Source: Flavobacteriales bacterium | GTDB lineage: Bacteria; Bacteroidota; Bacteroidia; Flavobacteriales; CAJXXR01 | Direction: 5' to 3' | Length of the DNA: 64,000 nt | NCBI GenBank assembly: GCA_025210805.1 | Contig: JAOAQX010000001.1 | Span: 1 to 64,000, forward strand | Shown here: positions 1-64,000 of the stretch, piece after piece | Layout of the letters: each line of letters opens with the position of its first letter | How positions within the stretch are numbered: position 1 is the stretch's first letter | Notes under the pieces: generated by a model | Told to the model about the DNA's origin: nothing | What the model saw: the letters and a program-made list of their open reading frames with translations, nothing else | Database searches by the model: none | Made by a program: the position numbers and the translations under genes

Positions 1-441
1 AACACTACCAATATTACAACTTGTGATGCTTCTTATGCATTTGGAGGAATGACTTTAACAACTTCTGGAATGTATGCTGATACAAATTCAAATGTAAACG
101 GATGTGATTCAATCGAAGTATTGAACATCGTGTTTAACACAGGATCAACCAACACTACAAATATTACAACTTGTGATGCTTCTTATGCATTTGGAGGAAT
201 GACTTTAACTACTTCTGGAATGTATGCTGATACAAATTCAAATGTAAACGGATGTGATTCTATTGAAGTATTGAACATTGTGTTTAACACAGGATCAACT
301 AACACTACCAATATTACAACTTGTGATGCTTCTTATGCATTTGGAGGAATGACTTTAACTACTTCTGGAATGTATGCTGATACAAACTCAAATGTAAACG
401 GATGTGATTCAATAGAAGTATTGAATATTGTATTTAACACT
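1..441 (+). repeat. Tandem 150-bp coding repeat, three copies in window
   Basis: Units begin at 1, 151 and 301, and the array runs off the left edge. The third copy diverges after base 441. The copies differ from each other at only a handful of bases, and every difference I checked is a synonymous third-position change, so the encoded 50-residue unit is unchanged. Confidence 0.95.
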
Positions 442-1380
442 CCAACATCTGCAAGTTCTACCGTTGAAACATGTGATCCAGTATTTAATTTTGCAGGACA
501 AGTCTTTACAAGTTCTACAATATTTGTAGATACGCTAAACGCTTCCAATGGTTGTGATTCTGTTCATACTTATAATATTGTTCTTCATCCAAAAGTATAT
601 GGTGATACTTTAGATATTGCAACTTGTGATTTCCCTTATACTCATAATGGACTTCAATATTCTACTGCAGGATTAAATCAAATTACGACCACTTCAACTG
701 TCACGGGTTGTGATTCAATTTACTATTTGGATATCGTATTCAATGAAACACATGATACAGTGGTTACTGTAAGTGATATTTGTGAGTCTTATTATGTATT
801 TAACCAAGACACTTTAACGGCTTCGGGAGTACATGTTTTCAACTTTGCATCTGTTGCTGGATGTGATTCTGTTGTAAATCTTCATTTATCATTTGCACCA
901 GACTTAACACCGCAGATATTGGTAAACCAGTTCGTACTAAGTGTACCAAATACCTATAATTCTTATCAATGGTATTCGTGTACAACGAATCAGCCTATTT
1001 CAGGTGCTGTTGGGAATAGTTTTGCCCCAACTGTAGATGGTGATTACTATCTAATAGTAGAAAGTGCTTATGGTTGTACGCATCAATCAGAATGTGTGGA
1101 ATTCAGAGGAATCTCTGTTGAAGAGTATTTGTTTGCAAATATCACAATGTATCCAAATCCAACAACAGGAAAAATTTATATGACATTCTCACAAGAGTTT
1201 GATTATCAAATTTTGAACAAGGTAAGAGTAATGAATTCTTTGGGTCAGGCAATTTTTGAGAGCTCAGAAATTACTTCAAATAAAGAAATTAATCTCTCAG
1301 ATTTCCAAAACGGGATTTACTTTGTAGAATTCTCATCAGTGTATGGGAATAAAATTCAAAAGAAAATCATTAAACAGTAA
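1..1380 (+). CDS. Large secreted repeat protein with T9SS C-terminal sorting domain (5' end outside window)
   Basis: The reading frame is already open at base 1, so this is the C-terminal part of a longer protein. It starts with three near-identical 50-residue units (each with TTCDASYAFGGMTL and NGCDSIEVLNIVFN), followed by three diverged units that keep the paired cysteines (TCD...GCDS). After about residue 300 comes a short Ig-like stretch containing QWYSC, then a type A T9SS sorting domain (ITMYPNPTTGKIYM ... IYFVEF ... KKIIKQ). Proteins of this build are exported by the Sec and type IX systems of Bacteroidota and attached to the surface or released, often as adhesins or gliding-associated proteins. 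The exact role cannot be told without the N-terminal part. A strong terminator follows directly. Confidence 0.9.
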   Translation, partial: NTTNITTCDASYAFGGMTLTTSGMYADTNSNVNGCDSIEVLNIVFNTGSTNTTNITTCDASYAFGGMTLTTSGMYADTNSNVNGCDSIEVLNIVFNTGSTNTTNITTCDASYAFGGMTLTTSGMYADTNSNVNGCDSIEVLNIVFNTPTSASSTVETCDPVFNFAGQVFTSSTIFVDTLNASNGCDSVHTYNIVLHPKVYGDTLDIATCDFPYTHNGLQYSTAGLNQITTTSTVTGCDSIYYLDIVFNETHDTVVTVSDICESYYVFNQDTLTASGVHVFNFASVAGCDSVVNLHLSFAPDLTPQILVNQFVLSVPNTYNSYQWYSCTTNQPISGAVGNSFAPTVDGDYYLIVESAYGCTHQSECVEFRGISVEEYLFANITMYPNPTTGKIYMTFSQEFDYQILNKVRVMNSLGQAIFESSEITSNKEINLSDFQNGIYFVEFSSVYGNKIQKKIIKQ

Positions 1381-1414
1381 TTGTAGAATGATCTTTAGTA
1401 AACTTTAATTTTAT

Positions 1415-1450
1415 AAAAAAAGCTACTCATCACGAGTAGCTTTTTTTTTA
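1415..1450 (+). terminator. Rho-independent terminator after the T9SS repeat protein
   Basis: An 8-bp stem AGCTACTC / GAGTAGCT (1421-1428 and 1434-1441) with a five-base loop is followed by a run of T and preceded by a run of A. It lies 40 bases after the stop codon. Confidence 0.9.
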
Positions 1451-1509
1451 TGGAATTCTTTTCGATAATTTTGAAAATAGGACCATTTATGGTATTATAC
1501 CGTTTGCGG

Positions 1510-1633
1510 CGTTAATTTACTCACTGTTTAAGCTCTTCCGAAAAATCGGGACAAGCTATTCGAAGAGGAAAGAGAGATGTTAAGCAACACAAACACCCCA
1601 AAAAAGAGACTAAAACCTATGGGGATATTAACG
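1510..1633. repeat. MITE-like palindromic element, copy 1
   Basis: A 124-bp noncoding element begins CGTTAATTTAC and ends GATATTAACG, which gives an imperfect terminal inverted repeat around GTTAAT. In the middle, a 24-bp core (1538-1561, starting CCGAAAAATCGG) is enclosed by CTCTTC / GAAGAG. A second copy lies at 2576-2697 on the other side of mazG, with its core in the opposite orientation. Confidence 0.7.
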
Positions 1634-1667
1634 GGTCTAATAGGAATTTTGTTAAGAAAAGTATACA

Positions 1668-2465
1668 ATGAAAACAGATAGAAAACAAGCCCAAAAAGCT
1701 TTTGTTAGACTTCTTGATATCATGGACGATTTAAGGACTCAATGTCCATGGGATATCAAACAAACAAATGAAACACTGAGTTATCTCACCATAGAGGAAA
1801 CTTATGAATTAGTAGATGCCATTCGGGAGAATGATGCAGAGGAAATAAAAAAAGAACTCGGAGATATATTTCTACACTTAGTTTTCTATTCTAAAATAGG
1901 AGAAGAAAACGAACAGTTCACGATAACAGAAGTGCTGAATGCAATATCTGATAAACTAATCTTTAGACATCCTCATATTTATGGAGATACTCAGGTGAAA
2001 GATGCAAAAGAAGTACTTGAAAATTGGGAGAAAATTAAACTTGCCGAAAAATCTCAGAAAAAAGATCAATCGGTATTAGCAGGAGTTCCAAAATCGCTTC
2101 CAAGTATGGTGAAAGCCCTTAGAATTCAAGAAAAAGTTAGGGGAGTGGGTTTTGATTGGTCTGAGATAGACGATGTAAAAGCTAAAATAACAGAAGAACT
2201 AAATGAGCTTGAAGTTGAGGTGAGTGTTGAGCATCAAAAAAATATGGAGTCAGAAATGGGAGATGTCCTCTTTGCAGTGATTAACTATGCACGACATTTA
2301 GGGATAAACCCAGAAAATGCTTTAGCAAAGACCAATGAGAAGTTTATCAAACGTTTTAGATTCATGGAACAAACAATTAAAGAAGATAAACAAGACATCA
2401 CTCAAATGAATCTTGAAGAAATGGATATTTATTGGGATCAAGCCAAGCGAAGCCTAAAGTCTTAG
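1668..2465 (+). CDS. mazG: Nucleoside triphosphate pyrophosphohydrolase MazG
   Basis: The 265-residue length and sequence match full-length MazG, which hydrolyses NTPs and dNTPs to the monophosphate plus pyrophosphate, cleans the nucleotide pool and can lower ppGpp. The N-terminal MazG domain has the opening CPWD (about residues 26-29) and the Mg-binding pattern E43-E44-T-Y-E47 with E63-LG-D66. A second, weaker MazG repeat follows (EELNELEVEV ... EMGDVLFAVINYARH). The chosen ATG at 1668 directly precedes MKTDRKQAQ, with no better upstream start. The gene stands alone, bracketed by two copies of a palindromic noncoding element, and ends at a long perfect palindrome. Confidence 0.96.
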   Translation: MKTDRKQAQKAFVRLLDIMDDLRTQCPWDIKQTNETLSYLTIEETYELVDAIRENDAEEIKKELGDIFLHLVFYSKIGEENEQFTITEVLNAISDKLIFRHPHIYGDTQVKDAKEVLENWEKIKLAEKSQKKDQSVLAGVPKSLPSMVKALRIQEKVRGVGFDWSEIDDVKAKITEELNELEVEVSVEHQKNMESEMGDVLFAVINYARHLGINPENALAKTNEKFIKRFRFMEQTIKEDKQDITQMNLEEMDIYWDQAKRSLKS

Positions 2466-2487
2466 TTTTTTTCTATTAGAATACCTT

Positions 2488-2535
2488 AAAACACACAAAG
2501 CCTTACCAAGTACTTGGTAAGGCTTTGTGTGTTTT
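2488..2535. terminator. 48-nt perfect palindrome, bidirectional terminator after mazG
   Basis: The sequence is a perfect inverted repeat of two 24-base arms with no spacer (arms start AAAACACACAAAGCC and meet at CCAAGTACTTGG). A- and T-rich ends suit termination on either strand. The inner part is shared with the hairpin at 8999-9032. Confidence 0.85.
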
Positions 2536-2575
2536 GAAAATAACGATCCGCCATATCTGTTATACTATTTATGTT

Positions 2576-2697
2576 GTTGATATACTCACTGGAATAATGC
2601 CCCTTTGAATAGCTTGTCCCGATTTTTCGGGAAGGGAAGACGATGTCCTAAAAGAAATACTCCAAAAAAGAAACTACAACCTATGGGTAAATTAACG
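2576..2697. repeat. MITE-like palindromic element, copy 2
   Basis: This 122-bp partner of 1510-1633 starts GTTGATATACTCACTGG and ends GTAAATTAACG. Outer parts align with copy 1 in the same direction (for example ATACTCACTG near the left end, and CCAAAAAAGA with ACCTATGGG near the right end). The 24-bp core at 2607-2630 is the exact reverse complement of that in copy 1. Flanking CCCTT / AAGGG keeps a stem although the bases differ from copy 1. Confidence 0.7.
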
Positions 2698-2783
2698 CCA
2701 TAAACGGTTTAAAACACATTTTTAGAATTTGTAGATACAAGAATTTTGCAAGATATGATATAAAAAGATAAATATAAAAAATA

Positions 2784-2814
2784 GTTAATACCATAAGTTT
2801 GCCCGTTAATACCC
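2784..2814 (+). promoter_or_regulatory. Direct-repeat operator upstream of the gene remnant (putative LytTR site)
   Basis: GTTAATACC occurs at 2784-2792 and again at 2805-2813, exactly 21 bp apart. The same arrangement, TTAATACCC and TTCATACCC 21 bp apart on the minus strand, lies upstream of the gene at 6816-8741. Two-turn spacing of direct half-sites is the usual geometry for LytTR-domain regulators, and one is encoded at 5444-6202. The link is inferred. Confidence 0.5.
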
Positions 2815-2894
2815 TTTTTTGCTTTGTTCAGGATATTTTTTTTTTTACAATAGATTTTTATTCGAATATTGTAAAAAGAAGAATGATGAATCTT

Positions 2895-3150
2895 ATGAAA
2901 CAAGCGCTATCCCACTTATTATCTTTTCTCATCCCTTTTACGCTTTTAAGACAAATTGGAATAGGGACTACTAGACCGCATCCATCCTCAATGGTAGAGG
3001 TAAGTTCAACAAATAGAGGTTTTTTACAACCCAGACTTACCATTGCCGAAAGGATGACTATTAGTACCCTATTACCTGTCTTCTGATTGACAGTTTGTCT
3101 CTATGCTGTATCAAATAGATCGTAGATATTGTAGTAAAATAGAGCTATAG
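2895..3150 (+). pseudogene. Truncated remnant related to the 5' end of the FISUMP protein gene at 6816-8741
   Basis: The open frame from ATG 2895 to the stop at 3084-3086 encodes about 63 residues: a hydrophobic signal-like start, then QIGIGTTRPHPSSMVEVSS and RGFLQPRLT. This parallels the start of the minus-strand protein at 8741 (QVGIGTTTPHSSAILEISS ... KGFLLPRLT). Just after the stop, another frame gives SMLYQIDRR at the place where the intact family has LLIYNTD, which suggests a frameshift followed by loss of the remaining ~550 residues. About 90 bases of the leader are also similar between the two. It is probably not functional, although a short secreted peptide could still be made. Upstream extension to 2799 is open but non-homologous. 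Confidence 0.65.
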
Positions 3151-3392
3151 GTTAGAATGTGTTCAAGAGTAAACTCAATTATGAATATAACTATATGTTA
3201 ATATACAAAAGTGCACTATGTGATTATAATATATATATATTTGTTTTTCATGAATATGTATCATGAGAGAATAATTAATAGGTGAGAGAATTTATTTAGG
3301 AACAACTATGGCTCTTTTTATTCCATTTATAGTGTTATAAATATATGGAGGCATAAGAAAGGATTCATTAGCTAGACTATAAACAAGAGTAA
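3151..3392. other. AT-rich spacer without recognisable gene
   Basis: I see no credible coding region here. It has an AT dinucleotide run near 3228-3242 and, at 3323-3339, a 17-base string CCATTTATAGTGTTATA that resembles 1483-1499 near copy 1 of the MITE-like element. It ends at the stop codon (3390-3392) that opens the histidine kinase frame. Confidence 0.6.
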
Positions 3393-3503
3393 AAAACTCG
3401 TTTTAAAAAACAATTAACTATCGCATATCATATATTTATCGCATTTTTTTTCTGTGGTTTATTCAAACTTAGTGCAGAGCCCGCTGATACGGTATATTCG
3501 GAG

Positions 3504-5447
3504 GTGGATTCTTTGTGGCAAGTTTATCAGAAAGAAAAGAAGGATTTTGATAAAACCTGCAATCTTATTCTCCGTATCCATCATAAAAATGAGGAGGCGT
3601 TTGATAATTTTCGGAATATACCCATAACTCCTTTTAAAGAGTCGTATTTTTCTGCTTTAGAAAGCTTATTGAAAGAACCTACAGTACTGAGTGAAAAAGG
3701 TATTTTAGATAGTGTACAATTTGCCAAGGCTCACTATATTTATCTACAAGAAGATTATCACAAAACTATAGAGTATAGTCGATTTTTATTAAAAGAACCT
3801 CATTTTACGGGAACTCTTCTGCGTGCTAAACTATATCTTATGCTTAGTGATGCGCTATATAGATTAGAGCGTTATGATGAAGCGCTTCGGTTGCTTTGGG
3901 AGCGAAAAGCCACTTTTGAAAAATTAAACTCGGAAGAATGGAATCGAAGAAATATGGTCAATCAGGCTTCAGCCCTCATGTATCATAAAATGAAAAATTA
4001 TCCAATGGCAAGGTCGTTATATCTTAAAGGAATACAGGAGCTTAAAGGTGTATCTGATTTTTTTTCCGTAGCATCTCTATATAACAATATTGGTTTAACT
4101 TATGAGAGAGAGCATAAAAAAGACAGTGCTATTCTATACTATGATTTAGCCATAGAACAAATAAAAGAAACGATAAAGAATGTTCCACTCTACGAAGGTC
4201 CTCGGGGATATCGGGAGCATTTTCTAAATGTGGTAGAATCCAATCGTGCTGTACTGGATATCGGGAATGGAGAAATGCAAGAAATTATAAAAGCATTAAA
4301 AAAAGAAATCGCATCTTCTCAAAGAGTCAGGGAGTATCATATTTATATAAGTGCTTATAACCAGCTGGGGAGAATAAGTTTTTTACAAGGAGATTACAAA
4401 AAAAGTTTAGAATACCTAGATAAAGCTTTGCAAAAAATAAAAGAAAAGCGGTCTGCTAGAGCGCATATTACGAACTTGAAGTGGCGATCGAGGGTTTTAT
4501 TAAAACTAGATAAAATAGACCAAGCAAATTTACTTTATCAGCAAATTGCGAAGATTGAAGATTCTTTAGAAATTGCAGGATCCATACGCCGTACAGAAAT
4601 AGCAACAGTCCGTTTTGAAACCCACAAGAAAGAAAGAGCCCTAGAGCAGCATAAACTCGCTTTGGTAGAGAAAGAAATTCAAATTGCTAAGAAAAATCAA
4701 TACCAATATATCCTTGTTGCATCCTCAATAATATTGTTCCTGTTGTTACTTTCCGCTTATTTGTTTTTGCGAAAAGAAAAATTACAAAAAGAGATAGTAG
4801 AAAAAACTTTAGATGAAAAGAATCTAATGTTAAAAGAAATCCATCATCGGGTAAAAAATAATCTTCAAATTATCTCTAGTATTCTAAAAGTACAAGGCGT
4901 AAAATCCAATGAGCCAAATTTTAAACAGATGATGCAAGATGGTCAAGATAGGATCAAAGCAATGGCATTGATTCACGAAAAACTGTATCAAACCGACGAT
5001 TTTAAAAATATTGATTTTAGAAAATATACTCAAGAACTCATTAAAAGCATCAAAGTATCCAATGGGCATTTTGGCGTAGAGAAAGTAGAAATAATTATGG
5101 AGATACCAGCCATCCAATTCCATATAGATACAGCTATTCCAATCGGTTTAATCTTGAATGAACTGATTAGTAATTGCTATAAGTATGCTTTTCCTAATAA
5201 CAGAAAAGGAAGTATTTATATTGGGATTAATAATTCTTTAGATGGTTTTAATGAAATAGTGGTAAAAGACAATGGCGTAGGATTTTCAAAAAAACCATCT
5301 GAAAAAGAAAAAAACACCTCATTTGGTCTAAAGATGGTGGAAGGTTTAGTATGGCAATTAAATGGGAAAGTCGATATTTCATCCAATGAAAACGGAACTT
5401 CTGTAAAAATCTATTTTAAAAATAAGTATTCAAAAAAGGCAGTATGA
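3504..5447 (+). CDS. TPR-containing membrane sensor histidine kinase (HisKA_2 type)
   Basis: The protein has helical TPR-like repeats over about residues 60-340 (for example SLYNNIGLTYEREHKKDSAI and QLGRISFLQGDYKKSLEYLD). A membrane helix follows at about 400-423, then the HisKA_2 box EIHHRVKNNLQIISSIL (His pair 447-448) and an HATPase domain with N-box LNELISNCYKYAF and G-box DNGVGF. It should autophosphorylate and pass phosphate to the response regulator, whose ATG overlaps its stop by 4 bases. GTG 3504 is the first standard start. However, the frame is open back to 3393 and encodes a good signal peptide (KKQLTIAYHIFIAFFFCGLF, then KLSAEP), so the true start is probably upstream at a non-standard codon, or an indel hides it. 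The TPR part would then be periplasmic. Confidence 0.9.
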   Translation: MDSLWQVYQKEKKDFDKTCNLILRIHHKNEEAFDNFRNIPITPFKESYFSALESLLKEPTVLSEKGILDSVQFAKAHYIYLQEDYHKTIEYSRFLLKEPHFTGTLLRAKLYLMLSDALYRLERYDEALRLLWERKATFEKLNSEEWNRRNMVNQASALMYHKMKNYPMARSLYLKGIQELKGVSDFFSVASLYNNIGLTYEREHKKDSAILYYDLAIEQIKETIKNVPLYEGPRGYREHFLNVVESNRAVLDIGNGEMQEIIKALKKEIASSQRVREYHIYISAYNQLGRISFLQGDYKKSLEYLDKALQKIKEKRSARAHITNLKWRSRVLLKLDKIDQANLLYQQIAKIEDSLEIAGSIRRTEIATVRFETHKKERALEQHKLALVEKEIQIAKKNQYQYILVASSIILFLLLLSAYLFLRKEKLQKEIVEKTLDEKNLMLKEIHHRVKNNLQIISSILKVQGVKSNEPNFKQMMQDGQDRIKAMALIHEKLYQTDDFKNIDFRKYTQELIKSIKVSNGHFGVEKVEIIMEIPAIQFHIDTAIPIGLILNELISNCYKYAFPNNRKGSIYIGINNSLDGFNEIVVKDNGVGFSKKPSEKEKNTSFGLKMVEGLVWQLNGKVDISSNENGTSVKIYFKNKYSKKAV

Positions 5448-6202
5448 AAAAAGGAATTAGTGTTCTGATTGTGGAAGATGAGTTTATTACACTTCACAGT
5501 ATACAAGAATCTCTTCTGGAGATGAATTATCAGATAGCAGGAGTGGCAAAAAATGCTGAAGAAGCAATAACAATATTAGATACAGAAGAAGTGGATTTTG
5601 CTTTTCTAGATATCCATATCCAAGGTGAGCATGATGGGATTTGGTTAGGAACTTTAATCAATGAAAGATATAAAATTCCTTTTGCTTTTCTCACAGCTTT
5701 TGGAGATAGCAAAACGGTGAACTCTGCCTTAAAAACAGAACCTTATGGGTATTTGCTTAAACCATTTAACACGATAGATATTTACACCTCTATAGAAGTG
5801 GCTTTAAGAAAATTTCATAAGATACAGCAGAAAGAAGACATTAATCCTACAGAAAAAATAAACGAAAGTACCAACAAACCTTTTCTGATTAATGACCATC
5901 TATTTATAAAAGAACAACATCTATACTCAAAAATAAATGTCAGTGATATTCTGTATATAAAATCGGAGTTGAAGCATATTTCCTTGACTACAGCAAAAAA
6001 GTCCTATAACCTAAGATATTCCCTAAAAGAATTTGCACAAATATTGCCTAATCAAAGTTTCTTTCAAACCCACCGATCTTATTTGGTGAATATCACAATG
6101 GTGGATCATATTGGTTCAAATATTCTTATTGTCAACAAAACAGAAATTCCTATAAGTGCTCAAAGAAGGAATGAGATTTATAAATTGTTCAATTTTGTTT
6201 GA
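5444..6202 (+). CDS. LytTR-family response regulator
   Basis: The N-terminal receiver domain has acidic pocket E11-D12-E13, phosphoacceptor D56 (FLDIHI), T84 (FLTAFGD) and K106 (LLKPF). The C-terminal LytTR DNA-binding domain spans about residues 155-252, with DILYIKSELKHISL, FFQTHRSYLVN and the closing ISAQRRNEIYKLF. Translation is coupled to the histidine kinase by an ATGA overlap. LytTR regulators bind pairs of short direct repeats about two helical turns apart. Such a pair (TTAATACC, 21-bp spacing) precedes both the gene remnant at 2895 and the surface protein gene ending at 8741, which makes these the first targets to test. A hairpin terminator follows at 6344. Confidence 0.95.
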   Translation: MKKGISVLIVEDEFITLHSIQESLLEMNYQIAGVAKNAEEAITILDTEEVDFAFLDIHIQGEHDGIWLGTLINERYKIPFAFLTAFGDSKTVNSALKTEPYGYLLKPFNTIDIYTSIEVALRKFHKIQQKEDINPTEKINESTNKPFLINDHLFIKEQHLYSKINVSDILYIKSELKHISLTTAKKSYNLRYSLKEFAQILPNQSFFQTHRSYLVNITMVDHIGSNILIVNKTEIPISAQRRNEIYKLFNFV

Positions 6203-6343
6203 TTTTTGGGTATTTTTAAGGTGTTGGGTTGTTTATTCATCTATTATATGATAGTCTTGGTATTGCGGTTATTGATGTGTGATTGTTGATTTTGTGTTCA
6301 TCGTTTCTCTATCTCAAAAGTTTTATGAAGCTGATAAACCCAT

Positions 6344-6376
6344 AAAACACTCAATAAATTTTATTGAGTGTTTTTA
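6344..6376 (+). terminator. Terminator after the LytTR regulator
   Basis: A long A/T-rich stem AAAACACTCAATAAA / TTTATTGAGTGTTTT ends in a run of T, 140 bases after the regulator stop codon. Confidence 0.8.
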
Positions 6377-6540
6377 TTTGCAAATAACTGTTTATGATTT
6401 TCATATATAGTCTTTTTTATAGTTACGTATTGTGATTATGAATTATCAATTGTTACTTATGAATTGTATTTTTTCATTTTTGATAGTGCAATAAGCTTTA
6501 CTTTTTTGATTTCTGTGAATCATCAATGCTTATAAATGAT

Positions 6541-6582
6541 AAAAAAATAGCAAGCTCAAAACGTTGTTGTTTTGAGCTTGCT
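6541..6582 (-). terminator. Terminator for the minus-strand FISUMP gene
   Basis: A 14-bp stem AGCAAGCTCAAAAC / GTTTTGAGCTTGCT (6549-6562 and 6569-6582) with a six-base loop is followed, read on the minus strand, by TATTTTTTT. It is about 230 bases beyond the stop, so the transcript has a long 3' untranslated part. Confidence 0.75.
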
Positions 6583-6815
6583 CATGATATTTTATTTTTT
6601 AAAATAATGGTAAACTAAAATATATAATTATGAGAAATTGGTGCTGTTTTTTAAAGGGTCGTTTTTGTTTTATTATGCTTATCAGTTTATTATAGCTGTC
6701 TTTTTGCAGTTTGTGGCTATTTTGTCAGTTCTGGTATCCTATAAAGTATAGACAGGTCTTGGCTTTAGCCTTACATTGGTTTTCAAATAACTATAGTGTT
6801 ATTTATAACTTTAGA

Positions 6816-8741
6816 CTAATCTTTTATGCAACGTACTGCACAGCCTAGCCCCCTTGCTATACCGCTATTTAGGACAATTCCACTATTATTACTGATATAA
6901 GCCACTGAAGCTCCCCATCCCGACATAATGGTACTGTTCCAACTATTTAAACTATTTCCAGAGTAACTTACATTACCGAGGGCTAACCGCAACCCCGAAC
7001 AAGAGAACGCAAGTGTGCTCTCAACACCTCTTTCTCTTCCATCGCTATGGGTAAGTGGATACGCTGATGAACTAATACCTTCAAGATTAAACAAGTCTAG
7101 ATATTCAGTCCTTGTAGGCACTCGGAAGCCTGGAGGGCAAGGATTGTTATCACCCGATTCATCCTGCCATAAGCCATCTTCTGTTGGGTTAGGGGAAGAA
7201 CCAAAGTCTAGCCAATTACCATTTTGGGAGCTTGGCATGATATCGCTTCTATAAAATGTTGAATTGTTAGGAGTTGTTGTTTGAGAATGGTCATTAGAAA
7301 TTGTGGTTGTAACAGGAGTACCTGTTGTTGAGTTTGTCCAGTTGATCAATTCATGCCCATCGGAATAACGTCCCCATTGAAACATACTACCATAAGCATG
7401 ATAATCAGAATAGGTGCTTGCTTGTTGAGCTGGAGCAAAGATCCCTGGTATATTCATATTGGCATAGTTGGCTCCTAAATTGTTATTTAACCAAATGTTA
7501 CCATCGGCTGCTGTAACAGGTAAGTAGATAAAATCATGATATCGGCCTGTTGAACCACCAGTAAGAGTAGTTGTTTCTCCAAATTTACGGTCTGGAATCC
7601 CTGGGGTAATTCGTAAGGTAACATTTCCTGTATTACCTAGAGTACTATCTAAGGGTATATTAAATGTAGCAATCGTTAAACCATTATTATCCGTACCTAA
7701 TCCTTTATTAAGATCAAGCTTTATAGGATACATATTGCTGGTTTCAGCTTTTATGGTAGCCTCAATAAAACCTTTTCCAACAGGGATATTATTTCGTGCT
7801 TCCCAACTTAGTGTAACCTGATGTGCTATTCCTCCACCGTCAGTAGATGCTTCTGTTTGAGAAGGTCTAATATGAGCGGAGGCTACTGTTACGGTTTGGC
7901 TAAACGCAAGGAGATTTACAGGGCTATTGGTTACGGTATAGGGTATTTTTAGGGTTTTACCCGTAGTGGTTAACTCTCCACCAATATCTATCAATGTCTC
8001 GGTACTTCCTCCTGCTGCCTCACTCCCTGTAGCTGAAGCTGAGGTAGGAGTGTTATAAGGAAAATAATCATCATCATATATCGAAAGGATTGCCAAATTT
8101 ACTCCATCGCTTAGCTCAATATTGGCAGGTAAAGTTGGTGGAGGTGATACAGTGGTTCTGTTAAAACTACAAGAAGGAGAGGTGTTTATGGTGAAACTGT
8201 GCGTCCCTAGAGCTGTAGGAGTACCGCTTGCTATCAGTTCTATGGTTTGGCTACCTAGGGCAGAAAAGACACCCGATTTTGCAAAAGTAACACCATTGGC
8301 TTCTGCCTCTATAGAATAAGTTCCTTCTTTTGTTACCTCTACTGTTATTGTCTGTGTGACGCTATTTGCGGTAATAGAAGCACCAGACCCTAAAATCCCT
8401 GTGCTTGCAGTGTTACAATCTGTAATATTAGAGATCATAGCAGTACCGTTTGTGCTTGTATCAGCAGAGATAGTAAGTTTCCAATGAGATCCTATATTGC
8501 CTGTTATACCTGTGTAAATTTCTATAGACTTACTGTCTGTATTATAAATAAGTAATCCTTGTGCAGGATCTACTAGAGCATCTCTTTGTGCTTGAGTAAG
8601 TCTCGGTAGCAAAAATCCTTTAGATGTACTCGATATTTCTAAAATTGCCGAGCTATGGGGCGTTGTGGTCCCTATTCCGACCTGAGCTTGTAGAATATAG
8701 GCTAGCAATAAGGGAATGAGTTGGAGAGTTAAGCGTTTCAT
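6816..8741 (-). CDS. Secreted FISUMP-domain surface protein
   Basis: The 641-residue protein has a signal peptide (MKRLTLQLIPLLLAYILQAQ). It continues with the motif VGIGTTTPHSSAILEISS ... GFLLPRLTQAQRDAL ... GLLIYNTD, common at the start of Bacteroidota surface proteins. The middle is a Thr/Ser-rich beta region (about 100-400). The C-terminal third matches the FISUMP domain (GNIWLNNNLGA, YGSMFQWGR, CPPGFRVPTRTEY, and final cysteines in GCAVRCIKD). FISUMP proteins are abundant cell-surface or carbohydrate-associated proteins of uncertain function. No T9SS C-terminal domain is evident. The leader carries the 21-bp-spaced repeat shared with the remnant at 2895, so regulation by the neighbouring LytTR system is likely but unproven. 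Confidence 0.85.
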   Translation of the reverse strand: MKRLTLQLIPLLLAYILQAQVGIGTTTPHSSAILEISSTSKGFLLPRLTQAQRDALVDPAQGLLIYNTDSKSIEIYTGITGNIGSHWKLTISADTSTNGTAMISNITDCNTASTGILGSGASITANSVTQTITVEVTKEGTYSIEAEANGVTFAKSGVFSALGSQTIELIASGTPTALGTHSFTINTSPSCSFNRTTVSPPPTLPANIELSDGVNLAILSIYDDDYFPYNTPTSASATGSEAAGGSTETLIDIGGELTTTGKTLKIPYTVTNSPVNLLAFSQTVTVASAHIRPSQTEASTDGGGIAHQVTLSWEARNNIPVGKGFIEATIKAETSNMYPIKLDLNKGLGTDNNGLTIATFNIPLDSTLGNTGNVTLRITPGIPDRKFGETTTLTGGSTGRYHDFIYLPVTAADGNIWLNNNLGANYANMNIPGIFAPAQQASTYSDYHAYGSMFQWGRYSDGHELINWTNSTTGTPVTTTISNDHSQTTTPNNSTFYRSDIMPSSQNGNWLDFGSSPNPTEDGLWQDESGDNNPCPPGFRVPTRTEYLDLFNLEGISSSAYPLTHSDGRERGVESTLAFSCSGLRLALGNVSYSGNSLNSWNSTIMSGWGASVAYISNNSGIVLNSGIARGLGCAVRCIKD

Positions 8742-8820
8742 GCGAAGTTTTTATATTTCACAACAAAAAAACTAAGAAATAAATAGAAATTGACTAAAAT
8801 TTCGTGAACGAGGCAAAATA

Positions 8821-8850
8821 GGGTATGAATGAGTCAACTTGGGGTATTAA
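8821..8850 (-). promoter_or_regulatory. Direct-repeat operator upstream of the FISUMP gene (putative LytTR site)
   Basis: Read on the minus strand, TTAATACCC (8850-8842) and TTCATACCC (8829-8821) start 21 bp apart, about 80-110 bases before the start codon. Spacing and sequence match 2784-2814 upstream of the truncated paralogue. Downstream, both leaders share an A/T-rich stretch containing TTTTGC-T-GTTCA. Confidence 0.55.
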
Positions 8851-8998
8851 TGATTTTTATATATGGTCTTTTTTGTGGCTTGTGCATTTTTCTTTTTCTG
8901 TATGGAGAAATCTCTATTTTCATTCTACTAAGTATTTCGATTTATTTCTACTATGTCAAAAAGTGATGAACTTTAGGAAAAGATAGATTAGAAAAAAA

Positions 8999-9032
8999 AC
9001 AAAGCCTTACCAAGTAATTGGTAAGGCTTTGT
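8999..9032. terminator. Hairpin terminator after the metalloprotease gene
   Basis: Inverted repeat ACAAAGCCTTACCAA / TTGGTAAGGCTTTGT with a four-base loop lies 24 bases beyond the metalloprotease stop. Read on the minus strand it runs into a T tract. The stem is nearly identical to the central part of the palindrome after mazG (2488-2535). Confidence 0.85.
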
Positions 9033-9055
9033 TGATGTTTAGAATTTAATTAGGT

Positions 9056-12000
9056 TTAATTTCTAATCTTTTTAACGATTGTTTTTTGATCCATTTTGAT
9101 GTGAATAAAGAACACACCTTCCGATAAGAGTTCGTCACTTAAATCAATTTCAGATTGAGCTTTTAGGATAAGCTGTTTGTAAGCCAGTTGTTGCCCAAGG
9201 CTATTGAAAATCTCTATTTCAACAGTTTTCGATTGATTTTCATCAATTGGTTTAAAAATAATTGTATTATTGGTTTGATCCAGAAGTACTTCTTCAAAAT
9301 GATCTGTTTCAGTTACCACTTTCTTTTTACTCAATACCACACTTTCTACATCGTCAATATTAAAGGCTTTTTGGTTCGCACCATTAATAAGTAGCGTTTC
9401 AGAAAGATTCTTTTTAAGGCTAAAGTGCTTTAAGTAAAGACTCACATTTGGTTGATCTTCATATTGGAAAACAGAAATCGCCATATTTTTATTTTCATAA
9501 ACGGCAGCACCAACCAATTCGTCATTTTGGTTGAAAACAGCTATTTCATCACCCGTAGAAATATCAAATTTGAAATGATCAAGAAGAATTCCTAAATGCA
9601 TATTCTCCGAAGATTTTTTCTTAATGAGATACTTTTTCGGTTGAAGTGGTTGTGCCATTTTTAGCATCGGAAGCGTAACATTGTTTGCTGCATATATCAA
9701 CGTATCTATAGAAGACATATTGATCTGGTAACCTTCTCCAGGATTCATATTTCCAATATTGTTAATAGAGAACTGAGGCCAATAAACATCACCTTGAGAA
9801 TTCTTGACAATAAAGATATTGTTATTAATACTTGATAATGCATTGCTAATATTAGCTCCATTTTTTCGCAAATATCCTAGATAAGACCATCCTTGTGGAA
9901 GCTCTAAAATATGTTCGGTAGGATCTATTTGTGCTCCAGAAAGTGACCAAATAATATTCTGATTTGCTCTAATTTTGTAAGCTTTACCTATCGTTAGCGT
10001 ATCAATATTATCAATATTATACACTGGCCAGAACACCTGTCCGTTTTCGTCTTTCACTAATTCAATATTAGAAAGAATACTTTGTAGAGTATTGTTTAAG
10101 CTATCGTTTTCAGGATCGATATTGGTAGAAACAAGATTCCACCCGTTGTTTAGAGAAATTTGTTGTAAACCATCTGAACTTATTTTAGCTACCGCAGAAA
10201 TTCCATTATCAATATATTGATCAGAATTCGGCATATTGGTATTGTAATTTACGGTTACGTCATAAGTAGTTTGATTAGACGCTTTATAAATTTTCCAAAT
10301 AAACGTTTCATTGTTTTGGAAACCATTATCTGTTGGTGCATCATTTCCATAAGCTGCAATAGTAGCTGAGCTATTATTCCAAGTAATTTTTCCTCCACAT
10401 TTTAACGCATTTCCATTCATATAAAACACGCCAATAACATCACCAGCAGACAATGCTTGCCCTGCAAGGTTTATATCTGCGGTGTCAGGAACTAAAATAG
10501 TATGATTTTCTGAGGTAATAATTACGTCCCAAAGCGTGCTAGTAGAAGGATCATAACTACAAGTTCCATTGTCTGTATTTGCGTTTGCATCATAATTTAG
10601 TGCATTTGTATCTGTACATCCAAAGACTTTAGGAATACAAGAATTAGCCGTATCTGAATTCGCACTTGGGTTATAATTAAAGGCATTAGAATCAAGACAT
10701 CCATAAATGAATGGAATACACGATCCGTCATCTGTATTTGCGTTTGCATTATAATTAAACGCTGTAGAATCAATACATCCAGGAACAGAAGCGATACAAG
10801 AACCGTTGTCTGTAGTTGCATCAGCATTATAGTTGATTGCTGTAGAATCTGTACATCCTGGGATAATACAGCTTCCGTTGTTTACTGTTACATTAGGATT
10901 ATAGTTTGTTGCATCGGGGTTATTACATCCAAAAATGTGAGGCGTACAAGAATTGTCATCAATCACTGCTGTTACAGAAAAATTGAGAGATTGTGGATTT
11001 GTACATCCTCTAATATCTACCTGAATAACCGTGTCTATATGGTATAGCCAAGAATTATTACTGGTGGTATAAATTTGCGCATTGATTACATAACTTCCAT
11101 CAGAAGTATAGTAGTGTTGTATCGCATTATCTGCTGTATCTATTGGACTACCATCTCCTAAGTTCCAGATCACATAATCTACTTCTAAGCCTGGGGCAGT
11201 TGTGATATAGAAATTAAATACAGAATCTTGAACCATACTCATATTAAAGTACACACTATCCATCGCACAAGTTCCGTTGTCAACGGTAGCAAATGGGTCG
11301 TAATTTGTATAACTAGAATCTGTACATCCACTAGAATAATAACAGAATGATGCTTGGTGCACAAGTACTGTGGAATCGTAATTTGTAGCTTGTGGATCTT
11401 TACACCCAAATGTAGGAATGATACAAGTTCCGTTATCTACATTTGCCGTTGGATTATAGTTAAATGCCGTGGTGTCCATGCATCCGAATACTTTTGGAAT
11501 ACAAGATCCATTGTCTAAGGTCGCATCAGGATTGTAATTTAGAGCGGTAGAATCTGTACAACCCAAAATAATACAACTTCCATTGTCAACTGTAGCATCA
11601 GGATTGTAATTTGTTGCTGCAGGATTTGTACATCCTTCTATCACACAAGATCCATCATCGATATTTGCACTGGCATTGTAGTTTGTTGCATTGGGATTTG
11701 TACATCCAAAAACTTTAGGAATACAAGACCCATCATCTGTATTGGCACTAGGGTTATAGTTGAGGGCAGCAGTATCTGTACAACCTGGTATTACGTTGAG
11801 TACATCGGTTTCAAATTTAAAAGTATCTACCCATTCTGTATGACCACAAGAATTGTATGAAGCGACTCTCCAGAAGTAAATTGTAGATTGATCATAAGGT
11901 GGATTTACAGCCCAAGAGTTGGTATTGGTGCTGTCTTCTCTAACAATATTAGTAAAAAGACTGTCTGTAGCAACCTGGATATGGTATCCCCAATTATTGG

Positions 12001-14455
12001 TTCCAGCAGACCAAGTGTGGTTCACTCCAAGAGTTACGTTCGTTGCTTGGTGAGCAGGGAACATAAGTGAATCCAAAGCATTTGGTAAAGTGTCTGAAAT
12101 ATTGAAATTTATTTGAGCTGAATCATTGAGCCCATTAGAAACTCCATGAACCATAAAGTTATATTGTCCTGGCGTGATTCCATTAGGGATAATATCTACA
12201 GAAATTGTATCATCAGGTACTACTAAGTTTGTATCAAAATTGATGATTACTCCGGTAGGAACTCCAGTTGTACTTAGGGTTACTGTATCTTCAAAGTTAA
12301 GAACTTTAGTTACTCCTAATTCAAATTTCCCAGTATCTGTTCCACAAATATCAATACCATTGGCAATTTCATTTAGTAAGAAATCATCTGCGGTAGGTGG
12401 TGTAATGGTAAAATTAGCATTTGAAATATCGAAAAAGATATTTTGAGAAGCTTTTACTTTAATTCTACAAGAAGTGATTTGTGTAAAACCAGTAGGGATA
12501 ATATTTGTTGGGAAATATACATCAGCTGTACCGTCATTTACTTCGTTTGTTGCAAGAGTAATAGGGTATGTTAATCCTCCATCAGTAGATAAGAAAATAT
12601 CTACATGACTCGCACTTACTGGTGCCATATCAGTATTTGCCACATTCCATGTAACAGTACTTGTTGAATTCTCGGCAATAGATTCTCCACCATTAGGAAC
12701 ATTTACTACAAAAGGTCCTGCTGCTGCATGAGCTAAAAATACGACTTCATGGAAAGAGGATCCACCAGATTGATTGTTATCTCGAACAGTCACTCGGAAT
12801 TTCAATTGTCTGTCATAAGTAGGCAACAATTCTCCAATTGCAGTGGTATTATTTATTAAGTCTGTTATTCTAGGGAAAACTCGGGTAGGATTATTTGTCA
12901 CTGGCCAAGATCTAAAAATTGGTTCAGTTCCAGAGGGGGTATTTAATGTCGTAGTTACTGGACCAAGATCATATTCTTCCCAACAGTAGGTTAAACTATC
13001 TCCATCTACATCTGTAGAAGTTGCTGTGAGTTCAAAGGGTGTTGAAATCGGAATTCTAAATCCACCTTGTGGAACAGAAATCGTTGGAGCAGTATTAGAA
13101 TTGGGTATTGCTTGCGTAAAACATCCAGCAGAATTTACAATCAAATTATTGATTTGATCTAAACTCTTTAAATGAAAATGTGAATCTGAATTAGATTGAA
13201 GGTTTGGCGGACAAATTCCCGCATAAGCCATAATGGTAGATCCAGATCCTGGTTCATAAGCAGAACTGGCAGTTCTGTTTCCGTTACAACTGTTATTGTA
13301 GGTATGCGAGGCTCCAAATTGGTGACCCATTTCATGAGCTACATAATCAATATCAAAAGGATCACCTGTGGGTGCACCACTTCCTGTAACCCCTCTAGCT
13401 TTTTGGCTATTTAAACACACAACACCAAGACCTGCAAGACCTCCAGAGTTTGTCCCAAAAAGGTGTCCGATATCATAATTTGCAGCGCCAATAATCGCAT
13501 TAATTTGTGTTTGAGACTCATTAATCATGACCCCTGTATTTCCATTGGTATAAGGATCAGAAGCACCATTAACCTCAATCAAAGTATCGGTATTATTAAT
13601 CATTACCAATCTTACAGCTACATCTCGTTCATAGATTTCATTTACTCTATTCATTGTTGTAGTCATTGCGGCTAGTGCTTGAGCAACGGTTCCTCCATGA
13701 AAAGCAGTATATTCTCCTGTGGTTGCAAGAGCTAAACGGTAAGAACGTAAAAAACTACCATTTGTGAGTACCGTATGAGGAATCATAGAAGGTGCTGGTT
13801 GTGCAGCTACTAATCCATTCGGAGAAATTCCAGGCAATGGATTGTTAATATTATTCGGTACTTGAGGAACACTTGGCGTATTCTGGTTTGAATTTCCGTT
13901 GGCTTGATCTCCTTCTTGATGACAATGGAAATTGTGTGGATTTTGAAGGTGTTGTTTTAAATAAACCATTACAAAATCGGTATTATGTTGCGAATACGGA
14001 TCTAAATACATGTCTCCATCTGCTCCTGCAATCATAAAGTGAAGACCATAAGGTGAAATATCCAGTCGTCCGCTAATTGCACTGTTTTCAACTTGGGCAA
14101 TTTTATAGGTTCTGATGTTTGGATATTTTGCCTGAAGACCAGACTCCATAATAGGAGATTCCACAACACGATAAGAAAGTAAGTTTCCTTGATCATCTGG
14201 AAGGCTGATGAAATGATTACTGTTTTCAACAGAAACCGTATTTTCATGAGGAGCTTGATTTAAGCTATTCTTTATCGATAAAAGATTTATTTGATAAGTT
14301 GTAAAAACATCAGGGACGATATGCCTTGTGGCATTTGTCTGGATATTCTTCTCATCAACGGGAATGAAGTTCTGGGAAAAACTAAAATAACTGAAGAGTA
14401 AAGCGAAAGCAAACAAGTAGTTAGCTTTGCTGAAACTGAAATTGAATAAACACAT
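9056..14455 (-). CDS. Giant secreted reprolysin-like zinc metalloprotease with cysteine repeats and T9SS domain
   Basis: The protein has 1799 residues. A signal peptide (YLFAFALLFSYFSFS) is followed by a propeptide-like region, then a metzincin catalytic domain with VAHEMGHQFGASH (first zinc His at 374) and a downstream STIMAYAG Met-turn, as in reprolysin-like M12B/M72 relatives. Ig-like and fibronectin-like modules come next. From about residue 891 there are 13 short repeats of the form GCTDSTALNYNPDATLDNGSC, split seven and six by a PKD-like domain (WNLGDGSPIDT). The C-terminal ~400 residues include two GWNLVS/GWSYLG modules and a T9SS sorting domain ending QKTIVKKIRN. It is expected to be an extracellular protease delivered by T9SS. 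Substrate is unknown. Confidence 0.92.
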   Translation of the reverse strand: MCLFNFSFSKANYLFAFALLFSYFSFSQNFIPVDEKNIQTNATRHIVPDVFTTYQINLLSIKNSLNQAPHENTVSVENSNHFISLPDDQGNLLSYRVVESPIMESGLQAKYPNIRTYKIAQVENSAISGRLDISPYGLHFMIAGADGDMYLDPYSQHNTDFVMVYLKQHLQNPHNFHCHQEGDQANGNSNQNTPSVPQVPNNINNPLPGISPNGLVAAQPAPSMIPHTVLTNGSFLRSYRLALATTGEYTAFHGGTVAQALAAMTTTMNRVNEIYERDVAVRLVMINNTDTLIEVNGASDPYTNGNTGVMINESQTQINAIIGAANYDIGHLFGTNSGGLAGLGVVCLNSQKARGVTGSGAPTGDPFDIDYVAHEMGHQFGASHTYNNSCNGNRTASSAYEPGSGSTIMAYAGICPPNLQSNSDSHFHLKSLDQINNLIVNSAGCFTQAIPNSNTAPTISVPQGGFRIPISTPFELTATSTDVDGDSLTYCWEEYDLGPVTTTLNTPSGTEPIFRSWPVTNNPTRVFPRITDLINNTTAIGELLPTYDRQLKFRVTVRDNNQSGGSSFHEVVFLAHAAAGPFVVNVPNGGESIAENSTSTVTWNVANTDMAPVSASHVDIFLSTDGGLTYPITLATNEVNDGTADVYFPTNIIPTGFTQITSCRIKVKASQNIFFDISNANFTITPPTADDFLLNEIANGIDICGTDTGKFELGVTKVLNFEDTVTLSTTGVPTGVIINFDTNLVVPDDTISVDIIPNGITPGQYNFMVHGVSNGLNDSAQINFNISDTLPNALDSLMFPAHQATNVTLGVNHTWSAGTNNWGYHIQVATDSLFTNIVREDSTNTNSWAVNPPYDQSTIYFWRVASYNSCGHTEWVDTFKFETDVLNVIPGCTDTAALNYNPSANTDDGSCIPKVFGCTNPNATNYNASANIDDGSCVIEGCTNPAATNYNPDATVDNGSCIILGCTDSTALNYNPDATLDNGSCIPKVFGCMDTTAFNYNPTANVDNGTCIIPTFGCKDPQATNYDSTVLVHQASFCYYSSGCTDSSYTNYDPFATVDNGTCAMDSVYFNMSMVQDSVFNFYITTAPGLEVDYVIWNLGDGSPIDTADNAIQHYYTSDGSYVINAQIYTTSNNSWLYHIDTVIQVDIRGCTNPQSLNFSVTAVIDDNSCTPHIFGCNNPDATNYNPNVTVNNGSCIIPGCTDSTAINYNADATTDNGSCIASVPGCIDSTAFNYNANANTDDGSCIPFIYGCLDSNAFNYNPSANSDTANSCIPKVFGCTDTNALNYDANANTDNGTCSYDPSTSTLWDVIITSENHTILVPDTADINLAGQALSAGDVIGVFYMNGNALKCGGKITWNNSSATIAAYGNDAPTDNGFQNNETFIWKIYKASNQTTYDVTVNYNTNMPNSDQYIDNGISAVAKISSDGLQQISLNNGWNLVSTNIDPENDSLNNTLQSILSNIELVKDENGQVFWPVYNIDNIDTLTIGKAYKIRANQNIIWSLSGAQIDPTEHILELPQGWSYLGYLRKNGANISNALSSINNNIFIVKNSQGDVYWPQFSINNIGNMNPGEGYQINMSSIDTLIYAANNVTLPMLKMAQPLQPKKYLIKKKSSENMHLGILLDHFKFDISTGDEIAVFNQNDELVGAAVYENKNMAISVFQYEDQPNVSLYLKHFSLKKNLSETLLINGANQKAFNIDDVESVVLSKKKVVTETDHFEEVLLDQTNNTIIFKPIDENQSKTVEIEIFNSLGQQLAYKQLILKAQSEIDLSDELLSEGVFFIHIKMDQKTIVKKIRN
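10559..11785 (-). repeat. Array of 13 GC[TN]D...NY...DNGSC protein repeats
   Basis: Units of 21-27 residues start with Gly-Cys and end with Asp-Asn/Asp-Gly-Ser/Thr-Cys. Seven come before and six after a PKD-like domain encoded at roughly 11010-11265. One unit (VLVHQASFC) has lost most of the consensus. DNA identity between units is moderate, so the array looks older than the one at 1-441. Confidence 0.9.
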
Positions 14456-14555
14456 ATCTTTTCGAGTAATGGTTTTCCTAAAATTAATAATTTCTAAAAT
14501 TACTAAAATTGGTTATTATCCCACACATTCTACGGTGTTATTTATGATCTTCTCT

Positions 14556-14563
14556 TATATTTG
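14556..14563 (+). promoter_or_regulatory. Bacteroidota -7 promoter box for the YceI operon
   Basis: TATATTTG fits the consensus TAnnTTTG and sits 15 bases before the yceI-like ATG, giving a very short leader. I do not see a convincing TTTG at the -33 position. Confidence 0.45.
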
Positions 14564-14577
14564 TCAAAAAACAAATC

Positions 14578-15228
14578 ATGAGAAAAGTATTATTCTTAGC
14601 GGTTTTAACAACCATGGTACTAAGTTGTGGACAAAATAAAAAATCTGACAACGCTACCAAAAAAATGGATGAAGCTCCTGCCAAAGTGGAGAAAAAAGTA
14701 GAAGAGCAAGCAATGCCTTCAAAAGTTCTTTCAAGTGAATTCAGCTGGGTAGGGAGTAAGCTTACTGAGGATCATACAGGTACTCTAAAGGCTATAGAAC
14801 TTAGCTATGAAATTCAAGAAGGGATGTTTACCAAAGGTGAGTTTGTGCTTGATATGAATTCTATCGCTTGTACAGATATTAAAGATGCAAAAAGCAATGC
14901 AGATTTAGTAGGACACTTGAAAAACGAAGATTTCTTTCATGCCGAAAAATTTCCAAAAGCATTTTTCACATTTGAATCTGTTGAGAAAAAAGAGAATCAT
15001 TATGTAGCAAAAGGAAAATTGACGATTAAAGGAATAACAATTGATGAAGAAATTGTTTTCACGAAAGAGGGAGACGAAAAAGCTCCAGAAGCAATTGTAG
15101 GACAATTGGATTTCGACAGAACTAAATTCGGAATTACTTACAAGTCAAAGAATTTCTTTAAATCTTTGGGTGACAAATTCATCAAAGATATTATTGTAAT
15201 TCAAGGAAAATTTAGAATTTCTAAATAA
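14578..15228 (+). CDS. YceI-family lipoprotein
   Basis: The 216-residue protein begins with a lipoprotein signal (MRKVLFLAVLTTMVLSCG, lipid Cys17) and a charged linker. A YceI-like lipocalin-type beta-barrel follows (FSWVGSKLTEDHTGTLKAIEL, LVGHLKNEDFFHAEKFPKAFFTFESV, GKLTIKGIT, GKFRISK). YceI domains bind long-chain lipids or isoprenoids in the periplasm; the specific ligand here is unknown. It heads a run of four genes with two small membrane proteins and aroQ, separated by 6, 2 and -4 bases. Confidence 0.9.
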   Translation: MRKVLFLAVLTTMVLSCGQNKKSDNATKKMDEAPAKVEKKVEEQAMPSKVLSSEFSWVGSKLTEDHTGTLKAIELSYEIQEGMFTKGEFVLDMNSIACTDIKDAKSNADLVGHLKNEDFFHAEKFPKAFFTFESVEKKENHYVAKGKLTIKGITIDEEIVFTKEGDEKAPEAIVGQLDFDRTKFGITYKSKNFFKSLGDKFIKDIIVIQGKFRISK

Positions 15229-15234
15229 CAAAAT

Positions 15235-15423
15235 ATGGATGTAGGACCTGGACATTGGGTTTTTGCAGCAATCTTTGCGGTAAGCTTTATCGGATTTTTA
15301 ATCTGGGCTTACCGCAAAGATTTAAAAAGACACAAAAAATATTATAGCGGAAGCTCTGTTTTTATCCTTTCTATAGTGGTGTTGATGTTTCTGATTTGGG
15401 TTTTTAGAGATCAATTACAATAG
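15235..15423 (+). CDS. Small two-helix membrane protein
   Basis: The 62 residues hold two membrane helices (WVFAAIFAVSFIGFLIWAY and SVFILSIVVLMFLIWVF) joined by a basic loop RKDLKRHKKYY. The start lies 6 bases after the YceI stop. Position, length and composition argue for a real gene; similar small proteins occur next to housekeeping genes in flavobacteria. Function is unknown. Confidence 0.8.
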   Translation: MDVGPGHWVFAAIFAVSFIGFLIWAYRKDLKRHKKYYSGSSVFILSIVVLMFLIWVFRDQLQ

Positions 15424-15425
15424 AA

Positions 15426-15596
15426 ATGGTATTACTGGATTTCTTTTATTTTGCTCTTGTTTCGCTGGCAGGTGCTTTTTTTATTGCCAGACACCAGTCT
15501 AAGAATAATGGGCTCACATTCTGGAAAGAATTCATGAAATCTTTTTTTGGACTTTTCGGGCTTATTGTAATTATTACTCAAATGCTATTAAAATGA
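15426..15596 (+). CDS. Very small membrane protein upstream of aroQ
   Basis: ATG 15426 opens a 56-codon frame ending TGA 15594-15596. It starts 2 bases after the previous stop and overlaps the aroQ ATG by 4 bases (ATGA). The product has two hydrophobic segments (LLDFFYFALVSLAGAFFIA and FFGLFGLIVIITQMLL) around a polar loop RHQSKNNGLTFWKEF. The tight packing on both sides supports translation, and coupling to aroQ is likely. No family recognised. Confidence 0.75.
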   Translation: MVLLDFFYFALVSLAGAFFIARHQSKNNGLTFWKEFMKSFFGLFGLIVIITQMLLK

Positions 15597-16009
15597 AAAA
15601 AATCCGAATTATAAACGGACCGAATCTTAATCTTCTTGGAACTAGGGAACAAAGTATTTATGGAAACCAAAGTTTTGAGCATTTTTTAAATGATTTACGA
15701 TCCGAATTTGGAGAAATCCACCTCGAATATTTTCAATCTAACCATGAAGGTGCTATTATAGATTGGATTCAAGAAGGCGCTCTAGCAGATGGTATTATTC
15801 TAAATGCAGGAGGTTATACACATACTTCTGTAGCCATTAGAGACGCTATCTCAAGCATTCAAACTCCAGTGATAGAGGTGCATATTTCAAATATTTATCA
15901 AAGAGAATCTTTTAGACACAAAAGTTTGCTTTCGGCTGTGTGTAAAGGAATCATAGCTGGTTTTGGTTTAGAATCTTACCGATTGGCTATTCTTAGTCTT
16001 AAAAAATAA
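15593..16009 (+). CDS. aroQ: Type II 3-dehydroquinate dehydratase
   Basis: At 138 residues it fits the family, which forms dodecamers and converts 3-dehydroquinate to 3-dehydroshikimate, step three of the shikimate pathway. Visible signatures are IINGPNLNLLGTREQSIYG (N-terminal motif with the catalytic Tyr), FQSNHEGAIIDWIQ, LNAGGYTHTSVAIRDAI and VIEVHISNIYQRESFRHKS. The active-site Arg and His in the last motifs are present. It is translationally coupled to the small membrane gene before it. Confidence 0.97.
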   Translation: MKKIRIINGPNLNLLGTREQSIYGNQSFEHFLNDLRSEFGEIHLEYFQSNHEGAIIDWIQEGALADGIILNAGGYTHTSVAIRDAISSIQTPVIEVHISNIYQRESFRHKSLLSAVCKGIIAGFGLESYRLAILSLKK

Positions 16010-16074
16010 GTGCATTTCTGCATTTTTTCTTTAAAATACCAAAGCAAAATTCACAAATCAAGTAGTTTTGCCGA

Positions 16075-17304
16075 ATGGAATTTTATACCCATACATTATC
16101 AAACGGTATTCGTGTAATCCACAAAGAGGTAACTCAAGAGGTTGCTCATTTTGGATGGATGGTTCAAGTGGGAAGTCGTCATGAAGAGACTTCTGAATTT
16201 GGACTGGCTCACTTTGTAGAACATTGTCTTTTTAAAGGTACAAAGAATAGACGGATGCACCATATTCTTTCAAGAATGGAAGATGTGGGAGGAGAACTGA
16301 ACGCTTACACGACAAAAGAAGAGACTTTTATCTATTCTTCGTTTTTAAGGCAAGATTATAAAAGAGCCATGGAGCTCATTTCTGATATTGTTAACCATTC
16401 TGTGTTTCCTGAAAAGGAACTGATGAAGGAAAAAGAAGTGATTTTTGATGAAATAAACTCATACAAAGACAATCCTTCGGAGCAAATTTTTGACGAAATC
16501 GATGAAATTGTTTTTAAAAATTCAGATTTAGGAAATAATATTCTCGGTTCCGAAGAGAGTGTGGCTTCTTTTACAAGAGAACATATTCAAAAATTTATCC
16601 AAAAAAACTATAGCACTGAAAAAATGATTCTCAGTTCTGTGGGGAATATTAAGGCTGAAAGACTTTTTGCTTGGGCAGAAAAATATTTTGGAAGTATGCA
16701 GTTTGCAAAACAAGTGGAAACCAAAAATACTCTTGTATTTCCTTATGAAAAACAATTGATTACAAAGCCTCTTTCCAATTATCAAACACATTGTATCTTA
16801 GCCAATAGAGCCTATGGGAGCCAAAATAAAGATGCAAAAGTATTGATCTTGTTAAATAATATCTTTGGAGGACCGGGTCTAAACTCTCGCTTAAATATGA
16901 GTATTAGAGAAAAACATGGCTTCACTTATAGTATTGAGTCAAACTATCATTATTATTCAGATGCAGGGATTTTTACAATTTATTTCGGAACGGATAAAAG
17001 GCATTTAAATAGGGTTAAAAAACTGATTGCGAAAGAGTGTAATCTTTTGATTGACAAAAAGCTTACTCCTAGGCAGTTGATGAAGGCTAAAAAACAATTA
17101 CTGGGTCAAATTTTTATTGCTCAAGAAAATAATTGTAACTTAATGCTGTCAATGGCAAAAAGCTTGAGTTTGCATAAAAAAGTAGATACCATTGAAGAAA
17201 TTATCGAAAGAATAGAAAGTATTCAGACCGAGGAAATACAAAGTGTGGCATCTAAAATTCTTAATCCAAATGCTTTAAGTACCCTAGAATATACCCAACC
17301 ATGA
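16075..17304 (+). CDS. M16-family zinc peptidase (insulinase/processing-peptidase type)
   Basis: The 409-residue protein has the inverted zinc motif HFVEH (H46, E49, H50) followed by CLFKGT, and the third ligand E126 in EVIFDEINSY. The C-terminal half has the paired non-catalytic domain (NIFGGPGLNSRLNMSIREKHGFTYSI). This single-chain form without signal peptide is typical of cytoplasmic or membrane-associated bacterial M16 enzymes; substrate unknown. The O-methyltransferase gene starts inside its stop (4-base overlap). Confidence 0.94.
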   Translation: MEFYTHTLSNGIRVIHKEVTQEVAHFGWMVQVGSRHEETSEFGLAHFVEHCLFKGTKNRRMHHILSRMEDVGGELNAYTTKEETFIYSSFLRQDYKRAMELISDIVNHSVFPEKELMKEKEVIFDEINSYKDNPSEQIFDEIDEIVFKNSDLGNNILGSEESVASFTREHIQKFIQKNYSTEKMILSSVGNIKAERLFAWAEKYFGSMQFAKQVETKNTLVFPYEKQLITKPLSNYQTHCILANRAYGSQNKDAKVLILLNNIFGGPGLNSRLNMSIREKHGFTYSIESNYHYYSDAGIFTIYFGTDKRHLNRVKKLIAKECNLLIDKKLTPRQLMKAKKQLLGQIFIAQENNCNLMLSMAKSLSLHKKVDTIEEIIERIESIQTEEIQSVASKILNPNALSTLEYTQP

Positions 17305-17933
17305 TAGACCAATTGCTCAACCAATATCTAGAACAAAATGTAGAAAAGGAACCGCAAATTCTCAAAGATTTGTGGAGAACTACTCATATAAAATGTCTTT
17401 ATCCCAATATGCTTTCTGGGCATGTTCAAGGGCGATTTCTGAAATGGATTACTCAGCTAAAAAATGCTAAAGATATCCTAGAAATAGGAACATACACGGG
17501 GTATTCAACACTTTGTTTTGCAGAAGGAATGGCAATAGATGGTTCTATAGATACCATAGATATCAATGAGGAAACTATGGAAATTGCTAAAGAATATGCA
17601 ATAAAAGCAGGAGTGGAGCATCAAATAAATTTTTTTACAGGTGATGCCATGGAAATTATCCCTAATCTGGATAAAAAATATGACCTTGTTTTCATAGATG
17701 CCGACAAAGAACGCTACCGAGAATATGTAGATTTAGTATTTCCATTTCTAAATAAAAATGCCCTGATTCTTGTTGACAATGTTTTGTGGTATGGTAAAGT
17801 TTATTCAGAAAGTGAAGGAGATCTAAAAACGCAAAAAATTAAAGAATTTAACATTTTGGCTCAAGAAGATGAACGCTTTACATCTTTTTTACTTCCTTTG
17901 AGAGATGGCGTGTATATGATGATGAAGAAATAA
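17301..17933 (+). CDS. Class I SAM-dependent O-methyltransferase
   Basis: The 210-residue protein resembles the caffeoyl-CoA O-methyltransferase-like group. It has the SAM loop LEIGTYTGYSTLCFAEG, acidic residue in TIDINEE, and the metal/substrate motif DLVFIDADKERYREYVD with ILVDNVLWYGKV. Bacterial members include the tRNA hydroxyuridine methyltransferase TrmR and small-molecule catechol methyltransferases; the sequence alone does not decide between them. It overlaps the M16 peptidase gene by 4 bases. Confidence 0.92.
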   Translation: MIDQLLNQYLEQNVEKEPQILKDLWRTTHIKCLYPNMLSGHVQGRFLKWITQLKNAKDILEIGTYTGYSTLCFAEGMAIDGSIDTIDINEETMEIAKEYAIKAGVEHQINFFTGDAMEIIPNLDKKYDLVFIDADKERYREYVDLVFPFLNKNALILVDNVLWYGKVYSESEGDLKTQKIKEFNILAQEDERFTSFLLPLRDGVYMMMKK

Positions 17934-17966
17934 TGCCGCTTATGGTGTTATCTGCCATAGGCATTA
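17931..17966. terminator. Palindrome between convergent genes
   Basis: The stem TAATGCC / GGCATTA with an inner TATGG / CCATA begins at the methyltransferase stop codon itself. It lacks a T-run, so it may act as a bidirectional stop or be a member of the small dispersed palindrome group (it shares TTATGGTGTTAT with 1488-1499 and 3326-3337). Confidence 0.5.
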
Positions 17967-17991
17967 ATTCCATTTAGAAATATAAACCATT

Positions 17992-20343
17992 CTATTTCTT
18001 TGTTAAAATAACCTCAAAGTCCTTACTGATTCTATTTCCCGATTCATCTGAAATACTGAGTCTATGCATGCCAGCATCAGGTGTGAGAAGAACACTATGT
18101 TCTATTTCAGTTTTTTGAATAAATTGATCATCAAGATGCCAAAATAATGGTTTATTTTCCCCTTGGTAAGCTACCTGAAAAATTAATGGAGCGTGTTTTT
18201 CGTAATAATCTTTTGTTCTGTAAAAAGTTTTAATATGTGCTTTTGGATATACAAAATCGATTTTTTTACGAGTTTCCTTTTCGCAGATTTGCAAATAAGG
18301 CATGGGCGTTTTAATCATCGGATTTTTCTTTTTGTAAAACCACTCCACTAGCGGAGGCAAAGACCAAACGGTATCTTTTTTCATAGCGTGAACATCATAA
18401 CAGCTGCTGTTTACACGGTATTGCGATAAGCTATCTAAAAAAACTTGGGTATGATAGGGGCAAGGTCTTTGGAATTCTACAGAACAAGCGATTTTTTTCT
18501 TTTGTTTTTCACAAAATTCATTGGCAATAAATCCTGTTTTTTTACAGAAGTTTTTGGTCTCAAAATCAGATATGGGAAGTTGAGGCTTTTTTCCACTTTT
18601 TAGCTGTTTAAATACTTTAAACATCACAGGGGCAGCAGCATTTATTCCTGTTAGATTCGGTCTTCCTTCTCCATCAGAATTTCCAATCCAAACACCTACA
18701 GCATATTTTCCATTATAACCAATAGACCAAGCATCTCTAAAACCAAAACTAGTACCTGTTTTCCAAGAAATTTTTGTGGCACTTTCGTAAAGATTCCAAT
18801 CTTGCTCATGCCGAGGTCTTTTCACGCCATGCAGAGCTTTCAGGGTATGATAAATGGCTTGTGGTGAAATGGCAGGATCTTGTGATAAAGGTGTTTTTTT
18901 CTGTTTTAAGACAGAAATAGGGTAGAAATATGAGGGAGAATTTTGTTCAGGGTTTTTCTGATAGTCATTTAAGATACTTGCTAAATTAGTGTAGGCTTGT
19001 GTGAGTTCCCAAAGCGAAACTTCGGCACCACCAAGAACTAATGAAATTCCATAATGTCTGGCAGGCTTCTGTATGGTAGTAAAATGAAAATCATGTAATA
19101 AACTACGAAATTTTCTTACTCCATACCTATTTAATTGTCTCACCGCTGGGATATTTAAACTTCTGGAAAGCGCCTCTGATGCAGGGACTAATCCATCATA
19201 TTTACCATCAAAGTTCTGAGGGGTAAAACTTGATAATTGTGTGGGAATGTCTTTTATGAGCTGCTGAGGTAAGAGTTTTCCTTCATCAAATAGTGCCCCG
19301 TATAGAAATGGTTTTAAAACACTCCCAGAACTCCTTGGAGCTTGAATATTATCTACAAAAACATGATTATCTGAGCTCGTTTTTGTGTTTCCAATATAGG
19401 CTACAACTTCTTTTTTATGCGTGTTGACAACCAGAATTGCACCATTGAAAATTTGATTTTCCTTGAATTTTCGATGATAAAAATCTAAAATAGATTCGCA
19501 TTTTTTTTGCAAACCAAAATCAATTGTAGTGTAATTGGTTTTTCCATAAAAGCCTTCTTTTGATAAAAATTCTTTTAGTTGAAGTCCATGTTGGTTTAAA
19601 TAATGCGGTTTTTGAGGGAGCGGTTCTAGTAAAGCCGTTTCAAAAGTAACTTGATCAATGATTCCTTCATCAAGAAGTTTTTTTAGTAATCGATTTCTTT
19701 TTTTGAGAAGTTTTTTCTGATTTTTCCCGGGGAAAATAAGACTTGGAGCATTGGGTAGCACTGCAAGAGTTGCAGACTGAGCCCATGATAAATTATTTGA
19801 ATTGGTATTAAAATACCTCCAAGAAGCCGCTTCAAGCCCTACCACATTTCCGCCAAAAGGGGCATGTGCACTATATAATCTAAGTATTTCATCCTTAGAA
19901 TACCCGAGTTCTAATCTAAGAGAGAGAAACAATTCCCCGACTTTTTCTAAAACGGTTCTTTTTGGGTTTTTTCTGCTCAAACGTATCACTTGTTGAGAAA
20001 TTGTAGAGCCACCTCTCACTACTTTTCCTGCGGTATAGTTCTCTTTTAAAGCTTTAAAAATTGAAATAGGATTAAAACCAAGATGATATTCAAAATAAGC
20101 ATCTTCAAACTGGATAATACAATGTTTGAATTTTTTGGGAATGGAATCAGAAAGCGGAAAACGCCATTGTTGATCCTTTGCAACATGAGCCGAAAGGAGT
20201 TCGCCGTTTTTGGCATAAATAACTGTAGAATAATCTTCTGGAAAAAGTTTTGAGGGCAAAGAGAAATAGAAAAACATCCCTAATACCAATAGTACTAAGG
20301 ATGTTTTTGGGTGTTTTTTTACTTTTTCTAGAATGCTTCTCAC
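17992..20343 (-). CDS. pbpC: Penicillin-binding protein 1C
   Basis: This bifunctional peptidoglycan synthase has 783 residues. It has an N-terminal membrane anchor (about 14-30), a GT51 glycosyltransferase domain with EDAYFEYHLGF (catalytic Glu80) and GGSTISQQ (111-118), and a transpeptidase domain with nucleophile S341 in SGSVLKPF, SRSLN and KTGTSFGFRDAW. The C-terminal BiPBP_C domain is present (MKTPMPYLQICEKE ... LLTPDAGMHRLSI). It lies 22 bases downstream of the alpha-2-macroglobulin gene. This partnership (as yfhM-pbpC in E. coli) is thought to link cell-wall repair to trapping of attacking proteases. Confidence 0.96.
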   Translation of the reverse strand: MRSILEKVKKHPKTSLVLLVLGMFFYFSLPSKLFPEDYSTVIYAKNGELLSAHVAKDQQWRFPLSDSIPKKFKHCIIQFEDAYFEYHLGFNPISIFKALKENYTAGKVVRGGSTISQQVIRLSRKNPKRTVLEKVGELFLSLRLELGYSKDEILRLYSAHAPFGGNVVGLEAASWRYFNTNSNNLSWAQSATLAVLPNAPSLIFPGKNQKKLLKKRNRLLKKLLDEGIIDQVTFETALLEPLPQKPHYLNQHGLQLKEFLSKEGFYGKTNYTTIDFGLQKKCESILDFYHRKFKENQIFNGAILVVNTHKKEVVAYIGNTKTSSDNHVFVDNIQAPRSSGSVLKPFLYGALFDEGKLLPQQLIKDIPTQLSSFTPQNFDGKYDGLVPASEALSRSLNIPAVRQLNRYGVRKFRSLLHDFHFTTIQKPARHYGISLVLGGAEVSLWELTQAYTNLASILNDYQKNPEQNSPSYFYPISVLKQKKTPLSQDPAISPQAIYHTLKALHGVKRPRHEQDWNLYESATKISWKTGTSFGFRDAWSIGYNGKYAVGVWIGNSDGEGRPNLTGINAAAPVMFKVFKQLKSGKKPQLPISDFETKNFCKKTGFIANEFCEKQKKKIACSVEFQRPCPYHTQVFLDSLSQYRVNSSCYDVHAMKKDTVWSLPPLVEWFYKKKNPMIKTPMPYLQICEKETRKKIDFVYPKAHIKTFYRTKDYYEKHAPLIFQVAYQGENKPLFWHLDDQFIQKTEIEHSVLLTPDAGMHRLSISDESGNRISKDFEVILTKK

Positions 20344-20365
20344 GTGCTATGACAAAAAAATATGA

Positions 20366-23300
20366 TTATTCATTTCCTATTACAGAAACAAAATAGCCCT
20401 TTTTCTTGGCCGAATAGGAGTTATCATACATCGCTTCTGCATGAGTTCCCGAGAAATAATAAGTCCCTTTATAGGAAGCATTCAAACGGATTTTAAATGT
20501 TTTACTCTGTCCTGCTTTCAGACTAAAAAAGGCATTTACACGATCATCCCGAGTATCCACAAAATCGGCTTGACCGTCAAAAAAAGAATTGATCTTATAG
20601 CTCGGTAAAATTTCCCATCCCGAAGGGAACAATTGAGTAAGAGCAATATTCTCTACTTTATTTTTGTCGTTGTTTTTTACAATGATTTTAAATGAGAAAG
20701 TAGTTCCTTGTTTTACTTTTGTCAGATCAATTACTTTATTGTTTTCATCAAGCGGATAAGTGTTTATGCTTAGTTTGTTGGAGAGCGCAATTTCATTTCC
20801 TAAAACAGGGATTCCTTCAAGCTTTTTCTGAATATAAAGAGGTCCGTTATTGAGGTTTTTTAGTGTGACTTTTTTGGCATTTTTGCTATCTACAGAATAA
20901 ATTTTCGTTTTCGTGTTTACGGTAGCAAGTGGGTTTCCATCAAGGCGGTATTCAAATTTCATAGAAGAATTTTCTGCAGAAGCAAATTCTGCAAGAGCCA
21001 TTAAACTAAAGGCTGTTGTTTGTGTACTATACCATTTGTTTGACACCAATTGATCTGAAATCTCTTTTGCTAAACTTGTTGCTTGAGAATTGTTTTTTAG
21101 TTTTTTATTAGCCAGTAATAGAATGGCTTTATTTCTTAATGAAGACCCGTAAGTATGTGTAGAATAGCTATTCCAATCAGAAATTTGTACTCTCGAAAGA
21201 ATGCTTTTAGCAATTTTTTCTTGCCCAATTTCTTGATATGCCAAAGCAAGCCAAGCTAAAGATAAATCATTAAAATGATTCTGTTCTCTCATCTTATTCA
21301 TTGCTGATACATTTGGTTTATCGGCAAATGCAAGCACATATAAAGCATAGGCTTTTGAGAGTCGTATATCTTCTTTGTTAGAAATGGTGTTATACAAGAA
21401 AGAAAGATATTTATCTCTAAAAGAATAAGGGAGTTGATATCCTTTTTTCTCAGCGGTAAGCATAAAATGTCCAGCATAGATATTTGACCATGTATTATAA
21501 TAGCTATTTGAAGACCAATACCCTAAGCTACCATTGTCTTTTTGCATTCTCGCAATTTTATTAATGGCTTTTTTCATGTGATTTTGGATATTCACTTTTT
21601 GCCCATTGGTCAATTCTTTAATGTGTTCCAAGAAAAGTTGAGGGAAGGAGTTAGAAGTAGTTTGTTCTAAGCATCCATAAGGATATCGAATCAAATAATC
21701 GAGTCTTTTTCCTAAGTTTAAAGGCGGAATACTGGAGAATTCTAGTCCTACACGATTTGTACCATCTTCCCCAAAATATTCAATTGGGATTTCCTTGCTT
21801 TCATTTGCTGCAAGTGTAATAGAAGAAGTTTTTACTAATTTTTTGTTCGGATTATCTGTGTAGATACTAATCTTTTCTTGAGCTTTATGCCTTCCGCTTT
21901 TTGCGAAAATTTCTATTTTGGCATTCCCAGTTTTACTTTTTACTTTACAGTCAAATTCTACAATTTGATCTCCTTCTTTACTGAATTTAATTGTCTTTGA
22001 TGATTCACCCACAATTTCAATAAAGTCATTAGTTTTAAGAGAAACCTTTACCTTTTTTACAGAAGATTTCATGGCAAAAACAGTAACAGGGAGTTTGAAA
22101 ATATCGCCTTTTACAAATTTTCTTGGAGCTGAGCTCAATACCATTAAAGGTTTTTTAACGGTTACTGTTTTGTTACTTTTTCCATAAGCCTTTTTTGCAG
22201 TATTTGTAGCAACCACCATGGTGCGTACAGAACCAATATAGCGTGGCATTTTTATTTTGTGTTTTTGCTTTTCGCCAGCTTTCAAGTTAAAAGGCCCAAG
22301 ATGGATACTCACAGGTTTAAAACGTTTTGCTTTTTTGTTATTTGCTGCCCCAGCAGAGCCATCTCCACCCACCGCAAATACTTGATTAAGTTTCCCTGTA
22401 TAAGCACCGATAATATCGTCATAAACATCCCAAGATTTTACTCCAAGTGCTTCTTTAGAATAGAAATGATTCCAAGGGTTTGGTGTTCGAAAGTTCGTAA
22501 GATCTAGGATTCCGTCATCTACTACCGCAATGGTGTAATTCATTTCTTTGCCGTCTTGTTCTGCAATCTCTAGTTCAAATTCTTCTTCGGGTTTTATTTC
22601 ATCTTGCATATCAATCACAGGATTGAGTGCCGTAGCTGGGTTATAAACAGAAATTGGTTTAACACCAAAGAGTCTTATGGGTAAATCCGATTTTTTATTT
22701 TCTTGGGGATACACCAAAGATACATTCAAATACACATTCGGACTAAAATCTGAACGGATAGGAATATTTACTTGAGTTTTCCCCGCTACTGTTGGGTGCA
22801 TCTGGATATCCAAAATCTCTTTTCCTTTTTCTATAGAAACGATAAGTTTTCCTCCTTCGGCACTTGGTACAGTAAGTTGAGCAGTTTCTCCTGTTTGATA
22901 CTTTTCTTTGTCTGTCGTAAAGTTTAGGATAGAGGCAAAGGTAGGATCTAGTTTTTTACTTTTTCCCGCCCATCCTGGCCAATCTATATTCAGTGTTTTT
23001 GTGGCAATATGTCCATTTTTAGCAGAAAGATCTTTTGCAACTACTAAGTATCTTCCCCATTCTGGATACTTAATTTCAAAAGGCATTTGTGCAATTCCCT
23101 TTGAGTTTGTTTTTATTATTTTCTTGAATTTTGGATTCAATGCATTTCCAGAAGCATAAGAAACGAAATTATCGGCTCTTTTTTCCCACCACCATTTCCA
23201 GTTTACTTTATAGATTTTTATTTCAATATTCTTATTAGCAACTGCTTTTCCATTCTCTGTTGCCAATGCAAATTCTAAGGTATGTTTTTTGTCTGTAAGT

Positions 23301-25852
23301 AGCATATTTCTGCTTTTGTCTCCTTTAGGAATCAAAATACCTACATATTGTTTAAATGGCGAGTAGTCAAAACTACTCATGCTCATACTAAAATCTCCTC
23401 CTTTTTCGTAAGCCCTTGAAGAAAGGTGCCCACGCATCATTCCTGGAAAATTATAGTGATTTTTTAAATTCAAAGTAAAAGCAAATTTCCCATCGTTTCC
23501 ACTCTTGCCTTGAAAAATTGGGTACTTACGAGCATTAAAGGTCCTGTATTCATTCTCAAAGTGATATGCATTAAAACCTTTTATATTCAATTTTTTCCTA
23601 GAAAAAGTGAGTTCAGAATGTACTTGTAGATTGTTTGCAATTGCTCCATGAAGCCATTTTACTTGTCCGTTTATCGTTTTGTTTTGGTCATCAGAATTCA
23701 GTTTTTTAGGTAAATCTAAAGCGATTTTTAAACGATTTGGTTTAATAGTTTCAACTTTCACATTCTTACTAAATACCGCATTTCCTACTGTGGTTTTTAC
23801 CATCCAGTTTCCTGTAATGTCTTCTATATTTGTTGAAAACGTTTGGTGGTAGTGGTTTGTTGCTAGTTTCCCTTGAGTTTTTCTGCTAATCAATTTTCCT
23901 TTAGGATCATAGAATTCAAAAGTTATTGGCGTTCCTTTTGGTAAATCATTTTTGTTCTCTTGTAGTACAAAATTTACTTCAATTTTATCTCCAGGTCTTC
24001 TCACACCTCTGTTTAGGTAAATAAATCCTTTTAGATTTCCTTTTTCAGACATTCCACCTACATCAAAACGGCTTAATGAAAGCGATCTACCATCCATCAG
24101 TCTTAGGTAATTTTTATCATGACCAGAAATAGCTTCTACAAAAGAAATATGAGACTTGATCTCGTCAAATCTTGCAATTCCATTAGCATCAGTTCTAGAG
24201 ATAGCAATCAGTTTTTTCTGAAAATTATAAATTTTCACTTCGGCATTTCCAATGGCAGAATTGTCAATGATGTTGAGTAAAACTACTTTGAGGTCATTCG
24301 TCCCTTTTTTTGCAGTAATTCCAATATCCGATTTGTAGATATTTTTTGATGTTAAGGCATTTCTTCTTTTTAAATAATAAGATAATTTACAAGGGTCGTT
24401 TCTTTCTCTCCATTTATAATGTGCATAATAGTAGTCATCATACATATCCCAATGAGAACTTTCAGTTGGACTGTTGTAATCTTCTTGATCAAACCTCGTT
24501 TTAAAATCTTTAGCTTCTATATCGCAAATCTGGTTGTATTCTGGGCGAATAAAAAATTCTACACGATATAGCGCATTTTCGTCTAATCGTGTCATTTTGT
24601 TCAGATCAATAGCGTGAGTTGTCCATGTGAAATTATTGGTAGAGATATCAATTGTTTTTTTCACAACAGGGTTTCCTACATATTTTATTCTTGATGTTCC
24701 TGCATAAGAATTATCTTGAAAAAATTGTAGCATATTTTCATTAGGAATCTTGATGATTTGAATATCAACCTTTTTTAAGCTTATTGCTTCAAAATAAATC
24801 ATACTTTGGTTAATACTCGTGAGAATATTTCCGTTGTTTTTAATTCTGATCTGAGGTTGTTCAGGATTAAATTGGATAGTTTGTTTGAATGTTTTTTTGA
24901 GAGCAACACCATCAATGTTCTTGATGTTTTTATTGATTGTTAGGTGAATATTATTGGAAATCAATCCTTTTGGATAAATAAATAGGTTGTTTCCTTCAGT
25001 TTTAGTAGTAAATTTTATTCTTCCTAATTTGATAAGTCCTGATAAATTTTGATTTTTCTTGAGTTTTTCTGAAAAGTTAACCAAAATGGCATTTGACTCT
25101 TTGTTTTCAATTCTTGCAGATACGGCTTTGAAAACATTTTTGGCAAAAATAACGACTTCCAAATTACCTTTTTCTTCTACGTTTATGGCGTTTCCATCCC
25201 AAGATATTTTCACCTTTTGATCGGCATCTGTTCTTGTTAAACTATCAAGTTTGAATTCATGATATTTATTTGATAAGTCTTTATGTCCAATCCATTTTAT
25301 CGCAATTGATTGATTTTCAATTTGAGCCTCAATGATTTTTTGAGCTTCTGAATTTTTTACAGCATCAGAGAATTCTACTTTTCCCAGAACGTATTGGTAT
25401 TTCTTATTATAAGACTGTGTCTCTTTGTAGTTCACTCTAAAAGAGAGTTCCCGAGTTTTAAAGCTCGTCTCAAAATCTTTTTGGTTATTTCCAAATTGAC
25501 TATGTAGCCCTTTGAGTTTAATTTTCACCTCATATTGCTTTGCAAAATCAAAATGAGTTTCGGGTTTAAAGGCAATCGTTTTAGAATCTGAAAAGTACCA
25601 TTTTCCTGCTATTTTGGGTTTTATTTGACAATGGTCTAATAAATCAATTTTTGAGAGTGTATCTTGAAGGATTTCGAAATCAAATTGAGCTAAGAAAGGT
25701 TCGTGAACAGAGAGTCCGTCACCAGAGAAGTATTCAAGGTGATAATTAGACTGAATTTCCTGAGCTGTTTCCTTTTTTTTACAAGAATGGAAAATATTGA
25801 CAAATAAGAAGCTTATGAGCAATATTGCGAGAGATTTCTTCTTGATAAACAT
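20366..25852 (-). CDS. Alpha-2-macroglobulin family lipoprotein with thioester motif
   Basis: The 1828-residue protein has a lipoprotein signal with lipid Cys24 (NIFHSCKKK). It carries MG domains, a bait-like region, an alpha-2-macroglobulin core with the thioester motif CLEQ (Cys1394-Gln1397 in YPYGCLEQTTSN), the alpha-alpha toroid (KKAINKIARMQKDNGSLGYW) and a receptor-like C-terminal domain. Bacterial members anchor in the periplasm, covalently trap proteases through the thioester and pair with PBP1C; pbpC follows directly here. The length is slightly above the E. coli YfhM protein. The divergent symporter gene shares its promoter region. Confidence 0.94.
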   Translation of the reverse strand: MFIKKKSLAILLISFLFVNIFHSCKKKETAQEIQSNYHLEYFSGDGLSVHEPFLAQFDFEILQDTLSKIDLLDHCQIKPKIAGKWYFSDSKTIAFKPETHFDFAKQYEVKIKLKGLHSQFGNNQKDFETSFKTRELSFRVNYKETQSYNKKYQYVLGKVEFSDAVKNSEAQKIIEAQIENQSIAIKWIGHKDLSNKYHEFKLDSLTRTDADQKVKISWDGNAINVEEKGNLEVVIFAKNVFKAVSARIENKESNAILVNFSEKLKKNQNLSGLIKLGRIKFTTKTEGNNLFIYPKGLISNNIHLTINKNIKNIDGVALKKTFKQTIQFNPEQPQIRIKNNGNILTSINQSMIYFEAISLKKVDIQIIKIPNENMLQFFQDNSYAGTSRIKYVGNPVVKKTIDISTNNFTWTTHAIDLNKMTRLDENALYRVEFFIRPEYNQICDIEAKDFKTRFDQEDYNSPTESSHWDMYDDYYYAHYKWRERNDPCKLSYYLKRRNALTSKNIYKSDIGITAKKGTNDLKVVLLNIIDNSAIGNAEVKIYNFQKKLIAISRTDANGIARFDEIKSHISFVEAISGHDKNYLRLMDGRSLSLSRFDVGGMSEKGNLKGFIYLNRGVRRPGDKIEVNFVLQENKNDLPKGTPITFEFYDPKGKLISRKTQGKLATNHYHQTFSTNIEDITGNWMVKTTVGNAVFSKNVKVETIKPNRLKIALDLPKKLNSDDQNKTINGQVKWLHGAIANNLQVHSELTFSRKKLNIKGFNAYHFENEYRTFNARKYPIFQGKSGNDGKFAFTLNLKNHYNFPGMMRGHLSSRAYEKGGDFSMSMSSFDYSPFKQYVGILIPKGDKSRNMLLTDKKHTLEFALATENGKAVANKNIEIKIYKVNWKWWWEKRADNFVSYASGNALNPKFKKIIKTNSKGIAQMPFEIKYPEWGRYLVVAKDLSAKNGHIATKTLNIDWPGWAGKSKKLDPTFASILNFTTDKEKYQTGETAQLTVPSAEGGKLIVSIEKGKEILDIQMHPTVAGKTQVNIPIRSDFSPNVYLNVSLVYPQENKKSDLPIRLFGVKPISVYNPATALNPVIDMQDEIKPEEEFELEIAEQDGKEMNYTIAVVDDGILDLTNFRTPNPWNHFYSKEALGVKSWDVYDDIIGAYTGKLNQVFAVGGDGSAGAANNKKAKRFKPVSIHLGPFNLKAGEKQKHKIKMPRYIGSVRTMVVATNTAKKAYGKSNKTVTVKKPLMVLSSAPRKFVKGDIFKLPVTVFAMKSSVKKVKVSLKTNDFIEIVGESSKTIKFSKEGDQIVEFDCKVKSKTGNAKIEIFAKSGRHKAQEKISIYTDNPNKKLVKTSSITLAANESKEIPIEYFGEDGTNRVGLEFSSIPPLNLGKRLDYLIRYPYGCLEQTTSNSFPQLFLEHIKELTNGQKVNIQNHMKKAINKIARMQKDNGSLGYWSSNSYYNTWSNIYAGHFMLTAEKKGYQLPYSFRDKYLSFLYNTISNKEDIRLSKAYALYVLAFADKPNVSAMNKMREQNHFNDLSLAWLALAYQEIGQEKIAKSILSRVQISDWNSYSTHTYGSSLRNKAILLLANKKLKNNSQATSLAKEISDQLVSNKWYSTQTTAFSLMALAEFASAENSSMKFEYRLDGNPLATVNTKTKIYSVDSKNAKKVTLKNLNNGPLYIQKKLEGIPVLGNEIALSNKLSINTYPLDENNKVIDLTKVKQGTTFSFKIIVKNNDKNKVENIALTQLFPSGWEILPSYKINSFFDGQADFVDTRDDRVNAFFSLKAGQSKTFKIRLNASYKGTYYFSGTHAEAMYDNSYSAKKKGYFVSVIGNE

Positions 25853-25933
25853 GAAATTTTATATTTAAAAAATTGTAAGAAGTAAAAGTACAAAGAAAAT
25901 TTGTTTAATTTGTGCCATCAATCGTATTTATTT

Positions 25934-27265
25934 ATGGGAAAAAAGCTTGCATTACACTGGCAAATACTTATCGGAATGGTATTAGGAATTGCCTTCGGTT
26001 TTTTGATGTCTAATCTTTCTTGGGGAAAAGAATTTATTCAGGATTGGATAGCTCCTTTAGGGCAAATTTTTGTGAATTTGCTTAAAATGATAGCTGTACC
26101 GTTAATTGTTGCTTCTTTAATTAAAGGAATATCGGATCTTAAAGATATTTCTAAGTTTAAAAAAATAGGAGGGAGAACCATTCTTATTTATATTGGAACC
26201 ACTGTTGTTGCTATTTGTATAGGTTTGGTACTTGTAAATGTTTTAGAACCTGGAGCTGGTATTTCTGAGGAAACTATAGCAAAACTCACGGAGTCTTATG
26301 CGAGTGATTCTACTATCCAAAAAAGAATTTCTACTGCTACCCAACAGAAAGATGTACCAGCACTTCAGTTTTTGGTAGACATGGTACCTAGTAATATTTT
26401 TACCGCAATGGGAAATAATAAACTCATGTTGCAGGTCATATTTTTCACTATTTTTATTGGTATTTCTATGCTTTTGGTAAAAGAGGAGCAAGCAAAACCT
26501 CTCAAGAACTTTTTCGACTCAATGAATGAAGTGGTTCTAAAAATGGTTGATTTAATTATGATTACCGCACCTATTGCAGTCTTTGCTTTATTGGCAAAAG
26601 TAATTGTAACTGCCGATGATCCCGAAATATTGATGAGATTATTGGCTTATGCAGGTGTTGTTGTTTTAGGATTAATCCTTATGGTGATTTTCTATTTGAT
26701 TTTGATATCGGTTGTGGCAAAGAAATCTCCTTTTTGGTTTTTATCAAAGATAAGTCCTGCACAGTTATTAGCTTTTTCTACAAGTTCTAGTGCAGCCACA
26801 CTTCCTGTAACTATGGAACGAGTAGAAGAACACGTGGGTGTGGATAAAGAAGTTTCTAGTTTTGTACTTCCTGTTGGTGCAACAATCAATATGGATGGAA
26901 CGAGTCTTTATCAGGCTGTTGCTGCTGTGTTTATTATGCAAGTACTTTGGCCAGAAGGTTTGGTTTTTTCTAACCAACTTACGATTATTCTTACAGCACT
27001 TTTGGCTTCAATTGGGTCTGCAGCTGTTCCTGGAGCAGGTATGGTAATGCTGGTGATTGTTTTAGATTCTATAGGTTTTCCAGCAGATAAATTACCGATT
27101 GCTTTAGCACTCATATTTGCTGTTGACAGACCTTTGGATATGCTCAGAACAACTATTAACGTAACAGGAGATGCTACTGTTTCTACTATTGTTGCAAAAT
27201 CTGTTGGAAAACTTCATAATCCTGTTGAGAAAAAATGGGATGATCATTATGAAGGTAAAGTGTAG
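25934..27265 (+). CDS. Dicarboxylate/glutamate:cation symporter (DAACS family)
   Basis: The 443-residue, eight-helix transporter has the family hairpin and substrate motifs: STSSSAATLPVTMERVEE, PVGATINMDGTSLYQ, GSAAVPGAGMVML and FAVDRPLDMLRTTINVTGDA. It should take up glutamate, aspartate or C4-dicarboxylates with Na+ or H+; the exact substrate cannot be read off. The reading frame is open from a TTG at 25901, but ATG 25934 (MGKKLALHWQILIGM) matches the usual family start and is preferred. The CLC gene begins 6 bases after its stop. Confidence 0.94.
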   Translation: MGKKLALHWQILIGMVLGIAFGFLMSNLSWGKEFIQDWIAPLGQIFVNLLKMIAVPLIVASLIKGISDLKDISKFKKIGGRTILIYIGTTVVAICIGLVLVNVLEPGAGISEETIAKLTESYASDSTIQKRISTATQQKDVPALQFLVDMVPSNIFTAMGNNKLMLQVIFFTIFIGISMLLVKEEQAKPLKNFFDSMNEVVLKMVDLIMITAPIAVFALLAKVIVTADDPEILMRLLAYAGVVVLGLILMVIFYLILISVVAKKSPFWFLSKISPAQLLAFSTSSSAATLPVTMERVEEHVGVDKEVSSFVLPVGATINMDGTSLYQAVAAVFIMQVLWPEGLVFSNQLTIILTALLASIGSAAVPGAGMVMLVIVLDSIGFPADKLPIALALIFAVDRPLDMLRTTINVTGDATVSTIVAKSVGKLHNPVEKKWDDHYEGKV

Positions 27266-27271
27266 TTTTTG

Positions 27272-28477
27272 ATGCGGTTACTCCAATTTCATAACTTTAA
27301 AAACTTTAAAGATATTTTAGGATTTCTGTTGATGATTCTTCTCATTGGTTTTTCGGTGGGAAGTGCTTCAGCAGTTTTGCTTTTAGCGTTGGAATGGGCT
27401 TTTGAGGTACGATCTCAAAATTTTTGGTTGGTAGCTCTTTTACCTTTAGGAGGTTTGCTAAGTGGAATTTTGTATTTCTATGGCAGTAAGGAGTCCGAAA
27501 AAGGAAATAATTTAATCATCGATCAGTTTTTTGATCCAACAAAGAGACTCCCTTGGTTAATGGCTCCCCTAGTTTTAGTGGGAACAACAATTACTCATGT
27601 TTTTGGTGGTTCTGTAGGAAGAGAAGGTTCGGCAGTGCAAATGGGAGGGGTAATATCCGATTGGCTCGGAGCTTTGTTTAAGTGGCTTAATCCAAATAGA
27701 TCTTTATTGATGATTTTAGGAGTTTCGGCAGGTTTTGCATCAGTTTTTGGAACACCTTTAGCAGGAGCAATTTTCGGTATAGAAGTATTTAAAAGAGGGC
27801 GTTTTCAAATAAATTATCTGTTGCCAAGTGTTCTGGTGGCTTTTGTAGCTGATTTCTCTTGTAATTTATATCCTGTTCATCATGCTCATTTCTTGGTTCC
27901 TGTTTTTGATGATTGGTCTTTTGAAACAGTGTTTTGGATTCTTATTGTTTCGGTGCTTTTTGGTGCTACTGCTTGGCTTTTTGCCAAGTTAAGTCATTAT
28001 TTTGGAGCTTTATTTAAGCGTATTCCTCTTAAATCTTTTTGGTACCCAGTTATTGGTGGGATTATTTTTATGATTCCAATTTTACTTTCAGGAAATACCC
28101 GTTATCTCGGTTTAGGAGTTGAAGTTATAGAGTCTGCTTTTATCGAGCCTTCTTTGTCTTATGATTTTATTTTCAAGTTATTACTTACAACGTTTATTCT
28201 CGGGGCGGGTTTCAAAGGAGGAGAAGTAACACCCTTGTTTTTTATTGGTGCTACTTTGGGATCAGCTTTAAGTATTTTTGTCCCAATTCCGTTTGCTCTA
28301 CTTGCTGCTATGGGGTTTGTTGCAGTATTTTCTGGAGCTACGAATACACCTTTAGCCTGTTTTCTGATGGGAGGCGAATTGTTTGGTTGGCAACATAGTG
28401 TCTTTATCTTTGTGGCAGTTTATATTGCTTTTTTTGTATCTGGTAAGGCGAGTATTTATTCTTCTCAAAGAATTTAA
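27272..28477 (+). CDS. CLC-family anion antiporter, possibly fluoride-type
   Basis: The 401-residue CLC protein contains the gating-glutamate motif GGSVGREGSAVQMGG and the helix-N motif GFKGGEVTPLFFIGATLG. The canonical chloride-site motif GSGIP is absent: the matching region reads GNNLIIDQFF. Lack of GSGIP together with GGEVTPLF is, as I recall the family, characteristic of the CLC-F branch that exports fluoride against protons. This assignment is an inference. ATG 27272 is chosen over TTG 27269. Its stop overlaps the convergent DUF3307 gene by 4 bases. Confidence 0.88.
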   Translation: MRLLQFHNFKNFKDILGFLLMILLIGFSVGSASAVLLLALEWAFEVRSQNFWLVALLPLGGLLSGILYFYGSKESEKGNNLIIDQFFDPTKRLPWLMAPLVLVGTTITHVFGGSVGREGSAVQMGGVISDWLGALFKWLNPNRSLLMILGVSAGFASVFGTPLAGAIFGIEVFKRGRFQINYLLPSVLVAFVADFSCNLYPVHHAHFLVPVFDDWSFETVFWILIVSVLFGATAWLFAKLSHYFGALFKRIPLKSFWYPVIGGIIFMIPILLSGNTRYLGLGVEVIESAFIEPSLSYDFIFKLLLTTFILGAGFKGGEVTPLFFIGATLGSALSIFVPIPFALLAAMGFVAVFSGATNTPLACFLMGGELFGWQHSVFIFVAVYIAFFVSGKASIYSSQRI

Positions 28478-29181
28478 AAATAGCGCCTTACAAAAACTCC
28501 AATAACAAAAGCAATTCCAAAACTAAATAAAGTACCTATCAAAATATACTCTGTAAGTTTTCGGTCTTTAGCCCTTGATAAATCTCCAAAACGAAAAACA
28601 CTCTTGGCTGCAATTAAAAGTCCAATAGCACTCCATTCAGACAGAAGAATAAAAGCAAAAACAAAAAGTCGCTCTAGAACCCCTATAATCATACCCGCAT
28701 TTTTAAGAGAATCTTTTTCTTTGTCTTCTGAGAAAAACCAAAACTGCATGATTTGTTTCATAATGATAGGAGAAGCAAAAAGCAAGAAAATTACCCCAAA
28801 AATGATTGCCCAAACTTTAATACTGTTAAGAAGTTCCCATTTTATAGCTCCATTGAAAAAGGTAAAAGCAAGAAATAAAATTAATGCTATATGAAGAAGT
28901 TGATCGACCCAAAAAGACCAATTTTTTATTGATTTTGATAAGAAAGTAATTTTTAAAATATCAATGAGAAAATGCCCAACAGTAACTCCGATAATGATTT
29001 CCAAATATTCAAAATTGAACAAGAAAATAATTGCTAATAAAAGGAAATGAATTAAGGTGTGGAGGTATAGATATTTAGATCGAATTTTCTTCTTATTTTT
29101 ATCTTTTACCCAATGTGTTGGCTGAAGAGCGAAGTCTCCTAAAAAATGTGCAATCAGTATTTTAAGGATAATTATTGACAT
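28474..29181 (-). CDS. DUF3307 membrane protein
   Basis: The 235-residue protein has about six membrane helices. It starts with the DUF3307 signature (LIAHFLGDFALQPTHWVKDK, then LYLHTLIHFLLL and VGHFLIDILK). Function is unknown. It is cotranscribed with, and overlaps by 10 bases, the SatD-like gene before it. This pairing recurs in other bacteria and points to a shared, probably membrane-linked role. Confidence 0.88.
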   Translation of the reverse strand: MSIIILKILIAHFLGDFALQPTHWVKDKNKKKIRSKYLYLHTLIHFLLLAIIFLFNFEYLEIIIGVTVGHFLIDILKITFLSKSIKNWSFWVDQLLHIALILFLAFTFFNGAIKWELLNSIKVWAIIFGVIFLLFASPIIMKQIMQFWFFSEDKEKDSLKNAGMIIGVLERLFVFAFILLSEWSAIGLLIAAKSVFRFGDLSRAKDRKLTEYILIGTLFSFGIAFVIGVFVRRYF

Positions 29182-29849
29182 ATCTCTTTCGTTTTTTGAA
29201 TATAATACTTGTTTACTTTTTGAAGTTCTTTGAAAGAGCCTCTTTTAAGAGCTGTGGAAATAGTACTATGAGATTTTTTTACGATTGGAGAGAGTTCTCT
29301 AAGAGTTTTATTTGGGTGTTTTAGTCTTTCGGAAATGATGTATGCCATGGCAGGTTGCCAGTTATTTGCAATGTGCATGAATAGACCAAAAATGAGATTC
29401 ATGGTTTGATTATATACTGCATCACTGGATTGTATGACGAGTAAATTTTTGCCTATCATGTCAAACCTGTCTCCTGAGTATAAATAGGCAGAACCGCTTG
29501 ACTCTGCAACACGGTTACTATAGACTTCTTCATAACCTATTCCTATGGAAATTTTGATATCGAGTTTTTTGTGTTTTTTGATGGCTGCTTTTAAATGACA
29601 AGCACAAATAAAGGCTTTTTCGGGTTCTACACGGATTTGAAAGCTGTCTCCTCTATATATTTGATAATCATTTTTGTATTTTGCGTATTGGTGAAGTACG
29701 GTTTTAAGTTCGTTTAGGTATATTTCGGGATTTTCTTGTCTTGAATTTACAATATCGCCTACTAAAACTGCTCTCCAAAACTTGGTCATAGTTACTTTGT
29801 AATCATCTTCGTCGAATTCTGGGTATGGTATGGGTTTTTTGTTTGACAT
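29172..29849 (-). CDS. SatD-like protein with C-terminal helix-turn-helix
   Basis: The 225-residue protein has the SatD-type core VLVGDIVNSR, followed by YRGDSFQIRV and IKISIGIGYEEVY...GSAYLYSGDRFDMI. These are arranged like a degenerate nucleotidyl-cyclase fold. A C-terminal HTH resembles sigma-factor or MarR helices (TLRELSPIVKKSHSTISTALKRG). SatD was named in a streptococcal acid-response operon; its biochemical activity is not established. ATG at 29849 (MSNKKPIPYPEF) is preferred over 29879, because a TATATTTG box on the minus strand (29884-29877) lies just before it. Confidence 0.82.
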   Translation of the reverse strand: MSNKKPIPYPEFDEDDYKVTMTKFWRAVLVGDIVNSRQENPEIYLNELKTVLHQYAKYKNDYQIYRGDSFQIRVEPEKAFICACHLKAAIKKHKKLDIKISIGIGYEEVYSNRVAESSGSAYLYSGDRFDMIGKNLLVIQSSDAVYNQTMNLIFGLFMHIANNWQPAMAYIISERLKHPNKTLRELSPIVKKSHSTISTALKRGSFKELQKVNKYYIQKTKEICQ

Positions 29850-29876
29850 TTTTGTAGAAAATATGCTTTGTTCTAC

Positions 29877-29884
29877 CAAATATA
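29877..29884 (-). promoter_or_regulatory. -7 box for the SatD/DUF3307 operon
   Basis: On the minus strand TATATTTG matches TAnnTTTG and lies 27 bases before the chosen ATG at 29849. A TTTG occurs further upstream but at a longer spacing than usual. Confidence 0.4.
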
Positions 29885-30012
29885 CGAATTTTTATCGTAT
29901 TCTACATTTTTGTCAAACATTTTCTATCATTTTTCTGCTTTTTTTCTTCTATTATTCTTGTTTTTTGGACTTGGAACGGCTAATTTTGTTGCTTCTTAAA
30001 AAATATTTTACC

Positions 30013-31290
30013 ATGTTACAAGTACCTTTTATTAGAGAGAATAGGGAAAGACTTATTGAGGGGCTCAAAAAGCGAGTAACTTTCAATGATTTTCATTTGA
30101 TAGATGAAGTTATCGGATTAGATGATAAAAGAAAGTCCATTCAGCAAGAAATGGATTCTTTGAATGCTCAGTCCAATGATCTTTCCAAGCAAATAGGAGG
30201 ACTTTTTAAGGCTGGTAAAGTAGAAGAAGCTCAGGAGGTAAAGAAACAAACTCAAGAAATTAGTGCTCGAATAAAAGCTTTGAAACCTGAAAGTATTGAA
30301 GTGAGTGAAAAGCTTGTTGGAGCGCTTCGTCAGTTGCCAAATTTGCCTCAAGAAATCGTTCCTCTAGGGAAAGATGATAGTGAGAATGTGATGATAAAGG
30401 AAGGTGGCGTTGTCCCTTCATTAAAAGTAGCAGAGCCTCATTGGGAAATTGCCGAAAAATTTAAGTTAATTGATTTTCAGCTCGGGGCAAAAGTAACAGG
30501 AGCAGGTTTTCCATTTTATTTAGGAAAAGGGGCTCGTTTACAAAGAGCTTTGATTAATTATTTTCTTGATTTTAACCGCGATGCAGGATATAGCGAAGTA
30601 ATTCCTCCATTTGTAATTAATGAAGCATCAGGATATGGTACTGGACAATTACCAGACAAAGAAGGACAAATGTATCACAATGAAAAAGATGATTTGTACC
30701 TTATTCCAACTTCAGAAGTTCCTGTGACAAATATGTACAGAGATGTGCTTTTGCAAGAAAAAGAACTTCCTGTGAAAATGACAGCTTATTCTCCTTGTTT
30801 TAGAAGAGAGGCCGGATCTTATGGTGCTCATGTTCGCGGGTTGAATAGATTACATCAGTTTGAAAAGGTGGAAATTGTACAAATTACAAAGCCATCGGAG
30901 TCTGAAAAAGCATTAAAAGAAATGGTAGCTCATGTTGAGAAATTAGTCAATAATTTAGGATTGCCATATCGAATTGTAAGGCTTTGTGGAGGAGATCTTG
31001 GGTTTACCTCGGCAATTACTTATGATTTTGAAATCTATTCAACTGCACAAGAAAGATGGTTAGAGGTAAGCTCTGTGTCAAACTTTGAAGCCTACCAAGC
31101 CAATAGACTCAAGTGTAGATATAAAAATAAAGAAACCAAGAAAAATGAATTGTGTCATACTTTGAATGGAAGTTCGTTGGCATTACCAAGGATCTTGGCA
31201 ACTATTCTAGAAAATTATCAAACGCCTGAAGGTGTTAAGATCCCTGAAGTGCTTATCCCTTATTGTGGATTTGACATAATTTCTGAGTAA
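30013..31290 (+). CDS. serS: Serine--tRNA ligase
   Basis: At 425 residues this is a normal-length class II seryl-tRNA synthetase. The N-terminal coiled-coil tRNA-binding arm (about residues 30-105, rich in K/E/Q) leads to the catalytic core: PTSEVPVTNMYRD, motif 2 FRREAGSYGAHVRGLNRLHQFEKVE, and motif 3 NGSSLALPRILATILENYQ. The ATG at 30013 gives MLQVPFIRENRERLIEGLKKR, the usual family start. The frame is open further upstream, but the sequence there is non-coding in character and divergent to the SatD promoter. Confidence 0.97.
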   Translation: MLQVPFIRENRERLIEGLKKRVTFNDFHLIDEVIGLDDKRKSIQQEMDSLNAQSNDLSKQIGGLFKAGKVEEAQEVKKQTQEISARIKALKPESIEVSEKLVGALRQLPNLPQEIVPLGKDDSENVMIKEGGVVPSLKVAEPHWEIAEKFKLIDFQLGAKVTGAGFPFYLGKGARLQRALINYFLDFNRDAGYSEVIPPFVINEASGYGTGQLPDKEGQMYHNEKDDLYLIPTSEVPVTNMYRDVLLQEKELPVKMTAYSPCFRREAGSYGAHVRGLNRLHQFEKVEIVQITKPSESEKALKEMVAHVEKLVNNLGLPYRIVRLCGGDLGFTSAITYDFEIYSTAQERWLEVSSVSNFEAYQANRLKCRYKNKETKKNELCHTLNGSSLALPRILATILENYQTPEGVKIPEVLIPYCGFDIISE

Positions 31291-31315
31291 ACAGAAAAAG
31301 AAAAATAACAAAAAC

Positions 31316-31352
31316 AAAACCTGAGAGCTATAACTGTTCTCAGGTTTTTTTT
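31316..31352 (+). terminator. Terminator after serS
   Basis: Stem AACCTGAGA / TCTCAGGTT followed by a T-run. Confidence 0.85.
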
Positions 31353-31422
31353 ATGCGAAAAAAGTAGGTAGAAATTTTATTAGCTTAAAATATCATTCAA
31401 AATCATTAAATTTACCTACACG

Positions 31423-31452
31423 GCTTTGTGAAAAAATATTTTTTCACAAAGC
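31423..31452. promoter_or_regulatory. 30-nt perfect palindrome upstream of the DPP4-like gene
   Basis: Arms GCTTTGTGAAAAAAT / ATTTTTTCACAAAGC meet without a spacer, 38 bases before the peptidase ATG. It has no downstream T-run on the plus strand and comes after a complete terminator. An operator or a 5'-leader hairpin is therefore more likely than a terminator. Confidence 0.5.
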
Positions 31453-31490
31453 GAAAACCGATAAAACGTAATTGAGACCAACAAAATAAA

Positions 31491-33665
31491 ATGAAGAAAA
31501 TACTATTAATACTAGGAAGTATTCTTTCAGGATTTGTATTCGCCCAAGAATCAGAAATATCACAGGAAGATATTTGGAAAAAAGGAAAGTATAGGCAAGA
31601 TTATATTTCTGGAATTCGTTCCATGGATGATGGTTTGCATTATACCACCCAAGAATTTGGAAGAAGCAAAACCGAAATTCATAAATATGATTACCATTTT
31701 CAAAAACTACAAGAGGTCGTATTAAGCTCAGAGGATCTTGATGGAATCTATTTTAGTTCCTATGAATTTAATGCCGATGAAACAAAAATTCTCCTTACAG
31801 CAAATAGAGAAAATATTTACCGCCATAGTTTTAAGGCAGATTTCTATATCTATGATCGAGCCACTAAACAAGTAGAAAAAGTAGCAGAGGGAAAACAAAT
31901 GCTCGCAACTTTTTCTCCAGATTCTAAAAAAATAGCTTTTGTAAAAGATCGAAATCTGTATATAAAACACCTAGAGTCTGGAAAAATTAGTCAAGTTACT
32001 AATGATGGAAAAGAAGAAGAAATAATTAACGGAGCTCCAGATTGGGTTTATGAAGAAGAATTTGGCTTTAATAAAGCTTTCCAATGGAATGCAGATGGAA
32101 CCAAAATAGCTTATTACCGATTTGATGAATCCAAAGTTCCATACTTTTCCATGGATATGTTCAATCAACAACTTTACCCAAGTCAGGATATATTTAAATA
32201 TCCAAAAGCTGGAGAGAAAAATTCTGAAGTAAGCATTTGGATTTATGATATCAACAGTGAAGATAAATTTGAAGCACCAGTAGCCTCGGAAAATGAATTT
32301 TATATTCCAAGAATTAAATGGTCTAAAAATCCAAAACTATTGACTGTTCAAAGAATGAATAGACACCAAAATAAACTTGATTTCCTCTTGGTAAATGCTC
32401 ATGAAGGATCTGCAAAAGTGCTTTTTACAGAAACAGACAAAGCTTATGTAGAAATACACGATGATTTAACTTTTCTAAAAAATGGAAAAAGTTTTATCTG
32501 GTCATCAGAAAGAGATGGGTATAGACATTTGTATCTATATGATATAAAAGGAAAAGAGAAAAAACAAATTACCAAAGGTAAATGGGAGGTGACAAAGTTT
32601 TATGGAATAAATGAAAAAACAAGAACACTTTATTTTCAGTCTACCAAAGCTTCACACTTACAAAGGAAAATATATAAAACACAACTGGGAACTAAAAAAA
32701 TTATAGAGCTTACTAAGCAAGACGGGACACATGATGCTAGTTTTAGTAAAAGTTTCGAATATTTTATAGATCATTATAGTAATGTGAATACGCCCAATAT
32801 TATCACACTTAGAGATAATAAAGGTAATAATTTAAGGACTTTAAAACACTCAAAAAGACTGAGAGACCAGTTAAAGAATTTAAAAGTATCCAAAAAGGAA
32901 TTTGTAGTTTTTACCAATAGATCTGGGGTGGACTTACATGGATATATGATTAAGCCAAGAGATTTTGACCCTAAGAAAAAATACCCAGTCTTGATGTATC
33001 TTTATGGAGGACCAGGATCTCAAATGGTACTCGATAAATTTGATCCAAGAGGAAACTTTATGTGGTATCAAATGCTTGCAGATTACGGATACATAATTGC
33101 TTGTTTTGATAACCAAGGAACAGGAGGACGAGGAAGTGATTTCAAGAAACGAACTTATTTACAATTAGGAAAATTAGAAACAGAAGATCAAATAGACGCT
33201 AATAAGTATTTAGCTTCATTGCCTTATGTAGATGGAGGTCGGATAGGAATTTGGGGATGGTCTTATGGAGGATATATGTCATCAAATTGTTTGTTTCAAG
33301 GAAATAAAGAGTTTAAAATGGCAATTGCAGTAGCTCCAGTAACAAACTGGCGTTATTATGACAGTATCTACACAGAAAGATATATGAGAACACCTCAAGA
33401 AAACGCAAAAGGATATGATTTGAATTCACCCATTCATCATGCTAAAAAGCTTAAAGGTAAGTATTTATTAATTCATGGTTCTGCCGATGATAATGTCCAT
33501 TATCAAAACGCAATAGAAATGATGACAAAATTAATTTCCGAAAATAAAGATTTTGACTCAGAAATATACCCAGATAAAAATCACGGAATTTATGGTGGAA
33601 ACAACGGAAATACAAGAGTCCATTTGTATAATAAAATGACAAAATTTATTTTAGAAAACCTATAG
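31491..33665 (+). CDS. Secreted S9 peptidase, dipeptidyl-peptidase IV type
   Basis: The 724-residue protein has a signal peptide (MKKILLILGSILSGFVFAQ), an eight-bladed propeller domain (DPPIV_N) with the EEE-type double-Glu motif DWVYEEEFGF, and an alpha/beta hydrolase domain. The catalytic triad is S591 in GWSYGGYM, aspartate in GSADDNVH (666-667) and H698 in KNHGIYGG. Such periplasmic enzymes remove X-Pro dipeptides and support peptide use as a carbon source. A terminator follows. Confidence 0.96.
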   Translation: MKKILLILGSILSGFVFAQESEISQEDIWKKGKYRQDYISGIRSMDDGLHYTTQEFGRSKTEIHKYDYHFQKLQEVVLSSEDLDGIYFSSYEFNADETKILLTANRENIYRHSFKADFYIYDRATKQVEKVAEGKQMLATFSPDSKKIAFVKDRNLYIKHLESGKISQVTNDGKEEEIINGAPDWVYEEEFGFNKAFQWNADGTKIAYYRFDESKVPYFSMDMFNQQLYPSQDIFKYPKAGEKNSEVSIWIYDINSEDKFEAPVASENEFYIPRIKWSKNPKLLTVQRMNRHQNKLDFLLVNAHEGSAKVLFTETDKAYVEIHDDLTFLKNGKSFIWSSERDGYRHLYLYDIKGKEKKQITKGKWEVTKFYGINEKTRTLYFQSTKASHLQRKIYKTQLGTKKIIELTKQDGTHDASFSKSFEYFIDHYSNVNTPNIITLRDNKGNNLRTLKHSKRLRDQLKNLKVSKKEFVVFTNRSGVDLHGYMIKPRDFDPKKKYPVLMYLYGGPGSQMVLDKFDPRGNFMWYQMLADYGYIIACFDNQGTGGRGSDFKKRTYLQLGKLETEDQIDANKYLASLPYVDGGRIGIWGWSYGGYMSSNCLFQGNKEFKMAIAVAPVTNWRYYDSIYTERYMRTPQENAKGYDLNSPIHHAKKLKGKYLLIHGSADDNVHYQNAIEMMTKLISENKDFDSEIYPDKNHGIYGGNNGNTRVHLYNKMTKFILENL

Positions 33666-33691
33666 AGTCTTTCTAATTTGAAAAAACACCC

Positions 33692-33722
33692 AAAAAGCAC
33701 AAGAATTTCTTGTGCTTTTTTT
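33692..33722 (+). terminator. Terminator after the DPP4-like gene
   Basis: Stem AAAGCACAAGAA / TTCTTGTGCTTT followed by a run of T. Confidence 0.88.
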
Positions 33723-33759
33723 ATGATTAAAATCACCAAAAAATAATGGTTAAAATCAT

Positions 33760-33788
33760 TTTGAATAAAGTTTGAATTCCTACATTTG
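33760..33788 (+). promoter_or_regulatory. fhs: Bacteroidota promoter for fhs
   Basis: TTTG at 33760-33763, a 17-base spacer and TACATTTG at 33781-33788 fit the -33/-7 consensus. The ATG follows 16 bases later. Confidence 0.6.
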
Positions 33789-33804
33789 AGCAAAAATCTC
33801 AGAA

Positions 33805-35475
33805 ATGAACATAGATCTTAAAATAGCGCAAGAAAATACGATGGAACCCATTGTGGATATCGCCACAAAACTTGGTGTTGATATTGAAGAAATAGAGCTT
33901 TATGGGAAGTATAAAGCAAAATTACCACTATCATTAATAAACACTGATCATCAAAAAAATAGTAACCTAATTTTAGTAACAGCCATTTCTCCAACACCAT
34001 CTGGAGAAGGAAAAACCACGGTTTCTATAGGTTTGAATGATGGTCTAAATAAAATAGGTCAGAATTCAATAGCTGTATTAAGAGAACCTTCATTAGGTCC
34101 AGTTTTTGGAATGAAAGGAGGAGCAGCAGGTGGAGGATATTCTCAAATAGTTCCTATGGAAGACATCAATCTTCATTTTACAGGAGATTTTTCGGCAATT
34201 GAAAAGGCAAACAATTTATTAGCAGCCGCAATTGATAACAACCTTCAAAACGCAAAACGAAGCCTAAATATTGATCCACGAACTATTCTTTGGAAAAGAG
34301 TAATGGACATGAATGACCGTGCATTACGAGATATTACCATAGGGCTAGGAGGAACTGCGAATGGAATTCCACGTCAAGACGGTTTTAACATTACTCCAGC
34401 ATCAGAGATTATGGCAATACTCTGTATGGCAAATGGAATAGAAGATCTTAAACAAAGAATAGACAATATTTTGGTAGGGTTTACCTTTGAAAAAAAACCA
34501 GTATTTGCAAAAAGCTTAAATGTAACAGGAGCTATGGCAATGTTGCTTAAAGATGCCATAAAGCCAAATCTAGTACAAACTCTAGAAGGAAATCCAGCGA
34601 TAATTCATGGGGGACCGTTTGCAAATATTGCACAGGGAACAAATTCTATTTTGGCGACAAAAATGGGGCTTTCTTATGCCGACTATGTAGTAACAGAAGC
34701 AGGTTTTGGAGGAGACTTAGGTGCCGAAAAATTTCTAAACCTAAAGTGTAGATATGGAAACTTGAATCCAAAAGCTATTGTAATAGTGGCAACAGTAAAA
34801 GCATTGAAATTTCATGGAGGTGTGCCAAAAGATCAACTAAAAGAATCTAATATGACAGCCATAGAAAAAGGAATGGAAAACCTCTATAAACATATAGATA
34901 ATATGCGTCAATTTGGAATAAATCCAGTTGTAGCAATTAATAAATTCCCAACAGATACCACTAAAGAAATAGACTTTATAAAAGAAAAATGTTTAGCATA
35001 TAATGTACAAGCAGCGCTAAGTGATGGATGGGCAAATGGAGGAAATGGATGTCAAGATTTAGCACAAGCTGTTGTAGATGAAATTTCAAAAGAAGAGTCA
35101 AATTATCAGGCACTCTATGATCTCGATAAATCTATAGAAGAGAAAATAGAAACTATTGCCAAAAATATTTATGGAGCCGATGGCGTGCAATACTCAACAA
35201 AAGCTAAAAAACTCTTAAAGCAAATAAAAGCAATAGACTTAGATCATCTTCCTATTTGTATGGCAAAAACTCAGTATTCTTTTTCAGATGATGCAAAACT
35301 CGTTGGACGTCCAACAGGTTTTGTAATCCACATCAGAGACATTGAAGTAGCAAATGGAGCAGGATTTTTAATTCCTATTGCAGGAAAAGTAATGAGAATG
35401 CCTGGATTGCCAAGTATTCCTGCCGCAGAAGGAATGGATATTGATGAAAATGGAGTAATCAAAGGATTATCATAA
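33805..35475 (+). CDS. fhs: Formate--tetrahydrofolate ligase
   Basis: The 556-residue protein matches the homotetrameric enzyme that makes 10-formyl-tetrahydrofolate from formate, ATP and THF. Visible are the nucleotide loop TPTPSGEGKTT (about 63-72), REPSLGPVFGMKGGAAGGGYSQ, and LHFTGDFSAI, plus the conserved end GKVMRMPGLPSIPAAEGMDI. It has its own recognisable promoter and a terminator after it. This enzyme gives one-carbon units for purines and formyl-Met. Confidence 0.97.
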   Translation: MNIDLKIAQENTMEPIVDIATKLGVDIEEIELYGKYKAKLPLSLINTDHQKNSNLILVTAISPTPSGEGKTTVSIGLNDGLNKIGQNSIAVLREPSLGPVFGMKGGAAGGGYSQIVPMEDINLHFTGDFSAIEKANNLLAAAIDNNLQNAKRSLNIDPRTILWKRVMDMNDRALRDITIGLGGTANGIPRQDGFNITPASEIMAILCMANGIEDLKQRIDNILVGFTFEKKPVFAKSLNVTGAMAMLLKDAIKPNLVQTLEGNPAIIHGGPFANIAQGTNSILATKMGLSYADYVVTEAGFGGDLGAEKFLNLKCRYGNLNPKAIVIVATVKALKFHGGVPKDQLKESNMTAIEKGMENLYKHIDNMRQFGINPVVAINKFPTDTTKEIDFIKEKCLAYNVQAALSDGWANGGNGCQDLAQAVVDEISKEESNYQALYDLDKSIEEKIETIAKNIYGADGVQYSTKAKKLLKQIKAIDLDHLPICMAKTQYSFSDDAKLVGRPTGFVIHIRDIEVANGAGFLIPIAGKVMRMPGLPSIPAAEGMDIDENGVIKGLS

Positions 35476-35498
35476 GCTTATCTATTCTGAATTATAGA

Positions 35499-35541
35499 CA
35501 ACCCTCGATTCAAACAAGAACTTGTTTCGGGGGTTTTTCTT
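35499..35541 (+). terminator. Terminator after fhs
   Basis: A long imperfect hairpin, AACCCTCG...CAAACAAG / CTTGTTT.CGGGGGTT, ends in a T tract. Confidence 0.8.
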
Positions 35542-35569
35542 TTGTAATTTTGGGAATAATTTGATCGAT

Positions 35570-36772
35570 ATGAATAAAGAATTAAATTCATCCTCATTTT
35601 TCCTTCCAAGTGAAGAAACTCTTGAAATACAAAAAGCAAAAAAAAGCTTGAGTATCGGAGTGCCAAAAGAACAAGACTCAGCAGAAAGACGTGTTCCTTT
35701 GATTCCAGAAGGAGTTGATTTGTTAGTGAAAAATGGATTTGAAATTCTTATTGAAACAGGAGCAGGGGTTTCTGCAGGATATACGGACAATGATTATTCT
35801 GAGGTTGGAGCTCAGATTATCTATTCGTCAAAAGAGATTTTTTCCACCCAAGTCGTCCTGAAAATGAATCCTCCTACCATAGAAGAAATAGAAATGATGT
35901 CTGTAGGGGCTTTGTTAATCTCAGCGCTACCACTTCAGCTGGTTAATGGAGCATATTTCAAAGCACTCCAGAGAAAAAAAATAACAGCAATAGCCTTCGA
36001 ATTACTCAAGGATAATCATGATACCTTTGCTGTGGTTCGTTCCATGAGTGAAATCGCAGGAAACTCAGTAATTCAACTCGCCAGTTATTATTTAGGAAGT
36101 GCACCTAATGCTAAAGGAAAGTTATTAGGAGCTGTAGTTGGGATTCCACCATCAGAGGTAGTTATTCTAGGATCAGGAACTGTAGCAGAGTATGCCACAA
36201 GAAGTGCACTGGGTTTAGGAGCATCTGTAAAAGTATTCGATTCAAATATTCAAAGATTACGTCGTTTTCAGAATTTATTCCAGCAGAGAGTCTACACGGC
36301 TCTAATAAAGCCAAAAGAATTAGAAAAAGCGCTACTTAACGCTGATGTGGTTATAGGAGCAATAAGAGGTACAACAGGAAGATGCCCAATGGTCATCTTT
36401 GATCATCATGTTCAACAAATGAAAGATGGAGCTATATTAATAGATGTATCCATAGACAGGGGAGGGTGTTCAGAAACCTCGGAAGTGACAACATTAGAAA
36501 ACCCTACCTACAAAAAATATGGAGTAACCCATTATTGTGTGCCAAATATTGCATCATCAGTACCTTATACAGCATCCTATGCTCTGAGTAATATTTTTGC
36601 ACCAATTTTACTAGAAATAGGTGAGCAAGGAGGAATTCAAAACACTATTTACGGAAATATAAACCTTAGGAATAGTCTGTACGCATTAAAAGGAAAGACC
36701 ACAAATGAGTTTATTAGCAAAACATTTGACCTTCCATATACCAATTTATCAATCTTTTTTCCAAAATTTTAA
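35570..36772 (+). CDS. ald: Alanine dehydrogenase
   Basis: The 400-residue protein belongs to the alanine dehydrogenase/PNT family, which interconverts L-alanine and pyruvate with NAD. It has the N-terminal signature GVPKEQDSAERRVPLIPEGV, the Rossmann loop VVILGSGTVAEYATRSALGLGA and DVSIDRGGCSETS. ATG 35570 (MNKELNSSSFF) is chosen because the earlier in-frame TTG at 35522 lies inside the fhs terminator. TAATTTTG at 35545-35552 is a plausible -7 box. It is longer at the N terminus than the Bacillus enzyme, as is usual in Bacteroidota. Confidence 0.92.
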   Translation: MNKELNSSSFFLPSEETLEIQKAKKSLSIGVPKEQDSAERRVPLIPEGVDLLVKNGFEILIETGAGVSAGYTDNDYSEVGAQIIYSSKEIFSTQVVLKMNPPTIEEIEMMSVGALLISALPLQLVNGAYFKALQRKKITAIAFELLKDNHDTFAVVRSMSEIAGNSVIQLASYYLGSAPNAKGKLLGAVVGIPPSEVVILGSGTVAEYATRSALGLGASVKVFDSNIQRLRRFQNLFQQRVYTALIKPKELEKALLNADVVIGAIRGTTGRCPMVIFDHHVQQMKDGAILIDVSIDRGGCSETSEVTTLENPTYKKYGVTHYCVPNIASSVPYTASYALSNIFAPILLEIGEQGGIQNTIYGNINLRNSLYALKGKTTNEFISKTFDLPYTNLSIFFPKF

Positions 36773-36778
36773 AACAAA

Positions 36779-37153
36779 ATGAGTCTTAAGAAAAAACTCA
36801 TGTATTATGCCATAGGAATTATCTTAGGGATAATATTAGTAAAAGCCATCTGGGCAAAAACAGGATACAAAGGAACGTATTTCCCTTCTGAAAGAATCGT
36901 AAGTAATATTGCAAAAAAACAGAAGACATATAGTGATAGTTTTACTTTGCAAATGAAAAAAGAAGGTGTTTCTCAAGAAATGCTAGAAAAAAAGTTTGAA
37001 GCTCAAGAACTGGAAGCCTCGGTAAAAAACAGAGAAGCCAAACCTTGTAAGGAATATTTTCTCGAAACTTCTTTTTTTCAAAAAAAATACGTTTTCGAAG
37101 TCCAAAATTGTGATAGTATCGCTCATTTTCAAAAGTTTCAATTGAAAAACTGA
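36779..37153 (+). CDS. Membrane-anchored protein of unknown function
   Basis: The 124-residue protein has one N-terminal helix (LMYYAIGIILGIILVKAIW) and an extracytoplasmic domain with two cysteines (KPCKEYFLE and VQNCDSI), which could form a disulfide. It starts 6 bases after ald and is likely cotranscribed with it. I recognise no family. Confidence 0.78.
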   Translation: MSLKKKLMYYAIGIILGIILVKAIWAKTGYKGTYFPSERIVSNIAKKQKTYSDSFTLQMKKEGVSQEMLEKKFEAQELEASVKNREAKPCKEYFLETSFFQKKYVFEVQNCDSIAHFQKFQLKN

Positions 37154-37231
37154 TTTTAGAAATTGACCAAAATATTTTAGTGAAAATTCATTAAAATTTG
37201 ATAATTTCTTAAAAATTAGAAGATAATTGCT

Positions 37232-37239
37232 TAAATTTG
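37232..37239 (+). promoter_or_regulatory. -7 box for the PA-domain T9SS protein
   Basis: TAAATTTG fits TAnnTTTG, 30 bases before the ATG. No clear -33 element at normal spacing. Confidence 0.4.
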
Positions 37240-37269
37240 GGATTAGAAAAAACTTAAACTTAATTACTC

Positions 37270-39051
37270 ATGAAGAAAATTTTATTTGCTGTAGCAGCAA
37301 TGTTTACTGGATTTGGAGCTTTTGCACAAAATGAAGCTGATCCAGAACTTTTTGTTATTGAGCCAAGCGCTGCAGAACAAAAAGTAGATTCTTTACTTTA
37401 TAACGATCCTTCTTATGGTTGGGGTAAACAAGGTGCTCCTGCTTTAAACTTAAAGGTAGATACTAACGGTTTGGAGGGTTCTTTGATATATCTTCAATCT
37501 TCAGATTCTCTAGGATGTGGGCCTATTACAACAAGTAATGTTGCTGGTAAAATAGGGGTGCTTTTTAGAGGGCAATGTTCTTTTGCAGATAAAGCATTAA
37601 ATGCTCAAAATGCTGGAGCAATTGCTTTAATTGTTATTGATTCAAATGCTTCATTTGGAACACTTGGAGGAACTTCTTTAAGCTATGGAGTTATCGGAGG
37701 AAATGCAGTTTCTGAAAACGTGACTATTCCTATGATGATGATTTCTTCTACTCAAGGTGAAGCTCTTCGCCCTCATATCAATGCAGGTACCTGCAAAGTT
37801 TTTATGGGGAATAAAGTAGGAAACAAAGTGTTGAGAAATGACTTAATTAGTAAAAGTGGAGACAACGCAATTATGCCTTACTCTAAAATGCCTAAAACAG
37901 TATTGACAGATTCAAATGATATTGTTATTCCTGTAGGTACTTGGGTTAGAAATGTTGGGAAAAACACCGCTACTAATGTTCAGTTAAACGCTAAAATAAC
38001 TAAAAATGGAACTGTAGTATATGATGTTACGACTCAACCTGTGGCTTCATTAATGAGCGACTCTGTAGAGTCTTTTCTTTTACCAGATTTTATGGCAGCT
38101 GAATTCACGGCTAATGCTGAATATGTAATCACTTATACCGTTACTTCTGATTCAACAGATAATGATATGGATGATAACACATTCTCAGATAAAATGATGG
38201 TGTCTAATGAAGATATTGATCTTTCATATATCCGTTTGGATGAAAACGGAAATATGGATCCTGACTTCTTTGTAACACATCCAGCTTCTGTACCAGATGG
38301 TGAAGCTTGTATTACTTTTAAGTTTCCAAAAATGGAAGAAAGTACTGTAAAATTTGACCATGCTATTATTAATATGGGAGGTTCTGGTATTGTAGGTAAA
38401 ACTGCTACTGTTAGAGTATATGAATGGAATGAAGATGATTTAACAGATCGTGATGAAGTAACTTCAAACGAATACGCTTATACAAATGATTCAGAAAGAG
38501 GTCAAAATGTACTAGTTTCTTTACCAGGTGATATCGAAGTTGATCCTTCTATTCGTTACCAAGTTTGTGTAATGCCAGAGGCTGGTATGTCAACAGGTTA
38601 CGATGATTCTAGAAATTACCTATTTACAAGACGTTATAATGAAGTTATCGGTGGAGATCAAGCTAATTTTGATTTACCAAAAGCTTCTCTATATAGTGCT
38701 TCTGATCAATCTGTAGGATTCTCAGCAGGATATGGACAGGATATGATTCCTGCTATCCAAGTAGGATTAGTTGGTATTGGAGTTGATGAAAATGAGATTT
38801 CAGAAAAAGGATCAGCTTATCCTAACCCTGCTACTACTACTGTAACGGTACCATTTACTCAAGATGTTGATGGTGAGGTTGCTGTAACAGTTTATAACAA
38901 TGCAGGACAACTTGTAAAATCACTTAATGTAGCATCGCAAGGTTCTTCATTGAAATTAGATGTGTCTGATCTTAAACAAGGTCTTTACACAATGAATGTT
39001 TCAACTGAAAACGGACAAGCTTCTACATTTAAACTTGCTATTAGTAAATAG
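37270..39051 (+). CDS. Secreted PA-domain protein with T9SS sorting domain
   Basis: The 593-residue protein has a signal peptide (MKKILFAVAAMFTGFGAFAQ). A protease-associated (PA) domain follows at about 60-185 (GKIGVLFRGQCSFADKALNAQNAGAIALIVID and IPMMMIS). A beta-sandwich middle comes next, then a type A T9SS domain (AYPNPATTTVTVPF ... LKQGLYTMNVS ... FKLAISK). It has no peptidase motif, so it is more likely a surface-binding protein than an enzyme. Codon use is clean and G/C is higher than in neighbours, which suggests high expression. It has a strong terminator. Confidence 0.9.
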   Translation: MKKILFAVAAMFTGFGAFAQNEADPELFVIEPSAAEQKVDSLLYNDPSYGWGKQGAPALNLKVDTNGLEGSLIYLQSSDSLGCGPITTSNVAGKIGVLFRGQCSFADKALNAQNAGAIALIVIDSNASFGTLGGTSLSYGVIGGNAVSENVTIPMMMISSTQGEALRPHINAGTCKVFMGNKVGNKVLRNDLISKSGDNAIMPYSKMPKTVLTDSNDIVIPVGTWVRNVGKNTATNVQLNAKITKNGTVVYDVTTQPVASLMSDSVESFLLPDFMAAEFTANAEYVITYTVTSDSTDNDMDDNTFSDKMMVSNEDIDLSYIRLDENGNMDPDFFVTHPASVPDGEACITFKFPKMEESTVKFDHAIINMGGSGIVGKTATVRVYEWNEDDLTDRDEVTSNEYAYTNDSERGQNVLVSLPGDIEVDPSIRYQVCVMPEAGMSTGYDDSRNYLFTRRYNEVIGGDQANFDLPKASLYSASDQSVGFSAGYGQDMIPAIQVGLVGIGVDENEISEKGSAYPNPATTTVTVPFTQDVDGEVAVTVYNNAGQLVKSLNVASQGSSLKLDVSDLKQGLYTMNVSTENGQASTFKLAISK

Positions 39052-39069
39052 TTTTTTTCACTTTTCTTT

Positions 39070-39102
39070 AAAGGATGCCTAACCTAGGGCATCCTTTTTT
39101 TT
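39070..39102 (+). terminator. Terminator after the PA-domain protein
   Basis: Stem AAAGGATGCC / GGCATCCTTT followed by a T-run. Confidence 0.92.
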
Positions 39103-39339
39103 GCTTTAAACTTTCGTACGCACGTTAATTTTTTAAAAAGAATATTAAGAATAATAGTAAATAATTCCATTTCTAGTGTAAATTTACCGATAGGTATCAT
39201 GCCGATACATTACTAAAACTCAATTATGAACACAATAATATAAGAGAGTGATTTTAGCAAGTAATCGGTATATATTAATTTTGATAAACTCTTCTAGATT
39301 CCATTCTAAAAGAGTTCTTGCTATTGGAAATTTTTAGAT

Positions 39340-42300
39340 ATGACTTCACAAAAATTCATTGAAAACTTATTAAATCAAGAAAACTCTGTTCTGTTTCAAG
39401 ATTTCTTGGAACAAAATAAAGAGCAATTGAAAACGAGTAAAGGACTTGCTCATTCTTGGTTGTCGGTTCAGGTTTATGGACAATTATTAAAAACTAATGC
39501 ACATCAGTTAGTTATAGTTGAAGATAAAGACGAAGCCGTATATCTATTAAATGATTTTCAGCAATTTGTAGGTGATGAAAATTGCTTTTTCTTCCCAAGT
39601 TCTTATAGGAACTATTATGAGATAGAAGAAGTAGAAAATGCCAATATCCTTTTTAGAGCCGAAGCAATACAAGGTCTCCAAAAGTCTGATCAGCCCAAGA
39701 TCGTTGTTACTTATCCCGATGCACTTTTTGAAAAAGTAGTGGATAAAAAATCCTTCCAATCTGTAAAGCAAGCAGTGAATTGTGGTGATAAAATAGATCT
39801 AGAATTTTTAACCGAGTATTTAAATACCTATCATTTTGAAAGAGTAGATTACGTTTTTGAGCCAGGACAGTTTTCTGTTAGGGGAGAAATAGTCGATGTT
39901 TTTTCCTTTTCGGATGATTTTCCGTTCAGAATTCAGTTATTTGATGACGAAATAGAAAGTATAAGGACTTTTGATCCTTCTTCTCAGGTCTCTGTGGAGA
40001 AACACACAAGTATTGAAATTATTCCCAATATTGAAGTAAAGGAAAACGAATCTCGGGTTTCTTTTTTGGAATATTTCTCCAATGAATCTCAAAGATGGAT
40101 TAAAAATATCCAGAATATAAAAGAACAACTGGATAAAAGATTTGTACAAGCTTCTGAAAAATACCAAACCAAAAACTTAGAATCCACAATAGCACTTGCA
40201 GAGCCTCAGAAACTCTATTTAACAGGGAAAGATTTTGTAAATGAAGTTCTTAAAAAAAATAGTATAGAATTTGGTTCTCAAATATTTGATAAAAAAGCGC
40301 CCTTTTTTGATTTTTCTATAAAGCCTCAACGAGGATTCAATAGAGATTTTGAATGGATGTCTAAGCAATTAACAGATTGGAGTACCGAAGGTAAAATGGT
40401 CTATCTCTGTTGTGCAAACCAAAAGCAAATCCAACGATTTGAAGAAATATTTGAAAAAATAGGCGAAACGGAAGTAAAATATATTCCTTTATTACTTTCT
40501 CTTTATCAGGGGTTCGAGTTAGAGAATACCATTGTGCTTACAGATCATCAAATATTTGAGAGATATCACAAGTATAAATTAAAAAATCAAGATTTTAAGA
40601 AGAATCAATTTAATATTGAGGAACTTACAAAATTGGAAATAGGTGATTATGTCTCTCATATAGATCATGGAATAGGGAAATATGGTGGACTTCAAAAAAT
40701 GGATGTTAATGGAAAAAAACAAGAAGTAATAAAAATTATTTATAAGAATAATGATTTACTATATGTATCTATACACTCGCTTCACAAGATTTCGAAATTT
40801 AATGGAAAAGAAGGAACGGTTCCATCAATTAATCAATTAGGCTCGCCAAAGTGGTCTAAATTAAAGAGCAAAACGAAATCCAAGATCAAGAAGATTGCCT
40901 ATGATTTGATTCAAGTATATGCCAAGCGAAAAACTGCGAAAGGTTTTTCTTATGCGCCTGATAATTACTTGATGCATGAGTTAGAAGCAAGTTTTATTTT
41001 CGAAGAAACAGAAGACCAAGGAAAAGCTATAGAAGATGTAAAGCGAGACATGGAAAATCCTATGCCTATGGATCGATTAGTTTGTGGAGATGTAGGATTT
41101 GGAAAAACAGAAGTAGCTATTCGTGCAGCATTTAAAGCTGTGTGTGACTCAAAACAGGTTGTAGTTCTTGTTCCCACCACCATTTTAGCACTTCAGCATT
41201 ATAAATCTTTTAAGAAAAGGCTTAAAAATTTACCTTGTAATATCGACTATATCAATCGTTTTAGAACTGCTAAACAACAAAAAGAAACGATTCAACGCTT
41301 AAAAGATGGAAAGGTAGATATCATTATAGGAACACATAGAATTGTAGGAAAAGACATCAAGTTTAAAGATCTGGGATTACTCATAATTGATGAAGAACAA
41401 AAATTTGGAGTAGCCATAAAAGATAAACTGAAATCTTTGAAAGCAAATATAGATACCCTTACTCTAACTGCAACACCAATACCTAGAACTTTACAATTCT
41501 CCCTAATGGCAGCAAGAGATTTATCGGTAATTAATACGCCGCCAGCAAATAGATACCCAGTGGATACTAGGCTCATTGGTTTTAACGAAGAAACTATTCG
41601 AGACGCAATAAGGTATGAGCTGGATAGAGGAGGACAAGTGTATTTGATAAATAACAGGGTAGAAAATATCAAAGAAGTGGCAGGAATGGTTCAAAGACTT
41701 GCTCCAGATGCTCGTGTTTCCATCGGTCATGGGCAAATGGAAGGAAATAAGCTAGAACAGATAATGATGAGTTTCATAGAAGGAGAATCAGATGTACTCG
41801 TAGCTACTTCCATTATAGAAAATGGGCTTGATGTACCAAATGCCAATACCATTTTAGTGCTCAATGCACAAAACTTTGGATTATCAGACTTACACCAAAT
41901 GCGTGGAAGAGTAGGACGTTCCAATAAAAAAGCTTATGCCTATTTAATTTCGCCACCACTCTCAAATCTTAGTACAGAAGCTAAAAAAAGACTACAAGCC
42001 TTACAGCAGTTTTCTGACCTAGGAAGCGGGTTCCATATAGCCATGAAAGATTTAGAAATTCGTGGTGCAGGAGATTTGTTAGGAGGAGAACAAAGTGGGT
42101 TTATCAATGATATAGGATTTGAAACGTATAACAAAATATTGGCGGAAGCGGTAAAAGAGCTAAAAGAAAACGAATTTAAAGAACTGTATGAAGATGAAGG
42201 GGAAATAGAATATCTTTCAGACTGCCAAATAGACACAGATTTTGAATTATTAATTCCTACTGATTATGTGTCAGTGATTTCTGAAAGACTCAATTTATAT

Positions 42301-42684
42301 CATAAATTAAACAAAGCTACTAATGAAGATGACTTAAACGAGTTTGAAACTATTCTAGAAGATCGGTTTGGAACAGTACCTGTAAAAACTCAAAATTTGA
42401 TTGCTTCTATTCCTTTAAAATGGATGGGTAAAGATCTTGGAATAGAGAAGGTTGTTTTAAAATCGAATAAGATGATTCTATACTTCGTTTCTGATACCGA
42501 ATCTCCATATTACCAGTCTGAAATCTTCCAGAATATATTGATGAAAGTTCAAGGAATGGGAAAGAAATGCCGTTTAAAACAAAAGAATAATCGCCTTAGT
42601 GTGGTCTTTGATGAAGTAAAAACGATTAATTCGGCAAAAAATTTGTTGAGCTCTTTAAAAGAAGATAATTTAGTAAAATCTTAA
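39340..42684 (+). CDS. mfd: Transcription-repair coupling factor Mfd
   Basis: The 1114-residue protein shows the full Mfd order. The UvrB-like N-terminal part contains FFPSSYRNYYEIEE. The RNA-polymerase-interaction domain is around GDYVSHIDHGIGKYGGL. The RecG-like translocase has Walker A GDVGFGKTE (GKT 588-590), the DEEQ box at 684-687 (IIDEEQKFG), TLTATPIPRTL, and motif VI HQMRGRVGRS. The C-terminal TRCF domain completes it. It removes RNA polymerase stalled at DNA lesions and recruits UvrA. It leads a tightly packed same-strand gene run to 47271. Confidence 0.98.
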   Translation: MTSQKFIENLLNQENSVLFQDFLEQNKEQLKTSKGLAHSWLSVQVYGQLLKTNAHQLVIVEDKDEAVYLLNDFQQFVGDENCFFFPSSYRNYYEIEEVENANILFRAEAIQGLQKSDQPKIVVTYPDALFEKVVDKKSFQSVKQAVNCGDKIDLEFLTEYLNTYHFERVDYVFEPGQFSVRGEIVDVFSFSDDFPFRIQLFDDEIESIRTFDPSSQVSVEKHTSIEIIPNIEVKENESRVSFLEYFSNESQRWIKNIQNIKEQLDKRFVQASEKYQTKNLESTIALAEPQKLYLTGKDFVNEVLKKNSIEFGSQIFDKKAPFFDFSIKPQRGFNRDFEWMSKQLTDWSTEGKMVYLCCANQKQIQRFEEIFEKIGETEVKYIPLLLSLYQGFELENTIVLTDHQIFERYHKYKLKNQDFKKNQFNIEELTKLEIGDYVSHIDHGIGKYGGLQKMDVNGKKQEVIKIIYKNNDLLYVSIHSLHKISKFNGKEGTVPSINQLGSPKWSKLKSKTKSKIKKIAYDLIQVYAKRKTAKGFSYAPDNYLMHELEASFIFEETEDQGKAIEDVKRDMENPMPMDRLVCGDVGFGKTEVAIRAAFKAVCDSKQVVVLVPTTILALQHYKSFKKRLKNLPCNIDYINRFRTAKQQKETIQRLKDGKVDIIIGTHRIVGKDIKFKDLGLLIIDEEQKFGVAIKDKLKSLKANIDTLTLTATPIPRTLQFSLMAARDLSVINTPPANRYPVDTRLIGFNEETIRDAIRYELDRGGQVYLINNRVENIKEVAGMVQRLAPDARVSIGHGQMEGNKLEQIMMSFIEGESDVLVATSIIENGLDVPNANTILVLNAQNFGLSDLHQMRGRVGRSNKKAYAYLISPPLSNLSTEAKKRLQALQQFSDLGSGFHIAMKDLEIRGAGDLLGGEQSGFINDIGFETYNKILAEAVKELKENEFKELYEDEGEIEYLSDCQIDTDFELLIPTDYVSVISERLNLYHKLNKATNEDDLNEFETILEDRFGTVPVKTQNLIASIPLKWMGKDLGIEKVVLKSNKMILYFVSDTESPYYQSEIFQNILMKVQGMGKKCRLKQKNNRLSVVFDEVKTINSAKNLLSSLKEDNLVKS

Positions 42685-42699
42685 AACGAACAATAAGAG

Positions 42700-43077
42700 A
42701 TGAAAAAAGCAATCATAATATTTGTAAGTCTGTTAATCCTTCTTATCGTAGGGTATTTTTCAGCTATTTATTACCTACACTTTAGTGATGGTTTCCGTTC
42801 TGGAGAATTGGTGAAAATAAGTAGAAAAGGGATGATTTTTAAGACATGGGAAGGTGAGTTAAGTCAGGGGATTTCAGAGAATCTTCGTTTTAAATTTTCA
42901 GTAGAAAAAAGCGAAGAAGAAGTGATTCAACAATTAATAGATTTACAAGGGAAAACAGTAAGGCTAAAGTATATAGAACGCTATGGAACTTTTCCTTGGA
43001 TGGGAGATAGTAAATACTATGTTACAAAAGTGGAAGCACGAACAGAAGATAAAATTAAGGAAAACTCAGAGGAATAA
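42700..43077 (+). CDS. Single-helix membrane protein, unknown function
   Basis: The 125-residue protein has one N-terminal helix (AIIIFVSLLILLIVGYFSAIYYL) and a soluble domain (SDGFRSGELVKISRKGMIFKTWEGEL ... FPWMGDSKYYVTKVE). Similar flavobacterial proteins are sometimes labelled 6-phosphogluconate dehydrogenase in databases, which its size and sequence do not support. It lies 15 bases after mfd and 8 before a phosphoribosyltransferase. Confidence 0.82.
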   Translation: MKKAIIIFVSLLILLIVGYFSAIYYLHFSDGFRSGELVKISRKGMIFKTWEGELSQGISENLRFKFSVEKSEEEVIQQLIDLQGKTVRLKYIERYGTFPWMGDSKYYVTKVEARTEDKIKENSEE

Positions 43078-43085
43078 GGCTTGCT

Positions 43086-43583
43086 ATGAAAACGAAGATA
43101 CTAGACGAAAAACAGATAGAACATAAATGGACAAGAATAGCTTGGCAAGTTTATGAAACTAATTATCAAGAAAAGGAAATAGTTATTGCAGGGATAAACG
43201 GAAATGGTTTTGAGTTGGCAAAAAAACTATCCGAAAAAATTGAAGAAATATCGGAATTGAATACGATTCTAGCAGAGATAAAAATCGATAAAAACATCCC
43301 TTTTGATAATGCAATTACCTCAGACTTGGAGGTGAACGTGATTAAGGATAAAGTGATTATTTTGGTTGATGATGTTTTGAATTCTGGAAAAACTTTGATC
43401 TATGGAATAAAACATCTGTTACAAGGTCCGATAAAAAAACTCAATACCGCTATTTTGATTGATAGAAACCATAATAGATTCCCTATTCAGTCAGACTACA
43501 CAGGTTTACGTTTAAGTACGAGCTCACATGAGCACGTACGAGTCATTTTAAAAGGAGAAGAAAAAGGTGCATATCTCGAATAG
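43086..43583 (+). CDS. Phosphoribosyltransferase-family protein
   Basis: The 165-residue protein has the type I PRTase PRPP loop VIILVDDVLNSGKTL and a PyrR-like layout (early EIVIAGINGNGFELAKKL, late LIDRNHNRFPIQSDYTG). PyrR proteins regulate pyrimidine genes or have uracil PRTase activity. No pyr gene is adjacent here, so the substrate is open. The TatD-like gene starts 17 bases before its stop. Confidence 0.87.
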   Translation: MKTKILDEKQIEHKWTRIAWQVYETNYQEKEIVIAGINGNGFELAKKLSEKIEEISELNTILAEIKIDKNIPFDNAITSDLEVNVIKDKVIILVDDVLNSGKTLIYGIKHLLQGPIKKLNTAILIDRNHNRFPIQSDYTGLRLSTSSHEHVRVILKGEEKGAYLE

Positions 43584-44235
43584 CAACACATCTATTTGGG
43601 TGGATATTCATACTCATAATTTGCAGGATCATGAAGATTCTTGGGTGTTGCTTCAAAATGATGGAAAAAAGTTAGTCAATTCCACTCCATTTTCAGTCTC
43701 TATTCATCCTTGGGATACAGAAGATGCTAGTAATGAGTGGTGGAGCAGTGTGAAGAAAGTAGCCGAGAATCCTTTATGTAAGGCAATAGGAGAGACAGGA
43801 TTAGATAAACTTCATCAATATGGTGATGCTCAAAAAGAACTATTCATTAAACATATTCAGCTTGCCAATTTACTGAATAAACCACTTGTTATTCACGCAG
43901 TCAAGACACATCAAGAGTGTGTAGAAATTTTAAAAAATCAAAAGAATCAACAGAGGGTACTTTTTCATGGTTTTAGAAAGAGTAAACATTTAGCTAAAGA
44001 TTTACTAGAAAAAGGGTTTTATCTGTCATTTGGAAGTTTTTTTGATAAAATGGCTACAGATCTCATAGAATTCTTAAAGGAAAGAAATTTTAAAAACTGC
44101 TTTTTAGAAACCGACAATCAGAAAAATGAATCGATAAAGGGACTTTATGACAGAGCATCTCAAAGTTTAAATATTCCTCTATCGGAACTTCAAAAAATAA
44201 TCATAGAAAACAAAAAAACTTTTTTAGGAAAATGA
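43567..44235 (+). CDS. TatD-family metal-dependent hydrolase
   Basis: The 222-residue protein has the DIHTHN metal motif, SIHPWD, AIGETGLDKLHQYGDAQKELFIKHIQLA, PLVIHAVKT and a C-terminal LETDN, all TatD/YcfH positions. It may be a DNase or a related amidohydrolase. It is about 30 residues shorter than E. coli TatD, and the usual D-x-D of the first metal site is replaced by DIHTH as in many family members. The start is GTG 43567, inside the previous gene; no ATG is available before the DIHTH motif. Confidence 0.88.
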   Translation: MHISNSNTSIWVDIHTHNLQDHEDSWVLLQNDGKKLVNSTPFSVSIHPWDTEDASNEWWSSVKKVAENPLCKAIGETGLDKLHQYGDAQKELFIKHIQLANLLNKPLVIHAVKTHQECVEILKNQKNQQRVLFHGFRKSKHLAKDLLEKGFYLSFGSFFDKMATDLIEFLKERNFKNCFLETDNQKNESIKGLYDRASQSLNIPLSELQKIIIENKKTFLGK

Positions 44236-44960
44236 TGGAAAACACAGATTGGCTAGAGCGCATGACACTCATCACTGGTGAAAAAGCCATGAAAAAACTC
44301 AATAAATCTCACGTATTAGTTGTAGGTCTTGGTGGTGTAGGATCTTTTGCAGCCGAGTTTATCGCTCGTGCAGGAGTGGGGAAAATGACCATAGTTGATG
44401 GAGACGTAGTAGATCCTACAAATAGAAATCGTCAACTTTGTGCATTAAAATCCACAGAAGGAATGTCTAAAGCACAATACATGAAAGAACGATTATTGGA
44501 CATAAATCCTGAGCTCGATTTAACAGTTCGTGACGAATTTTTGAGTCCTGAATCAGCTTATGAAATAGTAGACGAAAAAATGGATTTTGTAATAGACTGT
44601 ATTGATTCTGTATCGCCAAAATTAAATCTTTTAGTTGCTTGTAAGCACAATAAAGTAAAAGTGGCAAGTAGCATGGGAGCAGGAGGAAAGATAGATGCTA
44701 GCAAAATAAAAGTGACCGATATTTCTAAAACTTATCATTGTAAATTTGCTAAACAAATAAGAAAACGTCTCAAAAAAAGAAGTATAAACAAAGGAATTAG
44801 AGTCGTGTTTTCTACAGAACAAAATATAAAAGACTCTTTACAACTTACAGACGGAAGTAATTTTAAAAAGTCATTTTATGGAACCATGTCCTATATGCCT
44901 GCTTTATTTGGTGCAATGGTGAGTGCAGAAGCCATTAAAAGTATTACAAAAGCCAAATGA
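44232..44960 (+). CDS. tcdA: tRNA threonylcarbamoyladenosine dehydratase
   Basis: The 242-residue E1-like enzyme has the ATP loop VVGLGGVGSFAAEFIARAGVGKMTIVDGD, DPTNRNRQ, and the region DFVIDCIDSVSPKLNLLVACK with the Cys used by the family. It cyclises t6A37 to ct6A in tRNAs that read ANN codons. It overlaps the TatD-like and WYL genes by 4 bases each. Confidence 0.95.
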   Translation: MMENTDWLERMTLITGEKAMKKLNKSHVLVVGLGGVGSFAAEFIARAGVGKMTIVDGDVVDPTNRNRQLCALKSTEGMSKAQYMKERLLDINPELDLTVRDEFLSPESAYEIVDEKMDFVIDCIDSVSPKLNLLVACKHNKVKVASSMGAGGKIDASKIKVTDISKTYHCKFAKQIRKRLKKRSINKGIRVVFSTEQNIKDSLQLTDGSNFKKSFYGTMSYMPALFGAMVSAEAIKSITKAK

Positions 44961-45856
44961 TTGCGCAGCAAAAAATATTAAGGGTTTTTCGGTTAATTCA
45001 AATTCTAAAATCCTACCCAAGACCCACGATGGAGGAGCTTGAAATAAAACTCGATATCAGTCGGAGATCTATTTTTAGATATTTTAATTTACTTGAAGAA
45101 ATAGGCTATCAGATAGATATTGGACAGGATAAACGTTATTTTATCGTTCAAGAATTTGAAGAAGAGGGAACCAATTTTTCTGTGGAAGAAGCACAAGTTA
45201 TTCAACAAGTATTATCTTCATTGGACGAAAAAAATCCATTGAAAACCTCTTTGATTAAAAAGCTAAAAATCTCTGAAGATATTCATTATTTTGCAGATAA
45301 TATTGTGGAGGCAAATCAATCCAAAAAAGTCTCTATTTGTACAGAAGCTTTAAAGTTGAAGTGTAGATTAACTTTACACAATTATCATTCTATAAACAGT
45401 AATTCTGTTTCGGAAAGAGTAGTAGAACCTATTGGTTTTGATGAAAATTATGAATCCATAAGAGCCATAGATATTCGTCAGCCAGAGATTGTTAAGACTT
45501 TCAAGATTAACCGAGCCGAATATATTTATTTAATGCCCGATGCCCCGCAGAAATACACAGAAGGAAAAGTAATATCAGAAAAAGATGTATTTAATTTTTC
45601 GGGAACCAAAAAAATATCTGTGCAGATGATGCTCAATCACAAAACAGCTATTTTATTAAAAGAACAATACCGAAAAATAGAAAACTCGCTCACAAGAAGA
45701 AGTAAAAATTCGTTTGATTTAAAGGTGAAAGTTCATAGTCTAGAGCCTTTAAAAAGATTTGTGTTAGCAAACCTTGATGGTGTGAAAATCATTAGACCAG
45801 CTTCACTCAAAAAGGAAGTAAAAAAATTTTATGAACAAAACATACAAAACTTATGA
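44957..45856 (+). CDS. HTH/WYL-domain transcriptional regulator
   Basis: The 299-residue protein has an N-terminal winged HTH (VFRLIQILKSYPRPTMEELEIKL plus SRRSIFRYFNLLEEIGY). A WYL-type ligand-binding middle follows (LKCRLTLHNYHSINSNSVSERVVEPIGFDENYESIRAID, where the family W-Y-L is degenerate) and a C-terminal WCX part. WYL regulators sense nucleic-acid or nucleotide ligands in several defence and stress systems. Its target is unknown; its place within a housekeeping operon suggests a routine role. Confidence 0.9.
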   Translation: MIAQQKILRVFRLIQILKSYPRPTMEELEIKLDISRRSIFRYFNLLEEIGYQIDIGQDKRYFIVQEFEEEGTNFSVEEAQVIQQVLSSLDEKNPLKTSLIKKLKISEDIHYFADNIVEANQSKKVSICTEALKLKCRLTLHNYHSINSNSVSERVVEPIGFDENYESIRAIDIRQPEIVKTFKINRAEYIYLMPDAPQKYTEGKVISEKDVFNFSGTKKISVQMMLNHKTAILLKEQYRKIENSLTRRSKNSFDLKVKVHSLEPLKRFVLANLDGVKIIRPASLKKEVKKFYEQNIQNL

Positions 45857-46389
45857 CAAGAAGTAAAAATGACATTCGAAACTTTGTCAATATACCCGAT
45901 TATATCTCCCTAGGAAATGCACTTAGTGGTATTTTATCCATTTTCGCTAGTTATTATGGCAGGTTTGAGCTTGCGGCTGGTTTGATTATTTTGGGGGCTA
46001 TTTTCGATCTGTTTGATGGGCGAGTAGCTCGAAAAATGAATCTTTCTTCAGAATTTGGAGTACAGTTAGATTCTCTTTGTGATTTAATAAGCTTTGTAAC
46101 CGCTCCTGCATTTTTTGCATTTATGGTAACGAAGGACCAAGTAGAATGGAATTTCATCATTCTAGCACTCTATGTTCTTGCAGGAATTCTGCGTTTAGCA
46201 AGATTTAATGTTACGGGAACAACTGATGGCGGAAAGTATTTCGAAGGCGTTCCAGTACCAGTTAGCTTAGTTTTGCCTCCATTGTTCTTTTTATTTGAAT
46301 ATTTGGGCATTAATTCCGTAATTTGGCTTATGTTCTATGTTATTCATGGAATTTTGATGATATCAGTAGTTAAAATCAAAAAACTTTAA
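45853..46389 (+). CDS. pssA: CDP-alcohol phosphatidyltransferase, probable phosphatidylserine synthase
   Basis: The 178-residue membrane enzyme has the signature DGRVARKMNLSSEFGVQLDSLCD (pattern DGxxAR-x8-GxxxDxxxD) at about 53-75. Five to six helices and the start NIPDYISLGNALSGI are typical of type II PssA. It should join CDP-diacylglycerol and serine, the first step to phosphatidylethanolamine. It is shorter than most PssA proteins (about 230-260), so another alcohol substrate cannot be excluded. The 4-base overlap with the WYL gene implies coupling. Confidence 0.86.
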   Translation: MTRSKNDIRNFVNIPDYISLGNALSGILSIFASYYGRFELAAGLIILGAIFDLFDGRVARKMNLSSEFGVQLDSLCDLISFVTAPAFFAFMVTKDQVEWNFIILALYVLAGILRLARFNVTGTTDGGKYFEGVPVPVSLVLPPLFFLFEYLGINSVIWLMFYVIHGILMISVVKIKKL

Positions 46390-46395
46390 AAGAAG

Positions 46396-47271
46396 ATGAA
46401 AAAAACATTTATAACTGTATGTGCATTACTGTTTGTAGGACAAATATCTGCACAGGTAAATATCCAAACAGATAGTTTGGTGATGAGAAAAGGTAAACAT
46501 GCTGCCTTTGTTTTAACCATAGAAGATGCTCAATATAAGAAAACAAAAACAAGCTGGGTAAAAGAATTGACTTCTCGTAAAAAAGTAAAAGCTGCCGTGA
46601 ATAATACGGATGTAGAGGTCTTGGACGGGAAAATTACCGATTTGATCAATAATGAGCTGAACATTTACAGCCGAGTTCTTGATAGAGGAGGAAAAGTAAT
46701 TATTGAATCGTTTTACGAAATAGATAATAAGTTTACTCCATTGGCGGACTCTTTAAATAACCATACAATGATGATTCGTCAGTTTTTGATGAATTATGGA
46801 GCAAAGGCCTTTAATGTCGCTATGGATGATCAAATAGAGGATACAGAAGACGATTTGAAGGGGATTTTGAAGGACATTAAAAAGAATCAGAATAGAATCT
46901 CAAAATATGAATCTAATATTGAGAAAAACCTCAAAAAGAACAAATCTATGACTGAGGCAAATCTTAAAACAGATTCAGATATCATTACGAATGATGAAAG
47001 CATCAATAATCAGAGAGCCTTAATTCAAACTTTGTCTTCTGGAACAGATGCAAGAAAATCGGCAGAAAAACAATTGAGAAAAATGGAAAAATCTGCCAAA
47101 AAATTAGTTCGGTCTAAAGAAAAAAACCTAGATAGAATTGCCGATAATGAAAAGGACAATGTGGAATTGAAGACAAATATCGAGCGTTCTAAATATGCAA
47201 TTGAAACCTTAGAAAAAGAAAAAGTGAAAAGAGAAGGTGATCTAGCATATTTAAAGAAACGAAAACTTTAA
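46396..47271 (+). CDS. Secreted coiled-coil protein, unknown function
   Basis: The 291-residue protein has a signal peptide (MKKTFITVCALLFVGQISAQ) and a compact N-terminal domain (about 20-135). A long charged coiled coil (about 140-291) is rich in K/E/N with regular hydrophobic spacing (KKNQNRISKYESNIEKNLKK, KSAEKQLRKMEKSAKKLV). No known domain recognised. It ends the mfd gene run, with a terminator at 47313. Confidence 0.85.
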   Translation: MKKTFITVCALLFVGQISAQVNIQTDSLVMRKGKHAAFVLTIEDAQYKKTKTSWVKELTSRKKVKAAVNNTDVEVLDGKITDLINNELNIYSRVLDRGGKVIIESFYEIDNKFTPLADSLNNHTMMIRQFLMNYGAKAFNVAMDDQIEDTEDDLKGILKDIKKNQNRISKYESNIEKNLKKNKSMTEANLKTDSDIITNDESINNQRALIQTLSSGTDARKSAEKQLRKMEKSAKKLVRSKEKNLDRIADNEKDNVELKTNIERSKYAIETLEKEKVKREGDLAYLKKRKL

Positions 47272-47312
47272 TTTTTTTTAATCATTAAAGTTTTTATAAT
47301 GAGATAGTTTAC

Positions 47313-47366
47313 AAAACAAGGCTAAAAAAGCATGAAAAAAAGTGCCTTCTAGCCTTGTTTTTTATT
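47313..47366 (+). terminator. Terminator closing the mfd gene run
   Basis: Stem AAAACAAGGCTA / TAGCCTTGTTTT with a 25-base loop, followed by T-rich sequence. Confidence 0.8.
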
Positions 47367-47410
47367 CTAGAGAGTGTATATTTGCAACGCTTTTACGGTA
47401 AGCGACAGAT

Positions 47411-47483
47411 GACTTGGTAGCTCAGTTGGTAGAGCATCTCCCTTTTAAGGAGAGGGTCCTGGGTTCGAGCCCCAGCCAAGTCA
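47411..47483 (+). tRNA. tRNA-Lys (anticodon TTT)
   Basis: A 73-nt cloverleaf. The acceptor is GACTTGG / CCAAGTC, the D arm GCTC...GAGC, the anticodon stem TCTCC / GGAGA with loop CTTTTAA, and the T arm CTGGG-TTCGAGC-CCCAG. The discriminator is A; CCA is not encoded. A terminator hairpin follows at 47495. Confidence 0.97.
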
Positions 47484-47494
47484 CACCAAAGTTG

Positions 47495-47524
47495 AAAAGA
47501 CTTCTTTAGGAAGTCTTTTTTTGA
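47495..47524 (+). terminator. Terminator after tRNA-Lys
   Basis: Stem AAAAGACTTC / GAAGTCTTTT, five-base loop, T-run. Confidence 0.85.
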
Positions 47525-47528
47525 ATCC

Positions 47529-47615
47529 GCCCAGGTGGTGAAATTGGTAGACACGCAAGGTTGAGGGCCTTGTGAGCGTTTTTAGCTCGTGCTGGTTCGA
47601 GTCCAGTTCTGGGCA
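47529..47615 (+). tRNA. tRNA-Leu (anticodon GAG)
   Basis: An 87-nt class II tRNA. The acceptor is GCCCAGG / TCTGGGC (last pair G-T), the anticodon stem CAAGG / CCTTG with loop TTGAGGG, a long variable arm around TGAGCGTTTTTAGCTCG, and T arm CTGGT-TCGAG-CCAG type. CCA is not encoded. Confidence 0.95.
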
Positions 47616-47646
47616 CATTTTACAAAGTAAAATGTGAAAAATTGAA

Positions 47647-47680
47647 AGATATAATCTGTTGTAGATTGTATCTTTTTTTT
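47647..47680 (+). terminator. Terminator after tRNA-Leu
   Basis: Stem AGATATAATCT / AGATTGTATCT (one G-T pair) followed by eight T. A smaller hairpin CACATTTTAC / GTAAAATGTG immediately follows the tRNA at 47614-47636. Confidence 0.85.
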
Positions 47681-47707
47681 GTTCTTTAATACAAGGTGGT
47701 GGAACTC

Positions 47708-49030
47708 CTAAAAACTCTGTTGTTTCAGTTTTAAATATTGATTAATTGTTTTAGTAGTAATATTCCTTGGGTGTGTATAGATCGTTATGATCCCTTGTTT
47801 ATGAAGTTTCTTTACCATAAGTTCTTTTTGGAGCTGATAAGCCTGAGAAGAGGCTTTAGAATAGGTTTCATAAACTGTTTTGGGTTCTATTTGTGCTTCC
47901 TTTTGGATATCATCATTTTTAAAGAAAATGACCACAAGCTGATGATTTTTTGCAATTGCTTTAAGATAAGGGAGTTTTCTATTTAAATCATTTTCTACCT
48001 CAAAATTGGTGAAAAGAAACAATAAACTCCTTTGTTTAACTTTATTTCTGAGCTCACGGTAGAGCAGTCCGAAATCCGCTTCTTTATAGTTGGTCTCTAT
48101 TCTATACAGCTGTTCTTGCAGTTTGTTCAATTGTCCAATTTTGTTATCTGCCAAAATTTGATTCTCAATTCTATTCCTAAAGGTGAATAAGCCTAATTTG
48201 TCATCCTTCCTTAGAATAATATGCGATAAAACTAGACAGGTATTTATGGCGTGGTCTAATAAGCTTAAATCTTCAAAGGAATTTTGCATCAGTCTCCCTT
48301 TATCAATAAGCATATATACCTGTTGGCTACGTTCATCTTGATATTGATTAATCATTAGATGATCTCTTTTTGCAGTAGCTTTCCAGTTGATTGTCCTTAT
48401 ATCATCCCCAAGAGTATATTCTTTTATTTGCTCAAATTCCATGGTGTGTCCCAGTCGTCTGATTTTTTTTGCACCATGTTTTTTTAAGTTGCTTTCAGAG
48501 AGTAAGGTAAGGAAATCTCTAAGTTTTAGAAAAGAAGGAAAAACGGGAACTTTTTTAGGGCATTCAAAGATATATTTTCTAGCCACTAATCCTAGAGGGG
48601 ATTTAGTGAAAACATTAATATTTTTAAAATGGTATAAACCTCTAGAAATTGGACGAAGTTCATATTTTAAAGTTTTCTTTTCGCCTTTTTCAATATGGGC
48701 AAGAATTTTAAAATCTCTCTTTTGAAATTGAAAAGGTATTTCATCAATTATTTTGAGATGAATAGGAAAAGAATAATGATTTTCTACCGTAAGCCATATT
48801 GGGTTTTGATCTCCATTAGAAAATCGATCGGCAGTATTCCGCTCAACAAAAAGATTTCTTTTGGCAAAAAGTAAAATACTATCTACAAAAACCAATAAGA
48901 TAAAAACAAGCCAATACCCATAAACGATATATGTTAACGAGGGATAAAAATGCCCGAAAACCAGGGAAATAATCCCGACAGCAAAGGCGATAAAAAATCG
49001 GCTATGTAAGAAAAAATGTTTCCAGAACAT
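47708..49030 (-). CDS. DUF58 domain protein
   Basis: The 440-residue protein has two N-terminal membrane helices, then the DUF58 region around YTLGDDIRTINWKATAKRDHLMINQYQDERSQQVYMLID, which begins a VWA-like fold with a degenerate metal site (DKGR). It is the usual partner of MoxR ATPases and is thought to act in complex assembly or stress response. It is the last gene of a five-gene operon, overlapping the MoxR stop by one base (TAATG arrangement). Confidence 0.93.
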   Translation of the reverse strand: MFWKHFFLHSRFFIAFAVGIISLVFGHFYPSLTYIVYGYWLVFILLVFVDSILLFAKRNLFVERNTADRFSNGDQNPIWLTVENHYSFPIHLKIIDEIPFQFQKRDFKILAHIEKGEKKTLKYELRPISRGLYHFKNINVFTKSPLGLVARKYIFECPKKVPVFPSFLKLRDFLTLLSESNLKKHGAKKIRRLGHTMEFEQIKEYTLGDDIRTINWKATAKRDHLMINQYQDERSQQVYMLIDKGRLMQNSFEDLSLLDHAINTCLVLSHIILRKDDKLGLFTFRNRIENQILADNKIGQLNKLQEQLYRIETNYKEADFGLLYRELRNKVKQRSLLFLFTNFEVENDLNRKLPYLKAIAKNHQLVVIFFKNDDIQKEAQIEPKTVYETYSKASSQAYQLQKELMVKKLHKQGIITIYTHPRNITTKTINQYLKLKQQSF

Positions 49031-50016
49031 TAGCGAGGTACTTCTATAGAGTCCAAAATAAGCGCAATTACTTGACTATTTTCCATTCCTTCCATTTCAC
49101 GCTCAGGAGTAAGATGAATTCGATGTTCTAAAATAGCTGGAGCCAAATATTTGATATCTTCTGGAGTCACAAAATCACGACCTTGTAATAGAGCCCATGC
49201 TTTGGCTGAAGCCAAAAGTGCTTTACTAGCTCTAGGGGATGCACCTAAAAATAAATTGGGATTTTCTCGGGTGTTTTGAATTATTTTGGCAATATATTCT
49301 AATAAATTTTGCTCAATAACTACTTCAGAAACTAAATTTTGAAGTTCTTGAATATCCTTGCTAGATAAAATGCTTTGGATGTCTTCAATACGTTTTTTGT
49401 TATTTTCTTCGTTTGCTAAATTTAAGATGTGAATTTCATCTTCCAAACTAGGATATCCCATGATAAGTTTAAAAAGGAAACGATCCATTTGAGCTTCTGG
49501 AAGCCTATAAGTTCCTTCGTGATCTACGGGGTTTTGTGTCGCTAATACAAAGAAAGGAAACTCCATTCCATAACGTTTTCCATCAATAGTAATTTGACCT
49601 TCCTCCATCACTTCAAAAAGTGCAGCCTGTGTTTTTGCTGGAGCTCGGTTTATTTCATCAATAAGAATAGTATTAGAAAAAATAGGACCTTTTTTAAATA
49701 CAAATTGTTCTTTTTCTTTCGCAAAAATACTGGTTCCTAGAATATCCGATGGCATAAGGTCTGGTGTAAACTGGATTCTGCTGAAATCTACCCCCAATGT
49801 TTTCGAAATTGATTTGATAAGAAGTGTTTTAGCTACACCAGGTACTCCTTCCAAAAGCACATGTCCATTGGCTAAGATAGATACAAACAATAGGTCAATT
49901 ATTCGATCTTGCCCTACAATTACTTTTCGTAACTCGGTTTTTATTTGCTCGTAGTTTTCTTGTACTTTTTCAAGAGAAATTCTAGATTCAAATGCTATTT
50001 TATTTTCTTCTTCCAT
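49030..50016 (-). CDS. MoxR-family AAA+ ATPase
   Basis: The 328-residue protein has Walker A LLEGVPGVAKTLL, Walker B ILIDEINRAPAKTQAALFEVMEEGQ, the sensor-1 region FFVLATQNPVDHEGTYRLPEAQMDRF and an arginine-finger helix LGASPRASKALL. MoxR ATPases act as chaperones that insert metals or cofactors or activate VWA partners. Here the DUF58 protein is next to it. Confidence 0.96.
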   Translation of the reverse strand: MEEENKIAFESRISLEKVQENYEQIKTELRKVIVGQDRIIDLLFVSILANGHVLLEGVPGVAKTLLIKSISKTLGVDFSRIQFTPDLMPSDILGTSIFAKEKEQFVFKKGPIFSNTILIDEINRAPAKTQAALFEVMEEGQITIDGKRYGMEFPFFVLATQNPVDHEGTYRLPEAQMDRFLFKLIMGYPSLEDEIHILNLANEENNKKRIEDIQSILSSKDIQELQNLVSEVVIEQNLLEYIAKIIQNTRENPNLFLGASPRASKALLASAKAWALLQGRDFVTPEDIKYLAPAILEHRIHLTPEREMEGMENSQVIALILDSIEVPR

Positions 50017-50020
50017 AATT

Positions 50021-51232
50021 TTATTCGTTTAGGATCTTGTCAATATTTCTACTAAAGTAAATAAATTGATTTTCACTTAGATATTTTTTAGAACGGATAC
50101 TTTTGAGATTGTTTATGACTAGAGTAATAGTCTCAATGTCTGCTTGAGTTTTTTGGTGGATTAGCTGGATGCTTTCTTCGCTAAAATCTATATAGTGAAT
50201 ATAGAATTTCTTTTTCAGTTGTTCCAAAAAATAATTGGCTTTAAGTTCTTGAAGTTCTATAACATTGCCTTCGTCAAAGTATAAACTAGCCATTGTGTGG
50301 ATATATTCTTTGGAGCGGTTAATTGGTTTTTTTAGTTCTGGGATAATGTTTTGTTCTCGCCTAAAATAATTAAGAAAATACAAAGCAATTCCTATCAAAA
50401 GCAGATACCAAGAATATTTAAGTTTTTCTTGATTGAGAATATAAGAAAGAGCCGTTTGTTCATGTGCTACTTCTCGTTTTTTTCCTTTAATGACCCAATA
50501 GGTTTTGAGATCTGGCAAATGACCCAATGAACTTTCTAAAAATCGACTATTTTCTTCTTTTTTTAACTCGTAATTGGAGAGTCCAAAAGGGTAGGAGTTG
50601 AAAATTATTTGTCCTTTTCCATATTGTATTCTCGCCTGAATTACAGGTTTGGTAGTATCTGATAGTTCTTCAAAAAGCAAAGGTTCTATTGCTGTTAAAT
50701 AACCATTTTCTAGATACCTAAAGTATTCGTTTTTTGTGTAAACGAATTTGTTGAAACCGTCTTCAATAACACTAGAGTCTTTGCTTGCGAATTCTATGCT
50801 AAAATCTACACGTGTAAAATAGATTTGATCAGAAACATAGTCTTCAAATGAATCAAAATCACTGGCAGCAATAAAAAGATTCAGTTTTCCCTCTTCCACT
50901 TTTTGAAGTAAGCTATCTTCATAAGTTGTGTTTAAGTGATTTGTGACGATCACTAAATTAAAAGGTTCTTCGCTTTGTTCAATCAAAGAGTCTATACCAC
51001 TATAAGCAGGGTATTGGTAATGGAAATATTTTGCATCAGAAACTATTTCTATGTCTTCTGAGAATAATTGCTGAGCTTCTTTGTGAGCAATATATGTTCC
51101 GTAAGGCGTTTTTTTGTCTGGTTTAAAATGTTTTACCCAGCTGATGTCTTTGCTGGGGTTTATCAGCAAGATTAAGCCAAGAAGAAGCACAACACTGATT
51201 CCAAAAATTATCCAACCTGATTTTCCTTTCAT
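50021..51232 (-). CDS. DUF4350 membrane protein
   Basis: The 403-residue protein has an N-terminal helix (WIIFGISVVLLLGLILLI). Then comes a GATase-like extracytoplasmic DUF4350 domain (TPYGTYIAHKEAQQLF, NLVIVTNHLN, IIFNSYPFGLSNYEL). A second helix near 275 and a cytoplasmic tail complete it. It belongs to the MoxR operon and overlaps the DUF4129 gene by 4 bases. Role unknown. Confidence 0.88.
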   Translation of the reverse strand: MKGKSGWIIFGISVVLLLGLILLINPSKDISWVKHFKPDKKTPYGTYIAHKEAQQLFSEDIEIVSDAKYFHYQYPAYSGIDSLIEQSEEPFNLVIVTNHLNTTYEDSLLQKVEEGKLNLFIAASDFDSFEDYVSDQIYFTRVDFSIEFASKDSSVIEDGFNKFVYTKNEYFRYLENGYLTAIEPLLFEELSDTTKPVIQARIQYGKGQIIFNSYPFGLSNYELKKEENSRFLESSLGHLPDLKTYWVIKGKKREVAHEQTALSYILNQEKLKYSWYLLLIGIALYFLNYFRREQNIIPELKKPINRSKEYIHTMASLYFDEGNVIELQELKANYFLEQLKKKFYIHYIDFSEESIQLIHQKTQADIETITLVINNLKSIRSKKYLSENQFIYFSRNIDKILNE

Positions 51233-51963
51233 TTTTGAATTTCTTTAGCGGGTTGGAAATTTTGAAAAAGTCGTTTAATTTTTTGATAATCCTCTGAGTC
51301 AACAGGGTATTCACCAAACCAAAAATGATTATAAATACGTACAATTTCTCTAAATGCCTTTTGAGTTTCAAGGTCTTTTATTTCATGAAGATAATCGTGA
51401 TTGGTCTTTTTGGGCTTCCAAACAATACAATTGCTTTCTTCGAGGCTGTGTATTTTCTGTAGGAAATGCCAGCGAATGGCAGCTCGGTAATTTTCTTCTT
51501 TTTCTCTTACGGCAATCTGTTTTGAGAAATCAATAGAGTGAATATCCTCTATTTCTTCTTCTTCGTGATATACTTTGCTATTGTTTTTATCTCTAGAAAA
51601 AACAGCAAAACCACCGTTGTTTATTAATTTATAGAGTATAAATAGAAGAGCAATACAAAATACAATGATTAAAAGCCATTTTAAAAGGGTACGAAATTTT
51701 GCAAGAAAATCAAAATTGGGATCAAGATCAATGGAGTTATTTTTTTCTTTTTTCTTTTCTTTTTCTTCTTCGTACTCAAATTCTTTTCCTTCATATCTTT
51801 TCCCAATCCAGGAGTCATGAATTTTTCTGGCTTTTGAGAAAGGCGTATCCACCTCATTATTTTCTAATTGAATAAACGAGGTTTCATAAGTATCCAAGGT
51901 ATTTGCAAAATTCATTTGAATACCAAAGAGGAAGAATAAAATAATATAAAGTGGTTGTTTCAA
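51229..51963 (-). CDS. DUF4129 membrane protein
   Basis: The 244-residue protein has a signal-like N terminus (LYIILFFLFGIQMNFA), a charged linker (EEEKEKKKEKNN), a membrane helix around 92-112 and the C-terminal DUF4129 domain (YRAAIRWHFLQKIHSLEE ... FREIVRIYNHFWFGEYPVDSEDYQKI). In transglutaminase-like proteins this domain assists MoxR/DUF58 systems. No transglutaminase is present here. Confidence 0.87.
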   Translation of the reverse strand: MKQPLYIILFFLFGIQMNFANTLDTYETSFIQLENNEVDTPFSKARKIHDSWIGKRYEGKEFEYEEEKEKKKEKNNSIDLDPNFDFLAKFRTLLKWLLIIVFCIALLFILYKLINNGGFAVFSRDKNNSKVYHEEEEIEDIHSIDFSKQIAVREKEENYRAAIRWHFLQKIHSLEESNCIVWKPKKTNHDYLHEIKDLETQKAFREIVRIYNHFWFGEYPVDSEDYQKIKRLFQNFQPAKEIQK

Positions 51964-51970
51964 GAACTAA

Positions 51971-52930
51971 TTATCTTTGAAAAGTTCCTATTTGATCCAT
52001 TTCATCCGTACCACCTTCTGATAAAGTACCATTTTCTACTTCACCAGTGAAATAGATTAAACCTACTAATACATAATACACAAGTCCTACAAGTGTTTGT
52101 AGAATAGTAGAAATAATATACAATGGAACAAACAAAAGAAGTAATGCCTTATCAGATAATACGGCACCAAAGGCATCCATAATTTCCTCTGGGTCTCCCA
52201 TTATTTCAGGATCTTGAAAAAAGTCAAAGCTTCCACTTAGGGGAATCATTACAACATTGTTTAGCATAAACTGAACAATGTATAAAATAATCATGATCAA
52301 TAACCCTGCAAAAAGCTTGTGCCAAAAATTGGATTTGATATGTTTATCCCAGGCTAATCCAAAAGCTTTAAAATAGGAAGGCGTATCCATATTGATATAT
52401 TCAAACCAAGACAATGCCACCCAATTCATCACAAAAGTGATCACAATAAAAATTCCCACGATAGTAATCAGTGAAATGACCGAGGCAATAGCTACTACAA
52501 CGTAGAATGGAGTAAGAAGAATTAAAGAAAGAAAAGCATAGACAAGAATGGCTGTCATATTACTTTTAAGCTCATCCCAGACTTCTCTACCACTTGGGCT
52601 AGAAGATTTTTGGTAATAAAGCTTCATATACACAGGGACAAAAAAGATATAAAAAAGCGAGAAGATCATATACCCAAGCATCGTGAGTACGATACCTAGA
52701 AGACCAGTCCCTGAAAGATAATCCGTGAAGTTTTCTAAATCATTGAGATTTATATTGATTAAGTCCGTAACAATTAGGTACATTCCTGCCATAGCAAAGA
52801 TGAGAGGAACAATACAGATGGTAATAAATCCAATGGAAAGACCTTTTATTTCTTGAAAGAAAAAATTGAAGGCATCGGTGATATAAGCACCCGTATCACG
52901 GTTTTTTGCTAATTGTATATTTTGTTTCAT
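51971..52930 (-). CDS. Multi-pass membrane protein heading the MoxR operon
   Basis: The 319-residue protein has about six to seven membrane helices. A loop with DPEIMGDPEEIMDAFG and a short acidic tail (EGGTDEMDQIGTF) are notable. Its composition resembles DUF4013/YciC-like proteins, but I cannot name the family with confidence. It is separated by 7 bases from the DUF4129 gene, so it is the first gene of the operon. Confidence 0.8.
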   Translation of the reverse strand: MKQNIQLAKNRDTGAYITDAFNFFFQEIKGLSIGFITICIVPLIFAMAGMYLIVTDLININLNDLENFTDYLSGTGLLGIVLTMLGYMIFSLFYIFFVPVYMKLYYQKSSSPSGREVWDELKSNMTAILVYAFLSLILLTPFYVVVAIASVISLITIVGIFIVITFVMNWVALSWFEYINMDTPSYFKAFGLAWDKHIKSNFWHKLFAGLLIMIILYIVQFMLNNVVMIPLSGSFDFFQDPEIMGDPEEIMDAFGAVLSDKALLLLFVPLYIISTILQTLVGLVYYVLVGLIYFTGEVENGTLSEGGTDEMDQIGTFQR

Positions 52931-53081
52931 TTTTGAGGGATAATTAATTTAAATTCTGCTATCTATTCTATAAAAAAAATACAGAATAATATAGATTCAT
53001 GCAAACTACAAAAAAAAATACAAGTAGAACAAGGTATATCGATAGATTCATGTTAAAGAACCCTTAAAATATCGACAAAAA

Positions 53082-53115
53082 AAGCCTCTTTCAAAAAATG
53101 AAAGAGGCTTTATGA
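53082..53115 (-). terminator. Terminator after mdh
   Basis: Stem AAGCCTCTTTCA / TGAAAGAGGCTT (12 bp, five-base loop). Read on the minus strand it leads into a T7 run, 27 bases after the mdh stop. Confidence 0.9.
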
Positions 53116-53136
53116 AAGGAGGTAGTATATTTTTTC

Positions 53137-54072
53137 TTAGAACAAATCCATATTGTCTAATACTTTCATTACTCCACGAACGGCAGTTGCAGAATTTTCT
53201 AGCAATTCTTTCTCACCTTCGTTTAGGTCAAGTTCGATGATTTCTTCAATCCCTTCTTTTCCTAATTTTACAGGAACTCCAAGATAGATATCATTCATTC
53301 CGTACTCACCTTGTAGCCAAGTACAAACTGGGAAAATTCGTTTTTGATCTTTTACAATAGCTTCAACCATTTGAGCAGCAGCAGCACCAGGTGCATAGTA
53401 CCCAGAAGTTCCAAGAAGGTTTACGATTTCTCCACCACCTTTCTTAGTTCTTTCTACAATTGCATCCAATCTTTCTTCAGATACTAATTCTGTTACAGGA
53501 ATTCCACCCACTGTTGTATAACGTGGAAGTGGTACCATTGTATCACCATGTCCACCCATCAAAACAGCTTGGATATCTTTTGGAGAACAGTTTAGCTCAA
53601 GTGCCAAGAAAGAACGGTAACGTGCCGTATCCAAGATACCAGCCATTCCCATTACTTTTCTAGAGTTTTTATTCGCCGTAAGGTAAGTAGCATAAGTCAT
53701 TACGTCCAAAGGATTGGAAACACAAATAACAATAGCTTCAGGTGAATGCTTAATAACGTTTTCTGTAACAGATTTTACTATTCCAGCATTTGTTGCGATA
53801 AGATCATCACGACTCATTCCTGGTTTTCTTGGAATACCAGAAGTGATAACAACTACATCAGAGTTGGCTGTTTTTGTATAATCGTTTGTAGATCCTACAA
53901 GTCTTGTGTCAAATGAGTTGATTGGCGAAGTTTCCCACATATCTAATGCTTTTCCTTCAGCAAATCCATCTTTGATGTCAAGTAGTACAACTTCGTTACA
54001 AACTTCTCTATGGGCAAGAACATTGGCACAAGTAGCACCTACATTTCCAGCTCCAACTACGGTTACTTTCAT
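53137..54072 (-). CDS. mdh: Malate dehydrogenase
   Basis: The 311-residue protein is of the LDH-like malate dehydrogenase group. It has NAD loop VVGAGNVGATCANVL, acidic D in LLDIKDG, substrate loop SGIPRKPGMSRDDL (Arg residues), VSNPLDVMTY and catalytic His in GGHGDTMVPLPRYTTVGGIP. It interconverts malate and oxaloacetate in the TCA cycle. TACATTTG on the minus strand (54111-54104), 32 bases before the ATG, is a likely -7 box. Confidence 0.97.
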   Translation of the reverse strand: MKVTVVGAGNVGATCANVLAHREVCNEVVLLDIKDGFAEGKALDMWETSPINSFDTRLVGSTNDYTKTANSDVVVITSGIPRKPGMSRDDLIATNAGIVKSVTENVIKHSPEAIVICVSNPLDVMTYATYLTANKNSRKVMGMAGILDTARYRSFLALELNCSPKDIQAVLMGGHGDTMVPLPRYTTVGGIPVTELVSEERLDAIVERTKKGGGEIVNLLGTSGYYAPGAAAAQMVEAIVKDQKRIFPVCTWLQGEYGMNDIYLGVPVKLGKEGIEEIIELDLNEGEKELLENSATAVRGVMKVLDNMDLF

Positions 54073-54187
54073 AGTAAATTTTTAATTTTTTGGTTTAGAC
54101 TCACAAATGTACTGAAAAATATAGGATGATTTATGTTAAGACTTTGCTCTTTTTGAGCGTATTTCAGAACGTTTTTTCAGTTTTTTG

Positions 54188-54733
54188 TTAAGAAATATGT
54201 TCATTTCGTTGCTTTTCATATAATATTACATCTTCAAATTTCCCATTTTTTTGGTAGTACTCTTTTAAGATACCTTTATGAGCCATCCCCACCTTTTTAA
54301 GGATATTTCCCGAAATAGGATTATAAGTGAAATGCGTGGCGTAAATCATTTCCAACTCTAAATCTTCAAAACCAAATTTGAGAATCCTTTCTACGGCTTC
54401 TGTGGCATAACCTTTATTTCGGAATTTTTTCCCAATCCAATAACCAATCTCTGCTTTGGTTTTAGAGGCAGAAGGATGAATCCCTATTCCTCCAATAAAC
54501 GCTCCAGTTTCTTGAATAATCAGGGAGAAAACAAAGCTCTCTTTATTCTCAAAATTCTGATCAGCCATTTCAATCCATTTTTTTGCATGATCAATAGAGT
54601 AGGGAAATGGAAAATTTAGTGTGTTTTGTGATATTTCGGGGTCTTGTGCTAGGCTTACAAGTTCAGAAATGATTTTATTATCAGGTTTTGAAAATAATAA
54701 TCTGGCGGTGGTAATTATAGGGAAATCTGACAT
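54188..54733 (-). CDS. GNAT acetyltransferase (RimJ/RimL-like)
   Basis: The 181-residue GNAT protein starts TARLLFSKP and contains AEIGYWIGKKFRNKGYATEAVERILKFGFEDLELE (acetyl-CoA loop region) and NPISGNILKKVGMAHKGILKEYYQKNGKFEDVILYEK. This subgroup acetylates protein N termini or small amines; substrate unknown. It stands alone between mdh and the divergent iron operon. Confidence 0.92.
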   Translation of the reverse strand: MSDFPIITTARLLFSKPDNKIISELVSLAQDPEISQNTLNFPFPYSIDHAKKWIEMADQNFENKESFVFSLIIQETGAFIGGIGIHPSASKTKAEIGYWIGKKFRNKGYATEAVERILKFGFEDLELEMIYATHFTYNPISGNILKKVGMAHKGILKEYYQKNGKFEDVILYEKQRNEHIS

Positions 54734-54835
54734 GATTTGTAATTTAATTAGATAAATGTAGGCATAATTTTCACCATGTAGATTGTTTCAAAATGAAGGG
54801 ATTGAAAATTTTTCTAAAATAGCGCTTATTTTTAT

Positions 54836-54887
54836 TTAAAATAATTCTAAATAAGCTTTGTTTTTAATTAGAATGATTCTAAATTTG
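54836..54887 (+). promoter_or_regulatory. Promoter with two Fur-like palindromes for the imelysin operon
   Basis: TTTG (54857-54860), a 19-base spacer and TAAATTTG (54880-54887) form an ideal Bacteroidota promoter. A perfect 7-1-7 palindrome TTAGAAT-G-ATTCTAA (54868-54882) overlaps the -7 box. An imperfect copy TTAAAAT-A-ATTCTAA lies at 54836-54850, 32 bp upstream (three helical turns), and a half-site ATTCTAA lies at 54892-54898. Placement suits a repressor such as Fur. The regulator's identity is inferred from the iron-type genes it precedes. Confidence 0.7.
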
Positions 54888-54918
54888 CCCCATTCTAAAT
54901 GACAAAAGAAGAAAAATC

Positions 54919-56034
54919 ATGTTTACAAAAAGAGTACTTTTTGCAGGTATATTAGGACTTAGTTTGGTTGCCTGTACCAAAGATGAGGTAAAGAATGACG
55001 ATAAAGATTATAGTGTTCCAAAGACATATAATTTTGAAAATGCAAGTTATTCAGGTCAGATTTCAAGGTTAAATATGTTGGCAGAATTGTCTTCATATAT
55101 GAAAAAAGTAAATGCCAATGAGGCTGTTATGGCAGACCAAATGAAGAAAATGTATGCCAATGATGGTTATACTTGGACTTCTACTCCATTTGCACAAACA
55201 CAACCTACAAAGCAATTGAAGAGTAAAACTTTTTCAGGTTATCAAGGTGAATTAGAATCTTGGATGGATAAGCTTGCAACAATTTCTACAAGCACAACAG
55301 CAGGAGTATCTGGAACAGCCGGTCATGTTTCTTCAAATGATGGGAGCAAAAAATACCTTTTTGATGAAAAAGGATTTGAACCTGTTCAATTGATTGAAAA
55401 AGGAATCATGGGAGCTTGTTTTTATTTCCAAGGAACCTCAGTGTATTTATCACTTGATAAATTAAATGGGGCGAATAATGACAAGAACGAAGAGGGTAAA
55501 AACTACACAAAAATGCAACATTATTGGGATGAAGCATTTGGGTACACGGCTTTCCCAACAGATTTGACAGCAGATAATTTAAGTGCTCAAAAAGATGCAG
55601 GGAAATTGAGATTTTACTCAAAATATGTAGCAAAAAATCAAGGAGCAGGTCTTACTACTTTAAATGATATGATGCAAGCATTTGCAAAGGGTAGAGCCGC
55701 AATTGATAATAAAGATTACAATTCAAGAAACGCAGCAATAGGAATGGTTCAAAAGAACTGGGAAATGATCAATGTGGCTGCAGCTTTACATTATTTGAAT
55801 GGATCTTTAAACAAAATAGGTGATGACGCATTGAGAAATCATCAATTGTCAGAAGCTTGGGCGTTTATAAATGCTTTGAAATTCAATAATGCAAAATCTA
55901 TTTCTGATTCTGAAATCGATGTAGTGTTGAATAAATTAGGAGATAATTTTTATGAAATTACTCCAGCAAAAATTTCTGACGCAAAAACTACTTTAGCTCA
56001 AAAATACGGAGTTAACAGTCCAGATAATTTTTAG
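54919..56034 (+). CDS. DUF4856 lipoprotein
   Basis: The 371-residue protein has a lipoprotein signal (LVACTKDE, lipid Cys19) and the DUF4856 domain (VPKTYNFENASYSGQISRLNMLAELSSYMKK ... QLIEKGIMGACFYF ... QHYWDEAFGYTAFP ... LSEAWAFINALKF). DUF4856 is alpha-helical and in Bacteroidota regularly sits in front of imelysin, HTTM and TonB-receptor genes, as here. A surface role in iron or heme handling is inferred from context. It is the first gene after the Fur-like promoter. Confidence 0.9.
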   Translation: MFTKRVLFAGILGLSLVACTKDEVKNDDKDYSVPKTYNFENASYSGQISRLNMLAELSSYMKKVNANEAVMADQMKKMYANDGYTWTSTPFAQTQPTKQLKSKTFSGYQGELESWMDKLATISTSTTAGVSGTAGHVSSNDGSKKYLFDEKGFEPVQLIEKGIMGACFYFQGTSVYLSLDKLNGANNDKNEEGKNYTKMQHYWDEAFGYTAFPTDLTADNLSAQKDAGKLRFYSKYVAKNQGAGLTTLNDMMQAFAKGRAAIDNKDYNSRNAAIGMVQKNWEMINVAAALHYLNGSLNKIGDDALRNHQLSEAWAFINALKFNNAKSISDSEIDVVLNKLGDNFYEITPAKISDAKTTLAQKYGVNSPDNF

Positions 56035-56065
56035 TTTTTATTAGTTAGTTTTAGGTTAAATAATT

Positions 56066-56105
56066 GCCAAAGCAAACACACCAATTGGTAGCGTTTGCTT
56101 TTGGC
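56066..56105 (+). other. Hairpin between the DUF4856 and imelysin genes
   Basis: Stem GCCAAAGCAAAC / GTTTGCTTTTGGC (one bulge) encloses CCAATTGG in the loop, 32 bases after the DUF4856 stop and 18 before the imelysin ATG. No T-run follows, so an attenuator or mRNA-stability hairpin is more likely than a full terminator. Confidence 0.6.
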
Positions 56106-56123
56106 ATTTCAAAATATCAGGTT

Positions 56124-57233
56124 ATGAAAAGCACTTTTGCTAAAATAGTTTTTTTCTTATTTACTTCTCTGCTTGTATGGTCTTGCGGAGATGATGAAGA
56201 AAAAGTAATCTATAAAGATTTGTTTACCAATGTTTCTTCAAATATGATTCAGCCTAGACTGGGGCAGTATTTAGAGAATTGTCAAACTTTAGATCAAAAA
56301 ACAAAAGCTTTTACGCAAAATCCATCTACAACTAGTTTAGAAGATTTAAGAACTGCTTTTAAGGAGAACTATAAGCAATGGCAATGGGTAAGCCTCTATA
56401 ATTTTGGACCAGCAAAAGAAGCCAGTGTTTTGTTAAACGCTGCGGTAAATTCATTCCCAACTTTGCCCGCAAAAATAGAACAGAATATCTCTACTGGTAG
56501 CTATAACCTAGAATCTGCAAGTAATATTTATGCAAGCGGACTTCCCGCTTTAGATTATCTTTTGTTCGCACCACAAAAGACTAACCTTGAGATTATCACC
56601 GCATTCTCTGATGTGAAAAGGAAAAAATATCTGGAAGATATTAGCTCCAGATTGGTAAATAAGGTAAAGGAAACAGAATCTAAATGGACTTCTTATCATA
56701 ATACATTTATCAATGATGAAGGAACGGGTTTAAGCTCTTCTTTAACTTTGCTTTTCAATGCCATTTTAGAGGATTATGAATACACTAAAAGAAATAGATT
56801 TGCACTACCAGCAGGGTTTGCAACTGAATTTTCTATCCCAATTTCAAAAGATGCAAAGAAAGTAGAAGCACCCTATAGTAATTTGTCTTATGTGCTGATT
56901 ATGGAAAACATAAAAGCACATCAAGAGTTTTACATGGGATACACTTTTGATGGAAATGATGGAGTAGGTTTTTATGACAAACTCAAAGATGTTCAGTTTA
57001 AATCAACTGTTGTAGAAGGAGACTTAGCAAAAGCCATTGCAGATCAGTTTACGATAATTCTGGAGGATCAAAAAAAATACGAAGGAAAAAACTTTGCTAC
57101 AGATATCACAAATGATCTAAACACACTAAGTCCTTCTTATAGTAAACTACAAAAAATGGTTCCTTTATTGAAAGGGGATTTACGTTCCTTTTTATCTGTT
57201 CCTATTTCGGGTTCAGATGCAGATGGTGATTAA
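56124..57233 (+). CDS. Imelysin-like lipoprotein (peptidase M75 fold)
   Basis: The 369-residue lipoprotein (VWSCGDDEE, lipid Cys21) has the helical imelysin fold: LRTAFKENYKQWQWVSLYNFGPA, then YASGLPALDYLLFAP, later LSYVLIMENIKAHQEFYMGYTFDGNDGVGFYDKL. Imelysin-like proteins are periplasmic or surface iron-regulated proteins. The family motif GxHxxE is here GLPALD (139-144), so the His and Glu are missing. The ATG at 56124 gives a proper lipoprotein signal; the frame is open upstream to 56064, but that part lies in the hairpin. Confidence 0.92.
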   Translation: MKSTFAKIVFFLFTSLLVWSCGDDEEKVIYKDLFTNVSSNMIQPRLGQYLENCQTLDQKTKAFTQNPSTTSLEDLRTAFKENYKQWQWVSLYNFGPAKEASVLLNAAVNSFPTLPAKIEQNISTGSYNLESASNIYASGLPALDYLLFAPQKTNLEIITAFSDVKRKKYLEDISSRLVNKVKETESKWTSYHNTFINDEGTGLSSSLTLLFNAILEDYEYTKRNRFALPAGFATEFSIPISKDAKKVEAPYSNLSYVLIMENIKAHQEFYMGYTFDGNDGVGFYDKLKDVQFKSTVVEGDLAKAIADQFTIILEDQKKYEGKNFATDITNDLNTLSPSYSKLQKMVPLLKGDLRSFLSVPISGSDADGD

Positions 57234-57301
57234 TTGAGTAATAAAGCTTTTTGTAATAAAGTTAAAAACATATTGGGAATAGCAAAATTCATCAATAAGT
57301 T

Positions 57302-58642
57302 ATGGAAAAGATAAATCGTTTTCTTTTTGCTTCCAAACCTTCGGTTACTTTAGCGTATTTTAGAATAGCTTATGGCGTTTTAATGCTCTGGAGTACACTT
57401 AGATTTTGGCTAAACGGATGGATTGTAGATCAGTTTACAGCACCAGAATACCATTTTAAATACTTTGGTTTTGAGTTTATAGAACCACTTTCAGAAACAG
57501 GGTTTTATATACTCTATGGTTTTATGGTATTGGCTTGTTTGTTGATAATTTTGGGCTGGTATTACCGCGTTGCTATTGTTTTTTTCTTTCTGGCATTTAG
57601 CTATACAGAGCTGATAGATATAAGTTATTATCTCAATCATTATTACTTTATCTCACTACTCACAGGTGTTTTAATGTTTCTACCTATGCATGTTCATTTT
57701 TCATTGGATGCAAAGCTAAGACCTAAAATAGCACGGGCAGAAGTACCTAATTGGACAATTTTTCTCATAAAAATTTCTTTGGTAATCGTGTATTTTTATG
57801 CAGGAATTGCAAAATTACATGGAGATTGGTTGTTTAGAGCACAGCCTCTTAGCTTGTGGCTACAACCTCACCAAGATTGGTGGTTGATAGGTCCATTGTT
57901 TACAAAAAAATGGTTTGCTTATGCCATGAGTTGGGGTGGTTGTATTTTCGATCTAGTGATACCCTTTCTTCTTTTTAATAAACGCACTGTAGGTATTGCT
58001 TTTTTCTTTATCGTATTTTTTCATCTTTTCACTCGAATGTTATTTCCTATCGGGATGTTTCCTTTTATTATGATAGCAGCTACAACAATCTTTTTTCCTG
58101 TAAGCTGGCATCAGAAATCTATTGGATATTTGAAGCGTTTTTTAAAATGGAAAGATCAAGAAATCAATCGTAGTAAGACTTATAAATTCAACAAAATTAC
58201 TGTAGGCTTGATAAGCGTTTACCTAGTTTTTCAGTTAATTTTCCCATTTAGGTATCTATTATATCCTGGAAACTTGTTCTGGACAGAAGAAGGTTTTCGC
58301 TTCTCTTGGCGAGTAATGCTCATGGAAAAAGGTGGTACGGCATTTTTTTATATTCATCATCCAGAAACAGGGCAAAAACACGAAATAAATAACCGAGATT
58401 TTTTGACTCCTCTACAAGAGAAAATGATGAGTACACAGCCAGATTTAATTCTTCAATTTGCGAAGATTATTAAAAAACATGCTGAAGAAAATGGTTTGAA
58501 AAACCCGAAAATAACGGCAGAAATATATGTAAGTCTCAATGGTAGAGCAAACCAATTGTATATAGATCCTGAAGTGAATTTGGCAACCATCGAAGACAAT
58601 TTTTCTCACAAAACTTGGATAAAACCTATGCATCATGAATAA
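57302..58642 (+). CDS. HTTM-domain membrane protein (vitamin-K carboxylase-like)
   Basis: The 446-residue protein has several membrane helices in the HTTM region (about 15-330) and a soluble C-terminal part (about 330-446). HTTM is homologous to the membrane part of vitamin-K-dependent gamma-glutamyl carboxylase. Motifs include YYLNHYYFISLL, MFLPMHVHFSLD and YFYAGIAKLHGDWL, in which K171 falls where the carboxylase has its catalytic lysine. No bacterial substrate is known. Its place between two metal-related lipoproteins and a TonB receptor suggests a role in metal acquisition. Confidence 0.93.
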   Translation: MEKINRFLFASKPSVTLAYFRIAYGVLMLWSTLRFWLNGWIVDQFTAPEYHFKYFGFEFIEPLSETGFYILYGFMVLACLLIILGWYYRVAIVFFFLAFSYTELIDISYYLNHYYFISLLTGVLMFLPMHVHFSLDAKLRPKIARAEVPNWTIFLIKISLVIVYFYAGIAKLHGDWLFRAQPLSLWLQPHQDWWLIGPLFTKKWFAYAMSWGGCIFDLVIPFLLFNKRTVGIAFFFIVFFHLFTRMLFPIGMFPFIMIAATTIFFPVSWHQKSIGYLKRFLKWKDQEINRSKTYKFNKITVGLISVYLVFQLIFPFRYLLYPGNLFWTEEGFRFSWRVMLMEKGGTAFFYIHHPETGQKHEINNRDFLTPLQEKMMSTQPDLILQFAKIIKKHAEENGLKNPKITAEIYVSLNGRANQLYIDPEVNLATIEDNFSHKTWIKPMHHE

Positions 58643-61055
58643 ATGGTTTTTGATTTTTTTATCGTTGATATTCCAGTTTTCTATTGCACAAGTCCTTTTT
58701 GAAGGCCAAGTGAAAGATCGGAAAACGAATCAAATAGTGCCATTTGCTAGTGTGCAATATGGCGAAAAATATTTTACAGAATGTGATGCCGATGGTATGT
58801 TTCGTTTTAAAATTCCTCGAGGGAAAAAAACGCTCATCATTTCTTCTGTAGGCTATCATAAATTAACAAAAGAAATTAATCTCAATAAAAGCAAAACATC
58901 TGTTTTTTATTTGGATCCTAGCCAAAATATGCTCAGTGAAACGGTTCTAGAAGAACAGCTTGAAGGAGAACGAGCAAAACAATCTATTTATCGATTAAAA
59001 ACAATTGAAGGTACGACATTAAATTCAGGTAAAAAGAATGATGTAATCCTCATAAAAAACACTCATTACAACAGTGCCACAAATAGTAGTAGACAAGTTT
59101 TTGCACAAGTACCTGGTCTTAATATTTGGGAAAGTGATCAAGCGGGTTTACAGCTTGAGATCGGTGCAAGAGGGTTGAGCCCGCAGAGAACTTCGAATTT
59201 TAATACTAGGCAAAACGGTTATGATATTTCTGCAGATGCAATTGGGTATCCAGAAAGCTATTATACGCCACCGACCCATGCAGTAGAAAAAATTCAACTT
59301 ATTCGTGGAGCAGCTTCTTTGCAATATGGTCCACAGTTTGGCGGAATGTTAAATTTTCAACTGAAAAAAGGAAACCCAAACAAAAAAGCAGAAATCTCAG
59401 TACAACAAAATATCGGTTCTTTTGGTCTTTTTTCCACTTATCTTGGTGTAGGAGGGCAAATAGGGAAAATGAACTATTATACCTTTGGGCAATGGAAAAC
59501 ATCAAAAGGATGGAGACCAAACTCTTCTTTAGATTCATGGAATTTCTTTGGCGGAATGGAGTGGAATCTCTCAGAGAAATCATCATTAAAATTTGAATAT
59601 ACAAAGCTATATTATACCGCTCAACAACCAGGGGGGCTCACAGATTTACAGTTTGAAGACAATCCTAGCCAAAGTAACCGAACAGGAAATTGGTTTCAAG
59701 TTGACTGGAATGTGTTTGCACTTAGGTTTGAACATCGTTTTTCTACTGCTACGCAAATGAGTAGCCAGTTTTTTGGGCTTTTGGCAAAAAGAAATGCTCT
59801 TGGGTACTTGCAAAACATTAGTTGGAGTGAAAGTCAATTCACTACCAATAGAGATTTGATTCTTTCTGATTTTAGAAATTTTGGAAATGAAACCAAACTG
59901 ATTCATCGTTATGAAATCGGTAAATCTTCGGCAGCTTTACTGGCAGGAGTGCGATATTATCAAGGTTTTACAGAGAAAAATCAAGGTTTTGGACCTTCAG
60001 GTGTTAAGCAAGAGTTTGAGTTATTTGAAAAAAATAAGAATTCGGGTTCATTTTATGAGTTTCCGAGTAAAAATATAGCCGTTTTTGCTGAAAATATGAT
60101 TCCCCTAAATACCCGCTGGAATATTACACCTGGGATTAGGTATGAGTATATCCATACTCAAGCCAAAGGATTTAATCAAGTAATAGATCCAAATAATGGA
60201 AATGTTGTTAAACAATTTGGAGCCAAAAATCTTAAACGAGGGGTTTTATTATATGGTTTAGGAGTAACATATTTTGGAAATGAAAATGCCGAGTGGTATG
60301 CAAATTTTTCAAAGAATTATCGAGGAATTAATTTTAATGATTTATATGAAAATAATTACAATTTAGTGATTGATTCAAATCTTAAAGATGAATCGGGCTT
60401 CACAGTAGACATTGGCTATAGAGGTCGTTTTAATGAACGTTTTCAGTTTGATGCCAGTGTATTCTATTTAGATTATTCTGATAGAATAGGTTTTCTTCAA
60501 AAATATTATCCAGAAAATCACCCCAAACAATATCAATCATATCGTTTTAAAACGAATATATCGGATTCCAGAACTTTTGGTTTTGATTCCTATCTTTCTT
60601 ATGAAGTTTTATCGATGGAGAATCAAGAAGCCATTGGTTTAAGGGTTTTTAATAATTTTACTTGGCAATATGGGCAATATCTTGCCTCTCAAGAAGAATC
60701 CATAGATGGAAAAAAAATCGAATTAGTTCCAAATATCAATTGGAAAATTGGTGGATTATTGACTTATAAAAATTGGTCAACAAGCTTAGTATATTCCTAT
60801 ACAGGAGAGCAATTTTCTGATGCTCAAAATAGTAAAGTTTCAGACAATAGAGCTTTAACGGGTTTAATTCCCAGTTATCATATTGTAGATTGGAATATGA
60901 AATATCAAACCAAAAATCAATGGATATTCAGTTCTGGTGTTAATAATGTATTGAATTCTAGGTACTTTACAAGAAGAGCTTCGGGGTATCCTGGTCCAGG
61001 AATTATCCCTGCCAGTCCAAGAAATTTTTATTTCAGTATAGAGAAAACTTTTTAG
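58635..61055 (+). CDS. TonB-dependent outer-membrane receptor (FecA-like)
   Basis: The 806-residue protein has a signal peptide (WFLIFLSLIFQFSIA). A carboxypeptidase-regulatory-like domain follows at about 20-95 (FEGQVKDRKTNQIVPFASVQ), then a plug domain (QVPGLNIWESDQAGLQLEIGARGLSPQRTSN ... LIRGAASLQYGP) and a 22-strand-type barrel ending with aromatic Phe (NFYFSIEKTF). The plug resembles ferric-citrate-type receptors. It overlaps the HTTM gene by 8 bases. It should import a ferric complex; the ligand is unknown. Confidence 0.95.
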   Translation: MNKWFLIFLSLIFQFSIAQVLFEGQVKDRKTNQIVPFASVQYGEKYFTECDADGMFRFKIPRGKKTLIISSVGYHKLTKEINLNKSKTSVFYLDPSQNMLSETVLEEQLEGERAKQSIYRLKTIEGTTLNSGKKNDVILIKNTHYNSATNSSRQVFAQVPGLNIWESDQAGLQLEIGARGLSPQRTSNFNTRQNGYDISADAIGYPESYYTPPTHAVEKIQLIRGAASLQYGPQFGGMLNFQLKKGNPNKKAEISVQQNIGSFGLFSTYLGVGGQIGKMNYYTFGQWKTSKGWRPNSSLDSWNFFGGMEWNLSEKSSLKFEYTKLYYTAQQPGGLTDLQFEDNPSQSNRTGNWFQVDWNVFALRFEHRFSTATQMSSQFFGLLAKRNALGYLQNISWSESQFTTNRDLILSDFRNFGNETKLIHRYEIGKSSAALLAGVRYYQGFTEKNQGFGPSGVKQEFELFEKNKNSGSFYEFPSKNIAVFAENMIPLNTRWNITPGIRYEYIHTQAKGFNQVIDPNNGNVVKQFGAKNLKRGVLLYGLGVTYFGNENAEWYANFSKNYRGINFNDLYENNYNLVIDSNLKDESGFTVDIGYRGRFNERFQFDASVFYLDYSDRIGFLQKYYPENHPKQYQSYRFKTNISDSRTFGFDSYLSYEVLSMENQEAIGLRVFNNFTWQYGQYLASQEESIDGKKIELVPNINWKIGGLLTYKNWSTSLVYSYTGEQFSDAQNSKVSDNRALTGLIPSYHIVDWNMKYQTKNQWIFSSGVNNVLNSRYFTRRASGYPGPGIIPASPRNFYFSIEKTF

Positions 61056-61103
61056 ATTCGTTTTTCAAAGAATCCATTAGTTTTGGAAAAAAATTAAAAA
61101 GTC

Positions 61104-61721
61104 ATGTTTAGAATAGGAGATCAGGTAAGAGCAATGAATGAGGATTTCGAAGGAAAGGTTGCTGAAATTCTCAAAGATGGATTTGTTTTGGTGGAAGATG
61201 AATCTGGTTTTGGATTTCCTTATGCACAGAGTGATTTGGTAAGAAATGCCAATTTCATGGATCCTGATTTTGAACAGATTTTTGTAGAAAAACAAGAAAA
61301 CGAGCAAGAAAAACTCAAAAGACTTAAAGAAGAAGCCAAAAAAGAACGAAAGGAGAGAAAAGTGAATTTTTCTACTGAAGGGAAATCATGGAATCTTATT
61401 CAAGTGAAGAAAAAACCTACTTTTGAGATTGATTTGCATATTCATGAACTCGTTCCCTCTTTTGCTCACTTAAATAACACACAAATGCTGGGAATTCAAA
61501 TGAGAGCTTTGAAAAACTGTGTAGCACATGCTTTGGAAAATAATATTTCTTCTATCATTGCGATTCATGGCATCGGTGAGGGTACTTTAAAGAATGAAGT
61601 AAGAAAATACATCCAGCAAACTTATCATTATATGGATTTTTGCGATGCCGATTATCGCAAGTATGGGCAAGGTGCTACGGAGATTTCTATAAATTATGGA
61701 GCAAAAAGAAAGCGATATTAG
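61104..61721 (+). CDS. DUF2027/Smr-domain protein
   Basis: The 205-residue protein has an N-terminal SH3-like part (FRIGDQVRAMNEDFEGKVAEI), a basic helical linker (QEKLKRLKEEAKKERKERK) and a C-terminal Smr domain with DLHIHEL and IAIHGIGEGTLKNEVRKYIQ. Smr domains, as in MutS2, nick DNA or cleave RNA, including collided-ribosome mRNA. This compact Bacteroidota form lacks the MutS core. Its stop overlaps the convergent gene by 4 bases. Confidence 0.93.
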   Translation: MFRIGDQVRAMNEDFEGKVAEILKDGFVLVEDESGFGFPYAQSDLVRNANFMDPDFEQIFVEKQENEQEKLKRLKEEAKKERKERKVNFSTEGKSWNLIQVKKKPTFEIDLHIHELVPSFAHLNNTQMLGIQMRALKNCVAHALENNISSIIAIHGIGEGTLKNEVRKYIQQTYHYMDFCDADYRKYGQGATEISINYGAKRKRY

Positions 61722-62977
61722 GTCTTTCTTTTTTTCTTTTTGGCTGCTGGAAAAAGCACATTATTGAGTATTAATCGATATCCTGGAGAATTCGGGTGTA
61801 AATCTAATTCTGTTTTAGGATCACCTACTCGGTGTTGGTAATCCTCAGGATCATGTCCGCCATAAAAAGACCACATACCTTTTCCTATATTTCCGTGGAT
61901 ATATTTAGCTTCATTGGCAGATTTATTTTCTCCTAAAATAAGAACTTCAGATTTCAAAAATTGTTTGTTGTATGAAGTCGTTTGCCCCATAAAGCCTTTT
62001 ACCACTTTCGTGTGATTTTGAGTAAGCATTGTAGGTACTGGATCCCATTTTGCTGAAAAATCAAACAGTGTGAAGAAATCTTGTGAAGCGTTTACTTTTC
62101 TTGTTCTTGTGGCATCAATGGAAGAAAATTCATATTGAAACGGGTCATAAAGAACTTTATAGTCTTTAAAAGCTATTCCTAGGCTATAATCTATTTTATT
62201 ATTGGCATTAGTTTCAATGGGATCTCCGTCAAACATAGGGCCACAGATATCTGTATTCTGAGCGGCTAACGCAATGTCATAAGAGTCCGTTGCAGAGCAC
62301 ATCGCAAACATGAATCCTCCTCCAATAACAAAATCTTTTATTTTCTTCACAACAGCTAGTTTCGCTTTAGAAACTTTTTCGAAGCCGTGTTTATGTGCAT
62401 TGGCTTCAAAGTCTTTTTTTTGTTTAATATACCATGGAGCGTGTCTATAAGCAGCATAAAATTTCCCATATTGTCCTGTAAAGTCTTCATGGTGGAGATG
62501 TAACCAATCATATTTTGCTAATAAATCTCCCAAGATTTCATCATCATAAACAATATCATAAGGGATTTCTGCATAAGTGAGTGCCAAGGTTACGGCATCA
62601 TCCCAAGGCTGCTTGCTTTTAGGCGAATACACCGCTATTTTAGGCACTTTTTCAAGCTTTACGATATCCTGATTAATCTCAGGATGTTGAATGCTTTGGT
62701 AAATCTGATTTTTTTCATTATCGGATATCAACTCATAAGAAACACCTCTTAATGATAATTCTGTTTCAAATTCTTTGAGATAACTCAATACAAAACTCCC
62801 TCCTTTATAGTTTAATAACCAATCTACTTCTACTTCGTTTTCCAAAAGCCAATAAGTAATTCCATAAGCTTTTAGATGGTTTTTTTGGCTTTTTTCATCC
62901 ATGGGAATAAGGATATTTGCTCCTTTGGAAACAAAAACGCAGAATATAAATAGTGAAAATAATAGCTGTTTTTTCAT
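61718..62977 (-). CDS. Secreted protein of unknown function (often mislabelled asparagine synthetase B)
   Basis: The 419-residue protein has a signal peptide (MKKQLLFSLFIFCVFVSKG). Conserved-looking stretches include LAKYDWLHLHHEDFTGQYGKFYAAYR, FVIGGGFMFAMCSATDSYDIALAA and IHGNIGKGMWSFYGGHDPEDYQHRVGDP. The Gly-rich strand with Cys and the HDPEDYQH motif recall class-I glutamine-amidotransferase/ThuA-like folds. I cannot assign an activity. Similar Bacteroidota proteins carry the asparagine synthetase B label, which the sequence does not support. It ends in a very basic tail KKKKRKT. Confidence 0.82.
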   Translation of the reverse strand: MKKQLLFSLFIFCVFVSKGANILIPMDEKSQKNHLKAYGITYWLLENEVEVDWLLNYKGGSFVLSYLKEFETELSLRGVSYELISDNEKNQIYQSIQHPEINQDIVKLEKVPKIAVYSPKSKQPWDDAVTLALTYAEIPYDIVYDDEILGDLLAKYDWLHLHHEDFTGQYGKFYAAYRHAPWYIKQKKDFEANAHKHGFEKVSKAKLAVVKKIKDFVIGGGFMFAMCSATDSYDIALAAQNTDICGPMFDGDPIETNANNKIDYSLGIAFKDYKVLYDPFQYEFSSIDATRTRKVNASQDFFTLFDFSAKWDPVPTMLTQNHTKVVKGFMGQTTSYNKQFLKSEVLILGENKSANEAKYIHGNIGKGMWSFYGGHDPEDYQHRVGDPKTELDLHPNSPGYRLILNNVLFPAAKKKKRKT

Positions 62978-63055
62978 AGTTATTAGCGGATATTGAGAAT
63001 ATATCGATGTACAAATTAATCGATTTTGATTGATTTTTATAAATATTTACCACAA

Positions 63056-63088
63056 AAAAAAGCCATTCAATTTTTTGGACTGAATGGC
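63056..63088 (-). terminator. Orphan terminator pointing toward the minus strand
   Basis: Stem GCCATTCA / TGAATGGC with a 11-base loop, followed on the minus strand by eight T. No annotated minus-strand gene precedes it. Confidence 0.65.
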
Positions 63089-63515
63089 AAAAACACTAAA
63101 AAATAAAGAAAAACGGAAATTCTTACGAATTGAAAAATAGAAAATAATAAAAACTAAAAAAAATAAAAATAGGTATTGATTTTTCGTTTCGTGTTTTTCA
63201 AATGTCCATATTATTCTTGGTGGAACAAAAAAAATAGTAAGACGAAACATGCGACAATTTTAAAACGCTTAATAACAGGTTATTAAAATTTTTTGTCTCT
63301 AAAAAGTGGACAGTTATTTTTACTTATATATAACATGGTTATTAAGGTTTTGAGTGTTTTTTTATCATCTAACAATTTAATTAAAAATGTTTAGACCGCT
63401 CTTTTTTTAGCTTGTGAAGCTAGTCTATTTCTGAATTTTGTTGACTAATGAATATTTTTAATGAGAATCATTTTGTTATTCGACTTAAGTCTTCAAGAAA
63501 TGTGGATATATTTAC

Positions 63516-63523
63516 TACATTTG
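63516..63523 (+). promoter_or_regulatory. -7 box for the DUF4920 lipoprotein
   Basis: TACATTTG fits TAnnTTTG, 18 bases before the ATG. No clear -33 element. Confidence 0.5.
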
Positions 63524-63541
63524 ACGAAAATAAAAATCATT

Positions 63542-64000
63542 ATGAAAAAAATAGCTATCGCTTTGTTAAGTGTTTTTATGATATCATCTTGTTCTCAAGA
63601 AGCACCAAAAGAGAAAAAAACGAATCTATTTACAGGAGATATTAAGAAAGAAAATCATATTGCCTTTGGTGAAGACTTAGTGCTTGAAAATAAGAAAGTG
63701 TACAAGATGAGTGCCTTCAACGAGCTTACAAAAGGAAAGGAAAATGAGGAACTCATTTTAGCAGGTACAATTGATAAAGTTTGTACAAAAAAAGGTTGTT
63801 GGATGTCTATGAAAAATCCAAATGGAGAAAGTGTATTTGTAAGTTATGATTACAAATTTCTGCTCCCAATAAATGTAGATGGAAGAAATGCTATTTTAAA
63901 AGGTGTAGTGAGCAATGACACTACTTCAGTTAAAGATTTAAAGCATTATGCCGAAGATGCTGGGAAAACAGAAGCAGAAATTGCTAAAATTACTGAACCA
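63542..64000 (+). CDS. DUF4920 lipoprotein (3' end outside window)
   Basis: ATG 63542 opens a frame that runs to the window edge (153 codons visible). It has a lipoprotein signal (IALLSVFMISSCSQE, lipid Cys17). The DUF4920 domain follows, with a characteristic paired-cysteine segment IDKVCTKKGCWMSMKNPNGESVFVSY and KGVVSNDTTSVKDLKHYAEDAG. The fold is OB-like, and the CxxxGCW motif suggests metal or thiol chemistry, but function is not known. Confidence 0.9.
   Translation, partial: MKKIAIALLSVFMISSCSQEAPKEKKTNLFTGDIKKENHIAFGEDLVLENKKVYKMSAFNELTKGKENEELILAGTIDKVCTKKGCWMSMKNPNGESVFVSYDYKFLLPINVDGRNAILKGVVSNDTTSVKDLKHYAEDAGKTEAEIAKITEP

What the first reader, a model, noticed from the sequence alone, without database searches (positions are those of the whole stretch)
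56124..58642. Imelysin without its signature residues paired with a carboxylase-like HTTM protein that keeps the key lysine
The imelysin has GLPALD where the family has GxHxxE, so the presumed metal ligands are gone. The next gene encodes an HTTM protein with GIAKLHGDWL, whose K171 corresponds to the base of gamma-glutamyl carboxylase. A speculative reading is that the HTTM enzyme chemically modifies a partner, perhaps Glu residues in the DUF4856 or imelysin lipoprotein, to create metal sites feeding the TonB receptor.
Basis: inference. Interest (0 to 1): 0.62.

Follow-up and report, generated by a model that had tools for sequence, protein, structure and literature searches.

The report
Iron-uptake operon containing vitamin-K carboxylase relative
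A widespread Bacteroidota operon, switched on by iron starvation, pairs an outer-membrane iron receptor and two lipoproteins with a bacterial relative of the human blood-clotting enzyme vitamin-K-dependent carboxylase whose catalytic residues are intact, giving a concrete place to ask what the bacterial enzymes modify.

Summary
Window 54919-61055 is a four-gene unit: DUF4856 lipoprotein, imelysin lipoprotein, VKGC-like enzyme, TonB receptor. It sits under a perfect flavobacterial Fur box (54868-54882). The "HTTM protein" is more than one lysine. It matches human GGCX over its whole length (E 1e-38; Foldseek E 4e-23, TM 0.86), and the GGCX residues N159, H160, K218, W223, F286 and F299 are kept in 81 of 81 operon copies. 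These enzymes form one clade; 78 of 80 related loci keep imelysin before and TonB receptor after the gene. Riemerella relatives are derepressed in a fur mutant (published). The imelysin has not decayed: it is the known IPPA type (GxxxxE), here with Asp, and it ends in an invariant DGD-stop that Psychrobacter IPPA also has. The Glu-carboxylation idea remains possible but unproven. Three enzyme-less copies of the operon keep the same conserved Glu residues, the GGCX contacts for the substrate backbone are changed, and no VKOR recycling partner is found in this genome. Best reading: an active menaquinol-dependent carboxylase-type enzyme with a periplasmic substrate, serving an iron-uptake operon; the substrate is unknown. 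This is a new variant of a known kind.

The parts
54836..54850 (.). Fur-box-like site, TTAAAATAATTCTAA (1 mismatch to TTAGAATnATTCTAA)
   Evidence: Read directly from the sequence; not separately tested.
54868..54882 (.). Fur box, TTAGAATGATTCTAA, no mismatch to the core of the Riemerella box ATTTAGAATTATTCTAAAT
   Evidence: 42 of 79 orthologous upstream regions match with at most 2 mismatches, against 1.3% of shuffled regions.
54919..56034 (+). DUF4856 lipoprotein (371 aa, lipobox Cys19), all-helical model; conserved E154, K161, H201, D204, E205, H308, E312
   Evidence: PF16148 1.2e-40; AF2 pLDDT 91; no convincing PDB fold match.
56124..57233 (+). IPPA-type imelysin lipoprotein (369 aa, lipobox Cys21)
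   Evidence: PF09375 3.3e-32; family profile matches 3pf0 at 1.2e-23.
56538..56555 (+). GLPALD, the position of GxHxxE in canonical imelysins
   Evidence: G139 100%, D144 95% in 79 operon copies.
57216..57230 (+). C-terminal DADGD followed by stop
   Evidence: DGD-stop in 79 of 79 operon imelysins and in 3pf0.
57302..58642 (+). VKGC1: HTTM transmembrane domain plus VKGC lumenal domain (446 aa)
   Evidence: PF05090 1.8e-73 and PF22777 8.7e-57; human GGCX 1.5e-38; Foldseek GGCX 4.1e-23, TM 0.86.
57635..57640 (+). N112-H113 = GGCX N159-H160 (Glu-coordinating pair)
   Evidence: 81 of 81.
57812..57814 (+). K171 = GGCX K218 (catalytic base)
   Evidence: 81 of 81; also in all other VKGC-like proteins aligned.
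58635..61055 (+). TonB-dependent receptor (806 aa) overlapping the VKGC1 gene by 8 bases
   Evidence: PF00593 6.4e-32, PF13715, PF07715; weak siderophore/FecA-type matches below cut-off.

Best explanation
The unit is a Fur-repressed iron-acquisition operon. Two surface or periplasmic lipoproteins (DUF4856 and an IPPA-type imelysin) and a TonB receptor handle iron or an iron complex at the outer membrane. The VKGC1 protein is an inner-membrane enzyme with a periplasm-facing lumenal domain. It uses menaquinol, O2 and CO2 and the same Lys base and Asn-His pair as human GGCX to make a carbanion on, and most likely carboxylate, a periplasmic substrate made or imported by this operon. Shown: homology, fold, residues, synteny, Fur box. 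Published for a relative: Fur regulation. Inferred: that it is active, that it carboxylates rather than only epoxidises, and that the substrate is one of the operon's own lipoproteins (about 35%) rather than the imported ligand or another protein.
For: Full-length match to human GGCX and the same fold in a confident model. N159, H160, A214, K218, W223, F286, H287 and F299 kept in 81 of 81 copies; G259, F294, S398 and M402 near invariant. These match the vitamin K and Glu pockets in the GGCX cryo-EM paper (PMC12589487). The four genes are in the same order in 76 of 80 genome loci; imelysin and TonB receptor flank VKGC1 in 78 of 80 and in 29 of 29 further loci of the order (L006-L034). DUF4856 and the VKGC lumenal domain co-occur: 45 of 49 and 53 of 58 DUF4856 genomes (Fisher 6e-26 and 5e-38). 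VKGC1 is one clade. Fur box; Riemerella orthologues RAYM_09779-09794 derepressed in a fur mutant. MenB is present in this genome, so menaquinone can be made.
Against: No activity is measured. Contacts to the substrate in GGCX are changed (N158 to L, M401 to V, R436 to Q/M). The GGCX C-terminal half and the C99-C450 disulfide are absent. No VKOR in this genome, and only 4 of 61 VKGC-carrying genomes of the order have one, so quinone-epoxide recycling is unexplained. Three operons lack VKGC1 altogether and keep the same strongly conserved acidic residues.
Confidence: 0.55

Rival explanations
1. VKGC1 is a vitamin K (menaquinol) epoxidase or oxidase without protein carboxylation. Quinol-driven O2 chemistry serves another step, such as redox handling of the iron complex at the periplasmic face.
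For: Catalytic base and quinone pocket are invariant, while residues that hold the Glu substrate backbone in GGCX are changed. No enzyme-dependent Glu was found. From memory, not tested here: the Leptospira homologue was reported with altered activity pointing to a role other than protein carboxylation.
Against: N159 and H160, which coordinate the Glu side chain in GGCX, are 81 of 81 conserved, which an epoxidase-only enzyme would not obviously need.
Confidence: 0.2
2. VKGC1 modifies a small molecule or peptide (a siderophore-like ligand) taken up or exported through the partner receptor, not a protein.
For: Tight pairing with a TonB receptor. The human propeptide-binding residues and the GGCX C-terminal half are missing. 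No room for a small substrate gene between the operon genes.
Against: No biosynthetic genes in the operon; the lumenal domain that binds proteins in GGCX is kept.
Confidence: 0.15
3. One reading: VKGC1 carboxylates Glu in the DUF4856 or imelysin lipoprotein to build metal sites replacing the lost imelysin ligands.
For: Co-transcription and co-occurrence; conserved Glu in DUF4856 (E154, E205, E312) and imelysin (E219, E248).
Against: The motif change is general in the IPPA family, including proteins with no VKGC partner (3pf0; L147). Conserved Glu persist in VKGC-less operons.
Confidence: 0.2

Closest known systems
Human gamma-glutamyl carboxylase GGCX (PDB 9wfc, 9bvk, 9l6q)
   Same: Fold, HTTM domain, lumenal domain, Lys218 base, Asn159-His160 pair, vitamin K pocket.
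   Different: Bacterial protein ends at GGCX residue ~505; no C99-C450 disulfide; K217 is Ala; N158, M401, R436, N290 and H381 changed; substrate unknown.
Riemerella anatipestifer RAYM_09779-RAYM_09794 (PMC5609570)
   Same: TonB receptor, vitamin K-dependent gamma-carboxylase, imelysin lipoprotein and a hypothetical protein at consecutive loci, all up in a fur mutant. Judged the same operon from gene names and order.
   Different: Listed in a table; the passages found there discuss only the receptor as iron uptake. Sequences were not compared here.
IPPA / PA4372 imelysin-like family (PDB 3pf0, PMC3143127)
   Same: GxxxxE-type motif without His, imelysin fold, C-terminal DGD.
   Different: Here Asp replaces Glu and the partners are DUF4856, VKGC1 and a TonB receptor instead of a canonical imelysin and a di-haem peroxidase.
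EfeUOB and imelysin/DUF1111 iron systems
   Same: Iron-regulated imelysins; the same genome carries the canonical imelysin, DHOR and IPPA trio on contig C20.
   Different: No EfeU and no peroxidase in the window operon; VKGC1 is not part of Efe systems.
Leptospira VKGC homologue (recalled, not tested)
   Same: Bacterial VKGC-like protein.
   Different: Genomic context not compared here.

Membership tests
VKGC / HTTM enzyme superfamily | HTTM transmembrane domain plus VKGC lumenal domain | tested here: met
   PF05090 1.8e-73, PF22777 8.7e-57
VKGC / HTTM enzyme superfamily | Fold of solved GGCX | tested here: met
   Foldseek 4.1e-23, TM 0.86 over the query
VKGC / HTTM enzyme superfamily | Catalytic base Lys218 and Glu-coordinating Asn159-His160 | tested here: met
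   81 of 81; also all other VKGC-like proteins aligned
VKGC / HTTM enzyme superfamily | Vitamin K-dependent carboxylation or epoxidation activity | not testable with these tools
   Needs an enzyme assay
GGCX orthologue sensu stricto | C99-C450 disulfide and C-terminal half (residues 506-758) | tested here: not met
   F52 and I389 at the Cys positions; protein ends at GGCX ~505
GGCX orthologue sensu stricto | Substrates with propeptide and Glu-rich Gla domain | tested here: inconclusive
   Acidic N-termini after the lipid Cys (about 2.8 Asp and 1.1-1.3 Glu in 15 residues) fit an ordinary lipoprotein export signal equally well
Canonical imelysin (ICMP/EfeO, GxHxxE) | GxHxxE motif | tested here: not met
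   GLPALD
IPPA-type imelysin | Imelysin fold with GxxxxE and no His | tested here: met
   Profile match to 3pf0 1.2e-23 with GIPGLE aligned to GFPALD; here Glu is Asp
Fur regulon of Flavobacteriia | Fur box near the first gene | tested here: met
   Perfect core at 54868-54882; enriched in orthologues
Fur regulon of Flavobacteriia | Iron- and Fur-dependent expression | not testable with these tools
   Published for Riemerella relatives only
Vitamin K cycle with VKOR | VKOR present in the genome | tested here: not met
   None in own genome; 4 of 61 VKGC-positive genomes of the order

The most novel reading that the evidence does not exclude
Bacteria carry out gamma-carboxylation (Gla or a beta-carboxy-Asp equivalent) on surface iron-handling lipoproteins, using menaquinol, as an iron-starvation response; this would be the ancestral or parallel use of the chemistry behind blood clotting.
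Probability: 0.25. Interest if true: 0.9.

Novelty: new variant of a known kind. Interest (0 to 1): 0.6.

Why it matters
What bacterial homologues of the vitamin-K carboxylase do is, as far as I know, unsettled. A clade locked into a compact, iron-controlled operon narrows the candidate substrates to three proteins or the ligand they carry, and gives a growth condition (iron limitation) in which to look. A positive result would put protein gamma-carboxylation into bacterial metal uptake. A negative one would reveal a second chemistry for this fold.

Tried and rejected
Tried: looking for a Glu conserved only with the enzyme, by comparing 79 VKGC-carrying operons with three VKGC-less ones (L136-L138). 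No strongly conserved Glu was lost; the sample is small. Tried: fold search of the DUF4856 model; no Foldseek match below E 1, best VIA Z 7.6 to alpha-catenin-type helical bundles, and 3n8u imelysin at only Z 4.6, so no fold claim is made. Rejected: that the imelysin is decayed (IPPA family). Rejected: that the C-terminal DGD is a VKGC recognition tag, since VKGC-less operons, the C20 copy in the same genome and Psychrobacter 3pf0 also have it. Considered and not supported: VKGC1 working with VKOR. The second VKGC paralogue beside ribF gave no substrate hint. Papers: only the Riemerella Fur paper names both gamma-carboxylase and imelysin in the held library.

Full report
What is there. The window holds four adjacent genes on the + strand: a DUF4856 lipoprotein (54919-56034), an imelysin lipoprotein (56124-57233), an HTTM protein (57302-58642) and a TonB-dependent receptor (58635-61055) that overlaps the HTTM gene by 8 bases.

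The HTTM protein is a VKGC. Pfam finds both the HTTM domain (1.8e-73) and the VKGC lumenal domain (8.7e-57). phmmer aligns residues 16-443 with human GGCX 63-505 at 1.5e-38. An AlphaFold2 model (pLDDT 90.6) has solved GGCX as its only significant matches (16 chains, best E 4.1e-23, TM 0.86 on the query). Residues that the GGCX cryo-EM paper assigns to catalysis and vitamin K binding (PMC12589487) were mapped through an alignment of 81 operon proteins. N159, H160, A214, K218, W223, F286, H287 and F299 are unchanged in all 81; G259, F294, S398 and M402 are nearly or fully so. Y395 is Tyr or Phe. Changed are N158 (Leu), K217 (Ala or Ser), N290 (Thr), H381 (mostly Tyr or Phe), M401 (Val) and R436 (Gln or Met). 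The paper gives N158 and R436 as contacts to the substrate backbone and K217 as coupling the domains. The C99-C450 disulfide and everything after about residue 505 of GGCX are absent. The chemistry is kept and the substrate handling differs.

The operon is old and stable. A scan of species genomes gave 80 related loci. 76 carry all four genes in order and 78 have the imelysin before and the receptor after the enzyme. Exceptions are two without DUF4856 (L056, L071) and two Roseivirga loci with DUF4856 and VKGC only (L099, L101). The loci whose titles name an organism come from Flavobacteriia, Cytophagia and similar groups and none is from the anaerobic Bacteroidales, which would fit an O2 requirement, but only the best 80 were kept. 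In 196 genomes of the order, 45 of 49 genomes with DUF4856 also have the VKGC lumenal domain, and in 394 of the phylum 53 of 58 do (Fisher 6e-26 and 5e-38; species are not independent). A tree of 125 proteins puts the operon enzymes (98, called VKGC1 here) in one clade, apart from the paralogues and GGCX.

Iron control. The site TTAGAATGATTCTAA lies 37-51 bases before the DUF4856 start. It equals the core of the Riemerella Fur box ATTTAGAATTATTCTAAAT (PMC5609570). Of 79 upstream regions, 42 match the core with at most two mismatches, against 1.3% of shuffled regions. In Riemerella anatipestifer, loci RAYM_09779 to RAYM_09794 (TonB receptor, vitamin K-dependent gamma-carboxylase, imelysin lipoprotein, hypothetical protein) are raised in a fur mutant. 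The operon was therefore seen before, in a table; in the passages found only the receptor is discussed.

The imelysin is IPPA-type. Xu et al. (PMC3143127) describe a family with GxxxxE in place of GxHxxE, with structure 3pf0. A profile of the operon imelysins matches 3pf0 at 1.2e-23, with GIPGLE opposite GFPALD. The loss of His is a family trait, and position 144 is still an acid (Asp in 95%). A feature not in the finding: all 79 operon imelysins, which share only 26-42% identity with the window's in the sample aligned, end in DGD followed by the stop. So do 3pf0, the second imelysin on contig C20 of this genome, and the VKGC-less operons. In 3pf0 the last residues are disordered (PMC3143127). 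The motif is thus older than the link to VKGC; its role is unknown, and a docking tail is a guess.

Testing the proposed chemistry. If VKGC1 carboxylates a fixed Glu of a partner, partners in operons without VKGC1 might lose it. Three operons have DUF4856, imelysin and receptor but no VKGC (L136, L137, L138; their genomes gave no VKGC match; L136 is a contig end with the receptor cut). Every Glu conserved in over 82% of the VKGC-carrying operons is retained in them, including DUF4856 E154 and E312 and imelysin E248. In the receptor one position at 81% is Gln in one of two. Only imelysin column 341 (Glu in 81%, Lys in the window) differs in all three. This is mild evidence against a conserved Glu target and has little power. 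This genome makes menaquinone (MenB) but has no VKOR, and VKOR is found in only 4 of 61 VKGC-positive genomes of the order, in open frames of about 500-550 residues that suggest fusions. A human-type vitamin K cycle is therefore not supported, which leaves recycling of the epoxide unexplained.

How it most likely works. Under iron starvation Fur leaves the promoter and the four proteins are made. The receptor and lipoproteins capture iron or an iron complex. VKGC1, in the inner membrane with its lumenal domain in the periplasm, uses menaquinol and O2 to drive deprotonation and probably carboxylation of a periplasmic substrate. DUF4856 carries conserved E154, H201, D204, E205, H308 and E312 on helices of a confident helical model, so it may bind metal without any modification; whether these cluster was not measured. 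The substrate is inferred only.

Verdict. This is a new variant of a known kind: a VKGC clade committed to a TonB iron operon, with substrate unknown.

Noticed in passing
L115-L124 (second VKGC, about 440 aa): Many flavobacterial genomes carry a second VKGC-like protein directly after ribF (riboflavin kinase/FAD synthetase), in L115 followed by serS. Its active site is closer to human GGCX (N158, N290, M401 and mostly H381 kept) than the operon enzyme's.
   Followed up: partly
L129-L133: A third, more divergent VKGC-like group sits beside cysS and an M28 peptidase gene (Pfam-tested in L129); Lys218 and Asn-His are kept.
   Followed up: partly
window 57216-57230; L147:5726-6772: Invariant C-terminal DGD-stop in IPPA-type imelysins across Bacteroidota and in Psychrobacter 3pf0; role unknown.
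   Followed up: partly
G000 contig C20 (L147:5726-9377): The same genome has a canonical imelysin (GYHAIE), a DHOR di-haem peroxidase and a second IPPA-type imelysin in a row, with no TonB receptor beside them.
   Followed up: partly
L141:4823-14620 and L142:4747-14523: Merged operons: DUF4856, IPPA imelysin, canonical imelysin, DHOR (Pfam-tested in L142), IPPA imelysin, VKGC1, TonB receptor, linking the VKGC unit to the classical imelysin/peroxidase system.
   Followed up: partly
L136, L137, L138: Operons with DUF4856, imelysin and TonB receptor but no VKGC; natural knock-outs of the enzyme.
   Followed up: yes
L099, L101 (Roseivirga): DUF4856 followed by VKGC1 with no imelysin or TonB receptor nearby.
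   Followed up: no
L153, L154: Divergent DUF4856 proteins paired directly with distant TonB receptors and no imelysin or VKGC.
   Followed up: no
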